Origin: Candidatus Roizmanbacteria bacterium RIFCSPLOWO2_01_FULL_35_13 | GTDB taxonomy: Bacteria > Patescibacteriota > Microgenomatia > UBA1406 > GWC2-37-13 | NCBI GenBank assembly: GCA_001789635.1 | Contig: MGAF01000006.1 | Coordinates: forward strand, 1 to 43,925 | Length of the DNA stretch: 43,925 nucleotides | Direction of reading: 5' to 3' | Part shown: positions 1-43,925 of the stretch, one piece after another | Position numbering within the stretch: position 1 is the stretch's first letter | Layout of the letters: every line of letters starts with the position of its first letter | Program-made: the position numbers and the translations under genes | Notes under the pieces: model-generated | The model's database searches: none | Seen by the model: the letters and a program-made list of their open reading frames with translations, nothing else | What the model was told of the DNA's origin: nothing

Positions 1-85
1 TATGTTTGATCAGTTAATTTTTGAACTTCGGGCAATTAAAAAGTGATCTTTCTAATTTTTATCCCCTTCTTGATAATTTTTGTTT

Positions 86-1698
86 TTTCCTGACTTGCGC
101 AAAAACCTCATAAATTGATTTTTAATATATAGTTTATCTCCTTGCAACAAGACTTGACCTTTTTAATTGGGACACTGAACTGACATTTTAATTAATTTGT
201 GCCTGATAGAATATCAGTAATGTTTGTCAGAAAGATAAAATCAAGAAAATCAACCTGTTTTCAGATAGGTGAAAAAAGATATGGTAAGTTCAAGTTAATT
301 AAACATGTAGGTTGCGCCACAATTAATGATGAAATTGAAGCTCTTCAGGTAAAATCCAGGCAGGAACTTAAAGACTTGATCTTTAAAAATCAGATTTTTC
401 TTTTCCCTGAAATTAATAAATCTTTTAAAGCAAAGTTATTAAACTGGCATATCACCGGATATCATTTAGTATTTGGTAAAGTTTACGATCTTGCAGGTTT
501 TCCAAACAATATTCTTAAGGATTTAGTTATTGCGAGAATTGTTCATCCAAAAAGTAAGGATGCCACCGTTCGTTTCTTACGGGATTATTTGGGAATAATG
601 TTATCCAAAGACAGAATTTACCGGTTTTTAGATACGCTTGATAAAAACAAACTAACGAGAACCGCTTATGATTTTGTCTCTAAAAAGAACAAGGGAATAT
701 CCTTAATCTTTTATGACGTAACAACTCTTCATTTTGAAACAGAAAAAGAAGATGATTTCAGGAAAAAAGGTTTTTCTAAAAATCATCGCGGAGATATGCC
801 CCAAATTTTAGTCGGACTATTTGTTGATTATGAGGGCTATCCGTTTGACTTTGATTTTTTTACCGGCAACACATTTGAAGGTCACACATTTAAAACATCA
901 GTTGAAGAACTGATAAAAAAATATCAATTTGAGAACCTTACCGTTGTAGCTGACGCCGGCATGCTTTCGGAAGACAACCTCTCATATTTAGATGTCAAAA
1001 AGATAAATTACATCGTCGGAGCCAGACTTAAAAATACAAAGGATGAAGTAGTAAATCAAATTATTAATCACAATTACAAACTTGAGTCAATAAATGAAAT
1101 CGAATTGGATAATCAGAGGTTGATCATTGAATACTCAGAAGTCAGGGCTAAAAAAGATGCAAAAAATCGAGAAAAGATAGTTGATAGATTAAAAGGGAAA
1201 TTAGAAACAGGAAAACCAGTAGTCCATAAAAACAAATTTCTGGCTTGGGAAAACAAGGATGAGATTGCTTCATTAGATGATAAAAAAATTGAGGAGGATA
1301 AACAGTTTGACGGACTGAAAGGATACATTACCAATACCCGCAATCAAAACGACTTCAAAGAAATTATTGATCAGTATCACAACCTTTGGAGAGTCGAAAA
1401 AGCCTTTAGAATGTCAAAGTCTGATCTTAAAGAGCGACCAATATATCATCAGGAAATCAAAAGAATTAAATCTCATCTAATCTTATGTTTTGTTAGTTTA
1501 CTTGTAATGAAAGAGTCAGAAAAAATTTTAAGCAGAAAAAAATACACAATAGAAAAAACAATAGAGATTATGGGTAAAGTCGGTGAAGGAGAAGTTCGTA
1601 TAGGAAATACAAAAATGCCGTTGGAATCTGAACTTAATCAAGACGCCAAAGATATTCTAAAATTATTTTTAGGACACTGAAATGCGCAAGTCGGGAAA
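86..1698 (+). mobile_element. IS1634-like insertion sequence
   Basis: The transposase gene is bracketed by a 15-bp inverted repeat: TTTCCTGACTTGCGC at 86-100 and its complement GCGCAAGTCGGGAAA at 1684-1698, 14 of 15 positions matching. This gives an element of about 1.6 kb, a normal size for the IS1634 branch of the IS4 superfamily. I could not see a convincing target-site duplication outside the repeats, so the exact ends are tentative. A second, direct repeat GGACACTGAA lies before the gene (170-179) and over its stop codon (1672-1681). Confidence 0.7.
220..1680 (+). CDS. IS1634-family DDE transposase
   Basis: Cuts and rejoins DNA at the element ends by the RNase-H-like DDE mechanism. The likely triad is visible: Asp166 in FYDVTT, Asp245 in VADAGM, and Glu393 in LWRVEKAF, the W-x-x-E-x-x-F signature of the IS4/IS1634 type. 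At 486 aa it is full length for the family and uninterrupted, so the copy may be active. I chose the ATG at 220 over the GTG at 199 because family members usually begin with M-F-V/I-R-K. The protein is lysine-rich and its composition matches the host's AT-rich genes. It lies alone inside the inverted repeats with no accessory gene. Family assignment is confident; activity is inference. Confidence 0.88.
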   Translation: MFVRKIKSRKSTCFQIGEKRYGKFKLIKHVGCATINDEIEALQVKSRQELKDLIFKNQIFLFPEINKSFKAKLLNWHITGYHLVFGKVYDLAGFPNNILKDLVIARIVHPKSKDATVRFLRDYLGIMLSKDRIYRFLDTLDKNKLTRTAYDFVSKKNKGISLIFYDVTTLHFETEKEDDFRKKGFSKNHRGDMPQILVGLFVDYEGYPFDFDFFTGNTFEGHTFKTSVEELIKKYQFENLTVVADAGMLSEDNLSYLDVKKINYIVGARLKNTKDEVVNQIINHNYKLESINEIELDNQRLIIEYSEVRAKKDAKNREKIVDRLKGKLETGKPVVHKNKFLAWENKDEIASLDDKKIEEDKQFDGLKGYITNTRNQNDFKEIIDQYHNLWRVEKAFRMSKSDLKERPIYHQEIKRIKSHLILCFVSLLVMKESEKILSRKKYTIEKTIEIMGKVGEGEVRIGNTKMPLESELNQDAKDILKLFLGH

Positions 1699-1706
1699 CA
1701 TAATCG

Positions 1707-1885
1707 CTTGATAGCTTCGAGGTATTATATGATAAGATTACTAATGTAGGTAATGTCTAACGGAGCTGTCTTTCGATTTTATAGATTGACGACAGCGAAG
1801 TGGCATAATAAAATCAAAAAAGACCATATTGTTTATTGTTCGAGCTTGTCGAGAACCAAATCTGGCTTGGTCGAGAACAATAATA
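1707..1885. repeat. degenerate palindromic repeats downstream of the IS
   Basis: This non-coding stretch holds a weak relative of the 164-bp inverted-repeat element seen at 17046-17209 (shared pieces such as GCGAAGTGGCATAATA and TCTAACGGAGC), followed by two REP-like pieces, TTCGAGCTTGTCGAGAAC and GGCTTGGTCGAGAAC. The relationship to the 17-kb element is by eye and uncertain. The 1681-1923 gap contains no gene I can support. Confidence 0.4.
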
Positions 1886-1923
1886 GCTATTGAGATGAAA
1901 ATTTTAATAATTGTCAACCTTTT

Positions 1924-2829
1924 ATGAATATATTTAAAAAAAAATTCTCCCTTTTTTTTGTCTTTCTTATATTTTTTCTTTTTATCGTTAATCCTTTGAC
2001 TATTCAAGCTCAAACCACTCCCCAGGATCCTTTGTATAAAGACACACTAATCAAATTAGTTCAAGATATATTAAGTTTATTTCAACCTTCCAGGCCCGGA
2101 GGTAATCCTTCCCCTGGAGATATTCATAACCCGGACGGAACGAATGTTTCAGGAACCCCAAACTATCCGGGCTTAACCGAATCGCCAAATATCACAATTG
2201 GTCCAATTCCCCCTGTAAATGCAAGTAAGTTAACCAAAATCTTATACTGGACTACCGTAATTAATGACAAACTAATAGCCTCAAATATCGTTTGGCCTCC
2301 CTGGTGGTATTTTCACAAGATGACAAATCCACCCTCAAATGGAGGTTATACCGGGATTGCCGGTACTGCAACAAGCACTTCTAATCTATACTGGTGTACT
2401 TTTCTGGTGATTGATGCATTTAATCTTAGTGGATTACGCGGTTTGACCACTGCACATTCAGCAGTTGTCAATATGGTCCCGTTTTTTATGACAACTCCCG
2501 GATATAGTTTTATTCCCTATAGCGTAGCATTCAGTACTTATAGTCCACCCAAATATCGGGTCACAACAAATCTGGAAAGAAAGCAGTCCTTAGATAAAGT
2601 ACAACCAGGTTGTGCCGCCTTTTTTCAAACATCTCCAGGTAGACATATCTCTAATGGGAATCATGTAGCGATTTTAAAATCCAAAAATCTTATTAACTAT
2701 AACGGTTTTATAGAAACTTACGATGCTAATAACACTAAGAAAATTTTACGCTATCCTGTCCTTAACGGAAATATATTAAATACGCCATTCGTTACAGATT
2801 CCCTTATAGGATTTGGCTGTCCATCATGA
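1924..2829 (+). CDS. secreted CHAP/NlpC-P60-like cysteine hydrolase
   Basis: Probably cleaves peptidoglycan peptides outside the cell. Residues 1-29 form a signal peptide: lysines, a long Phe/Leu/Ile core, then IQA before the mature start. A Pro/Gly-rich linker (about 50-95) leads to a C-terminal domain with the order expected of a CHAP fold: Cys158 in YWCTF, His247 in GNHVAI, and an acidic/Asn stretch FIETYDANN at 262-270. I infer Cys158 and His247 to be catalytic. Family identity rests on motif order, not on a full match, and NlpC/P60 is the main alternative. The stop overlaps the start of the next gene by ATGA, so the two are translationally coupled. A hydrolase beside VirB6- and pilin-like genes would suit local wall opening for a secretion or pilus machine. 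Confidence 0.6.
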   Translation: MNIFKKKFSLFFVFLIFFLFIVNPLTIQAQTTPQDPLYKDTLIKLVQDILSLFQPSRPGGNPSPGDIHNPDGTNVSGTPNYPGLTESPNITIGPIPPVNASKLTKILYWTTVINDKLIASNIVWPPWWYFHKMTNPPSNGGYTGIAGTATSTSNLYWCTFLVIDAFNLSGLRGLTTAHSAVVNMVPFFMTTPGYSFIPYSVAFSTYSPPKYRVTTNLERKQSLDKVQPGCAAFFQTSPGRHISNGNHVAILKSKNLINYNGFIETYDANNTKKILRYPVLNGNILNTPFVTDSLIGFGCPS

Positions 2830-3260
2830 AAAAAATATATTTTTATATTCTGACACTCGCACTTGTTTTATTATTAATAATCGGTATTTATTTCTTATAC
2901 TCCCGGCGAAATCAGAAGGAAAATACTACCCTAATAGTCCCAACACCAAATATAAGCATTACTGGTATTCAGGAACAATCTATTTCTCCAACCTTGACCC
3001 AGGAAGAAGTTTCTCAACTGGAATCCGATAAGGAATTTGGAATATGGACACAGGAATTATATGACTCATACCCATGGTATGACAAATTACCCCTTCAGTC
3101 TGAAAAATACTTCGTTTACTTTGATATTAACCAGAAAAAATTTATTGCCTCGATTTATTCTCCAAATGAGCAGGATGGAATTAAAAACGAGATAATATTA
3201 CAGTTTAAAGATTTAGGAATTGACTACGAAAAATATGAAATAATTTGGGAGATTAAATAA
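2826..3260 (+). CDS. small membrane-anchored protein of unknown function
   Basis: I do not recognise this family. The 144-aa protein has one N-terminal TM segment (about residues 5-24) with a short cytoplasmic tip. A Thr/Pro/Ser-rich spacer follows, then a soluble region of roughly 80 residues (SDKEFGIWTQELYDSYPW onward) rich in aromatic and charged residues that should face outwards. It starts within the stop of the upstream hydrolase (ATGA overlap), so the pair is almost certainly co-expressed. An anchor or inhibitor for that hydrolase is possible but is inference only. Confidence 0.65.
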   Translation: MKKIYFYILTLALVLLLIIGIYFLYSRRNQKENTTLIVPTPNISITGIQEQSISPTLTQEEVSQLESDKEFGIWTQELYDSYPWYDKLPLQSEKYFVYFDINQKKFIASIYSPNEQDGIKNEIILQFKDLGIDYEKYEIIWEIK

Positions 3261-3322
3261 CTATTCTGCAATTCCATTAGACAGATTTATAATAAAATGA
3301 TTCTATTTTAGCTTTACTTCTC

Positions 3323-3351
3323 TTGTTTAATATCTATCAACTTGATATCAT
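3323..3351 (+). promoter_or_regulatory. sigma-70-type promoter for the toxin-antitoxin pair
   Basis: TTGTTT (3323-3328), a 17-nt spacer, then TATCAT (3346-3351) preceded by TG, an extended -10. The ATG at 3359 starts 7 nt after the -10, so transcription should begin at or next to the start codon. Confidence 0.5.
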
Positions 3352-3358
3352 ATAAACT

Positions 3359-3649
3359 ATGACAATAATTACTATCCCCCATGAATTAGTTAAAGAAAAA
3401 GAGCTCGTACTCATTCCTCGTAAAAAATTTGATGAGTTGATTCGTTTAGCTAAAGGTAAAATCTCTAAAGTTATAAACTCCTCAAAAAAAATAAACTATG
3501 ATCTAATCGCTCTAAAAAAACTGGAAAAAGAGGCTCTAGGAGAATATCAAAAAGGTGAAACAAAAAGTATCTCCAATTCGCAGGAATTAGGCCTATATTA
3601 TGAACAAATACGTAAAGATGCCCTAAGATATGGTAAGAATAGAAACTAA
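3359..3649 (+). CDS. putative antitoxin of a RelE/ParE-type module
   Basis: A 96-aa protein upstream of, and overlapping, a RelE-like toxin gene. The N-terminus (MTIITIPHELVKEKELVLIPRK) resembles the short beta-hairpin DNA-binding region of AbrB/MazE- or Phd-like antitoxins. The charged, helical C-terminal half (residues 55-96) would wrap the toxin. Antitoxins of this kind repress their own promoter, and the compact promoter just upstream suits that. Assignment depends mainly on gene order and size; the exact antitoxin family is not certain. Confidence 0.6.
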   Translation: MTIITIPHELVKEKELVLIPRKKFDELIRLAKGKISKVINSSKKINYDLIALKKLEKEALGEYQKGETKSISNSQELGLYYEQIRKDALRYGKNRN

Positions 3650-3899
3650 CTCAAACTTTGAGAAAGAGCGAAAAAAATTTATTAAAAACAATCTTCAACT
3701 TGCCGAAAAGGTTATAAAAGCCATTAAACTTCTGACTGAAAATCCGAGTCATCCAAGTTTGAATCTTGAAAAATTAAAAGGATCAAATATATGGACAGTA
3801 AGAATAGACAAAGGAAACAGAATCTATCTTACATGGATAGATAAAGATAAAGTATTCCTTTTAGATATCGGTCCTCATGACAAATATAGAAAATACTAA
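3630..3899 (+). CDS. RelE/ParE-superfamily toxin
   Basis: Likely an mRNA interferase of the RelE/YafQ type or a ParE-like gyrase toxin. The 89-aa length is typical. The order of elements fits the fold: two N-terminal helices (FEKERKKF..., AEKVIKAIKLL), then PSHPSLNLEKLKG, then the strands WTVRIDKGNRIYLTW and KVFLLDIGPHDKYRKY. The Arg in the RIDKGNRIY strand and the His in the terminal GPHDKY are where RelE-like enzymes keep catalytic or RNA-contacting residues, and this ending is common in YafQ/RelE relatives. The gene begins 20 nt before the antitoxin stop, giving tight co-translation. Confidence 0.8.
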   Translation: MVRIETNSNFEKERKKFIKNNLQLAEKVIKAIKLLTENPSHPSLNLEKLKGSNIWTVRIDKGNRIYLTWIDKDKVFLLDIGPHDKYRKY

Positions 3900-3918
3900 C
3901 TTTAAAAAGTTGATATAT

Positions 3919-4008
3919 GATGCCAATCTACTAATATATGCTAATGTTGCGAATAATTAATTCAAACTATATTAGCGGCATTTGCATTCATAAGCGGATT
4001 AGCATCAT
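3919..4008. repeat. nonamer word-repeat palindrome, 3' side of GxxExxY gene 1
   Basis: Words such as GATGCCAAT, ATGCTAAT and TTGCGAAT run left to right, then the same words reversed (ATTAGCGGC, ATTTGCATTC, ATTAGCATC) lead into the stop region of the gene at 4005-4412. The two runs are mutually inverted and could form a long imperfect hairpin. Confidence 0.7.
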
Positions 4009-4412
4009 ATTTTTTCCTTAAATTCAGAATTTAGAACCCTTTTTGGACGAAGATATCTGTCTCTAAAATTTACCAGAATTCCAAGTTTCATATTCAAAGC
4101 CTTTAAATATCTTCTGACTTGATAGTAATCTTCCTTAGTAATAATTGTTTTAGCTTTAACCTCAAGAATTATTTTGTCCTCGACAATAAAATCAATTTTG
4201 TTTCTATGAGTTTTTTCTCCATCAAATGATATATCTAAGAACTTCTCTCTTTCATAGCGTATTTGGTTCTTTTTTAAATAAAATTCAATCTTGTCAGCAC
4301 ATTGTAGTTCACTGCAATATTTTCCCAGCTCATTATGAACAGCAAACAAAACTCCTGTAATTTTATATGAAAGCTCTGGATATATGAGTATATTAGCAGC
4401 ATTTGCGTTCAT
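4005..4412 (-). CDS. GxxExxY (PDDEXK_3) protein, copy 1
   Basis: A member of the GxxExxY family (Pfam PDDEXK_3), predicted to share the PD-(D/E)xK nuclease fold; its cellular role is unknown. The 135-aa protein keeps Glu36 in the naming stretch and the candidate nuclease core Asp74 in KIDFIVEDK and ExK at 84-86 in IILEVKAK. The gene sits inside arrays of about 9-bp words, and the first codons (MNANAAN) are read from those words. The true start could therefore lie elsewhere, although no other ATG or GTG precedes the conserved YPELSYKITG. A paralogue in the same setting lies at 12601-12987. An enzymatic role as nuclease is inference. Confidence 0.85.
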   Translation of the reverse strand: MNANAANILIYPELSYKITGVLFAVHNELGKYCSELQCADKIEFYLKKNQIRYEREKFLDISFDGEKTHRNKIDFIVEDKIILEVKAKTIITKEDYYQVRRYLKALNMKLGILVNFRDRYLRPKRVLNSEFKEKI

Positions 4413-4539
4413 TTGTTGATTGGCATCATATTTCTAAATTGGCATCATTTCTCTATATTAGCAGCATTAGTTTTCATTCGCATATTAGCATCTTTACTTT
4501 ATATTAGCAGCATTTGCATCAATTCGCAGATTAGCATCA
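4391..4539. repeat. nonamer word-repeat array, 5' side of GxxExxY gene 1
   Basis: About 150 bp of reversed words (ATTAGCAGC, ATTTGCGTTC, TTGGCATCAT, ATTCGCAT, ATTAGCATC). Read in the gene's direction they are TGCTAAT, GCAAAT, GCGAAT and GCCAAT at a spacing close to 9 nt. The array overlaps the gene's first 22 bases. Because 9 is a multiple of three, the words can stay open in one frame. Confidence 0.75.
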
Positions 4540-4547
4540 GATCGTAA

Positions 4548-4577
4548 TTGACTCTCTCTCCTTTTTCTGCTTAAATA
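4548..4577 (+). promoter_or_regulatory. promoter of the VirB6-like gene
   Basis: TTGACT (4548-4553), an 18-nt spacer and TAAATA (4572-4577), with the ATG only 5 nt further on at 4583. This predicts a leaderless transcript. The promoter begins right after the word-repeat array. Confidence 0.5.
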
Positions 4578-4582
4578 AATTT

Positions 4583-6256
4583 ATGCTTTCTTTTTATCTT
4601 GCTGGTTTTAAAAAAATTTTTAGTATTGCAAATAAATTACTTCTTGTCTTCGTTGTCTTTTCTGTAGTCATCGGTCTATTTTTGCATTTTATTAATAACG
4701 ATCGACCTAAAACAACCTATGATCCGGTCAAAAAAAATCGGGAAGAGATTTATAAAACAATAAATGATCCCGAGTTGAACAAAACCAAAGAAGGAAAAAT
4801 ACAGATTGCAGTTTACCGTTATATCATGTGTGGATTGGTCGGAGAAGCCTGCAGCAATAATCCATCAGATGCTGACGACAACTTTAATAAAAGTGTTTTT
4901 GGTTCCTTGACTAAATTAATTGTCTTACCTTACATGAACCCTCCAGCTTCTGGAATTTCCTGGACCTATTCTAGTCTTCAAGATGCTGGATTCATTACTA
5001 AAACCTACGCCGCTGAAGGTATAGGTTTTGGAGCTATTAAACCATTCGCTAAAATATGGGGTGCTTTCCGAACCGTAGCTTATCTTATACTGGTTTTAGT
5101 TTTAATTTCAATTGGCTTCATGATCATGTTCCGCATGAAATTAAATCCTCAAACTGTGATTTCGGTTGAGAATGCTCTACCCAAAATTGTCATCTCTCTT
5201 ATCTTGATTACTTTCTCTTTTCCCATAGCCGGATTTCTAATTGATTTAATGTATATAAGTATAATTCTTATTGTTTCTACTATCGGTCCTGCAGCCGGCT
5301 TAAATCCTGCACAAGTAATAGATAAACAGCGGCTTTATATACAGGCTGGTCCTGGAGTCTTATGGGATCAGTTGGGAGGAGCCGGCTACTGGTGGAGAAT
5401 TTTTTGGTATTTGCCAAATGCCTTGCTTCAATTAATACCGGCAATTGGTTACATTGTAAGAGTTATTGGTGGAATAATGGGAGGATATTTTCTTTACCAA
5501 TGGTTGGCTGAAAAAACACCACTAAAAGATGTTATTGATGCTGTTACTAAATTTACAGCTGAAGCCGAACCAGCAGGTATAGGTTTTTCCTGGCAAGGAT
5601 TAGGAAATTTAATTAAAACACCTATAAATTTTGTTATTTTTGCCTTTTCAGTATATCTTGGCGCTGTCATTATTATACCCTTACTATTGGGTGTTATTAT
5701 ATTTTTAACTGTAATTCTCATCTTTTTTAGAATAATATTGCTTTTATTTTCTGCCTATATAAAAATATTAATAAGCATAATTATTGCACCGCTTTACTTA
5801 CTTTTGGAAAGTCTTCCCGGCCAGTCGGCATTTTCCAGTTGGTTTAAAAATCTTGTTTCCGAATTAATAGTTTTTCCTACGATAGTAACCATATTCATGT
5901 TAGTAACTTTGATTGTTAATGCAATCGATACCTCATCTGCAATTCAATTTCCTTTTATGGTCGGAATCGATCCTAAAAACTTTAGCTTTATAGTAGCCAT
6001 GGCAATCCTATTCCTGACTCCGGAATTTGTTAAGATTGTCAAACAGTTATTCGTACCAAAACCGGGAGTATTAGATATGGCTGGGCTCGGAACATTCTTT
6101 ACTGGGGCATCGACGGGACTTAACGCAGGTCTGGGAGAAGTTTCCAAATATGCTGGACTAGGCTACTATATCAAACCTCTTCGTGGTATTCTTTCTAAAG
6201 TAGGTATAACCTACGGTGGTGAAGCTCCTCATCCGCCAGGAGTATCTGGATACTAG
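4583..6256 (+). CDS. VirB6/TrbL-like polytopic membrane protein
   Basis: Likely the inner-membrane channel component of a type IV secretion/conjugation-like or competence-pilus machine. The 557-aa protein has an N-terminal TM (about 15-33) and an outside loop with Cys residues. Several hydrophobic segments follow: TVAYLILVLVLISIGFMIMF near 165-185, a pair near 200-235, a long cluster near 350-415 ending in LYLLLESLPGQSAFSSWF, and two more near 430-500. The -APLYLLLESLPG- to WFKNL stretch and the tail of small residues are typical of VirB6/TrbL-like proteins in Patescibacteria. It faces a Cys-rich pilin-like gene convergently. No VirB4 or VirB11 ATPase is in the window, so the full machine cannot be shown. 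Confidence 0.7.
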   Translation: MLSFYLAGFKKIFSIANKLLLVFVVFSVVIGLFLHFINNDRPKTTYDPVKKNREEIYKTINDPELNKTKEGKIQIAVYRYIMCGLVGEACSNNPSDADDNFNKSVFGSLTKLIVLPYMNPPASGISWTYSSLQDAGFITKTYAAEGIGFGAIKPFAKIWGAFRTVAYLILVLVLISIGFMIMFRMKLNPQTVISVENALPKIVISLILITFSFPIAGFLIDLMYISIILIVSTIGPAAGLNPAQVIDKQRLYIQAGPGVLWDQLGGAGYWWRIFWYLPNALLQLIPAIGYIVRVIGGIMGGYFLYQWLAEKTPLKDVIDAVTKFTAEAEPAGIGFSWQGLGNLIKTPINFVIFAFSVYLGAVIIIPLLLGVIIFLTVILIFFRIILLLFSAYIKILISIIIAPLYLLLESLPGQSAFSSWFKNLVSELIVFPTIVTIFMLVTLIVNAIDTSSAIQFPFMVGIDPKNFSFIVAMAILFLTPEFVKIVKQLFVPKPGVLDMAGLGTFFTGASTGLNAGLGEVSKYAGLGYYIKPLRGILSKVGITYGGEAPHPPGVSGY

Positions 6257-6273
6257 TGGAAAAACTGTAAATT

Positions 6274-7017
6274 TTATTTAGAAGAAAGAAATGGGATTTT
6301 TAATATGTCAACCCCAATAACTCTAAGGATAAAGACGGAAAAGATTATCAACATCAAACCCATCACACATGAAGTAAGCAGCTCCTGGGCTTTTTTAATC
6401 CGCTCTGGATTGCCACTGGAGGATTGGATCATAAAAGCTGCATAGATAATGCAAAGCATGGCCACAATTCCACCAAGTCCTATCCCAAAAGTGAAAATAT
6501 AGTTAATAAATCCTTCCAACGAAAGTGGAATACAACCGATGCCTGTCCAAAAACCGGACACAGCACATCTGTCACAAGCCTCAAACTCTTTAGGATTTGA
6601 CGTACCAAGATATCTCTTGCACAATTCTCTAATTTCTGGAATAGGACTAACAGAAGCATTTTTTAAAGTACAACTACAATTGCCAGACCTGTCATGTATT
6701 TCTTCACCATACATACATTTTATTCCGGGATATTTAATTTGAAAATCCGCAATACTATGACATCTGTCTTTTGCATTACTAATCCAATCACCAATTCCAG
6801 GCACTTTCTCTATGTAATCTAACAAACCGAATGAACAATTTAAAGATATGGGAGTACAGCAGAGATTAGCTCCCTTTGTGTCATCCGGCACACCACAGCC
6901 AATACCTGGTACTTGATCTACCAATCCCAAAGGGTTTAAAGCATACGCCGGACGATTAATATTAATTAAAAGAATTAAGAAGACAAGTCCGATTAAGATC
7001 AAAAAATTCTTCATCAT
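6274..7017 (-). CDS. VirB2-pilin-like protein with Cys-rich extracellular domain
   Basis: Residues 1-27 are a signal peptide (hydrophobic core ending PAYA-L). A region of about 145 residues follows with many cysteines (CCTP, CSC, CDRCAVSG, GIGC), probably disulfide-bonded outside. The last 80 residues hold two TM helices separated by SSGNPERIKKAQELL, the loop pattern of VirB2/TrbC-like small membrane proteins; the same pattern occurs in the two proteins at 28338-28978. The start is 18 nt after the stop of the 1245-aa gene, so they form one unit. A second in-frame ATG lies at 7014. A pilus-subunit or channel role is inference; the Cys-rich extension is unusual for VirB2. Confidence 0.65.
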   Translation of the reverse strand: MMKNFLILIGLVFLILLININRPAYALNPLGLVDQVPGIGCGVPDDTKGANLCCTPISLNCSFGLLDYIEKVPGIGDWISNAKDRCHSIADFQIKYPGIKCMYGEEIHDRSGNCSCTLKNASVSPIPEIRELCKRYLGTSNPKEFEACDRCAVSGFWTGIGCIPLSLEGFINYIFTFGIGLGGIVAMLCIIYAAFMIQSSSGNPERIKKAQELLTSCVMGLMLIIFSVFILRVIGVDILKIPFLSSK

Positions 7018-7035
7018 TTCACTATAACAAAAAAC

Positions 7036-10000
7036 TTATCCTTTTTTCTGATCTTTTTCAAAAGCTGACTTTAGATAAATAAAAAGTAAAAACAAAGCTA
7101 ATCCTAGAGCTTTGAGTCCGAACGCTTCAGGCAGTCTGGCTTTATTATGACCTCTTAATCCTTCGCCTGAGAATTCATTGCCATAATCCCGAGCTAAATT
7201 TTTGAAAGGACCCGGTAAGTTTTTTAAATATATAGGACCGCCATTTATTGACTCAGCTAATTTTCCTAAAACACCAAATTGTTGAGAGGCGGTTGTATCT
7301 CGATACTTTCTATCTTCAGGATTTGTGTGCTTTGGTACTATATTTTTTGCTTCATTGTCTGTAACCAAATTATAGATCTCATCTTTTCCCCATAACCAGG
7401 TACTTCTTCGTGGTCCTTTAAATTCTTGAATCAGAGATGAAGTCTGATCCAAAACCCAGTCACGCGCCGCTCCTCCTGGGAGATTAGCTTTATCATCAGC
7501 TCTAAACATATAAATCTGCATCTGTTGAAAGCGTGTGGCTACTTTGAATGCCATCTCTTCACCCCACTCGCTTTCCACTCCTTTTTTTATCGGGTATAAC
7601 CAATTTACGAGCTGGTCGTTTTTCTTTTCACTTTCTGCAGCTAAGCAGCTGTCTTTAAATCCACCCACAAACGACTTAAATGCCAGCTCTGCGGTATTAG
7701 CGCAGAAATTTGCCGCACGTTTGGTAGTCTCCGGACCTGTGGCTGAATAATTAAGGAACTTCTGTGCTTTTTCCGCCGATGTGAGCGAAAACCCGAATTT
7801 CTTTTTTTCCAAAGCGTCGGCCCACCATTTCATTCTAGAACCATAATATCGTTTCCTTCTCTCGTACTCTCCAGGGTTATTCTGTTGAGCTTTATTTGCT
7901 GAGGGAAGTTGAACAATAATATCTTTTATCTTTTTGTATAAGTCTTTTGCTCGGCTTATTCTTTCCTCTCGTATGTTATCTGGTAAAGTAGAAAGTACAT
8001 TTCTTATAAAATCCTCATCCACTATATATGCCCTACCGTTCATCGCAGTGCTTCTATCCTGACTCAGATCTCCAAACAGATTTTCATTATCTCTTAAAGT
8101 TCTCTCCATTCCTTCCAGTGTCTTAACCCGCGCTTCTTGTTGGACAAAGATGAGATCGTCCAATGCCTCGGAAAATTGCGCATCGTTCCATCTATCGGCT
8201 TCTGGCATCTGTTTCTTATAATATTTTTGGATCTCCGAAAGCATAGTTACGCCATTCTGGGTTATCCGTGGCTTATTCTCCATTAAAATAAAGTCCAGAG
8301 GCATACGCTCAAACATTGCAACAGTCAAAGCTTGATAGACTAAACTTTTTAGCTTTCTTCCTTGGACTTTAAAATTTTCCTTATTTATTTCTCTTAATAT
8401 ATCTTTGAAATCTTGAATATACTCATTCTCTGATATTTTTCTTATACGTCCTGTTGCGTCACGTTTTTGGAGAAAAGCATTTCCTACGCCATTCTCCACA
8501 TTAAGATAGCGTCTGTATAAAAATCTGAAAAATTCTTCATATCTAACCGCTTCCTCCGGATTGACTACTTCTAGAACTTCCATATCTGACAAAGTATCAA
8601 AACCTCCTCCTCCAAAAATTAATTGTTCTGTATAATTTCTCAAAATGCTGACACCCAAATTTTCAATTCTCTTCCAGGAATTTACCAAAACCATCGGTTT
8701 GCTAAAATCTAAATTTTTAGTCTCGGGATTTACTTCCTGACCGCCTTTAAATTGAAGCCACTGTAAATATTGATACAAATTCCTCCAGCTGTCTAAGGTA
8801 TCAACGCCGCCTGCTTCTGTAAGATTACTTATCTCTCCTTCCATTAAAACTCCATTGTAGGGTCCATTTTCTTGTAAATTACCTTCAAAATATTTACTAC
8901 CAAATTTAGCGCTTTGACCTTCTTCAAGTAATCGATCAAATATTCCTCTTCCTTCTTCACTAATTTTTTTATGGTTATACCAAAAAACTTGTTGGTCAAC
9001 TGGCATATACATTAATCCAGCGATTTCATTATCTTTAAAACGAAACCTTTTTCCCAATGCCCAAATATCAAATAATCCATAGTAATCACCCTCGCTCACG
9101 AAGGTATTGGTTGCTTTCTCTAACCAGTCTGGATCCATGTATCCGGCCATAGAATTAAGCATAAAATCAATACCGAAAAACTTCATTCTAGCCTGATGTA
9201 AACTTCTTTCAACTACCCACTCCGGTATATTACTTCCATCCGGCATCTTTTTTCTTCTCATCATTTCCATCACATTCTTTTCAACTACGCTGAAACGGGA
9301 AAAAAACTCTTCCATAAGCCCTACTTTTTTCGTCCATTGAGCCAGAAAACCAAACTCTTTTCTATACATATCTGATAAAATCATCTCCATTGCTTGAATC
9401 TCGTTTGAGTAAGGTAGAGCTCTAGACATATCTAAATGATGTGATTTAAGATGAGCTGCGTATTCTGCTAGTTGTTTAAACCAGAATTCGTCTTTTTGAG
9501 GTGGCGGGCCACGTTTTAATAGAAATGTAAAATTAAAACCATAGCGAAGCGCTTCCCGCTCGCTGCTAACCACTTCTCTTAAGAACTCTACAAAATCTTC
9601 TAATCCTTTATCCGTTTCCTCCAACTTTGCTCCCGGAGTAACAACAAGAACTGTTTGGTTTTTCCCGTCCAAAAACATTTCTTTTCTTTCCCGGGTATAT
9701 TCATAGAATGCAAGATCTTCGCCCTCACCTCTTTCTCTGGCTGTTGTAGCCTTTGCTTGTAGATTTCCCAGCATAGTATCATATATATGAGAAAATACAA
9801 AGTTTGGAGTGGATCCAAATTCACCGGCTTGCTGTTCCAATTGTTCAAAAGGCTCTTCCGGAGATTTATGCAATACAGGTCTCTCTATAATATTGACAAT
9901 ATGAATCATGTCTGTAATAATCTCTTCCGATGCCGCTTTTTGTGGATTTTGCGTATTTCTAAATGTATTTATTCGATCTCGGTAATACTCGTTAAAACTT

Positions 10001-10773
10001 TCTATCGAAGACAGTGCTTCATAAAGTCTCGACATGCGTGGATGCTCGGGAGCAAGTTTTTTTATCATCTCTCCGCCTGCATATCCAGCTGTTTCCATTC
10101 GCCTTCTTGCTTCTTCATCCACCCTGCGCTGTACTTCCTCTGTCCTTCCGGCTTCACGATCTTCAAATACTCTGATTTCATCATCGGTTCTTCCTACCTG
10201 CCTTGCAGTTTGCGAAAGCGCCTCTACAACTTTTTGATGAAGAATTCTATCGGCCACATTTAAGATTCCTAACTCACTGTCACTGAGCACTTCTAGAGGA
10301 TTGTTAATCGCATTATTTATTGCCGCATGAATAATCTTTTGAACATAAGGTGAGATTATTAAAGTGACTTCTGATTGGGGATTATCTATTCTAGCGACTA
10401 ACTGATCTAATACCCTCCTGCCAATACTGTCAGGGGGCAAAATACGCGTATAATAATTAGGATTATTTTTATATAGTGCTAATACTTCTTTAGTCACAAT
10501 ACGCGTTATCTCTAAGTTATTTCTTATTGTCCCATCTTGATAAGCAAGACTAAAACCCTCTGGTCGCTCACCGCTTTCTATTCTAACCTGTGCATTTCTG
10601 ACTCTTCCCTCAACTTCATTAATCTTATTTTTTAAATTAGTGGAGGTTTGTGAATCATCTATATTACCCGCTGTATCACGAGCAACTTGATTTCTGATTT
10701 CTTGTTCTTGTCTTGCAATAAACTCCTGGGCTTCTCTTATTCCTGCCTGTTCTTCTGCAATTCTATCTTGCAT
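7036..10773 (-). CDS. unrecognised 1245-aa protein with coiled-coil N-terminus and C-terminal TM
   Basis: I do not recognise this protein. The first ~100 residues are Gln/Glu/Arg-rich and predicted coiled coil. A long, mostly helical, highly charged body follows without repeats or a nucleotide-binding P-loop that I can see. Four Cys residues are clustered or scattered near the C-terminal third (AANFCANTAEL, DSCLAAESEKK). The chain ends with a single hydrophobic segment (about 1220-1236, LGLALFLLFIYLKSAF) and a basic tail, so it is probably tail-anchored with its bulk in the cytoplasm. It shares an operon with the pilin-like protein (18-nt gap). Working with the VirB6/VirB2-like proteins as a scaffold is inference only. 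Confidence 0.75.
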   Translation of the reverse strand: MQDRIAEEQAGIREAQEFIARQEQEIRNQVARDTAGNIDDSQTSTNLKNKINEVEGRVRNAQVRIESGERPEGFSLAYQDGTIRNNLEITRIVTKEVLALYKNNPNYYTRILPPDSIGRRVLDQLVARIDNPQSEVTLIISPYVQKIIHAAINNAINNPLEVLSDSELGILNVADRILHQKVVEALSQTARQVGRTDDEIRVFEDREAGRTEEVQRRVDEEARRRMETAGYAGGEMIKKLAPEHPRMSRLYEALSSIESFNEYYRDRINTFRNTQNPQKAASEEIITDMIHIVNIIERPVLHKSPEEPFEQLEQQAGEFGSTPNFVFSHIYDTMLGNLQAKATTARERGEGEDLAFYEYTRERKEMFLDGKNQTVLVVTPGAKLEETDKGLEDFVEFLREVVSSEREALRYGFNFTFLLKRGPPPQKDEFWFKQLAEYAAHLKSHHLDMSRALPYSNEIQAMEMILSDMYRKEFGFLAQWTKKVGLMEEFFSRFSVVEKNVMEMMRRKKMPDGSNIPEWVVERSLHQARMKFFGIDFMLNSMAGYMDPDWLEKATNTFVSEGDYYGLFDIWALGKRFRFKDNEIAGLMYMPVDQQVFWYNHKKISEEGRGIFDRLLEEGQSAKFGSKYFEGNLQENGPYNGVLMEGEISNLTEAGGVDTLDSWRNLYQYLQWLQFKGGQEVNPETKNLDFSKPMVLVNSWKRIENLGVSILRNYTEQLIFGGGGFDTLSDMEVLEVVNPEEAVRYEEFFRFLYRRYLNVENGVGNAFLQKRDATGRIRKISENEYIQDFKDILREINKENFKVQGRKLKSLVYQALTVAMFERMPLDFILMENKPRITQNGVTMLSEIQKYYKKQMPEADRWNDAQFSEALDDLIFVQQEARVKTLEGMERTLRDNENLFGDLSQDRSTAMNGRAYIVDEDFIRNVLSTLPDNIREERISRAKDLYKKIKDIIVQLPSANKAQQNNPGEYERRKRYYGSRMKWWADALEKKKFGFSLTSAEKAQKFLNYSATGPETTKRAANFCANTAELAFKSFVGGFKDSCLAAESEKKNDQLVNWLYPIKKGVESEWGEEMAFKVATRFQQMQIYMFRADDKANLPGGAARDWVLDQTSSLIQEFKGPRRSTWLWGKDEIYNLVTDNEAKNIVPKHTNPEDRKYRDTTASQQFGVLGKLAESINGGPIYLKNLPGPFKNLARDYGNEFSGEGLRGHNKARLPEAFGLKALGLALFLLFIYLKSAFEKDQKKG

Positions 10774-10813
10774 ATTATTTTTCTTTCTTCAACTTATAAT
10801 AAAAATAATACAA

Positions 10814-10889
10814 ATAGTTAAATGGTTACATGGTTGAATGGTTAAAAAAATCATAACCATCTTGCTATTTAGCCATTTGACTATCTAGT
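10814..10889. repeat. octamer word-repeat palindrome, 3' side of the S23 gene
   Basis: Four forward octamers (ATAGTTAA, ATGGTTAC, ATGGTTGA, ATGGTTAA) are followed after a short A-rich turn by reversed octamers (TAACCATC, TTGCTATT, TAGCCATT, TGACTATC). The halves are inverted copies, so this is an empty forward/reverse word element beside the gene. Confidence 0.8.
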
Positions 10890-10898
10890 ATTATGTCT

Positions 10899-11273
10899 CT
10901 ATATTTCTAATTTTTCTTCTGTAATTTTTATTAAATAATTAATTTCTCTTGGCAACTCAATTAACTTCTGTAAAATATAATTTCTTTCTACAGGATTGAT
11001 TAATTTTCTAGCAAAGGCCTTTTTCGTCCAATGTTCGGATTCGAATGCCGATCCTCTTGCATTGTAATAAAATTTTTCTTTATCTTTCTTATGATATCTC
11101 CCGAATCCCTCCGCAATATTGGCCGCTATTGAATCGGTTGCATTTACCCACTGACTTCCTAATGTTCTTTTACTAAACCAATCCCACTTAGAAACAATAT
11201 TCCAAACGTTATCTGATAATTCTGATGCTATCGTATATGCTCTAATGTCCTCTAATTTTAACCATTTAACCAT
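10899..11273 (-). CDS. four-helix-bundle (S23 / 23S intervening-sequence) protein
   Basis: A member of the four-helix-bundle family first described from intervening sequences in 23S rRNA genes; members have no established activity. The 124-aa length and the landmarks LEDIRAY, SLGSQWVNATDSIAANIAEGFGRYHKKDK and the SAFESEHWTKKAFARKL helix match the family. Here it is not in an rRNA gene but inside an array of 8-bp words. Its first two words, ATGGTTAA ATGGTTAA, are the codons for Met-Val-Lys-Trp-Leu, so the repeat provides the start of the protein. A TAAATA 5 nt upstream of the ATG, itself built from the words, could be its -10 box. Confidence 0.88.
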   Translation of the reverse strand: MVKWLKLEDIRAYTIASELSDNVWNIVSKWDWFSKRTLGSQWVNATDSIAANIAEGFGRYHKKDKEKFYYNARGSAFESEHWTKKAFARKLINPVERNYILQKLIELPREINYLIKITEEKLEI

Positions 11274-11329
11274 ATGATTATTTAGCTTTTCAACTATCTA
11301 ACCATATAGCTATTTAACCATTTAACCAT
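11258..11329. repeat. perfect-phase octamer array over the S23 gene start
   Basis: Nine consecutive 8-bp units with no phase slip. In the gene's direction: ATGGTTAA twice, ATAGCTAT, ATGGTTAG, ATAGTTGA, AAAGCTAA, ATAATCAT, then ATGGTTAA twice. The last two units are coding (11258-11273). Confidence 0.85.
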
Positions 11330-11353
11330 ATTTATCTTTGTAACTATTCACAG

Positions 11354-11486
11354 TTCTTGACAAAGATTATAATCAATTGTCATTGCGAGCGGTGAGTTTT
11401 GGAGCGAAACAATCTCATTAATGGGATTGCTTCGTCGTCGTTCCTCCTCCTCGCAATGACATAGTCTGGTATAGTTTTGTCAAGAA
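11354..11486. repeat. large REP-like palindrome with TTCTTGACAAA outer arms
   Basis: Inner arms TGTCATTGCGAG (11379-11390) and CTCGCAATGACA (11450-11461) are enclosed by outer arms TTCTTGACAAA (11354-11364) and TTTGTCAAGAA (11476-11486). The inner part is the widespread GTCATTGCGAG-type repeat. The gene-free interval 11274-11580 consists of the octamer array, this palindrome and the promoter-hairpin unit that follows; I see no gene in it. Confidence 0.7.
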
Positions 11487-11515
11487 GCGTGAACTCTTAC
11501 TTATCTTTATTCTAT

Positions 11516-11589
11516 TTGACAAAGTGTTTTTTATATGATATAAATAATTAATCGCGCCCCCGAAATTTATTTTTGGGGGATTATTTTTT
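11516..11589 (+). promoter_or_regulatory. consensus promoter followed at once by a hairpin with T-run
   Basis: TTGACA (11516-11521), 17 nt, TATAAA (11539-11544), then a GC stem CCCCC (11557-11561) / GGGGG (11575-11579) and TTATTTTTT. On the plus strand this would start and stop a transcript of about 40 nt; the opposite strand lacks a T-run after the stem. The stem touches the stop of the 11581-11781 gene. Purpose unknown. Confidence 0.45.
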
Positions 11590-11781
11590 AGCAAATCCTT
11601 CGACAAAAATACCTTCATTATTATAATTTATCCACGACTCTTCAATATAAGCTAACGCTTCTTCAGCACTGGAAAATTCTTTTAAGGTTATCTCTTTTTC
11701 AGATGAAATCCCAATTTCTATTACTTTGATCTTTTTTGTCTTCTTATCTTTTTTTATTAAAATTCCTCTGTCAACACTCAT
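11581..11781 (-). CDS. small conserved-looking hypothetical protein
   Basis: A 66-aa soluble protein I do not recognise. It reads MSVDRGILIKKDKKTKKI and ends in SSAEEALAYIEESWINYNNE-, an alternation of short strands and one helix with high Lys/Glu content like its neighbours. No TM segment and no Cys. Base composition and lack of a competing opposite-strand frame support it as real. Function cannot be given. Confidence 0.55.
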   Translation of the reverse strand: MSVDRGILIKKDKKTKKIKVIEIGISSEKEITLKEFSSAEEALAYIEESWINYNNEGIFVEGFAKK

Positions 11782-11860
11782 AAATTTATTTTTTCAACTT
11801 ATAACTAAATTTTATTACCTAATTGATTCATTGTTTTATTGCTATATTGCTTTTTCATTA

Positions 11861-11889
11861 TTGACAAAGATTTTGGATTAACATATCTT
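11861..11889 (+). promoter_or_regulatory. promoter of the two small membrane proteins
   Basis: Perfect TTGACA (11861-11866), exactly 17 nt, then TATCTT (11884-11889). The ATG at 11902 follows 12 nt later. It supports the plus strand as the coding strand here and the ATG at 11902 as the start. Confidence 0.6.
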
Positions 11890-11901
11890 AATGATAAGTA
11901 T

Positions 11902-12111
11902 ATGAATTTATCTTCACCAATATGGCTAGAAATATTTTCAGAATTATTTGTTAATTTGTCAGCCTCATGGTTTACTCTGTTATTTATCGAAAACAATTTT
12001 GAACCTGTAAAATCAACCGCAGATTTACTAATATTGACATTCAAATTACTACTTGGTATCCTATGTTTAGTTATTGCTAAAATTCTAAGAGAAAAATCTA
12101 GAAAAACATGA
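11902..12111 (+). CDS. small membrane protein with two TM segments
   Basis: A 69-aa protein, MNLSSPIWLEIFSELFVNLS..., with one amphipathic or TM stretch (about 8-30) and a clear TM segment (about 42-60, ADLLILTFKLLLGILCLVI), ending in a basic tail REKSRKT. I favour this frame over a 140-aa frame on the other strand because of the upstream consensus promoter, the natural membrane-protein composition, and the ATGA overlap with another membrane peptide downstream. The longer start at 11839 would lie before the promoter. Function unknown. Confidence 0.65.
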   Translation: MNLSSPIWLEIFSELFVNLSASWFTLLFIENNFEPVKSTADLLILTFKLLLGILCLVIAKILREKSRKT

Positions 12112-12233
12112 TAAATTTTAGAGAACTTACTAATAACATAGCTTTCATGTATTCTCTCTTGCTCATCATTGTACTTCTTATGTATATTGCCTTTTGGAAA
12201 AAACCATCGGAGAAAAAATCTTCTCATAAATAA
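12108..12233 (+). CDS. 41-aa single-TM peptide
   Basis: Starts within the stop codon of the previous gene (ATGA). The product has a polar N-terminus MINFRELTNNIAF, a TM segment (SLLLIIVLLMYIAFW, about 16-30) and a Lys/Ser-rich end KKPSEKKSSHK, a believable N-out or N-in membrane peptide. The 4-bp overlap and the clean hydropathy make chance unlikely. It ends 1 nt before the convergent gene at 12235-12453. Function unknown. Confidence 0.6.
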   Translation: MINFRELTNNIAFMYSLLLIIVLLMYIAFWKKPSEKKSSHK

Positions 12234-12234
12234 T

Positions 12235-12453
12235 CTATTTTTTTCCTGCTAACTTATAACCTGCATTAGTCAGTAAAAAAATCGAGAGTGAAGCGGTCTT
12301 TAAAAATTCCGGTAGTGTATTACAGCTTAAACACGACGGCTTAGTAATAAAATAAATCAGCGAGTCAAAAGCAATAACAAAAGGAAGAACTAAAAGTATC
12401 GGCAGGAAGAAAAAGGCTTTTTTCAGCGATTTTTGATATTTTTGAGAATACAT
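12235..12453 (-). CDS. small two-TM membrane protein
   Basis: A 72-aa protein with two TM segments (about 12-34 and 50-65) joined by a loop containing CLSCN, so two cysteines close together that could bind metal or form a disulfide. The N-terminus MYSQKYQKSLKK is basic, so it should stay inside. A textbook promoter stands directly in front of it, with the ATG 5 nt after the -10. I do not recognise the family. Confidence 0.65.
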   Translation of the reverse strand: MYSQKYQKSLKKAFFFLPILLVLPFVIAFDSLIYFITKPSCLSCNTLPEFLKTASLSIFLLTNAGYKLAGKK

Positions 12454-12458
12454 TATAA

Positions 12459-12487
12459 ATTATAGTACTATGGGATAATAATGTCAA
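12459..12487 (-). promoter_or_regulatory. perfect-consensus promoter, leaderless
   Basis: On the minus strand TTGACA (12487-12482), 17 nt, TATAAT (12464-12459), then 5 nt and the ATG of the 72-aa gene. With a usual start point 6-7 nt after the -10, the mRNA would begin at the A of the ATG. Confidence 0.65.
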
Positions 12488-12542
12488 CTTTTGTAGTTAT
12501 AACTCATTCTACAATAAATCTTACCTGTATACGGATATATTT

Positions 12543-12592
12543 AATACGAATACTGCAAATAAAAATGCAAATGATTCGAATTATGCTAATAT
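12543..12592. repeat. forward nonamer words, 5' side of GxxExxY gene 2
   Basis: Words ACGAAT, TGCAAAT, ATGCAAATG, TTCGAAT and TGCTAATAT run into the start of the gene at 12601. The last word, TGCTAATAT, has the form of an extended -10 box (TG-n-TAATAT) 8 nt before the ATG. Confidence 0.65.
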
Positions 12593-12600
12593 GAAAAAAT

Positions 12601-12987
12601 ATGGATAAGTTAATTTATCCAACTCTTTCCTATAACATAACAGGTATTCTCTTTAAAACTCACAACAAATTAGGTAAATATTATAGTGAAAAACAATACT
12701 GCGATCTTATAGAAAAATATTTAATAGAACAAAAGATTACTTATATCCGCGAACAGGTATTACCACCGATCTTCGAAGGAGAAAAACCTGGAAGAAATAA
12801 AGCAGATTACATAGTAGAAAATAAAATTATTTTAGAAGTAAAGTCAAAGAAAATTATTACTAAAGACGACTACTATCAAATTAAAAAGTACTTAACAGTT
12901 ATGCATTTAAAATTAGGAATTTTAGTTAATTTTAGATCAGCATACTTACACCCTAAGCGTATTTTAAATTCATCAGTTAAGGAGTAA
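12601..12987 (+). CDS. GxxExxY (PDDEXK_3) protein, copy 2
   Basis: A 128-aa paralogue of the protein at 4005-4412, sharing long blocks such as KIILEVK(S/A)K, KLGILVNFR and the LSYxITG start. Candidate nuclease residues: Glu30, Asp69 (KADYIVENK) and Glu79-x-Lys81. Here the N-terminal Asn/Ala tail is absent and the ATG gives MDKLIYPTLSYNITG, which supports the conserved core beginning there in both copies. Forward words lie upstream and reversed words downstream, the same polarity relative to the gene as in copy 1. Biochemical role unknown. Confidence 0.87.
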   Translation: MDKLIYPTLSYNITGILFKTHNKLGKYYSEKQYCDLIEKYLIEQKITYIREQVLPPIFEGEKPGRNKADYIVENKIILEVKSKKIITKDDYYQIKKYLTVMHLKLGILVNFRSAYLHPKRILNSSVKE

Positions 12988-13035
12988 TCATTTGCATAAT
13001 TCGCGGTATTTGCATGAAGATTCGCATCATTTGTA
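12988..13035. repeat. reversed nonamer words, 3' side of GxxExxY gene 2
   Basis: ATCATTTGCAT, AATTCGC, TATTTGCATG, ATTCGCATCATTTG: the reverse of the words found before the gene. They end 6 nt before the khpB stop codon. Confidence 0.65.
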
Positions 13036-13041
13036 TTATAC

Positions 13042-13521
13042 TTATTCCTCTTTCCCAGCTTCTTCCTTCTTGTTGAGCGACACTATTAACTGCCTATCTC
13101 TACCTTCACCCACTGAGTATGAAGTCAGATCCGGATGTTTTTTAGCAATGTATTCATGGACTATTTTTCTTTCATATGAGGAAAAAGCACGGAGCGGTAC
13201 TTCGTGCTTTTCAGCCTTGACTCTTTGCGCCAATTCTTCGGCAATTCCTTCCAATCTTTCGACCTGTTTCTCTCTGTAATCATTTACATTAAGTAATAGA
13301 TCTACGGGTTCGCCGAATTTTTTATAAAGAATTACTTCCAGAATTTTCTGTACGGCTCTGATAGTTTCTCCATGTCTTCCAATTACAGTCGGAGCATCTT
13401 CTTCTGTCTTGATCACAACGTGATATACTTCTTCTTCCTCGGTTACTTCAAGCTCAAACTTACCGACCATCTTATTCAATAACTCCTCTGCCTCTGATTT
13501 AATTGTTTTTAATTTATCCAT
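13042..13521 (-). CDS. khpB: KhpB/Jag RNA-binding protein (KH-R3H)
   Basis: RNA-binding protein of the SpoIIIJ-associated (Jag/KhpB) type, known in other bacteria to act with KhpA on transcripts of cell-wall and division genes. An N-terminal Jag-like stretch (1-35) is followed by a type II KH domain with GRHG at 48-51 and an R3H domain with Arg118-x3-His122 (SYERKIVHEYI). The 159-aa length is short but complete because the long linker seen in Firmicutes is missing. It lies downstream of yidC and rpmH, the usual oriC-proximal order, separated from yidC by a word-repeat palindrome. Confidence 0.9.
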   Translation of the reverse strand: MDKLKTIKSEAEELLNKMVGKFELEVTEEEEVYHVVIKTEEDAPTVIGRHGETIRAVQKILEVILYKKFGEPVDLLLNVNDYREKQVERLEGIAEELAQRVKAEKHEVPLRAFSSYERKIVHEYIAKKHPDLTSYSVGEGRDRQLIVSLNKKEEAGKEE

Positions 13522-13533
13522 AAGATTTAAATA

Positions 13534-13636
13534 ATACTAATGCTGCGAATCTTTATGCAAATGCCGCGAATTATACTAATTCAGATGTTATTCGCATAAT
13601 TAGTATCATTTGCATATTTATTCGTAGATTGGCATT
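13534..13636. repeat. empty nonamer forward/reverse element
   Basis: Forward words ATACTAATG, CTGCGAAT, ATGCAAATG, CCGCGAATT, ATACTAAT, then reversed words ATTCGCAT, ATTAGTAT, ATTTGCAT, ATTCGTAG, ATTGGCAT. It is the same vocabulary as around the GxxExxY genes but with no gene between the arms, and fills nearly the whole khpB-yidC gap. Confidence 0.75.
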
Positions 13637-13639
13637 ATA

Positions 13640-14455
13640 TCAAGAAGTTTTAATCTTCTTGTACTGTATTATACTAAAAATTGAGAATATGTTCCAGTAT
13701 AAAGATAAACCAACAGGTAAAGTATAGGAAAAATAACCAATCATCAGGGGAAATATATACTTCATCTGCATATTCATGGCTTTTTGAAAATCTTCCCCCC
13801 CACCTTTATCATCTTTTTTCTTTTCTGATAGTTTGTCGTTCGAGCCTGTCGAGAACTTTTCTTGTGCGGGTGGAGAAGCCGGTGTCATCGCCTGTGTTTG
13901 TAAAAACTGTAACAAAGCCGTTAATAGGGGCATCGCGTAATAATACCAAAGACCTGATTTGGCAGGAGATAATGCCAAATTAAATCCTAAAAACCAGGGA
14001 TCGATTGATTGAATTTTTAGAGCAGGATGATAAAGAACTTTATTAATCTGGGAAATAATTTTTGCAGCCCCTCCATTCAGCAAAAATAAAGAAAGAGTAT
14101 TATATAGAGCGATAAAAACCGGGATCTGGACAATCATAAAAAGACAGCCGGCTGCCGGATTGATTCCTGCCTGCTGATAAAGCTTCATATGTTCTTCCTG
14201 TATTCTTTTTTTATCACCTTTGTGTTTATGGGAAAGCCGATCCAGATGCGGTTTCATATCCTGCATCTTTTTACTTGTTTCCAATTGCTGCTTGAAAAAC
14301 GGGTGGAGAAGTAAGCGGATAAAGGCCGTTAAAGCAATAATAGCAAATCCGAACGCACCCGGAATTTTTATAAAGAGAAAAATCTTATAAAAAAAAACCA
14401 GTAGATTTAATATGGGAAAGACAAATGTGGTAGTAAAAAAATTTGGTTCAAGCAT
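13640..14455 (-). CDS. yidC: YidC/OxaA/Alb3 membrane protein insertase
   Basis: Inserts proteins into the cytoplasmic membrane with or without SecYEG. The 271-aa length matches the short YidC2/OxaA form without the large periplasmic domain. Landmarks: the N-terminal TM (about 8-30), FGFAIIALTAFIRLLLHPFF holding the conserved hydrophilic-groove Arg, the cytoplasmic hairpin MQDMKPHLDRLSHKHKGDKKR, then NPAAGCLFMIVQIPVFIALYN and the C-terminal TMs (LPVGLSLYWNIFSIFSIIQ). A linker near 200-225 (KFSTGSNDKLSEKK) is partly encoded by a REP-like TTCGAGCCTGTCGAGAAC inserted in frame. Follows rpmH and precedes khpB. Confidence 0.93.
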   Translation of the reverse strand: MLEPNFFTTTFVFPILNLLVFFYKIFLFIKIPGAFGFAIIALTAFIRLLLHPFFKQQLETSKKMQDMKPHLDRLSHKHKGDKKRIQEEHMKLYQQAGINPAAGCLFMIVQIPVFIALYNTLSLFLLNGGAAKIISQINKVLYHPALKIQSIDPWFLGFNLALSPAKSGLWYYYAMPLLTALLQFLQTQAMTPASPPAQEKFSTGSNDKLSEKKKDDKGGGEDFQKAMNMQMKYIFPLMIGYFSYTLPVGLSLYWNIFSIFSIIQYKKIKTS

Positions 14456-14457
14456 AT

Positions 14458-14600
14458 ATGTAATACTGATCTACGAATTCTATACGGATCTACCTGCCCG
14501 CAATGCTACGCATAGCGTTGCAGGCGGGCGGATATGCTGATCAATATCCGTAAAATCCGAATATCCGCATCATCCGAATAAGATCCGTAATCCGTATCAC
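14458..14600. repeat. CGGAT-word palindromic element, copy A, with nested 36-bp hairpin
   Basis: In minus orientation it starts GATACGGATTACGGATC, continues with GAT...CG words, then reversed ATCCG words, ending GTAGATCAGTATTACAT. A 36-bp hairpin (14493-14528; CCTGCCCGCAATGC... / ...GTTGCAGGCGGG) sits inside. The element fills the rpmH-yidC gap and overlaps the rpmH stop codon. Confidence 0.85.
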
Positions 14601-14731
14601 ACGCTTAATCTTCTTCTTCCCTTTAATCTCCTCGTCTTCAAAACTTTCCTGCCGTCTTTAGAGAACATTCTTTTCATAAAACCGTGTTTTCGTAGTCTTT
14701 TTTTCTTTTTTGGCTGCCAGGTTCTTTTCAT
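14597..14731 (-). CDS. rpmH: 50S ribosomal protein L34
   Basis: A 44-aa ribosomal protein of the large subunit. The sequence begins [18 protein letters not shown] and continues with [21 protein letters not shown], the invariant L34 pattern. The gene is often missed because of its size. In most bacteria rpmH is followed by rnpA (RNase P protein) and yidC; here only 141 bp separate it from yidC and these are a repeat element, so rnpA is not at this locus. The last codons (Ser-Val-stop) run into that element, which supplies the TGA. Confidence 0.93.
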
Positions 14732-14740
14732 ATTCAAATA

Positions 14741-14812
14741 TGATTACCACTGATTACTAACTGATGACCACAGATTTTATCAGCGGCAATCCGTCAGAAA
14801 TCCGCGGTAATC
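14741..14812. repeat. TGATTAC-word palindromic element
   Basis: Forward words TGATTACCAC, TGATTACTAAC, TGATGACCACAGAT are followed by reversed words ATCAGCGGCAATCC, GTCAGAAATCCGCGGTAATC. It is another forward/reverse element, of a different vocabulary, in the valS-rpmH gap; no gene is present there. Confidence 0.6.
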
Positions 14813-14839
14813 TTTGTTAAAATCTTGGATAATTATAAT

Positions 14840-17035
14840 TTATAACCTTTCTTCTAAAATCGATTTCTTGCCCTGATTAAACACCATCCATACTGCCTCG
14901 GTTACAAAGGGCATAAATGGATGGAGCATCTTTAAATTCTCGAAGTAAACTTTTTGCAATTCTTCAAGAACTTCAATTCTACCAGCTTTTAACTCTTCTT
15001 TCAATTGCTCAATATAATAGTCGGCGAACCTATGCCAAATAAATTCATAAACCTGTCCAAACGCCTGCGAGAACTTGAATGAGTCCATTGATTTAATATA
15101 CTGCTTTTTTTCTTCCTCAAATTCTTTTTGTAATTTTTTAAGAATCCGTCCATTGGGATTTGATGTTTGTTTGGAAATTGGAAATTGGAAATTGGAAATT
15201 CGGTTCATCTCTATGAACCGTCCTATATTCCAAATCTTATTTGCAAAATTCCGCATCCCGATTATTTTTTCTTCACCCAAGTTTATTTTACCTTCGCTTG
15301 AGGTGCCGAAAAAAAGCGAAGCCCTAAAAGCATCGGCTCCGTATTTATACACTAAATCTATCGGATTAATTACATTTCCCTTACTCTTACTCATCTTTTG
15401 CCCCTTGGAATCTGTAACCATCGGCCAAAGATAGACATTTTTAAAAGGCACTTCTTTTTTTATGTATAAGGAAAACATTATCATTCTGGAAACCCACATT
15501 TCCAGAATATCCTTGGACGTTCCCATCATATCTGTAGGAAATCGCTCCTTATATTCTTTTTCTTTTAATGTAACTAACGGCCATTGGCCGGAAGAAAACC
15601 ACGTGTCAAAAGTGTCTGTTTCCCGTAAATAATTTCCTACCGGTTTTTCTTCACTGATTACAAATTTTGATTTTTTTGGTGCTGCTAACTTTTGCAGCCC
15701 CTCTTCTATTTCTTTAAGATCAAAATTTTTTAATAAATCTTTTATATATCCTGAATTGGATTTACCTGTTTTATCAAGAAATATTACAAAGATATCGGGA
15801 TTTGTTTTTACGTCGTACCAGGCCGGAATCCTGATACCCCAGGCAATCTGTCTGCTTATCGGCCAATCGTGCATTCTTTCCATCCAAAGTAGAAGTTGTT
15901 TTTTAAATTTTCCCGGATAAAATCTTATCTTATTTTTCTTTACCGCCTGAATAACCGGGGGTTTTAAAGTTTCAACTTTTATATACCAGTTAGGAATAAT
16001 CATCGGCTCCAGATCTCTCTTACAACGATAGCAAATCGCAATACTGTGTAAATAATCCCTATCTGTTTTTTCCATCAATCCTTTTTTTTCCATATCCTCC
16101 GCTACTTTTTGCCTTGCCTGTTTGACTTTTAGTCCTTCATACGGTCCTGCCAGTTTATTTAATCTGCCCCTGATATCTACCACTTGTTTTATATCCAGTC
16201 CGTGCCGCTTACCCGTTTCAAAATCATTGAAATCATGAGCCGGAGTTATTTTTACCACTCCGGTTCCGAATTTTGGATCGACCGTCTCGTCCGCTATCAC
16301 TTTTATTTTAAATTTTCCCAACAATCCCTCCGCCTCAACCATTTTCCCTACCCATTTTTTATATCTTTTGTCTTTTGGGTTTACAGCCAACGCAGTATCC
16401 CCGAATTTAGTCTCAGGCCTTACGGTAGCCAAAACAAACGGACCATACTTCATATAATATAAGGGATCTATCCTCTCAACATGTTCTATTTCCAACTCAG
16501 CCAGTGAAGTACCGCAATAAGTACAATAATTAACAAGATAATCATCCCTATAGATCAACCCTTCTTTTTGCATCATCTCAAATGTTTTAAAAACCCTTTT
16601 TAAAACATGTTTATCCAGGGTAAAAATACTTCTTTTCCAATCGGCTAAAAAACCTAACTTCTTAAATTGTTGGTAAATCAAGCCGGAATTATCCTGAACG
16701 AATTTATAGACGTTGTCATAAAAAGTCTGCCTGTCGAAGTCCATCCGGGATTTGTCCTGTTTGGCCAGATGTTTTTCATAGACAAACTGCGTTTCGAATC
16801 CTGCATGGTCCGTTCCCGGAATCCAGAGCGAAGCAAAACCCAATAATCTTTTATAACGAATTAAGACATCGTCGACACTATACATTCCATGACCGGCATG
16901 AAGGGACGCATTAGCATTCGGCGGGGGCATCAAAATTGTATAAGGTTTTCCTTTTTCAGACCTGTTCAATTTTTCTTTTTCCCAAAAACGGTAAATGTTT
17001 TCTTCGGCTTGAGAAGGAATAAATTTTTTATCCAT
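14840..17035 (-). CDS. valS: valyl-tRNA synthetase
   Basis: Charges tRNA-Val with valine. The class I signatures are present: HAGH at 46-49 after PPPNANASL, and KMSKS at 547-551 within GQKMSKSKGNVI. The editing (CP1) domain lies between (about 190-330), with TVRPET and GTGVVKITPAHDFND motifs, and the WFSSGQWP stretch of the synthetic site is intact. At 731 aa it is shorter than the usual ~880-950 because it stops soon after the anticodon-binding domain and has no C-terminal coiled coil, as in many reduced genomes. Residues about 613-622 (ISNFQFPIS) are encoded by a heptamer tandem repeat at the junction to the anticodon-binding domain. A TATAAT in the adjacent inverted-repeat element could drive it. 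Confidence 0.95.
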   Translation of the reverse strand: MDKKFIPSQAEENIYRFWEKEKLNRSEKGKPYTILMPPPNANASLHAGHGMYSVDDVLIRYKRLLGFASLWIPGTDHAGFETQFVYEKHLAKQDKSRMDFDRQTFYDNVYKFVQDNSGLIYQQFKKLGFLADWKRSIFTLDKHVLKRVFKTFEMMQKEGLIYRDDYLVNYCTYCGTSLAELEIEHVERIDPLYYMKYGPFVLATVRPETKFGDTALAVNPKDKRYKKWVGKMVEAEGLLGKFKIKVIADETVDPKFGTGVVKITPAHDFNDFETGKRHGLDIKQVVDIRGRLNKLAGPYEGLKVKQARQKVAEDMEKKGLMEKTDRDYLHSIAICYRCKRDLEPMIIPNWYIKVETLKPPVIQAVKKNKIRFYPGKFKKQLLLWMERMHDWPISRQIAWGIRIPAWYDVKTNPDIFVIFLDKTGKSNSGYIKDLLKNFDLKEIEEGLQKLAAPKKSKFVISEEKPVGNYLRETDTFDTWFSSGQWPLVTLKEKEYKERFPTDMMGTSKDILEMWVSRMIMFSLYIKKEVPFKNVYLWPMVTDSKGQKMSKSKGNVINPIDLVYKYGADAFRASLFFGTSSEGKINLGEEKIIGMRNFANKIWNIGRFIEMNRISNFQFPISKQTSNPNGRILKKLQKEFEEEKKQYIKSMDSFKFSQAFGQVYEFIWHRFADYYIEQLKEELKAGRIEVLEELQKVYFENLKMLHPFMPFVTEAVWMVFNQGKKSILEERL
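15171..15198. repeat. heptamer tandem repeat inside valS
   Basis: Four exact copies of TTGGAAA in plus-strand sense, coding on the other strand for a stretch reading ISNFQFPIS. Because 7 is not a multiple of 3, three units make one 7-residue period; the reading frame is kept. Confidence 0.9.
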
Positions 17036-17045
17036 ATTTCTTTGC

Positions 17046-17209
17046 TGTATTATATACCACTTCGCTTTGATTTTGCTAAAAAGTGGTAATACCTACCGTA
17101 GCTTTTAAATGAAATTTTTGTTGATTTTAAAGTCTGAATAACTCTCAAAAATCAAAGCTTCGTTAGGTATAAACCCTTGCGATTTAAAAGCGTAGGGGTA
17201 TATAATACA
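17046..17209. mobile_element. 164-bp MITE-like element with outward TATAAT at both ends, copy 1
   Basis: Terminal inverted repeats of 23 bp (17046-17068 and 17187-17209) match at 21 positions; each end contains TGTATTATATACC or its complement. Internal TTTGATTTT and AAAATCAAAGCTTCGTTAGG form further inverted pairs. No ORF inside. It separates the divergent valS and YYY genes, and each terminal TATAAT points outward to one of them. A second copy is at 41613-41769. Confidence 0.75.
17177..17206 (+). promoter_or_regulatory. promoter of the YYY gene inside the repeat end
   Basis: TTGCGA (17177-17182), 18 nt, perfect TATAAT (17201-17206); the ATG at 17215 comes after 8 nt. The -10 box belongs to the element's right terminal repeat. 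Confidence 0.5.
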
Positions 17210-17214
17210 TTTCT

Positions 17215-19545
17215 ATGGACTGGATATATTTATCACTGCATTGGTACTCGGCTTTTTTTATTCTGGGGATTGTTTTTTTTCCTTTAACCAAAAAAATGTT
17301 CGGCCGGTTTTTTCCTGATCTTGGCTATGGCTTTAGTAAAACCCTGGGAATGCTTTTTTTGAGTTATGCGGCTTTTCTTCTGGGAGTTTTGAAGATCTTA
17401 CCCTTTACTCAAATAAGTTTAGTCTTTTTATTAATTGTCTTTGCTCTCGTTAATTATTTACTTTTTAAGCGTCATTCTGGGGACCCTGAGCTTATCGAAG
17501 GGGACTCCAGAATCGCTCTTTTTTTAATTATTTTTGAGGAAATATTATTTTTAGCAGCATTGCTTTTTTGGGCATTTGTCCGCGGGCAGGAACCGTCGGT
17601 CCGCGGATTGGAAAAGTTTATGGATTTTGGTTTTATGAACTCAATTTTGCGGTCCAAGTATTTCCCGCCCTTAGATATGTGGTACTCTTCAGAGGCAGGC
17701 AAACCAAACGGATATTATATTAACTACTATTATTTTGGCCATCTGACAGGAGCACTTTTTATCAAATTAACCGGAATAAAAGCAGCCGTCGGATATAATC
17801 TCACTCTTGCCTCCACATTTGCTTTAACAGTTATCCAAAGTTTTTCACTAGTCATCGGAATCATTTATCAGCATAAGCAAAAGATAAAAGACTTTACTTA
17901 CGGTACATTTGAAACCGTTAAATATGTTTTTTTCGGTTTATTAGGAAGTTTTATTGTCAGTTTGGGAGGAAATCTGCATACAATTTACGTCTTTACAAAA
18001 GGCTATCCTAATGAATATCCTGTACCTTTTTGGGGAATTATGTCTTGGTATAATCCGACAAAATACTGGTATCCCAACGCAACCAGATTCATTCCAAATA
18101 CTATCCACGAGTTTCCTTCCTACTCCTGGGTAGTCGCAGACCTCCACGGACATGTATTTGATATTCCGTTCGTATTATTAACTCTTGCCTTTTTATTTAT
18201 TTTTTATATTACAGCTAAGGATAGGTCCGAAATCAAAAAGCCAAAGGGTAAAAATACTACAATGAATATTCAAATTTTGAACTTAAAGCTTAAAATTGAA
18301 GCGAACCTATCTACTAACTATTATCTATTATCTATTATCTTCCTTGGATTTCTTACTGCTGTTCATTATATGACAAATGCTTTTGACGGTCCGATATATA
18401 TATTGTTAATAACATTGGTTTTATTTTTTGTCTACGGTCTTTCAAAATCTTTTTTTAAATCGGTTTTATCGGTCGTTATCTCATTTATTATTTTTGCCCT
18501 GCCTTTTTCAATTCATTTCAAACCGTTTGTAAACGGTATCGGAGTTAACTGCAGTCCGGGATTTCTGGTAAAGTTGGGAAAAATCGGCCCTTTTCTATTT
18601 GAAAAAGGCAACTGTCAGGTTTCCCCAATCTGGATGATGTTGGTGCTCTGGGGCTTTTTTTGGGTAAACTTTATTTTATTTTTGATTGTACTACGTCATT
18701 CTGGTAAGCGACTGAATGAAATGAAAGAGCGCATCCAGAATCGATTCTGGAAAAGTTATAATCCCTTTAGAGACCAGAATGACCATAATGCTGAGACAAT
18801 CGATCAATTCTTTCTTATAATCTTTAGTTTTGGAACATTTTTACTTATCATTCCGGAATTTTTCTATATTAAAGATATCTATCCTGAGCACTTCCGCGCC
18901 AACACCATGTTCAAACTTGGCTATCAGGCTTTTATTATGATGGGGATCGCTTCGGTGTTTACTTTTTACAGAATTAAATTGCTTAATAAAAACTTGAGCC
19001 GGTTACTTACGGCTGTTTTTATTTTCTTTTTCTTTTTTATAGCTATCTACCCCATTTATTCGATACCCTCCTATTACGGACAACTTGACCGGCCGGTAGA
19101 ACTCGACGGGTCCAAATGGATGGAAGATGTAGTCTCTGGCGACGGCCTTATCCCTGAAGACAAAGAAATTATCGACTTCATAAATAAGGAGATTAAAGAT
19201 CAGCCTACGATTCTTGAAGCACAGGGTGATTCATATACTGATTTTGAAAGGATTTCTACCTATACCGGTATTCCGACTGTCGCCGGCTGGTGGGTACACG
19301 AATGGCTTTGGCGGGGAACTGCAGATATAGTCGGTCAAAGGATACCTGATATTGTCAATATCTATGAATCCGGGGATCTGAAACTCACAAAGGAACTTTT
19401 AAAAAAATACAATGTCAAGTATGTTGTTATTTCTGAGATGGAATTGAAAAAATATCCCAATCTAAAAAAAGACAAATTTACTAAGATTGCAAGGTTAATT
19501 TTTAAGACCAGCAATGATAAAGGGGCTTTATATCAAATTAATTAA
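17215..19545 (+). CDS. YYY-domain (DUF2298) polytopic membrane protein
   Basis: A 776-aa integral membrane protein of the Chlor_Arch_YYY/DUF2298 family, proposed to be related to GT-C-type glycosyltransferases; no reaction is established. The naming motif is clear: GYYINYYYFGHLTGALFIKLTG near 162-183, followed by HTIYVFTKGYPNEYPVPFW and the DLHGHVFDIPFVLL loop. There are about a dozen TM segments and a soluble C-terminal part (from ~620) with DYxxFERISTYTGIPTVAGWWVHEWLWRG-like residues and a final KKYNVKYVVISEMEL. Three repeat-derived insertions lie in frame: REP-like sequences at residues about 86-100 and 494-523, and a CTATTAT heptamer array near 368-375. All fall in loops. Envelope glycan synthesis is a reasonable guess. 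Confidence 0.85.
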   Translation: MDWIYLSLHWYSAFFILGIVFFPLTKKMFGRFFPDLGYGFSKTLGMLFLSYAAFLLGVLKILPFTQISLVFLLIVFALVNYLLFKRHSGDPELIEGDSRIALFLIIFEEILFLAALLFWAFVRGQEPSVRGLEKFMDFGFMNSILRSKYFPPLDMWYSSEAGKPNGYYINYYYFGHLTGALFIKLTGIKAAVGYNLTLASTFALTVIQSFSLVIGIIYQHKQKIKDFTYGTFETVKYVFFGLLGSFIVSLGGNLHTIYVFTKGYPNEYPVPFWGIMSWYNPTKYWYPNATRFIPNTIHEFPSYSWVVADLHGHVFDIPFVLLTLAFLFIFYITAKDRSEIKKPKGKNTTMNIQILNLKLKIEANLSTNYYLLSIIFLGFLTAVHYMTNAFDGPIYILLITLVLFFVYGLSKSFFKSVLSVVISFIIFALPFSIHFKPFVNGIGVNCSPGFLVKLGKIGPFLFEKGNCQVSPIWMMLVLWGFFWVNFILFLIVLRHSGKRLNEMKERIQNRFWKSYNPFRDQNDHNAETIDQFFLIIFSFGTFLLIIPEFFYIKDIYPEHFRANTMFKLGYQAFIMMGIASVFTFYRIKLLNKNLSRLLTAVFIFFFFFIAIYPIYSIPSYYGQLDRPVELDGSKWMEDVVSGDGLIPEDKEIIDFINKEIKDQPTILEAQGDSYTDFERISTYTGIPTVAGWWVHEWLWRGTADIVGQRIPDIVNIYESGDLKLTKELLKKYNVKYVVISEMELKKYPNLKKDKFTKIARLIFKTSNDKGALYQIN
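17471..17513. repeat. REP-like palindrome inside the YYY coding sequence
   Basis: GTCATTCTGGGGACCCTGAG ... CTCCAGAATCGC, the GTCATTCTGG type seen between genes elsewhere, is read in frame as part of a loop (HSGDPELIEGDSRI). Confidence 0.75.
18318..18338. repeat. heptamer tandem repeat inside the YYY coding sequence
   Basis: Three exact copies of CTATTAT plus a partial fourth, with degenerate relatives just upstream. They code for NYYLLSI between a charged loop and the next TM segment. Confidence 0.75.
18695..18783. repeat. second REP-like palindrome inside the YYY coding sequence
   Basis: GTCATTCTGG at 18695-18704 and CCAGAATGAC at 18774-18783 enclose a further pair ATCCAGAATCGATTCTGG. The whole 89 bp is read in frame as a hydrophilic loop of about 30 residues (GKRLNEMKERIQNRFWK...). 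Confidence 0.8.
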
Positions 19546-19553
19546 GGAGATAG

Positions 19554-19582
19554 TTGACAAAGAAAAATCTTTCTGCTATGTT
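19554..19582 (+). promoter_or_regulatory. promoter-like sequence after the YYY gene
   Basis: TTGACA (19554-19559), exactly 17 nt, TATGTT (19577-19582). It starts 8 nt after the YYY stop codon and points to the predicted small RNA. An alternative reading is a 34-codon frame from the TTG at 19554 behind AAGGAG. Confidence 0.45.
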
Positions 19583-19588
19583 TGTTGA

Positions 19589-19672
19589 TGATCCCGAAAA
19601 TTATATTTCCGGGATAAAAAGAGCATTACTACTCGTCGTCCCCAAATACGAGCGGTAGTGATGCTCTTTTTT
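19589..19672 (+). ncRNA. predicted small RNA of about 84 nt (or leader micro-ORF)
   Basis: Downstream of the TTGACA/TATGTT promoter lie a 5' hairpin TCCCGAAAA-TTATA-TTTCCGGGA (19592-19614) and a strong terminator hairpin, with nothing else before the T-run. That layout fits a free-standing small RNA. Against it, a frame from 19554 (TTG, with AAGGAG 4 nt upstream) stays open to TAG at 19656-19658 and would give LTKKNLSAMFVDDPENYIS... of 34 aa. Both readings are inference. Confidence 0.35.
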
Positions 19673-19673
19673 T
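19620..19673 (+). terminator. Rho-independent terminator
   Basis: Arms AGAGCATTACTACTCGT and ACGAGCGGTAGTGATGCTCT enclose an 11-nt loop and are followed by eight T residues. It ends either the small RNA or the YYY transcript. It can also stop the convergent gene to the right only poorly, as the opposite strand's A-rich side gives fewer T residues. Confidence 0.8.
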
Positions 19674-19677
19674 ATGT

Positions 19678-19875
19678 TTACAAGTGATATACCTTAACAG
19701 GTACCTCTAGTTTTCTTCTTAATAACTGCCCAAGTTCTCTTCTAAAGAAGTTAGAAGAATCTTTCATATTTATAAACTTACGATCTTCTTTATATTTTTT
19801 GAATCTTTGTAGCAGGTCATATTTATTCATATTTCGATTAAACTCAATATGATCCTGAGTATATCGAAGGATCAT
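19678..19875 (-). CDS. small basic hypothetical protein
   Basis: A 65-aa soluble protein rich in Arg/Lys/Phe (MNKYDLLQRFKKYKEDRKF... FFRRELGQLLRRKLEVPVKVYHL); I do not recognise it. A perfect promoter puts the transcription start on the ATG at 19875, so the first 15 residues (MILRYTQDHIEFNRN) should be real although they are read from a REP-like sequence (ATCCTGAGTATATCGAAGGAT). A later ATG at 19830 is the alternative. Basic charge suggests nucleic-acid binding, but this is only a guess. Confidence 0.5.
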   Translation of the reverse strand: MILRYTQDHIEFNRNMNKYDLLQRFKKYKEDRKFINMKDSSNFFRRELGQLLRRKLEVPVKVYHL

Positions 19876-19881
19876 AATTCA

Positions 19882-19910
19882 ACTATAAACTAAGCTATAA
19901 GAGTTGTCAA
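19882..19910 (-). promoter_or_regulatory. near-consensus promoter, leaderless
   Basis: On the minus strand TTGACA (19910-19905), 17 nt, TATAGT (19887-19882), 6 nt, ATG. A direct repeat of GCTATAAGA...ACCTATAGAA lies across and upstream of it (19894-19955), possibly an operator. Confidence 0.6.
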
Positions 19911-20093
19911 GACCTATAGAAATATTATATTTGCTATAAGATATACCTATAGAATATTTATTGTGATTTCGAGCTCAGCAATAGTATATAAATATTTATA
20001 GTACACATGTGGATAAAATGTGCATTACCATCCTGCTTATCTCTTAATTTACAATATTTTGTATAATTGACTGCAATTACCTTGATTTGCTCT

Positions 20094-20879
20094 ATGACTT
20101 TTTCACTTTTAACATATAACGTCTTGTTCAACAGGGCTTTTTCGAAGCTCGAAAAAATCTTGTCAAAATATAACCCGGATATTCTTTGTTTTCAGGAAGT
20201 CGATACCGGTGAAGAAAACTTAATCCGCTTGGAAAAATACGGCTATAAATTAGCCGACTATTCAAATTCTCTTATCAAATTTGGCATTGTCTACGGAATT
20301 GCAACTTACTATAATCCCAAAAAAATAAAATTATTAGACACTGATTCTTTTGACTTGCCAAAAAGCTTATATGAGGTGATTACGACGGCATTTAAAATAC
20401 TGAAAGGCGGAGGTAAACCAAGAACAATTTTAAGAACCGATTTTGAACTGATGAAAAGTAATAAAAAAGTTGCAATATATAATATTCATTTAACCTTATT
20501 CGGTATAAATCGCACCAGAACAAAACAACTTGAAATAGTATTAAATCATGGATTAAAAGAGACTGAAGTTCCAACTATTATATCCGGTGACTTCAATTAT
20601 TTTCCCTACAGCCGGAAAAAATTGGAGCATTTAATGAATCAATACGGATTTAAAGAAGCAACCAAAAATTTAAATTATACTTTTCGCATACCTGATAGAA
20701 AATTTGGCCAATATGGCTTTTTGCAGGAATTAGGAGCGAAAGTAGTTAGAAATTATTATAAGAAGAGATTAAAACCCGACTATACTTTCTTCAAAAAAAT
20801 TAAGCTGATTAAAACCGAAAGGATAGAAAAGGAATTTTCCGACCATTATCCAATCATTTCTACATTTAAAATCGACTAG
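20094..20879 (+). CDS. endonuclease/exonuclease/phosphatase family protein
   Basis: Metal-dependent phosphodiesterase of the EEP superfamily; members include DNA repair nucleases and sphingomyelinase-like enzymes, and the substrate here is unknown. The catalytic motifs appear in order over 261 aa: TYNV near the N-terminus (Asn), QEVD (metal-binding Glu), NIHL, GDFN (Asp and Asn) and the final SDHYP (Asp-His). I chose the ATG at 20094 because MTFSLLTYNVLFNRA is the usual EEP opening; a TTG at 20067 would overlap the TATAAT at 20062-20067, the likely -10 box. No signal peptide, so it should be cytoplasmic. Confidence 0.87.
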   Translation: MTFSLLTYNVLFNRAFSKLEKILSKYNPDILCFQEVDTGEENLIRLEKYGYKLADYSNSLIKFGIVYGIATYYNPKKIKLLDTDSFDLPKSLYEVITTAFKILKGGGKPRTILRTDFELMKSNKKVAIYNIHLTLFGINRTRTKQLEIVLNHGLKETEVPTIISGDFNYFPYSRKKLEHLMNQYGFKEATKNLNYTFRIPDRKFGQYGFLQELGAKVVRNYYKKRLKPDYTFFKKIKLIKTERIEKEFSDHYPIISTFKID

Positions 20880-20906
20880 AATTTATTTCAATACCTAGAA
20901 ATAAGT

Positions 20907-20959
20907 GTCATTCTGGCAAGCGAGGAACGAGCGCGTCCAGAATCGTAGTTAGATTCTGA
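20907..20959. repeat. REP-like repeat, GTCATTCTGG type
   Basis: GTCATTCTGGCAAGCGAGGA followed by CGTCCAGAATCG and AGATTCTGAA. It lies between two convergent genes. Confidence 0.65.
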
Positions 20960-20972
20960 ATTAGTTTATTTT

Positions 20973-22193
20973 TTATTCTTGGGCTATATAATCTTTTGCC
21001 TTTTTCCATAAATCTTCAATTTTATTGAATATTTTTTCGTTTATATCTATGGGTTCTGTTTTACGCCTTCTTATTTTGAAATTAAAAACTACCTGTTCAA
21101 GTCTTGAAACTAATTTACTAAAGATGATTTCTTGAGAATAAGATTTTAATATCCTTTTCCTGGATTTTTTAGCCAGATAATCGGATAATACCGGATAATC
21201 TAAAAGTATCCTCATGGCTAGAGGGAGTTGGTTTTTTAATTGAGAGAGTCTTATTACAATTCCTGCCTCACCCAAAACTTCACTATTACTCCCTGCATCA
21301 GACGCAATACAAGCCAGTTCACACGACATTCCTTCAAGTAACGATAACGAGACCCCCTCAAATTTTGAAGGAAGAACAAATATGTCACAGCTGTTTATAA
21401 TATCAATCTTTTTACTTTCGTCTTCTACTAAACCCGTGAATAAAATTCTGCTTTCGTTACCAAACTCCTCTCTTAAGTTTTCTTCCATTTCTCCGTTACC
21501 CGCCATTACCAGTTTTATACTTTCAGGCGGATGAAGACTGAGAAATGATTTAATCAATAAATCAGGATTCTTCTGCATATTTAATCTCCCTAAAAATAAG
21601 ATTCCTCTTTTTATTTTATTTTCTCTTGCAAATTGGGATGTTTGTTTTCTCTTATAAACCCTTGGGTCAACCCCATTTGATAATGTAAGAATTTTTTTTG
21701 GCTCTACTCCCTTTGCGATATAAAATTTGGCTAACTTATCGGAAAAAACATGCAGCAAGTCCATCTGTTTACAAATCGGTGTATATGCCAGGAAAAGTGA
21801 TTTAAACAATATCTGGTACGAATTCATACTTTGATTAAAATCCATATGCCACGCTCCGACAATCGGGATCCCGAGCTCATGACAAAGGGTGGGTAAAAAA
21901 ATATCCAATGGGGAAAATCCGATTGGTGTATATACTAGGTCAGGCTTCAACCGGATTAAGTATTTTTTAAGAATCGCTAAAGAATCTTCAGTCGGCAAAA
22001 TAATAAGATTTTGTATACTCGCAATATAATAAGGAATATTAAATGTGTTTTTTTCGTTGTTTACATTATTGCTGAATCTTAAAATGTATACTTCATGGTT
22101 CCGGTCCGTAAGATAATCATACAGTCGGTTCGTAAACATTCCGATACCGTCTATTCTCAGCGATTTATCTTTCTCTATTAGTATAATTTTCAT
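20973..22193 (-). CDS. GT4-family glycosyltransferase
   Basis: Retaining glycosyltransferase with the GT-B fold, probably adding a sugar to a lipid or envelope glycan from a nucleotide-sugar. The 406-aa protein shows the N-terminal acceptor-side glycine region (RIDGIGMFTNRL), the interdomain LTLSNGVDPRVY, GRLNMQKNPDLLIKSF, and the donor-binding E-x7-E motif in FEGVSLSLLEGMSCELACIA, followed by SDAGSNSEVLGEAG. No TM segment. It is divergent from a GT2 enzyme 60 bp away, so the two may serve one glycan. Donor and acceptor cannot be read from the sequence. Confidence 0.9.
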   Translation of the reverse strand: MKIILIEKDKSLRIDGIGMFTNRLYDYLTDRNHEVYILRFSNNVNNEKNTFNIPYYIASIQNLIILPTEDSLAILKKYLIRLKPDLVYTPIGFSPLDIFLPTLCHELGIPIVGAWHMDFNQSMNSYQILFKSLFLAYTPICKQMDLLHVFSDKLAKFYIAKGVEPKKILTLSNGVDPRVYKRKQTSQFARENKIKRGILFLGRLNMQKNPDLLIKSFLSLHPPESIKLVMAGNGEMEENLREEFGNESRILFTGLVEDESKKIDIINSCDIFVLPSKFEGVSLSLLEGMSCELACIASDAGSNSEVLGEAGIVIRLSQLKNQLPLAMRILLDYPVLSDYLAKKSRKRILKSYSQEIIFSKLVSRLEQVVFNFKIRRRKTEPIDINEKIFNKIEDLWKKAKDYIAQE

Positions 22194-22252
22194 TTAGTAT
22201 CTACCTATTTTATTAAACTGAATCGAATTTTGGTAGAATAAAATAAATTCTT

Positions 22253-22921
22253 ATGAAAATATCAGTTGTTATTCCCGCATATAACGAGGAAAAGTATATC
22301 CGTAACAACCTCAAAAGCCTACAGCAACAAGAAGTAAATCCGGATGAGATTATACTTGTTGATAATTTATCTAAAGATAAAACCATATCTATAGCTAAAG
22401 AATTTAATGTGAAAATAATAGAAAAAGGAACTGCAGGAATAGGCAATGCCAGGAATATTGGTTTTAATGCAGCTCAATACGAAATAATTGCGCGTTGCGA
22501 CGCCGATACTATCGTTCCCCCCGACTGGTTAAAAAAAATTAAGCAGAACTTCGCTAAAAATATAGACGCGCTGGTCGGCCCGGTAAACTATTATGACGTT
22601 TTTCCCCAGAATACAATTAATTCCAAAATTTTTATTCACTTTATAAAAATATGCTTAGGTCACTATCCGATGCTTGGTCTTAATATGATATTGACTAAAA
22701 AAATGTGGGAAAAAGTAAAGGATAAAGTTTGTCTCGATGACAAAATAGTACATGAAGATATTGATTTAGCAATCCATGTTAATAAACAGGGAGGGATTAT
22801 TGCCTATGATCCAACTCTCATAGTCCAATCATCGGGGAGACGAATAAAGAATAATTTTTTCTCTTTTTTTATCGAGTACCCAACCAGATTAATAAAGACA
22901 TTCAAGGCTCCCCATTTATAA
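22253..22921 (+). CDS. GT2-family glycosyltransferase
   Basis: Inverting glycosyltransferase with the GT-A fold. The 222-aa protein starts with ISVVIPAYNEEKYIRNNLKSL, keeps the nucleotide-binding VDNLSKDKT, and has the DxD-type metal site as RCDADTIVPPDWL (about 82-94). The later ED of the catalytic base region may be VHEDIDLA near 165. The C-terminus is short and has no TM anchor, so it may need a membrane partner. An extended -10 (TGGTAGAAT) lies 13 nt before the ATG. The acceptor is unknown. Confidence 0.88.
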   Translation: MKISVVIPAYNEEKYIRNNLKSLQQQEVNPDEIILVDNLSKDKTISIAKEFNVKIIEKGTAGIGNARNIGFNAAQYEIIARCDADTIVPPDWLKKIKQNFAKNIDALVGPVNYYDVFPQNTINSKIFIHFIKICLGHYPMLGLNMILTKKMWEKVKDKVCLDDKIVHEDIDLAIHVNKQGGIIAYDPTLIVQSSGRRIKNNFFSFFIEYPTRLIKTFKAPHL

Positions 22922-22924
22922 ATT

Positions 22925-24772
22925 CTATTGGCTTTGTTTAGCGAACATTTTCTCAAGTTCTTTCAAGGAAGTGACATCTTCCGGTCTTTTATCTTTACGG
23001 AATCGCTGCAACCTGGGAAAACGCAAGGCAAATCCGGGAACATCAACATCAAAAGCTTTGCCTGATTTTGACGATTTCATTTTTCTGCCTGCGGTATGAA
23101 CGGGTGATCTGGTAATCTCATCCGCCTTAATTTCAACAACAATCGAAGGCGAAATCCATTGGTCACACTTCACCATCTTATCGACATCGTATAGAGCTGG
23201 TTTACTTTTAACTTTTAACTTTTGACTTTTGACTTTTAGTTCTCTCCATTCCTCATCAGTAAGTCCTGTTCCAATCTTAGCTACGGTTAAAAACTTATCC
23301 TGCTTTTCATCGTATACGCCAACTAAAAAAGCTCCTATGCCAAAACCTGTCCTTTTTCCTTTACCATAGTCGTAGCCCATTACCAGACAATCGATTGTAT
23401 CGTCGATTTTGGAAGAATAACTCCGCTTAAATTTAATCCAGTTCCACTCCCTTGCGCCCGGCTTATACACTCCGGTCAATTTTTTGGCAATTATTCCTTC
23501 CAAACCCTTGGATATTGCATCATCAAACAAAAGTTCCAGTTTTTTTGCATCATCCGTAATTTCCTCCGGAGCTGTAAGTAAAACATCTTTAAAAATATCA
23601 CCGGTGGTTTTTATGATTGATAGAAGTTTTTTTCTTCTTTCACTAAAAGGAATGTCTATATATTTTTCTCCGTTTACATATAAAAGTTCAAAAGCAAAAA
23701 GTTTGAGAGGTATTTCTTTGGCTTTTTCCTCTATTCCGTATTTTCTTTTACGCTGGGAAGTTTCCTGAAAAGGTAAAAAATTACCCGAATGCGGATCAAA
23801 ACCGATCGCCTCTCCCTCAAATATTACTTCATCCGCTCTGATCTCCTTTTTTACGCCATCAATCACATCCGGATACATGAACGAAACATCCTCCAGATTT
23901 CTTGAGTATAGTTTCACTTGAGCTTGATAGTTGGAATTTGGATTTTCGAATTTGATATTTGTTTGTTTCTTGTGAGTTGTTTCTTGGAATTTTTTATAAT
24001 GAATTTGCAATCTGAAACCATCATATTTGGACTCAACAGCGCATTTTCCGATCTTTTCTACTATTTCTTTACCCGAAGATAAACGTTCAGCCCTCATCAT
24101 TAAAATAGGGGTAAACAATTTAGGTTTTACATTTTTTAATCCGTCTATACCCACAGTTTTAATAATTCTGCTAATAAATCCAAGATCAGGACGAACGTGA
24201 TAAGCTTTTTCTATTTGAGGTCTGAGACTCTTGTTTCCTTTAAGCATCCAGGAAAATGCATCTAAGACAGTCATATCAGAAAATCCCAAACGCAACACCC
24301 CTATTGGAATCCTAACTAAATATCTACAAGATAATGAATCCAACTGGCTAATAAGTTTTGCCAAAATTTGCACTTTAACATCCTGTGACCCTTCTTTTGC
24401 TACAACAGCCAGTTTATAAAGATTGTCATATACTTCCAATATAGACAGGTCTTTCTTTTCTAATGAGTTAAACTGTTTTTTAAAATATTCTGTTACTCTC
24501 CCGACATCACCAATTTTTTTAAATTCTTTTTCAAAGGTTTTTTTATCTATCTGTAGGGCAGTAGACACCGCCCTGCCAATCATCTTTTCTGCCATACCGA
24601 ATTCTATGGAATCATATAATGGAGCGAGCCTACCCTGAAGAAGATAGACTGTTTTTTCTATTTCATCCTTATCTAGTTTTTTAAAAAGTTCCGCCAAAAG
24701 ATACGTAATACTTAAACGCGATGAAGTAGATTCGATCTGCTCTACAAAATAGGCAAACTTACTGAATTTCAT
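22925..24772 (-). CDS. lig: ATP-dependent DNA ligase, archaeal type
   Basis: Seals nicks in DNA using ATP. Domains in order: N-terminal DNA-binding domain (1-~215), adenylation domain with the nucleophile Lys249 in SKYDGFR, motif III FEGEAIGFDP, motif IV EGIIAKK, motif V WIKFKRSY, and an OB domain ending in PGFALRFPRLQRFRKDKR. At 615 aa it is slightly longer than archaeal LIG1-type ligases (~560-600). The excess is explained by two inserts: a polar stretch KKFQETTHKKQTNIKFENPN between motifs I and III, and KLKVKSQKLKVKSK near 512-523, encoded by a heptamer array. A GAGGAG Shine-Dalgarno stands before the ATG. Bacteria normally rely on NAD-dependent LigA; whether that is present cannot be seen. 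Confidence 0.93.
   Translation of the reverse strand: MKFSKFAYFVEQIESTSSRLSITYLLAELFKKLDKDEIEKTVYLLQGRLAPLYDSIEFGMAEKMIGRAVSTALQIDKKTFEKEFKKIGDVGRVTEYFKKQFNSLEKKDLSILEVYDNLYKLAVVAKEGSQDVKVQILAKLISQLDSLSCRYLVRIPIGVLRLGFSDMTVLDAFSWMLKGNKSLRPQIEKAYHVRPDLGFISRIIKTVGIDGLKNVKPKLFTPILMMRAERLSSGKEIVEKIGKCAVESKYDGFRLQIHYKKFQETTHKKQTNIKFENPNSNYQAQVKLYSRNLEDVSFMYPDVIDGVKKEIRADEVIFEGEAIGFDPHSGNFLPFQETSQRKRKYGIEEKAKEIPLKLFAFELLYVNGEKYIDIPFSERRKKLLSIIKTTGDIFKDVLLTAPEEITDDAKKLELLFDDAISKGLEGIIAKKLTGVYKPGAREWNWIKFKRSYSSKIDDTIDCLVMGYDYGKGKRTGFGIGAFLVGVYDEKQDKFLTVAKIGTGLTDEEWRELKVKSQKLKVKSKPALYDVDKMVKCDQWISPSIVVEIKADEITRSPVHTAGRKMKSSKSGKAFDVDVPGFALRFPRLQRFRKDKRPEDVTSLKELEKMFAKQSQ
23204..23237. repeat. heptamer tandem repeat inside DNA ligase
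   Basis: Five units: ACTTTTA twice, ACTTTTG twice, then ACTTTTA. They code on the minus strand for the repeating KLKVKSQKLKVKS in the OB-domain part. Confidence 0.88.
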
Positions 24773-24784
24773 ATTGCTCTCCTC

Positions 24785-24888
24785 GTCATTCTGAGCGATT
24801 AGCGAAGAATCTAGCGACAGCGTAAATTATTGAGAATTAGAAACGCTCCGCTAGATCCTTCTCCGCCAGCCGGCGGATCAGAATGACA
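24785..24888. repeat. REP-like palindrome, GTCATTCTGAGCG type
   Basis: GTCATTCTGAGCG at the left and GATCAGAATGAC at the right, with inner pairs such as CTAGCGACAGCG / CGCTCCGCTAG and CCGCCAGCCGGCGG. It fills the gap before the ligase gene. Confidence 0.7.
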
Positions 24889-24893
24889 TAAAA

Positions 24894-25079
24894 TCATTTA
24901 ATAAATAAAAATAAATATGCGATTAAGAGTCCGGCCAAAAATAATATTCCCAATGTAAAAGTAAAAAAACCTTCCTCATGGCGAGAGATATTATAGACCC
25001 CCTCTGCAACGAGAGTTAATGAAAAAAGACCGGGCAAGAGAAAAATGAGATAAATTAAGTCTAAAAATTTTTCAATCAT
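24894..25079 (-). CDS. small two-TM membrane protein
   Basis: A 61-aa hydrophobic protein with TM segments at about 5-26 and 38-60, joined by a loop NISRHEEGF. I do not recognise the family. TATAAT (25092-25087 on this strand) lies 7 nt before the ATG, which supports the start and predicts a leaderless mRNA. It lies between two REP-like palindromes. Confidence 0.6.
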   Translation of the reverse strand: MIEKFLDLIYLIFLLPGLFSLTLVAEGVYNISRHEEGFFTFTLGILFLAGLLIAYLFLFIK

Positions 25080-25100
25080 TGATATTATTATATATAATTC

Positions 25101-25201
25101 GTCATTGCGAGCGAAGTTGGGTCAAAATCGGCGAAGCGAAGCAATCTCATTAGTGTAGAGATCGCTTCGTCAGTGACTAATCGTCACTTCCTCGCGATGA
25201 C
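25101..25201. repeat. REP-like palindrome, GTCATTGCGAG type
   Basis: GTCATTGCGAG at the left, CTCGCGATGAC at the right, with inner CGAAGCGAAGCAATCTCA / GAGATCGCTTCG. Same type as 11379-11461. Confidence 0.75.
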
Positions 25202-25226
25202 GAAACGGATAACTTCTGAATTTAGA

Positions 25227-26267
25227 TTAAACCATAACGTATCTCGCTGCTTTAGTACTTCCTACTTTTTTAATAAGTTCTTTTTTTATCAGATCCTGCA
25301 AATCTCTCAATACAGAATCTTCCGAAATATTTGAAAAAAGGGTGGGGAATGTTTGATTCTGTAAATAGCCTATTTCCTGGATATATTCGACAATTTTAAC
25401 CTGGCGTTCAGTCAGATAAATCTGTTTACCACCGAATTTTTCTTTTAATTTGACATCTTTGGAAAGTTTTAGTATTTTTTCTTTTATTTTTGTGAACTCG
25501 ACACTAGCTCCGAAAGTAAAATACTCAAGCCAGGAAGATAAATTACCCGCTGATGCCTTTTTCAGATTTTCATAATATGATACTGCGTCTTTATCATAAT
25601 ACTCCTCGAGCGAAAAAAACCTCCGTATATCATAACCACCAAGAAAAAGTATAAGAGTAGCGAGTATTCTTGCTACCCGGCCATTGCCGTCTATAAAAGG
25701 ATGAATACGTACAAGTTCATGATGGGCAATACCGGCCTTTAATATGGGATGCAAATCTTTATCGTCCCGGTTTAACCAATAGAGATACTCCCGCATTAAA
25801 AATGGTATCTCCAAAGGAGGGGGCGGTCTGAATGTTACTTCTCCGGTCTCTGAATTTCTGACCACAACCTGTTTATCCCTATACTCACCGGTCAGTTCAG
25901 GAGTTACAACTTTATAAGCTATAATCCTATGCAGTTTTTTAATAATCTGTTCAGTTATTTTTTCAATTTTTTTAACGGCTTCCTCGTCTATGTATTCAAT
26001 AACTTTTCTGTAATTAATTATTTCCTGTATATCTCTTGGCCTTCCGACTACGTCTCTGCCCTCCAATATATCCTTAGCATCTGCTTTTTGCAAAGCATTA
26101 CCTTCGATATGGGTTCCGTGATAAGCCGATCTGACAATAGCATCGTCCCTGAACTCTTTTTCCCACAGAGGCAAAAGCGGTGAATGTCTTATGACTTCTT
26201 CCGCCGCCTCAATCTTTGAAATGTTATTAAGAATCTTATTAGTGATAACAAAAGAAGGAGTAAACAT
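25227..26267 (-). CDS. Fic-family protein with C-terminal winged helix
   Basis: Fic proteins usually transfer AMP from ATP to a target protein. The active-site loop HPFIDGNGR (189-197) is complete, with His189 as the general base. An N-terminal helix motif GTHIEGN with Glu55 fits the autoinhibitory (S/T)xxxE(G/N) element, so the enzyme is probably kept inactive until released. The last ~80 residues (YLTERQVKIVEYIQEIGYLQN...) look like a winged-helix DNA-binding domain, as in many bacterial Fic proteins. I prefer the ATG at 26267 (346 aa) to the one at 26285, because TATAAT at 26280-26275 lies 7 nt ahead of it and overlaps the longer start. Confidence 0.9.
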   Translation of the reverse strand: MFTPSFVITNKILNNISKIEAAEEVIRHSPLLPLWEKEFRDDAIVRSAYHGTHIEGNALQKADAKDILEGRDVVGRPRDIQEIINYRKVIEYIDEEAVKKIEKITEQIIKKLHRIIAYKVVTPELTGEYRDKQVVVRNSETGEVTFRPPPPLEIPFLMREYLYWLNRDDKDLHPILKAGIAHHELVRIHPFIDGNGRVARILATLILFLGGYDIRRFFSLEEYYDKDAVSYYENLKKASAGNLSSWLEYFTFGASVEFTKIKEKILKLSKDVKLKEKFGGKQIYLTERQVKIVEYIQEIGYLQNQTFPTLFSNISEDSVLRDLQDLIKKELIKKVGSTKAARYVMV

Positions 26268-26329
26268 GAAAATTATTATACACAAACCTTACATAACTAC
26301 GCACCTTTAAATAATTAAACGGTTGTAAC

Positions 26330-26416
26330 GTCATTCTGGCAAGCAAGGTACGAGCGCGTCCAGAATCGTTGTTAGATTCTGGAGTCGCTCCAAAACTCAT
26401 CGCTCCCCAGAATGAC
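26330..26416. repeat. REP-like palindrome, GTCATTCTGG type
   Basis: GTCATTCTGGCAAGC at the left and CCCCAGAATGAC at the right, with inner TCCAGAATCG and GATTCTGGAG. Close relative of 20907-20959 and 37222-37307. Confidence 0.7.
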
Positions 26417-26432
26417 TGCGTAAATCCTGACC

Positions 26433-27482
26433 CTATCTTGTTCGCTCCATGATATATTTAATTAAAGAGGCAAGTAGAATCTGTAATTTTTTATTGGCAG
26501 TAATCAAAGGAATTGTTTCTTTACCTTTTTTAACATAATCCCAACCAAGCTGCATTACATAATTATACGCTCCAATCTCTTTAAATAATTTTTGTACTTT
26601 ACTAATTTCATTGCCGCTTATATTTTTATTACCCAATACCGATAGTACAAACTTTTTCTGCATATCATTTCCATTTTTTAAAATGTAATAAATAAAAAGA
26701 GTTTTTTTTCCCTCTCTCAAATCCGAACCAACGGGTTTACCGATTTTTTCTTCATTTCCATACAAACCCAGAATATCATCCCGAATCTGAAATGCCCAAC
26801 CAAGATCAAGACCAAATTCCATAAGAATTCCTAATTTTTTTTCATCTTCTATTCCGCCTAAAATTGCACCGATTAGAAGGGGTAAAACACCTGTATATTC
26901 GGCAGTTTTAAATCTAAAAACATTCAGTATGGCTTGTTGATTAAAGTTGTTACCTACATTATTGATCAGATCCAATGCTTGACCATACACTACATTTAGA
27001 GCGTATTTCACAAAAATTTTACCTGCCTTTATCAATTTGTCATTGGAAAAATTGCTGTTCAGGAGCTTATCCCAAGCCAGATAAAAAGCGATGTCACCGG
27101 CGCAGATCGCAAATGATTTGCCATTTCCTTTACCGTAATTTTCAAATTGTTTATGAATGGTTGGCAAACCCCGGCGGATATCATCCTTATCCATGACATC
27201 GTCATGAATTAAGGCTCCTGAATGAAGAATTTCGATGAATGTACTTGCATCATATATTGAGGCCATATCCTTTCCGCCTGCTAGTTGATATCCTAATACG
27301 ACTAAAGCTCCTCGAACATTTTTTCCCCTTACTACCATTTGAGAGAAACTCTCTAAAAACTTTACCGGTATATCTCCTATCTTTTTCGCTTCTTTTATTT
27401 TATTTATTAAGTACGTTCTGAGAAGCGGTTGGATTTTTTGGGAATAATCGTTTAAATATTTTTTAATATTATAACTATCCAT
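26433..27482 (-). CDS. trans-polyprenyl diphosphate synthase (FPP/GGPP type)
   Basis: Condenses IPP with allylic diphosphates to make farnesyl/geranylgeranyl or longer chains. Both Asp-rich motifs are seen: HDDVMD (93-98, first) and IRDDILG (Asp235-Asp236, second). KGKRVRG-like NVRGALVVLG and the GKPVGSDLREGKKT stretch also fit. At 349 aa it is close to the long archaeal/bacterial forms. The two residues before the first Asp-rich motif are small or aliphatic (GALI), so chain length is not obvious. It follows undecaprenyl diphosphate synthase by 3 nt and would supply its allylic primer from the mevalonate-derived IPP made by the genes upstream. Confidence 0.93.
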   Translation of the reverse strand: MDSYNIKKYLNDYSQKIQPLLRTYLINKIKEAKKIGDIPVKFLESFSQMVVRGKNVRGALVVLGYQLAGGKDMASIYDASTFIEILHSGALIHDDVMDKDDIRRGLPTIHKQFENYGKGNGKSFAICAGDIAFYLAWDKLLNSNFSNDKLIKAGKIFVKYALNVVYGQALDLINNVGNNFNQQAILNVFRFKTAEYTGVLPLLIGAILGGIEDEKKLGILMEFGLDLGWAFQIRDDILGLYGNEEKIGKPVGSDLREGKKTLFIYYILKNGNDMQKKFVLSVLGNKNISGNEISKVQKLFKEIGAYNYVMQLGWDYVKKGKETIPLITANKKLQILLASLIKYIMERTR

Positions 27483-27485
27483 AAT

Positions 27486-28175
27486 TTATTTGCCGAATCT
27501 TCTTTTTCTTAAAGAATAATCTTTAATGGCTTTTTCAAACTCCTTATCATCAAAATCAGGGAAAAATAAATCGGAAAAATAAAGTTCGCTGTATTCACTC
27601 TGCCATGGCATAAAACCAGAAAGTCTTTTTTCTCCGCCCGTTCGTATTATTAAATCCGGATCCGGAATTCCCTCGGTATCTAAGAATTGACCAAAATTAT
27701 CTGTATTCAAATTGGATATTGGATATTGGATATTGGATATTCTATTAATCGTTCTTATTATTTCATCTCTGCCTCCGTAATTTAGGGCAAAAATTAAAAA
27801 ACCTTTATCGTTTTTTTCAGTTTCAGACAATCCCTTATTGATAAGTTTTTGGATATCAGAGGGAAACTTACTTATATCACCCAGTATCTTTACCCGAATC
27901 TTATTTTTCATGATTTCATTTCGTTTTAATCTATAAATTATTTTCATCAAAGTAAATAAACCATTGAGCTCCAGCTTACTTCTTTTAGCGAAGTTTTCAG
28001 TCGACATTGCCCAAAAAGTAAAATATGTTATCCCGAGATCATTTGCTTTTTTAATTAATTTTGGGAGTGTTTTTTGGGCGGCGAATCGATGCCCTTCAAA
28101 AGAAGGAAGTCCTCTTTTCTTAGCCCATCTTCTGTTACCATCGGGAATAATGGCAACATGTTTTGGAATATTCAT
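27486..28175 (-). CDS. uppS: undecaprenyl diphosphate synthase (cis-prenyltransferase)
   Basis: Makes the C55 carrier for peptidoglycan and envelope glycans by adding IPP in cis to a trans-prenyl primer. Signatures: IPDGNRRWAKKRG with the catalytic Asp, then FEGHRFA, FWAMSTENFAKR, FALNYGGRDEI, and IRTGGEKRLSGFMPWQSEYSELYF. I prefer the ATG at 28175 (229 aa); the upstream ATG at 28202 lies inside a CGGAT-word repeat. Residues near 146-156 (SNIQYPISN) are encoded by four ATTGGAT heptamers and replace part of the usual helix before PDPDLIIRTGG. Coupled to the polyprenyl synthase downstream (3-nt gap). Confidence 0.93.
   Translation of the reverse strand: MNIPKHVAIIPDGNRRWAKKRGLPSFEGHRFAAQKTLPKLIKKANDLGITYFTFWAMSTENFAKRSKLELNGLFTLMKIIYRLKRNEIMKNKIRVKILGDISKFPSDIQKLINKGLSETEKNDKGFLIFALNYGGRDEIIRTINRISNIQYPISNLNTDNFGQFLDTEGIPDPDLIIRTGGEKRLSGFMPWQSEYSELYFSDLFFPDFDDKEFEKAIKDYSLRKRRFGK
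27711..27738. repeat. heptamer tandem repeat inside uppS
   Basis: Four exact copies of ATTGGAT in plus-strand sense, read on the minus strand as ISNIQYPIS. The peptide is nearly the same as in valS (ISNFQFPIS), although the unit differs. Confidence 0.9.
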
Positions 28176-28179
28176 ATTT

Positions 28180-28291
28180 GTGATACGGATTACGGACCTC
28201 ATTCGGATGACGAGGATATTCGGATTTTACGGATTATTTTTTTATCAGCATATCCGTAGATCCGCATAGAATCCGTAGATCAGTATTACAT
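28180..28291. repeat. CGGAT-word palindromic element, copy B, without nested hairpin
   Basis: Begins GTGATACGGATTACGGACC and ends GTAGATCAGTATTACAT like copy A. It lacks the 36-bp hairpin: ATATCCG joins TAGATCCG directly. It abuts the uppS start codon on one side and the promoter region of the VirB2-like pair on the other. Confidence 0.85.
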
Positions 28292-28337
28292 TATATCTTG
28301 CTTGACTTAAAAAATCATTTTATATAAACTAATTTAT

Positions 28338-28637
28338 ATGGATGTCTATGCACTTGATTTAAGTGATAAAAATATCAATCCACTTGCAAAAATTGCAACT
28401 ATCGGGCAACTGATGAATGTATTTCTTCCTGCACTAATCATTGGAGCGGCAATATTACTTTTAATAATGCTTTTATACGGTTCTTACACCTGGATTACGG
28501 CAGGCGGAAATGCCGAGAATGTTGCCAAAGCTCAAAAAATAATGACATACTCTGTATTCGGATTGGTTTTAGTAATTTTGAGTTTGCTCTTTGTAAGACT
28601 GATTACTACAATTTTTAAAATTTCTGCACCCTTATAA
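28338..28637 (+). CDS. VirB2/TrbC-like small membrane protein 1
   Basis: A 99-aa protein with two TM helices (about 27-50 and 70-92). They are joined by ITAGGNAENVAKAQKIM, the loop that marks VirB2-like pilins and small membrane proteins of type IV secretion-like systems in Patescibacteria. There is no signal peptide of length; the N-terminal ~25 residues are polar. TTGACT (28302) and TATAAA (28323) lie upstream, only 15 nt apart, so the promoter is weak or misread. It is followed by a second copy 2 nt later. Pilus assembly is inference. Confidence 0.7.
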   Translation: MDVYALDLSDKNINPLAKIATIGQLMNVFLPALIIGAAILLLIMLLYGSYTWITAGGNAENVAKAQKIMTYSVFGLVLVILSLLFVRLITTIFKISAPL

Positions 28638-28639
28638 TT

Positions 28640-28978
28640 ATGGAATTAGCACAGGCAAATATCTTTGGCACAATCGCTCCACCCCAAGGTGCACCCACCG
28701 ATCTGGGAACATTTATCGGCGGAGCAATTAGACTTTTTATTATTGTAGCCGGATTATTTTTACTTATCTACATGCTTTGGGGAGCTTTTGACTGGATCAC
28801 ATCCGGAGGCGAAAAGGAAAAAATCAGTAAAGCTCAAAGCAAAATTACCAATGCCGTAATCGGAATGTTTTTAGTTATTGTTTCTTTGACTCTATTCACA
28901 CTTATAGCAGGTAATATCCTGAAAATCGTAACCATAACTCCAAACGGATGGCAGATTAATCTTCCCACTTTAAAATAA
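28640..28978 (+). CDS. VirB2/TrbC-like small membrane protein 2
   Basis: A 112-aa paralogue of the preceding gene with the same plan: a Pro/Gly-rich N-terminus, TM helix (about 29-52), loop ITSGGEKEKISKAQSKI, TM helix (about 70-92), and a short polar tail GWQINLPTLK. Tandem duplicates of this kind are common for VirB2-like subunits. Its end overlaps the convergent decarboxylase gene by 9 bp. The C-terminal part of the Cys-rich protein at 6274-7017 has the same fold pattern. Confidence 0.7.
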   Translation: MELAQANIFGTIAPPQGAPTDLGTFIGGAIRLFIIVAGLFLLIYMLWGAFDWITSGGEKEKISKAQSKITNAVIGMFLVIVSLTLFTLIAGNILKIVTITPNGWQINLPTLK

Positions 28979-29974
28979 ATGCTCACTTATTAATCTCGCT
29001 CCCTTTGCCGGTTTATTTATTACTATCCTATAAATTCCTTTAACACCCTTTAATCTATTAATGAGTAGATCTTTGTTTTTCTCCTCTGCAATAATATGCA
29101 TATTTTGGCCGGTATTTACCGTAAAATAAGATTCTATTCCGTCTTTTCTCCATTGTTTAATTGCGTGCATTAGTTTAACTGTCATCGGCAACCAATAAAT
29201 AAGTGAAGGTATTGAAGTTAGCATGATTGCATGCAATTCAAGTGCCTCAGCTTCAATTAGTTCACCAAATTCTGTAAATTTTTTTTCCCTTACTAATTTT
29301 TTGCATTGATTAATTTTTTCTTTTATTTTTTCCACTCTGACAGGAAAAAAGAGGCTGCTCTTGGCTAATTTTTGTCCTTCCGTAGTCAATACATTCTTTT
29401 TTTCTCTGCTGGTTATTACTACAATGTCAAGAATATTCCAATGCTCCGGTGGAAAAATTGAAACGGAAAACGAAGTTTCACTCGAATTTCCATCCATCCA
29501 CTCAACAAATCCGTCCGGTATTGACCGGCAGGCAGATCCTGATCCCTGACGGGCTAAAATCGATAACACTTTTTCGTTTAAATTTAACCCTGCAGCTTTA
29601 GATGCAGCCAAAGTTAAAGCAGCGAATCCGGATGCAGACGATGACAAACCGGTTCCGCGGGGAAAATTATTTTTTGAAATAATATTTGCTTTATATTTTA
29701 TGTTCGCGATATTCCTGACCCTGTCTAATTGTTTAACTACTCTTTCCAATCCCACGCCTAGTTCCTTTTTACCATCAATCGTTATTCCATCTGACTTAAA
29801 AGAAGAATCAAATTCTACTGTTGTAGTTGTCAATAAATTACTCAAGTTCATTGAGACACTACCATTTACAGGCAATCTTAATTTTTCGTCTTTTTTCCCC
29901 CAGTATTTTATGAACGCAATATTTGAAGGAGCAACTGCAGTAGCTTTTAATCCTGAGCTTGCCGAATGGATCAT
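28970..29974 (-). CDS. mvaD: diphosphomevalonate decarboxylase-like GHMP enzyme
   Basis: Expected to turn mevalonate diphosphate into IPP with ATP. GHMP family features: SNIAFIKYWGKKD with Lys23, LPVNGSVSMNL, the ATP loop GLSSSASG (109-116) and GSGSACRSIPDGFVEW with Arg150. The place where known enzymes have catalytic Asp (family pattern T-x-D-A-G-P-N) reads FTVNTGQN here, with Asn287. The opening ATAVAPSNIAFIKYWGK...LRLPVNGSVSMNL recalls the Chloroflexi/haloarchaeal phosphomevalonate decarboxylase branch, so the substrate may be the monophosphate, in which case an isopentenyl phosphate kinase would be needed elsewhere. Start overlaps the upstream stop by ATGA. 334 aa, usual length. Confidence 0.85.
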   Translation of the reverse strand: MIHSASSGLKATAVAPSNIAFIKYWGKKDEKLRLPVNGSVSMNLSNLLTTTTVEFDSSFKSDGITIDGKKELGVGLERVVKQLDRVRNIANIKYKANIISKNNFPRGTGLSSSASGFAALTLAASKAAGLNLNEKVLSILARQGSGSACRSIPDGFVEWMDGNSSETSFSVSIFPPEHWNILDIVVITSREKKNVLTTEGQKLAKSSLFFPVRVEKIKEKINQCKKLVREKKFTEFGELIEAEALELHAIMLTSIPSLIYWLPMTVKLMHAIKQWRKDGIESYFTVNTGQNMHIIAEEKNKDLLINRLKGVKGIYRIVINKPAKGARLISEHLF

Positions 29975-30468
29975 ATAATATTCAATTCCTTTAAAACTTT
30001 TAATGAAAATGGAGTTAATTTATTGATTAGTTTTTTAATCTGTTTTGGAGAATAAAAATCTGTTTTTTCAATTTCATCATAATCCAAACTAAATGGACCA
30101 TCATGAATCCCGCTGTAAATCACATCCAACTCTGTTTCCCATTCACTATCCAGAATAAGTTTCTTTCTCATTTTGAGTTTAACTTTAATCCCTAATTCTT
30201 CTGTTAATTCTCTCTCGGCAGACTGTCGATACGACTCACCCTTAGTAACATGCCCACCTGTGGAAACCGTATAAAGTCCCGGATATAAATCTTTTTTCTT
30301 GCTTCTTTTTTGTAGAAGAATTTCTCCTTTTGAATTAAAAATTACTATTTCTATCCCTCTATGTATGAGTGATTTGTCATGATGACAATCATATCTTGTT
30401 CTGTGTCCTAATATTCTGTCGTTCTTATCAACTACCACAAACAATTCCTTTTGATCATCCTTTGGCAT
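29971..30468 (-). CDS. Nudix protein related to type I IPP isomerase
   Basis: Position in the pathway suggests IPP-DMAPP isomerisation. The Nudix box G-x5-E-x7-RE-x2-EE-x-G is complete at residues 72-94 (GHVTKGES...RELTEELGI). His36 (LIHRGIE), His73 and the pair Glu111/Glu113 line up by eye with the metal and catalytic residues of E. coli IDI. The essential Cys of IDI (in the pattern SVCGHP) is Thr/Gly here (VSTGGHV), as in Nudix hydrolases of the YfcD type. So it may be a hydrolase, or an isomerase with a changed mechanism. 165 aa; ATGA overlap with the decarboxylase, 1 nt after the kinase gene. Confidence 0.8.
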   Translation of the reverse strand: MPKDDQKELFVVVDKNDRILGHRTRYDCHHDKSLIHRGIEIVIFNSKGEILLQKRSKKKDLYPGLYTVSTGGHVTKGESYRQSAERELTEELGIKVKLKMRKKLILDSEWETELDVIYSGIHDGPFSLDYDEIEKTDFYSPKQIKKLINKLTPFSLKVLKELNII

Positions 30469-30469
30469 A

Positions 30470-31384
30470 TTATTTTTCTATTCTTACACCTTCAGCGTTA
30501 TTTTTAACATTAATAATCTCTCCACCAACTTTTTTTATCGCTTTTTCAACTACTGATCTTTTTTCTTCTGCGACCAATGCAATCATGCAATCTCCTCCGC
30601 CTGCGCCTGATAACTTTGCCCCGTACGCGCCTGAATCTAAAGCTGATTTTATCATTTCATCAAGCTGCGTAATACTGACTCCCAACTTCTTTAAAAAACT
30701 TTGGTCGTTAGTCATAAGTTTTCCAAGTGTTAAATAGTCTTTTTCTGTTAAACTTTTTTTAGCTTTATTAACCAAATCGGCTATCTGAATAAAGATTGTC
30801 ACCATTTCACTTTTTCTGTCTTTAAATGCCTCTGCCACTTTTCTAACGTAATAGGGTGTATCTGCCTTAATTCCGGAATATCCGACAACTAATGGGATAG
30901 AATTAATTTCCAGTGGTTCAATAATTTTTCCGCCCTTAACAAAATACAAAGTCCCGCCATATGTAGCTGCCGCAATATCGAATCCTGACCCGACCCCCTG
31001 AATTTTTAATGTAACTGTATAACTTAAATCAAAAATTTCCTTTTTCGTTAAATTGAGATTAAATAATGAACTTAAGGCAGAAAATGTCGCCACTGTTACA
31101 GCCGATGAAGAACCCAACCCTACATTGTGGGAAAAATCTCCCTTCGTTGTTATCTTTATGTGTCTATGAATTTTAAATCTTTCTCTGAAATAAGCCAACG
31201 TTTCTAAAACAAATCTGCTTTCTTTAACTTGCGGTGTAACTATTTCATCTTCTTTTTTATTAAAAATTTCCGCTTCTACATAAAGACGCTTATCAACCGC
31301 AGTAACAATACATGGATAACCGTAAACCACAGCATGCTCTCCCATTAGCATTAATTTCCCCGGTGCTGATGTTTTTATCTTCAT
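30470..31384 (-). CDS. mvk: mevalonate kinase, archaeal type
   Basis: Phosphorylates mevalonate at the 5-hydroxyl. GHMP motifs: motif 1 SAPGKLMLMGEHAVVYGYP (6-24), motif 2 GLGSSSAV (89-96), and motif 3 KLSGAGGGDCMIAL near 258-271. QGVGSGFDIAAATYGG holds the likely catalytic Asp. The 304-aa length and wording resemble Methanosarcina-type mevalonate kinase closely, so I take this copy as the true mevalonate kinase. It overlaps the upstream paralogue by 4 bp and is followed after 1 nt by the Nudix gene. Confidence 0.88.
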   Translation of the reverse strand: MKIKTSAPGKLMLMGEHAVVYGYPCIVTAVDKRLYVEAEIFNKKEDEIVTPQVKESRFVLETLAYFRERFKIHRHIKITTKGDFSHNVGLGSSSAVTVATFSALSSLFNLNLTKKEIFDLSYTVTLKIQGVGSGFDIAAATYGGTLYFVKGGKIIEPLEINSIPLVVGYSGIKADTPYYVRKVAEAFKDRKSEMVTIFIQIADLVNKAKKSLTEKDYLTLGKLMTNDQSFLKKLGVSITQLDEMIKSALDSGAYGAKLSGAGGGDCMIALVAEEKRSVVEKAIKKVGGEIINVKNNAEGVRIEK

Positions 31385-32322
31385 ACTTCTTTTCTTACGC
31401 CCTCGTAAGATTGTTTAAATTTAAAATAAGCAATATTTTCATCTTTGCAGTAACTTTCAAATTCTTTTATCTTGTCTGCAAAAAAGAGCATATAGCCTGA
31501 CCCTTCTTTTTTTCCTCCACCTCCGGTTACTTTTCCATATCCGTATGGTTCTAAATCTTTTAATAAATTTTTAGCCTTTTTTGAAACAACCCCTAGCATA
31601 TCTAAAAAAATCTGGCTATCTATCAAAGACTTAGCAAAAAATTCTTTATCTTCTTTTACAATTGAAACAACCATTCTTTTAGTTGTTTTTTCAATATCAT
31701 TCAGAATTTCTTCAGTTAGTCTCGGAGATTTATTATATTTTTCGCCTACTACATTATTTACCATATATCCTGTTGACTCAACCGGATTACCGCTATCTAC
31801 CAGATACAATCCTTCCTCTATTTTTTTGGGGATTTTAAAATTTAAAGCTGATATTGTTTTTAAAAATTCAAACTCCTTTCTATAAAAAATTAAACCGCCA
31901 AAACATGAGGTTGTATTATCGACTCCCGAAGCATTAATATGAAAATATTTTTCAGTCTGATAGGCAATATTGTTTATAGTTTCTCTATCGAATTCTCTCC
32001 CTGAATAAAATTCCAGAAGAGCAGCGGCAGTAGCAACACAAAAAGCAGCCGAAGAACCCAATCTTTGTTTTATTGGAATATTAGACTCAAATTTGAAGTT
32101 AAATTTTTTATCTTTAAAAGGTATTTTTTGCTTTTTTAAATACTCTTTGACTTTCTCAACAATCAGTAAAATCGTTTTATCAGTGGGATTCTTTTTATCT
32201 TCCCACAGGCTAAATTTTAATCTCAAATCTAATGCTGCGACTATGGCCGGTTTACCATATACAACTGCATGTTCTCCGGATAGAATAACTTTTGCCGGTG
32301 CAGAATATGAAATTGTTTTCAT
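31381..32322 (-). CDS. second mevalonate-kinase-like GHMP kinase (possible phosphomevalonate kinase)
   Basis: A GHMP kinase of 313 aa with motif 1 YSAPAKVILSGEHAVVYGKP (6-25), motif 2 RLGSSAAF (87-94), NASGVDNTTSCFGG with the likely catalytic Asp, and a modified motif 3 KVTGGGGKKEGSGYML. It is a paralogue, not a duplicate, of the next gene. Since the pathway needs a phosphomevalonate kinase and none of classical type is here, I infer this copy fills that step. I prefer the ATG at 32322; the one at 32337 lies in a large dyad. Overlaps the next gene by ATGA. Confidence 0.8.
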   Translation of the reverse strand: MKTISYSAPAKVILSGEHAVVYGKPAIVAALDLRLKFSLWEDKKNPTDKTILLIVEKVKEYLKKQKIPFKDKKFNFKFESNIPIKQRLGSSAAFCVATAAALLEFYSGREFDRETINNIAYQTEKYFHINASGVDNTTSCFGGLIFYRKEFEFLKTISALNFKIPKKIEEGLYLVDSGNPVESTGYMVNNVVGEKYNKSPRLTEEILNDIEKTTKRMVVSIVKEDKEFFAKSLIDSQIFLDMLGVVSKKAKNLLKDLEPYGYGKVTGGGGKKEGSGYMLFFADKIKEFESYCKDENIAYFKFKQSYEGVRKEV

Positions 32323-32335
32323 TGATATTAATGAC

Positions 32336-32369
32336 AAATACTACCATCCTACGTAGGACTGTAGTATTT
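32336..32369. promoter_or_regulatory. 34-bp dyad, operator or hairpin, before the kinase gene
   Basis: Two 17-bp arms, AAATACTACCATCCTAC and GTAGGACTGTAGTATTT, are inverted copies with only the two central-arm bases CA/CT unpaired (15 of 17 match). It lies between the DUF35 gene and the first kinase gene. With no T-run after it, it fits an operator or RNA-stabilising hairpin better than a terminator. Confidence 0.65.
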
Positions 32370-32380
32370 ACAGTACAACA

Positions 32381-32680
32381 TTAAATTGGCTTTAGCTTAA
32401 TCCCATATACGAGAACATCTTCGCGATCACCTTCACGGACTTTTCTTAAAATTACTTTTACTTTTTTTCCGGTTTTCAGATCTTTTTTTTCGTAATCAAC
32501 GAGCGGGGCGGTCAGCTTTTCACCCGATTCTAATTTCACCATAGCGACAGGAAAAGGCGCATATTTTTTAAATTCAGATCCGGGTGTATAAATTATAGTC
32601 CAGGTTAAGATCATCCCTTTTTGACCTAAGAGTTTTCTTATTTCTTTTTGTCTTCGCCAAATTTTAACAGGTGATATCAT
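32381..32680 (-). CDS. DUF35 OB-fold protein without zinc ribbon
   Basis: In archaea a DUF35 protein bridges acetoacetyl-CoA thiolase and HMG-CoA synthase and forms their shared CoA site; gene order here (synthase, thiolase, DUF35) matches that module. The 99-aa protein begins ISPVKIWRRQKEIRKLLGQKG and goes straight into the OB-fold strands (GMILTWTIIYTP, PFPVAMVKLESG, APLVDYEKKDLKTGKKV). The Cys4 zinc ribbon of the archaeal proteins is missing, with no Cys at all. I chose the ATG at 32680 since the earlier one at 32698 lies in a GTCATTCC repeat. Confidence 0.83.
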   Translation of the reverse strand: MISPVKIWRRQKEIRKLLGQKGMILTWTIIYTPGSEFKKYAPFPVAMVKLESGEKLTAPLVDYEKKDLKTGKKVKVILRKVREGDREDVLVYGIKLKPI

Positions 32681-32693
32681 ATGTTTTTTTCTT

Positions 32694-32753
32694 GTCATTC
32701 CGGACTTGATCCGGAATCCAGATTAAATAGATTCCCGCCTTCGCGGGAATGAC
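32694..32753. repeat. GTCATTCCGG-type palindrome, simple copy
   Basis: GTCATTCCGGACTTGATCCG at the left and CCGCCTTCGCGGGAATGAC at the right. It fills the gap between the thiolase and DUF35 genes. The copy at 35094 carries an additional repeat inside. Confidence 0.85.
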
Positions 32754-32760
32754 AATTGCG

Positions 32761-33912
32761 TTAAGTTCCTAAAATAGTAACTACTGCCGTTCCTCCGCTG
32801 CCGCCAACATTATGAGCCAATCCAAACTTTGCATTTTTTACCTGCCGGTTTGTTGCCTGATTTGTAAGCTGCAAATAAATTTCTCCGATCTGTTTTATTC
32901 CTGTTGCTCCAACCGGATGACCGGATGCCTTAAGCCCCCCGGATGTATTAACTATTAAATCTCCGTTTTTACCATACATAGTCGACAACTTTTTTATCAT
33001 CTGTCCTCCTTCGCCTTTTTTCCAAAATCCAAGATCTTCCATTGCTAAAATCTCGGCTATGGAAAAACAGTCATGAACTTCAGCGGTCTTAATATCTTTT
33101 CTCTTAATTCTAGAAATTGCAAAAGCTTTATCCGCTGCAAGTTTAGTTGCTAAAATCTCATCGATATTTTTTCTTTTATTTAAAGATAAAGTATCAGTTG
33201 CTACTTCTGAAGCTAAAACCTTAACTTGATTTTTATTTTTTTTTACCAGAACTTGATTATTAGTTAAAACAACTACGGAAGCTCCATCTGAAATTGGAGA
33301 CGAATCCAGAACTTTAAGAGGATAAGCAATGTATGGGCTTTTTAAAACTTGCTCAACAGAAATTTTTCTCCTGAAATGAGCCTTATCATTTAATGTTCCG
33401 TGAAAATGATTTTTAAAACTGACGTAAGCAAGATGTTCTTCATTGTATTTATATTTTTCTAAGTAATAATTTGCCATCATTGCGTATAAACCTGGAAACG
33501 TCAGACCCGCCTCTTGTTCTTCGCCTGAAGCAGCCGAAGCTAAAGCTGAAGTTGTTTCTTCCGGTGAATAATCAGTCATTTTTTCTGCACCAATTACCAG
33601 AATCGTTTTATTCGGATTTGCATCAAGATAATTTTTTGCCAGATGAAAAGCTATTCCTCCTGATGCGCAGGCTGCCTCAACTCTAAAAATAGGAATATTA
33701 ACCCCTAATATTTCGGCAATTTTTGAAGGCGCGTGCAGATTATTTTCTAATACGCCCGCAAGCATATTACCAAAGAAAATTGCGTCGATCTGTTTTTTAT
33801 CGAGCTGTGAATTTTTCAAAACACCTTTTAATGCTTCTTCTATTAAATCAGACAGAGACTTATCCCAAAGTTCTCCAAACTGCGTAGTGTAATAGTCAAT
33901 GATTGAAATCAT
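32761..33912 (-). CDS. acetyl-CoA acetyltransferase (thiolase), archaeal type
   Basis: Condenses two acetyl-CoA to acetoacetyl-CoA, the first step of the mevalonate pathway. Catalytic Cys82 lies in VEAACASGG, the second Cys/His region in AEVHDCFSIAEI, and the third in GGLKASGHPVGATG. The 383-aa length and HDC motif mark the archaeal thiolase subgroup that works in a complex with HMG-CoA synthase through DUF35. The very short N-terminus (MISIIDYYTTQFG) is usual for it. Separated from the synthase gene upstream by a CGGAT-word element. Confidence 0.92.
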   Translation of the reverse strand: MISIIDYYTTQFGELWDKSLSDLIEEALKGVLKNSQLDKKQIDAIFFGNMLAGVLENNLHAPSKIAEILGVNIPIFRVEAACASGGIAFHLAKNYLDANPNKTILVIGAEKMTDYSPEETTSALASAASGEEQEAGLTFPGLYAMMANYYLEKYKYNEEHLAYVSFKNHFHGTLNDKAHFRRKISVEQVLKSPYIAYPLKVLDSSPISDGASVVVLTNNQVLVKKNKNQVKVLASEVATDTLSLNKRKNIDEILATKLAADKAFAISRIKRKDIKTAEVHDCFSIAEILAMEDLGFWKKGEGGQMIKKLSTMYGKNGDLIVNTSGGLKASGHPVGATGIKQIGEIYLQLTNQATNRQVKNAKFGLAHNVGGSGGTAVVTILGT

Positions 33913-33918
33913 AAATTT

Positions 33919-34062
33919 AATACGGATTACGAATCTTATTCGGATAATGCAGATATTCGGATTTTACGGATGTTTTTTATCCGCATATCCGCCCGCCTGC
34001 AACGCTATGCGTAGCATTGCGGACAGGTAGATCCGCATAGAATCTGTAGATCCGTATCACAT
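33919..34062. repeat. CGGAT-word palindromic element, copy C, with nested 36-bp hairpin
   Basis: Begins TAATACGGATTACGAATC and ends AGATCCGTATCAC. The 36-bp hairpin (33992-34027) sits at exactly the point where copy B has none. It fills the gap between the synthase stop and the thiolase start to within a few bases on each side. Confidence 0.85.
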
Positions 34063-35085
34063 TTATATTGTTCCCATAAACTTTAAATAATTCGGATAGT
34101 CAATATATCTTTTATCCTCAACTATTCTTTTGAAAACTCTTCTTCTCTTGTCAAGATTGTTTGTAACTTTAAATATAAAAGCATCTGACCCTGCTCCTGA
34201 TCCATAAGAAGCTAAAAGTATAAGATCGCCCGTCTTAGCTTTTTCCAATACCGATACTAATCCGGTTAAAGCTGTGGCAGTATAAGAATTTCCTAAATAA
34301 TCCACGGTTAGAGATAATTCAATTTGAGTCGGTACAAAACCTAAGGATTTAGCTATTTCACGGGGAAATTTGCCGTTTGGCATATGAAAAATAGAATAAG
34401 CAAAATCAGAAGGCTGCATTTTTGTTTTACTTAGCAGGCTTTTAGCAGCTTCCTGAATATGAAAAAAATAAGAAGGCTTGCCGGTAAATCTTCCTCCATG
34501 TGAAGGGTATCTGATTCCTTCTCTCCGCCAAAAATCCGGAGTATCAGATGAAAAGGAAGTTTGATCTATTATTTCCAGAATCACATCATCCTTTCCTATC
34601 AGAAAAGCTGTCGATCCGGATGCAGCTGTATATTCAAGAGGATCGTGCGGCTTGGAATTTGCTTTATCTGATGCAACTACTAATGCATAATTTGTATAAC
34701 CGGATTTAACCAATGAACCTGCGGAAATCATTGCTCCGGTTGCTGCCTTGCAGGCAAACTGCGTATCATAGGCAAGATAATTATGATCAATTCCTAAAAA
34801 TTCGCCTAAAATAGTTGATGCCGGGTTAACTACATAAGGAGGAGTTTCTGAACCAAAAAAAATTACTTTGATGTCATCATTTTTTAACTTTAGATCACTC
34901 AAAGCCATAGATGTAGACTCATAAGCCATAGTCAATGAATCTTCGTCATTTCCCGCTACGGCTTTTTCTTTTACTTTAAGTGATTTTTTTACATCTTCCG
35001 GATTTTTACCCCAAGTATTTGCAATATCCTCGACTTTTATTCGATACTTTGGAATATAAAAACCGTAGGAAACTATACCTATCAT
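34063..35085 (-). CDS. hydroxymethylglutaryl-CoA synthase, archaeal type
   Basis: Adds acetyl-CoA to acetoacetyl-CoA to give HMG-CoA. The 340-aa protein starts GIVSYGFYIPKYRIKVEDIA, has the acyl-accepting Cys112 in DTQFACKAATGAM, then EYTAASGSTAFLIG, and IFHMPNGKFPREIAKSLGF with the catalytic His, ending in LLASYGSGAGSDAF. Length and motifs are those of archaeal synthases (about 350 aa), not of the longer eukaryotic/Firmicute enzyme. It is flanked by repeats on both sides, yet keeps the order reductase-synthase-thiolase-DUF35. Confidence 0.92.
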   Translation of the reverse strand: MIGIVSYGFYIPKYRIKVEDIANTWGKNPEDVKKSLKVKEKAVAGNDEDSLTMAYESTSMALSDLKLKNDDIKVIFFGSETPPYVVNPASTILGEFLGIDHNYLAYDTQFACKAATGAMISAGSLVKSGYTNYALVVASDKANSKPHDPLEYTAASGSTAFLIGKDDVILEIIDQTSFSSDTPDFWRREGIRYPSHGGRFTGKPSYFFHIQEAAKSLLSKTKMQPSDFAYSIFHMPNGKFPREIAKSLGFVPTQIELSLTVDYLGNSYTATALTGLVSVLEKAKTGDLILLASYGSGAGSDAFIFKVTNNLDKRRRVFKRIVEDKRYIDYPNYLKFMGTI

Positions 35086-35093
35086 AATTTTGT

Positions 35094-35180
35094 GTCATTC
35101 CGGACTTGATCCGGAATCTATTTAATCATGTCATCCTGAACTTGTTTCAGGATCTGGATTCCCGCTTTCGCGGGAATGAC
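35094..35180. repeat. GTCATTCCGG-type palindrome with a nested TGTCATCCTG repeat
   Basis: Outer arms as in 32694-32753 (GTCATTCCGGACTTGATCCG ... CGCTTTCGCGGGAATGAC). Inside lies a second palindrome, TGTCATCCTGAACTTG / TTTCAGGATC. One repeat type appears to have entered another. Confidence 0.8.
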
Positions 35181-35186
35181 ATTCTA

Positions 35187-36350
35187 CTATCTTCCTAATC
35201 TCTCGTGTGTCTTAGCCAATGTTCCTTCCTCTAAAGAAGAAAGAAGAGAAATTTCTCCCGCTAACACTGTAGCTATAAAAACCTCAGTCAATTCTTCAGA
35301 TGTTTTTGCTCCGATTATTGACAACGCTTCCTGTTTAATTTTTAATTTTGTACCTCCACCCACTGTTCCGATCATTATCGCCGGCATGTAAACTGAAAAA
35401 TAAAGATCTCCGTTTTCTAATGGTTTTACAAAAGTAATCCCCATACTGCCTTCTACCGTATGAGCCAAATCCTGACCTGTTGCTGCAAAAAAAGCCGAAG
35501 TAACATTAGCGAATTGTGCATTAAAACCAAGTGAACCGCTCATTGCAGATCCTAACATACATTTAGCCAACCAAACTTCAAAAATATTATTCGCATTCGA
35601 TTTTAATACTTCCTCAATAATTTTTTTGGGAAGAACAACTTCTGCCCAGGCTTTTGTTCCGCGATTACTGATAAAATTTAACCAGGCAGGTTTTTTATCT
35701 ATATCAAAGTTGCCTGCAACTGACAGACACTTTACATTTGTTTCTTTCTCAATAAATTCGACAATTTTTTGGGTAGCTATCGTTACCATATTCATTCCCA
35801 TTGCGTCTCCCGTATTAAAATAAAACCTGACATAGACATAATATCCCAAAGACCTGACGCCGGCTTTTATAAATTTCAAATGGGAAGAAGTATTCTCTGC
35901 TATTCTTCCGAGCTTTTTTTCATTCTCTTTTATCCACTTATAAAAAAGGTTGCTTTTTTTAATTCCGCCTGTATAAAAAACCGGGCCCCTGGTTGTCCCG
36001 ACTCTATGAACGTTTACTACTGCTCCTCCTGATAATGTAATAACCTTGCAACCCCTATTTACGGATGCGACCAATGCTCCCTCTGTTGTAGCTAACGGAA
36101 TATAATAATTTTTCTTGTCCTCCAAAGCTTTCTTGACCCTTGAAGCTTCAGCGAAGTGGGTAGCGACGGAGGAAATTATTAACGGTCCTGCTACCCCAAG
36201 AGGCAAGGTCGTCGCTCCGATTAAATTCTCACAGTTAATATTTTTTTCGTCTTCGATCAGTGCTTTTTCAACATAAGAAAGTTTAATATTTAACTCGTTT
36301 TCTAAATATTTCAGTCTTTCTTTCGGGTTTTTAAATTGGGATAACCTCAT
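35187..36350 (-). CDS. hmgA: HMG-CoA reductase, class I (archaeal-like)
   Basis: Reduces HMG-CoA to mevalonate, the committed step. Catalytic residues can be placed: Glu90 in PLATTEGALVASVNRG, Lys219/220 in DIDKKPAWLN, Asp294 in ATGQDLAHTVEG and His382 in AKTHERLGR. The NAD(P) site shows GDAMGMNM (181-188) and GTVGGGT (328-334), and CENLIGATTLPLGVAGPL (40-57) is the class I substrate motif. 387 aa, no membrane anchor, so a soluble archaeal-type enzyme. It leads the minus-strand isoprenoid cluster. Class I reductases are mostly NADPH-dependent. Confidence 0.94.
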   Translation of the reverse strand: MRLSQFKNPKERLKYLENELNIKLSYVEKALIEDEKNINCENLIGATTLPLGVAGPLIISSVATHFAEASRVKKALEDKKNYYIPLATTEGALVASVNRGCKVITLSGGAVVNVHRVGTTRGPVFYTGGIKKSNLFYKWIKENEKKLGRIAENTSSHLKFIKAGVRSLGYYVYVRFYFNTGDAMGMNMVTIATQKIVEFIEKETNVKCLSVAGNFDIDKKPAWLNFISNRGTKAWAEVVLPKKIIEEVLKSNANNIFEVWLAKCMLGSAMSGSLGFNAQFANVTSAFFAATGQDLAHTVEGSMGITFVKPLENGDLYFSVYMPAIMIGTVGGGTKLKIKQEALSIIGAKTSEELTEVFIATVLAGEISLLSSLEEGTLAKTHERLGR

Positions 36351-36390
36351 ATCTATTTATGTCGTCAGGCGGTATAAAATCATTCCTTAC

Positions 36391-36987
36391 CTAAATAAAC
36401 GGTACTCTGAAGATTTTTAAGTAAAAGAGTAAAACTGAATAAGGGATAAACCAAACCAGAAAAAGTAACAACATATAAATAATTCTGTAAAAACCCAGTT
36501 TTGTGGAAAAACGCAATGCCAGATACATGAGTATTATTTTCCAGGCTAAAAGACTAATCGAATAAGATATAAAGAAAATACTGAAGCCTTTACCCGGTAT
36601 TGAAAATGATCTTGGCGGAGGAATAAAAACATATAAAAGAGAATTTGAGGCAAACCATATCAGGGTAGGTAGAAGAGAATAAGACATAGTAAAAATAAAA
36701 CTGGAAAATTTATTTTTATTTATCGAAACTTTACTTAAAAAGTAAAAAAAAGCAGCGGTAAGTGAAATATGTAAGATAAATACTAAGAATGTTAATGTCG
36801 CAGGATAAGGTTTATCTCTTAAAAAATAAGCAAATTTGAAGTATAAAAAAATGGTTAAAAATATTATAAATACTTGCCCGTAATCTTTTTCTTCGCTGAT
36901 CTTCCTCATGGTACGGTAGGGAGAAAAAATAAGGAGAACGCAATTTCTTAAAACTAAAATTAAAGAAGTTAAAAAATCAGAAACCAT
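36391..36987 (-). CDS. polytopic membrane protein, Yip1-like
   Basis: A 198-aa protein with about five TM segments (roughly 10-20, 38-55, 62-88, 98-120, 130-150 and 165-190), short loops and a PPPRSFSIPGKGF turn. The arrangement recalls Yip1/DUF1282-type small polytopic proteins, but no signature decides it. Its start overlaps the end of the 80-aa membrane protein by 11 bp, so the two are co-translated. Function unknown; the next gene downstream is HMG-CoA reductase, but a link is not shown. Confidence 0.55.
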   Translation of the reverse strand: MVSDFLTSLILVLRNCVLLIFSPYRTMRKISEEKDYGQVFIIFLTIFLYFKFAYFLRDKPYPATLTFLVFILHISLTAAFFYFLSKVSINKNKFSSFIFTMSYSLLPTLIWFASNSLLYVFIPPPRSFSIPGKGFSIFFISYSISLLAWKIILMYLALRFSTKLGFYRIIYMLLLFLVWFIPYSVLLFYLKIFRVPFI

Positions 36988-37219
36988 ACTGTAGTAAAGT
37001 CGCCAACTTGACTACTAAAGTACCAAAAACAAAATAGAGAATTCCGGCAATAATAAATGATAAGGGTATAACAAAAATAAACGGCATTGTTTTAAAAAAC
37101 TTAGTTACATTGTGATATGAATTAGTCAATAAAGGAAATCCAAGATTGTTTGGTTCCACAGTATACACTTCGTCTAATTTTTGTTTTAGTCTATAATTCA
37201 ATGTTTTCATAATGTTCAT
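36977..37219 (-). CDS. small membrane protein, partner of the Yip1-like protein
   Basis: An 80-aa protein with a polar first half (RLKQKLDEVYTVEPNNLGFP) and one or two TM segments in the second half (MPFIFVIPLSFIIAGILYFVFGTLVV). I do not recognise it. It overlaps the next gene by 11 bp. The first Met is followed by a second at residue 4 (MNIMKTL); either could be used. Confidence 0.55.
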   Translation of the reverse strand: MNIMKTLNYRLKQKLDEVYTVEPNNLGFPLLTNSYHNVTKFFKTMPFIFVIPLSFIIAGILYFVFGTLVVKLATLLQYGF

Positions 37220-37221
37220 TT

Positions 37222-37307
37222 GTCATTCCGGCTTGTCCGGAATCGTAGTTATTTTTAAACAACGATTCTGGAGTCGTCCGACGTAATGCCTGACTCCCCA
37301 GAATGAC
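37222..37307. repeat. REP-like palindrome, mixed GTCATTCCGG/CAGAATGAC type
   Basis: GTCATTCCGGCTTGTCCGG at the left, CCCCAGAATGAC at the right, inner AACGATTCTGGAG. It separates the ECF sigma factor gene from the membrane proteins downstream. Confidence 0.7.
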
Positions 37308-37312
37308 GATAA

Positions 37313-37867
37313 CTAAGGCAAAGTGTTAAAAATTTTAATAAAGGCTTTTCTTGCTCTGAACAATAAACTTTCGGTTGCCTTAAAACCTATTGATAATTTT
37401 TCAGCAATATTATTAACTCTCTCCCCATCCACATACTTGAGTCCTAAAACAATCCTGTAATCATTTGGAAGCGTTTCCAGTGTTTTTTTTATTTTTGCGG
37501 ATAGTTCTTTTTTCTCAAGTTCGTCATCTATAAATACTGTCCTTAAACCTTCAATAAAATATGTTGGAAGAGCAGAAAATAAAATCTTCTTAAGTTTCTT
37601 TTTCCTTATATAATCGATCGTTTTATTTCTTGCGATGGAATAAAGAAAGGTCTTTAAGGAACTCTGAAAATGAAAATCCCTGAGTGCTTCGATAAAGTCC
37701 ATAAAAACATCCTGACTTATTTCTTCGGCTATAGAATAATCTTTTAATTTTCTGTAAATGAAGTTTTGCAGGGATTTTTGGTATTTTTGATATATAAAAA
37801 GAAGGGCTTTTTCGTCTCTTTGAATAATTCTTCGAACTAATGTTTTTTCATCTTCCTGCTTTAACAT
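37313..37867 (-). CDS. ECF-type sigma-70 family RNA polymerase sigma factor
   Basis: Directs RNA polymerase to a small regulon. The 184-aa protein has sigma region 2 (ALLFIYQKYQKSLQNFIYRKLKD... EEISQDVFMDFIEALRDF, about 18-65) and region 4 (LPNDYRIVLGLKYVDGERVNNIAEKLSI..., about 130-180), with the helix-turn-helix in IAEKLSIGFKATESLLFRARKAF. No region 1 or 3. I take the ATG at 37867 because an extended -10 (TGGTAGAAT) covers the earlier ATG at 37888. No obvious anti-sigma gene follows, though the membrane proteins downstream could act as one. Divergent from the DUF4340 gene. Confidence 0.88.
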   Translation of the reverse strand: MLKQEDEKTLVRRIIQRDEKALLFIYQKYQKSLQNFIYRKLKDYSIAEEISQDVFMDFIEALRDFHFQSSLKTFLYSIARNKTIDYIRKKKLKKILFSALPTYFIEGLRTVFIDDELEKKELSAKIKKTLETLPNDYRIVLGLKYVDGERVNNIAEKLSIGFKATESLLFRARKAFIKIFNTLP

Positions 37868-37899
37868 GGTGATATAATATTCTACCATAGCCGACAGTT

Positions 37900-38778
37900 A
37901 TGAAAAACAATCAATCAAGACTTATAAAATTATTAATCGCTCTTTTAGCTGTATTTGCTATATTTTTCTTAAAAAACGAACTGCCAAAATACTTGCCGCA
38001 AAAAACCAATCAGCCTTTTTCATCACTTAAAAAAAACCAAATTAGCGAGATTGTCTTAACCAAAGACAAAACTACGCACATTTATAAAAAAGATAAAGCT
38101 TTGTATGTAAAAAAAGAGGACGATGAATTTTTAGCCGACAATGAAAGAATAAATAAAATCATCGAGAGTTTTATCAATCTAAAAAAAGAAAGTGTTGTGT
38201 CAAGCAATAAAAATAAACATAGAGAACTAGGCATAGATAAACAAAAAATTGAACTTAAGACCGAAGAAAAAATATATGTAGTATATATTGGAAGCACAAG
38301 CGGACTCTCCAACAACTATGTAAGAATTAATAATGAAGATAATGCATTTGTAGCTGAAGGATTTAATGACGTCTTTACTCCAGACGATTATCGCGATCTT
38401 TCAGTACATTTTGTAAGTGATGAAGCAAAAATTACTTCAATAGAAATTGATTCCGAACTCGAAAAAATCTTTTTAACAAAGGAAAAGTCAGATTGGAAAA
38501 TTGACAATAAAATCGCTAAAAAAGATCGTGTTGATTTTTTTATTAATGATTTAAAGACGCTAAAAGCTAAAGATATCTTTTCAAAAGAAAAAGTTATTCC
38601 TGTAGTTAAAACCTTGTCTATAAAAATTAAGGAGGTAGGTAAAGAAAAAACTATAGCTTTTTATCTCCAGGATGAAAATAATTATCTGGCAAAAACTTCA
38701 ATTTCAGAATACATCTATCAAATTCCCGCCGCTTACGTTGCTTCCCTGAAAAAAGAAGAGAAAGATTTCTTGCAGTAA
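37900..38778 (+). CDS. DUF4340-domain membrane-anchored protein
   Basis: A 292-aa protein with an N-terminal TM anchor (about 8-24) and an extracellular repeat of beta-rich units, typical of DUF4340: LKKNQISEIVLTKDKTTHIYKK, VSSNKNKHRELGIDKQ, VVYIGSTSGLSNNYVRINNEDNAFVAEG, and YRDLSVHFVSDEAKITSIEI. In other bacteria DUF4340 often accompanies ABC-type gliding or export proteins; no such genes are here. TATAAT (37873-37878) lies 21 nt before the ATG. Divergent from the sigma gene, so they may share control. Confidence 0.8.
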   Translation: MKNNQSRLIKLLIALLAVFAIFFLKNELPKYLPQKTNQPFSSLKKNQISEIVLTKDKTTHIYKKDKALYVKKEDDEFLADNERINKIIESFINLKKESVVSSNKNKHRELGIDKQKIELKTEEKIYVVYIGSTSGLSNNYVRINNEDNAFVAEGFNDVFTPDDYRDLSVHFVSDEAKITSIEIDSELEKIFLTKEKSDWKIDNKIAKKDRVDFFINDLKTLKAKDIFSKEKVIPVVKTLSIKIKEVGKEKTIAFYLQDENNYLAKTSISEYIYQIPAAYVASLKKEEKDFLQ

Positions 38779-38785
38779 AAATTAT

Positions 38786-38872
38786 TTATTTGGAAAAGCG
38801 GTTAACAACGATAGCGAGTAATATCATAAAAATAATTATTCCTATCATGAAACCGATTGGTGGGGTAATCAT
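38786..38872 (-). CDS. 28-aa single-TM peptide
   Basis: MITPPIGFMIGIIIFMILLA... followed by a basic end NRFSK: one TM helix. Its ATG overlaps the stop of the 68-aa gene upstream (ATGA), which supports translation. It ends 8 nt after the convergent DUF4340 gene. Function unknown. Confidence 0.5.
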   Translation of the reverse strand: MITPPIGFMIGIIIFMILLAIVVNRFSK

Positions 38873-39075
38873 AGTTTTAATCTCTTTGGATATAATAAAT
38901 AACTTACTACGTAACCTACAATAATAATACCAAATCCAACAAAGGTTGACAACCAGGAAAATCCTTTTTCTGTCAGGAACTGACTAAATAAAGTTGCGCC
39001 CGCACCAATATTTGCCAATTCAAGAACTTTTTCAGCATAAAGCTTCCTTAATCCTGGACTTATTTTAATAGACAT
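38869..39075 (-). CDS. small membrane protein with two hydrophobic segments
   Basis: A 68-aa protein: amphipathic N-terminus (ISPGLRKLYAEKVLELANIGAGATLFSQFL) and a TM segment (about 43-62, FVGFGIIIVGYVVSYLL) with a basic tail YPKRLKL. It resembles small DUF-type membrane proteins frequent in Patescibacteria, without a name I can defend. TATTAT lies 6 nt upstream of the ATG with TTGGAT 16 nt further, so it likely has its own promoter. Followed by an overlapping 28-aa peptide. Confidence 0.6.
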   Translation of the reverse strand: MSIKISPGLRKLYAEKVLELANIGAGATLFSQFLTEKGFSWLSTFVGFGIIIVGYVVSYLLYPKRLKL

Positions 39076-39095
39076 GAACCAATAATAAAGATTAG

Positions 39096-40826
39096 TTATT
39101 CCAATCCAATTTTATAAATCTTCTCTCCAACTAAAACATAGACAGAATTATTGAAGACAACGAAGTCCGAGGCTTTTGAAAGAATGCTTGAGTTGATCTG
39201 TCTTTCATAGGTCCCGTTTTTTCCTAAAACATAAATTGCTCCGTTGGTTTTATCCCAACCATAAACCTTTTCAACTTCAGTGCTTGTGAATATTTTAGTG
39301 AACTTGACATTTTTCTCAGGCCAGGAAGTGGAAAAATCATCTTTTGCGCCGGCTGTATATTTAATAATTTCGTCGTCTAAACCTATATAGACCGAGGAAT
39401 CGATCGCAATAGAATTTGCTCCTTTAATACTCCCGGCATTACCCTTAAGATATGAGTTTTTTTCCGAATAACCGTTCTCGGCTACCAGATATTTATAAAT
39501 ATCACCTTTCCCCGAATCTAAAAGGTAAAGATTGCCGTTATAAATCCACATATCATTTATTTCTCCCCAATCTTTATCTTTATTAATTACTTTCTTAGAT
39601 TTATCATCAATTGAGATTTTGAAAACATCTTCTCCCTCGACATAAAACAATACATAATCCTGATATGCCGCAATTCCACTGGCTTTTTTTATTTCAGATG
39701 AATTATTTTTATCCAGTGATTTTTTACTTAGGGATAAAATATATACCGTTCCTTTTCCCCGATCAATGATACTTAAGTTTTCTTTTTCTAAATATAATTT
39801 ATCGCCTTTAGCTCCTTTACTATCCAAAGTTAAGTCATAAAACTCTTCATAATTCTTGTCTTCCTTCTTAACTATTTTACTTTCTGTATTTTTGACCAGA
39901 TTTTCCATCTCTTCTATTTCTTTACTTCTATCGCCTATTTCTTTTTTTAATTTTTCCACTTCCTGCTTTGCCTCGGACAGCAAATTCATTGATCTTGGTA
40001 AATTAAGAAAGGCAACTTCTTCAGCCTGGTCTAATTTTAGAGTTACCAGCTCTTTTGTTGATTTTATTTTTTTATTAATTTCTGACCGGCTTCGTCTTTG
40101 ATAACCCAATACTACACTCCAGATTAATATAAAAAGAATCGCTATAACGGCTGTAAACGTTAATATTTTTTTCTTACCGATTTTTTGCGAATAATCCTTG
40201 AATAAAGTTAAAAAAGAATTTTCCTTGGGAGACTCTTCTGCTTCTATTAATCTGTTTTCTTCAATCTGGTCTTCCTTAAATTGAGTAAACAAAGAAACGG
40301 CTCCAGCATCGTCTCTTTCTTTTAACAAAGATTTAAAATCCTCAATTAACTCGGCAGGTCCTTTATGGTCAAATACGGTTTTTAACTCAATATCCGAACC
40401 TAAAACATCAATAAATCTTTTAGTCGTAAATATATAAAAATCTCCTGCTTCGATATAACCGGAAGCGCTATTGTCATTCTCAATAATTTGAGCGAAATTA
40501 TTTCCTCTTTTGAGATAAATTCTACCCATCCCTCCGGTTTTTAGATACATTACTTTCTCTCTTATATATCCTGCAGCTAAAGAAAAAGAAGATGGAAAAT
40601 TATATTTAGTAATAACTTGTGAGATAAAACGATCAAAAGATCCCAGATTTTCAATTACTGAAGTTGGCACTTCCTCTTTTATTTTTTGGAGCATTTCTTT
40701 TCCCTGATCTGAATTTATTCCTTCTTCTATTTCAAAAACAGCCAAAAAATTGTTTTCGGCTATTACGCCGGAAAAGCCTCCTGTTTTTTCTTTACCTGTA
40801 TATGCAGCCGAATTTTGATTAAGCAT
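39096..40826 (-). CDS. single-TM protein: PP2C-like N-domain, coiled coil, beta-propeller
   Basis: A 576-aa protein in three parts. Residues 1-~190 look like a PP2C-type phosphatase fold (TGKEKTGGFSGVIAENNFLAVFEIEEG, SLAAGYIREKVMYLKTGGMGRIYL, GDFYIFTTKRF) but without the metal-binding Asp pairs, so probably inactive. A TM segment lies near 222-243 (ILTFTAVIAILFILIWSVVLG), then a coiled coil (about 250-325). The rest has repeated strands such as YQDYVLFYVEGEDVFKIS, WIYNGNLYLLDSGKGDIYKY and DSSVYIGLDDEIIKY, suggesting a beta-propeller outside the cell. Sits in an operon with the small TM and PH-domain proteins (1-nt and 3-nt gaps). A signalling or sensing role is inference. Confidence 0.7.
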   Translation of the reverse strand: MLNQNSAAYTGKEKTGGFSGVIAENNFLAVFEIEEGINSDQGKEMLQKIKEEVPTSVIENLGSFDRFISQVITKYNFPSSFSLAAGYIREKVMYLKTGGMGRIYLKRGNNFAQIIENDNSASGYIEAGDFYIFTTKRFIDVLGSDIELKTVFDHKGPAELIEDFKSLLKERDDAGAVSLFTQFKEDQIEENRLIEAEESPKENSFLTLFKDYSQKIGKKKILTFTAVIAILFILIWSVVLGYQRRSRSEINKKIKSTKELVTLKLDQAEEVAFLNLPRSMNLLSEAKQEVEKLKKEIGDRSKEIEEMENLVKNTESKIVKKEDKNYEEFYDLTLDSKGAKGDKLYLEKENLSIIDRGKGTVYILSLSKKSLDKNNSSEIKKASGIAAYQDYVLFYVEGEDVFKISIDDKSKKVINKDKDWGEINDMWIYNGNLYLLDSGKGDIYKYLVAENGYSEKNSYLKGNAGSIKGANSIAIDSSVYIGLDDEIIKYTAGAKDDFSTSWPEKNVKFTKIFTSTEVEKVYGWDKTNGAIYVLGKNGTYERQINSSILSKASDFVVFNNSVYVLVGEKIYKIGLE

Positions 40827-40827
40827 T

Positions 40828-41067
40828 TTATACGATTAAAAGACTGACAAACAATAAGGCTAACCCGATTATTATTTGTATCAAAGAAATCAATTGGATT
40901 AAAGTCGTTTCCTGACTTTCAAGAGTTCTCGTCATGACCTGAGTCTGCTTATAGATAACCAAAGAATAAATCAAATATAGTAACGAGAAAACTACACTGA
41001 ATACTTTAAAAAATAAAGTAAATATCTCTCGGCCTAAAAATTGATTGATGAACTGACTGAAATCCAT
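40828..41067 (-). CDS. small two-TM membrane protein
   Basis: A 79-aa protein with TM segments at about 15-39 and 58-78 and a polar loop KQTQVMTRTLESQETT. Such proteins are common neighbours of membrane operons in this group, but I cannot name it with confidence. Placed 3 nt after the PH-domain gene and 1 nt before the propeller gene, so it is part of the same transcript. Confidence 0.65.
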   Translation of the reverse strand: MDFSQFINQFLGREIFTLFFKVFSVVFSLLYLIYSLVIYKQTQVMTRTLESQETTLIQLISLIQIIIGLALLFVSLLIV

Positions 41068-41070
41068 AAA

Positions 41071-41607
41071 TTAAGGAATTAAACTATTGATAATTTTAGT
41101 AACTTCAGCAGGCTTTGGAATATTATAAAACTCAATATTAATCTCTGTCCCGGCAGTCTGAACAAAGACATTTCCGAAATTAAAAATAGAAGCAAAGAAT
41201 CCGCCGCTTTTTGCGGTTACATCCTCAACCTTAGAAAGCTGGGTTTCTGTTACTTCTTTGTAGATGACAGCATGAAAATCAATATCGATTATCCTTTCAT
41301 TAGTGATGATACCGACATTAAAAAACCAGCTCAAAAAATTAAACCAGATATAGGCAAAAATAAAAGCCAGGCCAAAAAAATTTGCAAAAAAAGTTTGTGC
41401 CGGCAAAAGAAAATTAAAAAAAACAAAATTTAAGAAAATTAAAACTACAAATAATACAATACTGTTAATTATCCAGGGAAGTTGGGTTATTGGATGAGCT
41501 CTTAAGACCAGTATTATTTGTTCATTTGCGTGTTGTGTCTCAAAACGGTAGTTAGGTTTGATACAGAATGAGTGAAATAGGCTGTGTGAAGATTTTAAAT
41601 TATGCAT
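41071..41607 (-). CDS. bacterial PH-domain membrane protein (YdbS/DUF304-like)
   Basis: A 178-aa protein with two TM segments (about 45-68 and 75-95) followed by a bacterial PH domain: ITNERIIDIDFHAVIYKEVTETQLSKVEDVTAKSGGFF and FGNVFVQTAGTEINIEFYNIPKPAEV. The ERIID...L..VEDV pattern is typical of the membrane-flanked bPH2/DUF304 group. Role in membrane signalling or stress is known only in outline. TATAAT (41620-41615) from the end of the inverted-repeat element lies 7 nt before the ATG, so the first gene of this operon probably has a leaderless mRNA. Confidence 0.83.
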   Translation of the reverse strand: MHNLKSSHSLFHSFCIKPNYRFETQHANEQIILVLRAHPITQLPWIINSIVLFVVLIFLNFVFFNFLLPAQTFFANFFGLAFIFAYIWFNFLSWFFNVGIITNERIIDIDFHAVIYKEVTETQLSKVEDVTAKSGGFFASIFNFGNVFVQTAGTEINIEFYNIPKPAEVTKIINSLIP

Positions 41608-41612
41608 TAAAC

Positions 41613-41769
41613 TTATTATATACCACTCCGCTTTGATTTAATAAAATTTTACAATTGGCATATGCCTTCCGAAGCTTTCAAATAGAACCGGAGTATTTAA
41701 AAAAACGGACTACGGGAAAATCAAAGCTTCGTTAGGTATTATTTACAATTTGAAAGCGAAGGGGCATAC
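41613..41769. mobile_element. MITE-like element with terminal TATAAT, copy 2
   Basis: Left end TTATTATATACCACTCCGC and internal AAAATCAAAGCTTCGTTAGG match copy 1 at 17046-17209; the right end (GAAAGCGAAGGGGCATACA) is a decayed inverse of the left. It lies between the 5S rRNA 3' end and the PH-domain gene, whose -10 box it supplies. Together with the 5S gene it explains the gene-free stretch 41608-41936. Confidence 0.7.
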
Positions 41770-41776
41770 AAAAAAA

Positions 41777-41896
41777 GCCCTGGCTACGACCTACTTTCCC
41801 TCCCGCCGAAGCGGGTAGTATCATCGGCGCTGACTCGTTTCACTTCCTTGTTCGGGATGGGAAAGGGTGGTACCGAGTCGCTCCAGTAACCAGAGC
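41777..41896 (-). rRNA. rrf: 5S ribosomal RNA
   Basis: On the minus strand 120 nt with terminal helix GCTCTGGTTAC / GTAGCCAGGGC (11 pairs including wobble), the loop core CCATCCCGAACAAGGAAGTG and the AGTAGGTCGTAGCCAGGG 3' side typical of 5S rRNA. No 23S gene precedes it: the upstream neighbour is the membrane-anchored protein at 41937-42569. The 3' end is followed by eight T residues in the minus sense, a possible terminator tract. Confidence 0.95.
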
Positions 41897-41936
41897 AACA
41901 CATATTATAAATCAAAAAGTCCTAAAAAACAATAAA

Positions 41937-42569
41937 TTATTTAAGAACTTTATTCTTAAACAGTACATTCTTCGGAATATCAAATTTTATCGTCTCAGGC
42001 ACTTCTTCATTCTTACATGTGCTCATAGCCGATTTTAAAGTATCTTGAGATCCTCCAATGCTTGGGAGATTAAAAAGTTTACCTAAACTTCCAAAAATCA
42101 TGTTTGGATCAAGAAAGCCTGATGCTAATAATCCTTCAAAAATACTGACTTGTTGTGAAATACCACAGACCTTTTCTCCCGAATAAGTTCCGTTCTTCCA
42201 AATATAAACACAGTCCCCGTTCAAAAGATAATTACTGATTATATTTTTTTCATCCATTTTTATATATATTCTTTTGTTTTTTACATAAGCATTTACATTG
42301 ACAACGTCTGAGGTAAAATCGCAAACTAGCGGGCCGGTAAAATTAAACTTTGCTGAAGGAGAGGATTTTTTAGACATATTTAGACTATCTATAATATTTT
42401 GTGATTTCGTTGGGGTAGGAGTTAAACTATATTCTTTAAACCCTTTCTGCCGGGAAGTACCGTTTACCAGCTTCAAAAAAATTGCTACAACAACAATTAT
42501 AATTGGAACAATTATTATAAATCGGGATACGCTGTGAAAAAAGTCGTCTAACTGTCTATTCTCTTTCAT
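41937..42569 (-). CDS. membrane-anchored extracellular protein of unknown function
   Basis: A 210-aa protein with a TM anchor (about 15-35, FIIIVPIIIVVVAIFLKLV), a Ser/Thr/Pro spacer, and an outer domain with four Cys (GPLVCDF, NGDCVYIW, EKVCGIS, MSTCKNE) and strands like AKFNFTGPLVCDFTSDVVNVNAYVKNKRIYIKMD. I do not recognise the family. The ATG at 42569 is chosen because earlier ones (42593, 42626) lie inside the upstream gene. It follows the DUF2130 gene by 7 nt and could be its operon partner. Confidence 0.65.
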   Translation of the reverse strand: MKENRQLDDFFHSVSRFIIIVPIIIVVVAIFLKLVNGTSRQKGFKEYSLTPTPTKSQNIIDSLNMSKKSSPSAKFNFTGPLVCDFTSDVVNVNAYVKNKRIYIKMDEKNIISNYLLNGDCVYIWKNGTYSGEKVCGISQQVSIFEGLLASGFLDPNMIFGSLGKLFNLPSIGGSQDTLKSAMSTCKNEEVPETIKFDIPKNVLFKNKVLK

Positions 42570-42576
42570 ATCTGTA

Positions 42577-43788
42577 TTAGAATAAAGTATCATTCTTCTC
42601 TTTATTTCCTGCAGGTAGCATATCAAATCCTTTTATTTCCGGCAATGACTTTCCGATTATAGCCTGAAGATCGCCATGGACACCTAATAAACTCTCCATC
42701 ATAAGTTGAATATTTTTATCTTCTCTGGCCCATTTTCTCCGGAAAAATTCTTTTTCTTTATCCAAATACACTTTTGCCTGATTATAACTGTCGTAGATTG
42801 CGTCCAGCCTTTGGCGGAATTCCGTACTGGTTAAATAGTTCCACAATATTTCTTTTTTCTCCTGTTTACCAATTACTGATGACTTGACTGCGGATAAGTC
42901 AAATAAAGTATTTCTTAATAATAACCCCAATCCATAAATACTTTCATAGTCACCTATCCATACTTTATCTTTTTGAGTAAATCTCTTTACACCATCGGGA
43001 AGGACCTGTGAAATAATAACGGCTATTTCTGCCTTAACCCGCCTTTGATCTTCTTTTAATTTTGTTATCCATCCGTCACTCCAAGCTTTGGTTCTTTTTG
43101 ATTCCCAGATAATTATCCCGCAGGGTTTTCCGTAATTATTTTTAACGGTTTGCACTACGTCGGCTCCTGTAACTCCCGTTGATACTTTTTTAATCTCGTC
43201 ATAAGGGAATTCTTTTCGCAATATATTTTCCAGCTCCAGTTCTAAGACTTCACCCTGTAGTTGTTGTGATCCCTGTTCCAGTTTTCTCTTCAGGTCTTCG
43301 TTGACCTTGGATACGTCATTAATTTTTTTCTCATACTCCAGAAGTTTCATTCTGTTTGATTCATCTGCGCGCTTTTTCTCCTCTTTCCTGATCTCATCCT
43401 CTTTTACCTGAAGTTTCTTCTCATCCTCGAGTCTTCTTATTTCATTTTCCGTTCTCAACTGCCGGATAGATTTTGTCAGCTCCAATAACTGATCTTGCAG
43501 GCCTTTGTTTTGTTTGCGCAGCTCCCCTATCTCTTCACTCTTATCTCTTATCTGCAAATCCATCTCTTCTTTAACTTTCTGCCTCATTTTTTCTTCCAGT
43601 TCTTTATTTTTCTTTTGACTGTCTTTTTCAAACTTTATTAGTTGTTCTTCGCGCCATTTTTGCGCATCAGCTCTCAATTTTACTCTCTCTTCTTCGACTT
43701 GGAGTTTTTCTTTTTTCACTAAATGAGCGATCGCCTGAGTCATTTCGAATACTTTACCGCAATGGGGACATTTCACCTGATCATTCAT
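42577..43788 (-). CDS. DUF2130 protein: zinc finger, coiled coil, nuclease-like domain
   Basis: A 403-aa protein of the DUF2130 family. Residues 6-9 give CPHCGKVF, half of a zinc-binding site. A long coiled coil (about 25-185) follows, rich in Glu/Lys/Gln. The conserved C-terminal domain (from ~188) starts ELELENILRKEFPYDEIKKV and has GADVVQTV...GIIIWESKRTKAWSDGWI, with Asp and E-x-K arranged as in PD-(D/E)xK nucleases. Members have been linked by context to DNA repair or defence, without proof. No signal peptide, so cytoplasmic. Likely co-transcribed with the membrane protein downstream. Confidence 0.87.
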   Translation of the reverse strand: MNDQVKCPHCGKVFEMTQAIAHLVKKEKLQVEEERVKLRADAQKWREEQLIKFEKDSQKKNKELEEKMRQKVKEEMDLQIRDKSEEIGELRKQNKGLQDQLLELTKSIRQLRTENEIRRLEDEKKLQVKEDEIRKEEKKRADESNRMKLLEYEKKINDVSKVNEDLKRKLEQGSQQLQGEVLELELENILRKEFPYDEIKKVSTGVTGADVVQTVKNNYGKPCGIIIWESKRTKAWSDGWITKLKEDQRRVKAEIAVIISQVLPDGVKRFTQKDKVWIGDYESIYGLGLLLRNTLFDLSAVKSSVIGKQEKKEILWNYLTSTEFRQRLDAIYDSYNQAKVYLDKEKEFFRRKWAREDKNIQLMMESLLGVHGDLQAIIGKSLPEIKGFDMLPAGNKEKNDTLF

Positions 43789-43810
43789 ATTTTTAGATTA
43801 AAACTAAATA

Positions 43811-43830
43811 TGATCCTGAGCTTGTCGAAG
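43811..43830. repeat. REP-like fragment, GATCCTGAGCTTGTCGAAGG type
   Basis: A single arm pair GATCCTGAGCTTGTCGAAGG, the repeat type also found at 17481-17503 in the YYY gene and at 19855-19875. Confidence 0.7.
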
Positions 43831-43862
43831 GACATAGCTGCATTTTAGCAGAGAAATGTTTA

Positions 43863-43925
43863 TTATTTAAGGGCAATAAATTCTTTTTCCGAAGATTCTG
43901 CTTGTTTTATAATTCCTTTCAATAA
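43863..43925 (-). CDS. partial CDS, C-terminal 20 residues
   Basis: An open frame enters from the right edge and ends at TAA (43865-43863): LLKGIIKQAESSEKEFIALK. Lys/Glu/Ile content is like the neighbouring proteins. Too short to identify; it could also be chance. Confidence 0.4.
   Translation of the reverse strand, partial: LLKGIIKQAESSEKEFIALK

Follow-up and report, generated by a model that had tools for sequence, protein, structure and literature searches.

Small S23 and GxxExxY genes framed by inverted word arrays look like cargo of an undescribed, once-mobile kind of element

The closest described systems are the intervening sequences (IVSs) of 23S rRNA genes in Coxiella and Leptospira, which, like the elements considered here, carry an S23 open reading frame inside inverted, stem-forming ends, have been termed selfish elements and show a sporadic distribution (PMC4990558, PMC11270868). 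The S23-encoding IVS of Coxiella is processed by RNase III (PMC4990558). A related fold is found in Avd, an accessory protein that is essential to retrohoming in diversity-generating retroelements (PMC10053308). A further likeness is to intergenic direct arrays of 7-bp words, often located just 5' of a start codon, which include TAACTGA of Beggiatoaceae (PMC4679880), GGGAATC of Xanthomonas and Nostoc (PMC4692102) and the cyanobacterial STRR. S23 genes have also been reported in cas loci as possibly associated genes (PMC3936711, PMC10910872).

The window, which is the whole stretch of 43,925 nucleotides analysed here from a Candidatus Roizmanbacteria genome, encodes an S23 protein whose gene is enclosed by arrays of an octamer word. 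The element consists of the following features:

10899-11273, minus strand: gene of an S23 / four-helix-bundle protein, 124 aa (PF05635, TIGR02436, model pLDDT 95)
11258-11329, minus strand: upstream arm of nine octamers, all in phase and reading forward relative to the gene (sequence, word scan, 8-bp autocorrelation, TRF)
10853-10884, minus strand: downstream block 1, four forward octamers (word scan, repeat search)
10814-10845, minus strand: downstream block 2, four reversed octamers (inverted repeats, RNA folds with z -3.9 and -5.1)

Read in gene orientation from 11329 to 11258, the upstream arm is a contiguous run of ATGGTTAA ATGGTTAA ATAGCTAT ATGGTTAG ATAGTTGA AAAGCTAA ATAATCAT ATGGTTAA ATGGTTAA with the consensus ATGGTTAA, and thus bears out the nine in-phase octamers that the original prediction had placed over the start of the gene. 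The prediction also had the array encode the N-terminus Met-Val-Lys-Trp-Leu, which it does (ATG GTT AAA TGG TTA), but by the last two, gene-proximal octamers and not by the first two. On the 3' side of the stop codon the predicted succession of four forward and four reversed octamers was recovered by the word scan: block 1 (10884-10853) reads ATAGTCAA ATGGCTAA ATAGCAAG ATGGTTAT and is separated by a short T-rich spacer from the reversed block 2 (10845-10814), which reads TTAACCAT TCAACCAT GTAACCAT TTAACTAT. Block 2 is able to form a local hairpin with block 1 and also to pair end to end with the upstream arm. The RNA fold of the element has the arms paired end to end with the open reading frame in the loop (z -3.9), and the 3' block alone folds as a hairpin (z -5.1) whose T run lies in the loop; in an intrinsic terminator the T run follows a GC-rich stem.

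No other stretch of the 44 kb has an 8-bp periodicity as strong as that of the two arms, which score 43 and 39 matches of 64 against a window mean of 18.0 (sd 3.9). When 288 small genes from 423 kb of the same genome were treated as pseudo-elements, the left/right inverted score of the S23 element (25) ranked third, and the S23 gene was the only one of them in which both flanks are strongly periodic. The element does not lie inside any rRNA gene; the only rRNA in the window is a 5S rRNA (41778-41894), and the neighbours of S23 are protein genes. Between the arms of this and the other units in the window stands the S23 (or GxxExxY) gene alone, with no transposase.

Another palindromic repeat (11378-11461, TGTCATTGCGAG ... 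CTCGCAATGACA) adjoins the S23 element and sits within an inverted pair (11340-11364 / 11476-11500). The stretch at 6274-7017 weakly matches a family of pilin-like conjugal transfer proteins (Mbov_0395) and adjoins a gene of 1245 aa near the S23 element for which only distant relatives are found nearby; the S23 element borders a variable, possibly transfer-related region. The window also encodes a valine--tRNA ligase of 731 aa (14840-17035), which matches model positions 2-692 of 860 and is missing the usual C-terminal part.

The window S23 protein matches PF05635 (E 3e-21, 76 bits, curated cut-off 33.8) and TIGR02436 (four helix bundle; E 2e-21, 76.2 bits, cut-off 24). Its predicted structure (pLDDT 95.2) matches 2gsc, 2rld and Avd (4dwl), with a TM of 0.82-0.94 to 2gsc, and shares its fold with Avd (4dwl, 8ub7; TM 0.7-0.8) at a sequence identity of 7-10%. 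A PDB search with the single window sequence returned no match, and the S23 profile matched 2gsc and 2rld. According to its title as cited in PMC10053308, 2gsc is made up of five four-helix bundles.

Two further genes of the window, which were absent from the original prediction, share the S23-type build and encode GxxExxY proteins:

12601-12987, plus strand: GxxExxY protein gene, PD-(D/E)XK superfamily (PF13366 E 1e-22, TIGR04256)
12535-12590, plus strand: upstream word arm of gene 12601-12987 (inverted score 24 with 12990-13045)
12990-13045, plus strand: downstream word arm of gene 12601-12987, running into the end of the KhpB-like neighbour gene
4005-4412, minus strand: GxxExxY protein gene (PF13366 E 2e-25, TIGR04256, sequence)
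4493-4542, minus strand: upstream word arm of gene 4005-4412 (inverted score 24 with 3915-3965; TRF rows 4389-4539)
3915-3965, minus strand: downstream word arm of gene 4005-4412 (inverted score)

The arms of both genes are built from the word family TGC[TGA]AAT / ATTCGCA, unlike the S23 word, and the N-terminus MNANAAN of the gene at 4005-4412 is encoded by the words. Since the same build surrounds most of the S23 genes examined across bacterial phyla and an unrelated, nuclease-like family, orphan S23 and GxxExxY genes look like genes carried by a type of once-mobile element not described before.

The genome of the window has six S23 genes, each of which is by eye set between arrays of a word of its own, 7-9 bp long, and S23 genes are present in 45 of 57 genomes of relatives with up to 13 per genome. 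Arms were scored by local alignment of the upstream 150 nt to the reverse-complemented downstream 150 nt and called at a score of at least 16. Inverted word arms are found at 93 of 157 S23 loci compared to 3-4% of permuted pairings. The 77 loci of relatives have a mean score of 18.3 (10.3 for permuted pairings, 9.6 for distant windows and 11.8 in direct orientation) and the 80 other loci, which represent some 20 phyla or classes, a mean of 18.8 (versus 9.9). The threshold is reached by 46 and 47 of these loci, respectively, and by 38 and 27 of every 1000 permuted pairings. In the other phyla, 59% of loci reach the threshold in inverted and 5% in direct orientation. Checked for missing arms and for random polarity, related S23 genes thus have arms at most loci, and these are inverted and not direct. 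About 40% of S23 loci have no arms at the threshold, and some have direct arms (L030, L259). Arms were called at none of 25 ParE control genes from the same genomes and at 4.9% of the other small genes of the window genome, where the top of the list consists largely of S23 / GxxExxY genes or genes adjoining such arms. For GxxExxY genes the proper test is the set of 29 loci from other phyla, 21 of which have inverted arms at the same threshold compared to 40 per 1000 permuted pairings; the permuted control is weak for the GxxExxY loci of relatives because these share one word family.

Word arms also occur at S23 loci of cyanobacterial and Flavobacteriia plasmids, and the one S23 locus found in viral contigs is unarmed. 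The contig scan relied on a closer subset of S23 proteins, eight distant ones having proved too divergent when aligned, and its sample is therefore biased to one S23 subgroup. On a Pseudanabaena plasmid an S23 gene between cas6 and cas4 (L259) is flanked on both sides by long direct 7-bp arrays of AAAGCTA and then AAAGCCA. A type III-B CRISPR operon on a Picosynechococcus plasmid contains an armed S23 element (L261) between cas10 and cmr3, and S23 has been reported in the same cas slot in Pleurocapsa (PMC3936711). These observations point to S23 as a passenger of cas loci, and the fact that the cas10/cmr3 copy has word arms of its own cautions against calling S23 genes in operons functional partners.

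The words differ at nearly every S23 locus. The 8-bp word of the original prediction is therefore nothing special, because both words and period vary from locus to locus. The period is 7 in most arrays and otherwise 8, 9 or 10 bp, and both arms have the same period (45 of 46 in one count and 61 of 61 measurable pairs in another). The aligned arm has a median length of 38 nt, and the downstream arm begins a median of 4 nt past the stop codon. The words have a weak core, (T/A)AG followed mostly by T or G, which exceeds column-permuted controls, and in 81 of 93 armed loci the coding strand has G-rich words upstream of the gene. S23 points in the same direction as both of its neighbours at 112 of 147 loci, where roughly 30% would be expected from background gene pairs in random orientation, and S23 may be expressed by read-through from the host operon. 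Word sequence and period are coupled to the S23 lineage. At unrelated sites, closer S23 proteins have more of their words in common (Mantel r 0.118; highest value among permutations 0.060), and the distribution of period 7 versus at least 8 on the S23 tree requires 12 changes, where 500 shuffles need at least 14 (0 of 500 as few). Shared host lineage may contribute to the coupling of both words and period to the protein.

Filled, decayed, solo and empty sites were all found at orthologous slots in relatives. The slot between a cupredoxin-like gene and copA holds full elements at L125, L126 and L143 and is empty at L127, L128, L129, L131, L133, L135 and L142; L138 is an internally deleted element that retains both arms, L134 has an arm remnant fused to copA and L136 a gene-less hairpin of other words. 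In 70 Chryseobacterium genomes the slot between moxR and a DUF58-type gene contains an armed S23 gene or recognisable pseudogene of normal length in 22 cases, and the remaining states are shortened pseudogenes, solo hairpins (e.g. L381, L390 and L392, besides those around L406-L419, which form a group with different words) or gaps of only 7-47 nt. Gene decay leaves a hairpin relic, and the arms are still recognisable over a dS of about 1.3 where the adjacent spacer is saturated. The S23 open reading frame at this slot is under purifying selection (median dN/dS 0.08), though several copies are broken. In two genomes of Bacteroidota (L174, L229) elements with unrelated words sit between sdhA and sdhB. 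At the slots compared, insertion is intergenic, past the stop codon of one gene and ahead of the next gene's start codon, and filled and empty sites are too diverged for a target-site duplication to be discerned. No empty site for the S23 locus of the window itself was found in the relatives searched, because these lack an ortholog of the 1245-aa gene beside it.

The view of the locus as an autonomous or once-mobile unit stands in so far as gene and arms act as one unit. No sign of present mobility was found: there are no near-identical S23 copies within a genome among loci from ten genomes, the best pair having about 64% nucleotide identity, and hence no recent movement is seen. With moderate confidence the locus can be described as a word-armed cassette, in which one small gene and two arrays of an element-specific word, forward before and reversed after, are gained and lost together.

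Strict word hairpins that lack a gene are present in six of six S23-bearing genomes sampled, with 1 to 15 per set of 89-423 kb; with runs of N disregarded, the five S23-free relatives have none (one arrangement in 462), all counts being taken from sampled stretches of the genomes. Apparent hairpins in two of the S23-free genomes were such runs of N, which gave the same score after shuffling. Dinucleotide shuffles yield almost no word hairpins. The hairpins share 9-mers mainly with the S23 arms of their own genome. Their density is not proportional to the number of S23 genes: one genome (G049) has 13 S23 genes and one hairpin, and the window genome has more gene-less hairpins than S23 elements. 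A reading of the solo hairpins as terminators is not favoured by their contexts, as they are not enriched between convergent genes. Gene-less hairpins in a ATGGTTAA-type word occur in the window's own genome (L012, G000:C19:23240-23311) and in another family of the class (G052, L326, near 16665).

In the cassette, the arms would be putative recognition sites for the protein that the element itself encodes. A more far-reaching reading, somewhat less likely than not, is a class of small elements widespread among bacteria in which an S23 pentamer ring or, in a second type, a GxxExxY nuclease would read its own words in inverted arms, the vocabulary would drift with the protein so that every element has its own, and decay would leave the heptamer hairpins seen across bacterial genomes. 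The likeliest mode would be an S23 ring that binds the array, on DNA or on the transcript, with one word per subunit, given the 2gsc ring of five bundles and the about five words with a (T/A)AG core per arm; this near-match of five words and a pentamer is suggestive only, because the number of words is bounded from below by a detection limit of about four. To our knowledge S23 has no catalytic site, and the past mobilising step was therefore probably supplied in trans. An alternative, which we consider unlikely but serious, is an RNA-level intervening sequence whose arms pair in the operon transcript, where RNase III would cut the stem and free the open reading frame in the loop, and the words would be stem only. 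The end-to-end fold of the window element and the co-direction with both neighbours agree with this, as does the RNase III processing known from Coxiella (PMC4990558). However, a stem alone leaves the periodic words, the (T/A)AG core and the tracking of the period along the S23 tree unexplained, and direct-repeat arms at L030 and L259 do not fit it. The coupling of words and period to the S23 lineage favours recognition by a protein over a pure stem. In 22 orthologous elements the left and right arms showed no covariation (an apparent concerted arm change in L398 is a single anecdote), which likewise speaks against a pure stem. This result also counts against the word-armed cassette, as do the lack of recent movement, the S23 loci with direct arms or none, and a hairpin density that does not follow S23 number.

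The coupling to the S23 lineage likewise weighs against arms that belong to some other mobilising system, with S23 and GxxExxY as interchangeable passengers without a role. Such an arrangement would account for the same build on two unrelated protein families and for hairpins that outlast gene loss, but it is quite improbable in view of S23 words being mostly 7-bp and GxxExxY words mostly 8-10 bp (few arrays measurable) and of the absence of hairpins from the five S23-free relatives. The latter also argues against word hairpins that pre-exist as terminators or REP-like repeats and into which S23 genes merely insert, an origin that would be in keeping with the surplus of gene-less hairpins in the window genome and with 23S rRNA IVSs, which replace hairpin loops (PMC4990558). 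Empty orthologous sites are without hairpins, several hairpins are S23 elements minus the gene (L138, L399) and solo hairpins show no preference for convergent genes, which makes this origin very unlikely. Short-period repeats readily arise in AT-rich DNA, and periodicity is likewise seen in about 4-6% of far windows; slippage and low complexity in intergenic DNA are nevertheless refuted at the level of the association by the permutation and control tests, the periods matched in both arms, the G-rich words of elements in other phyla and the near absence of hairpins from dinucleotide shuffles, and chance retains a barely perceptible probability.

In the open-access literature searched, no paper was found that connects word arrays with S23 or GxxExxY genes. 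The data join two puzzles, the orphan S23 / GxxExxY genes and the intergenic heptamer arrays, and each S23 or GxxExxY gene brings its own putative binding sites, which offers a testable entry. Like MITEs and REP/RAYT systems, the elements are small inverted-repeat units with gene-bearing and gene-less forms in one genome. Unlike these, S23 elements have no transposase, no common terminal sequence and no near-identical copies, and their words are element-specific; S23 is not a Y1 transposase, and there is no conserved REP sequence as words vary by locus. TRAP-type ring proteins are 11-mers that bind repeated (G/U)AG triplets at a spacing of 2-3 nt. They provide a mechanistic analogy only, with one AG-containing word per subunit, and differ from S23 in fold, size and spacing. 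The heptamer arrays in the published reports differ in having no associated gene, no paired inverted arm and one word per genome (PMC4679880, PMC4692102). In comparison to the 23S rRNA IVSs, elements of the window type lie between protein genes, have arms made of word arrays and commonly leave gene-less relics; if word-armed elements are taken as the frame, the rRNA IVSs would form a special case among them.
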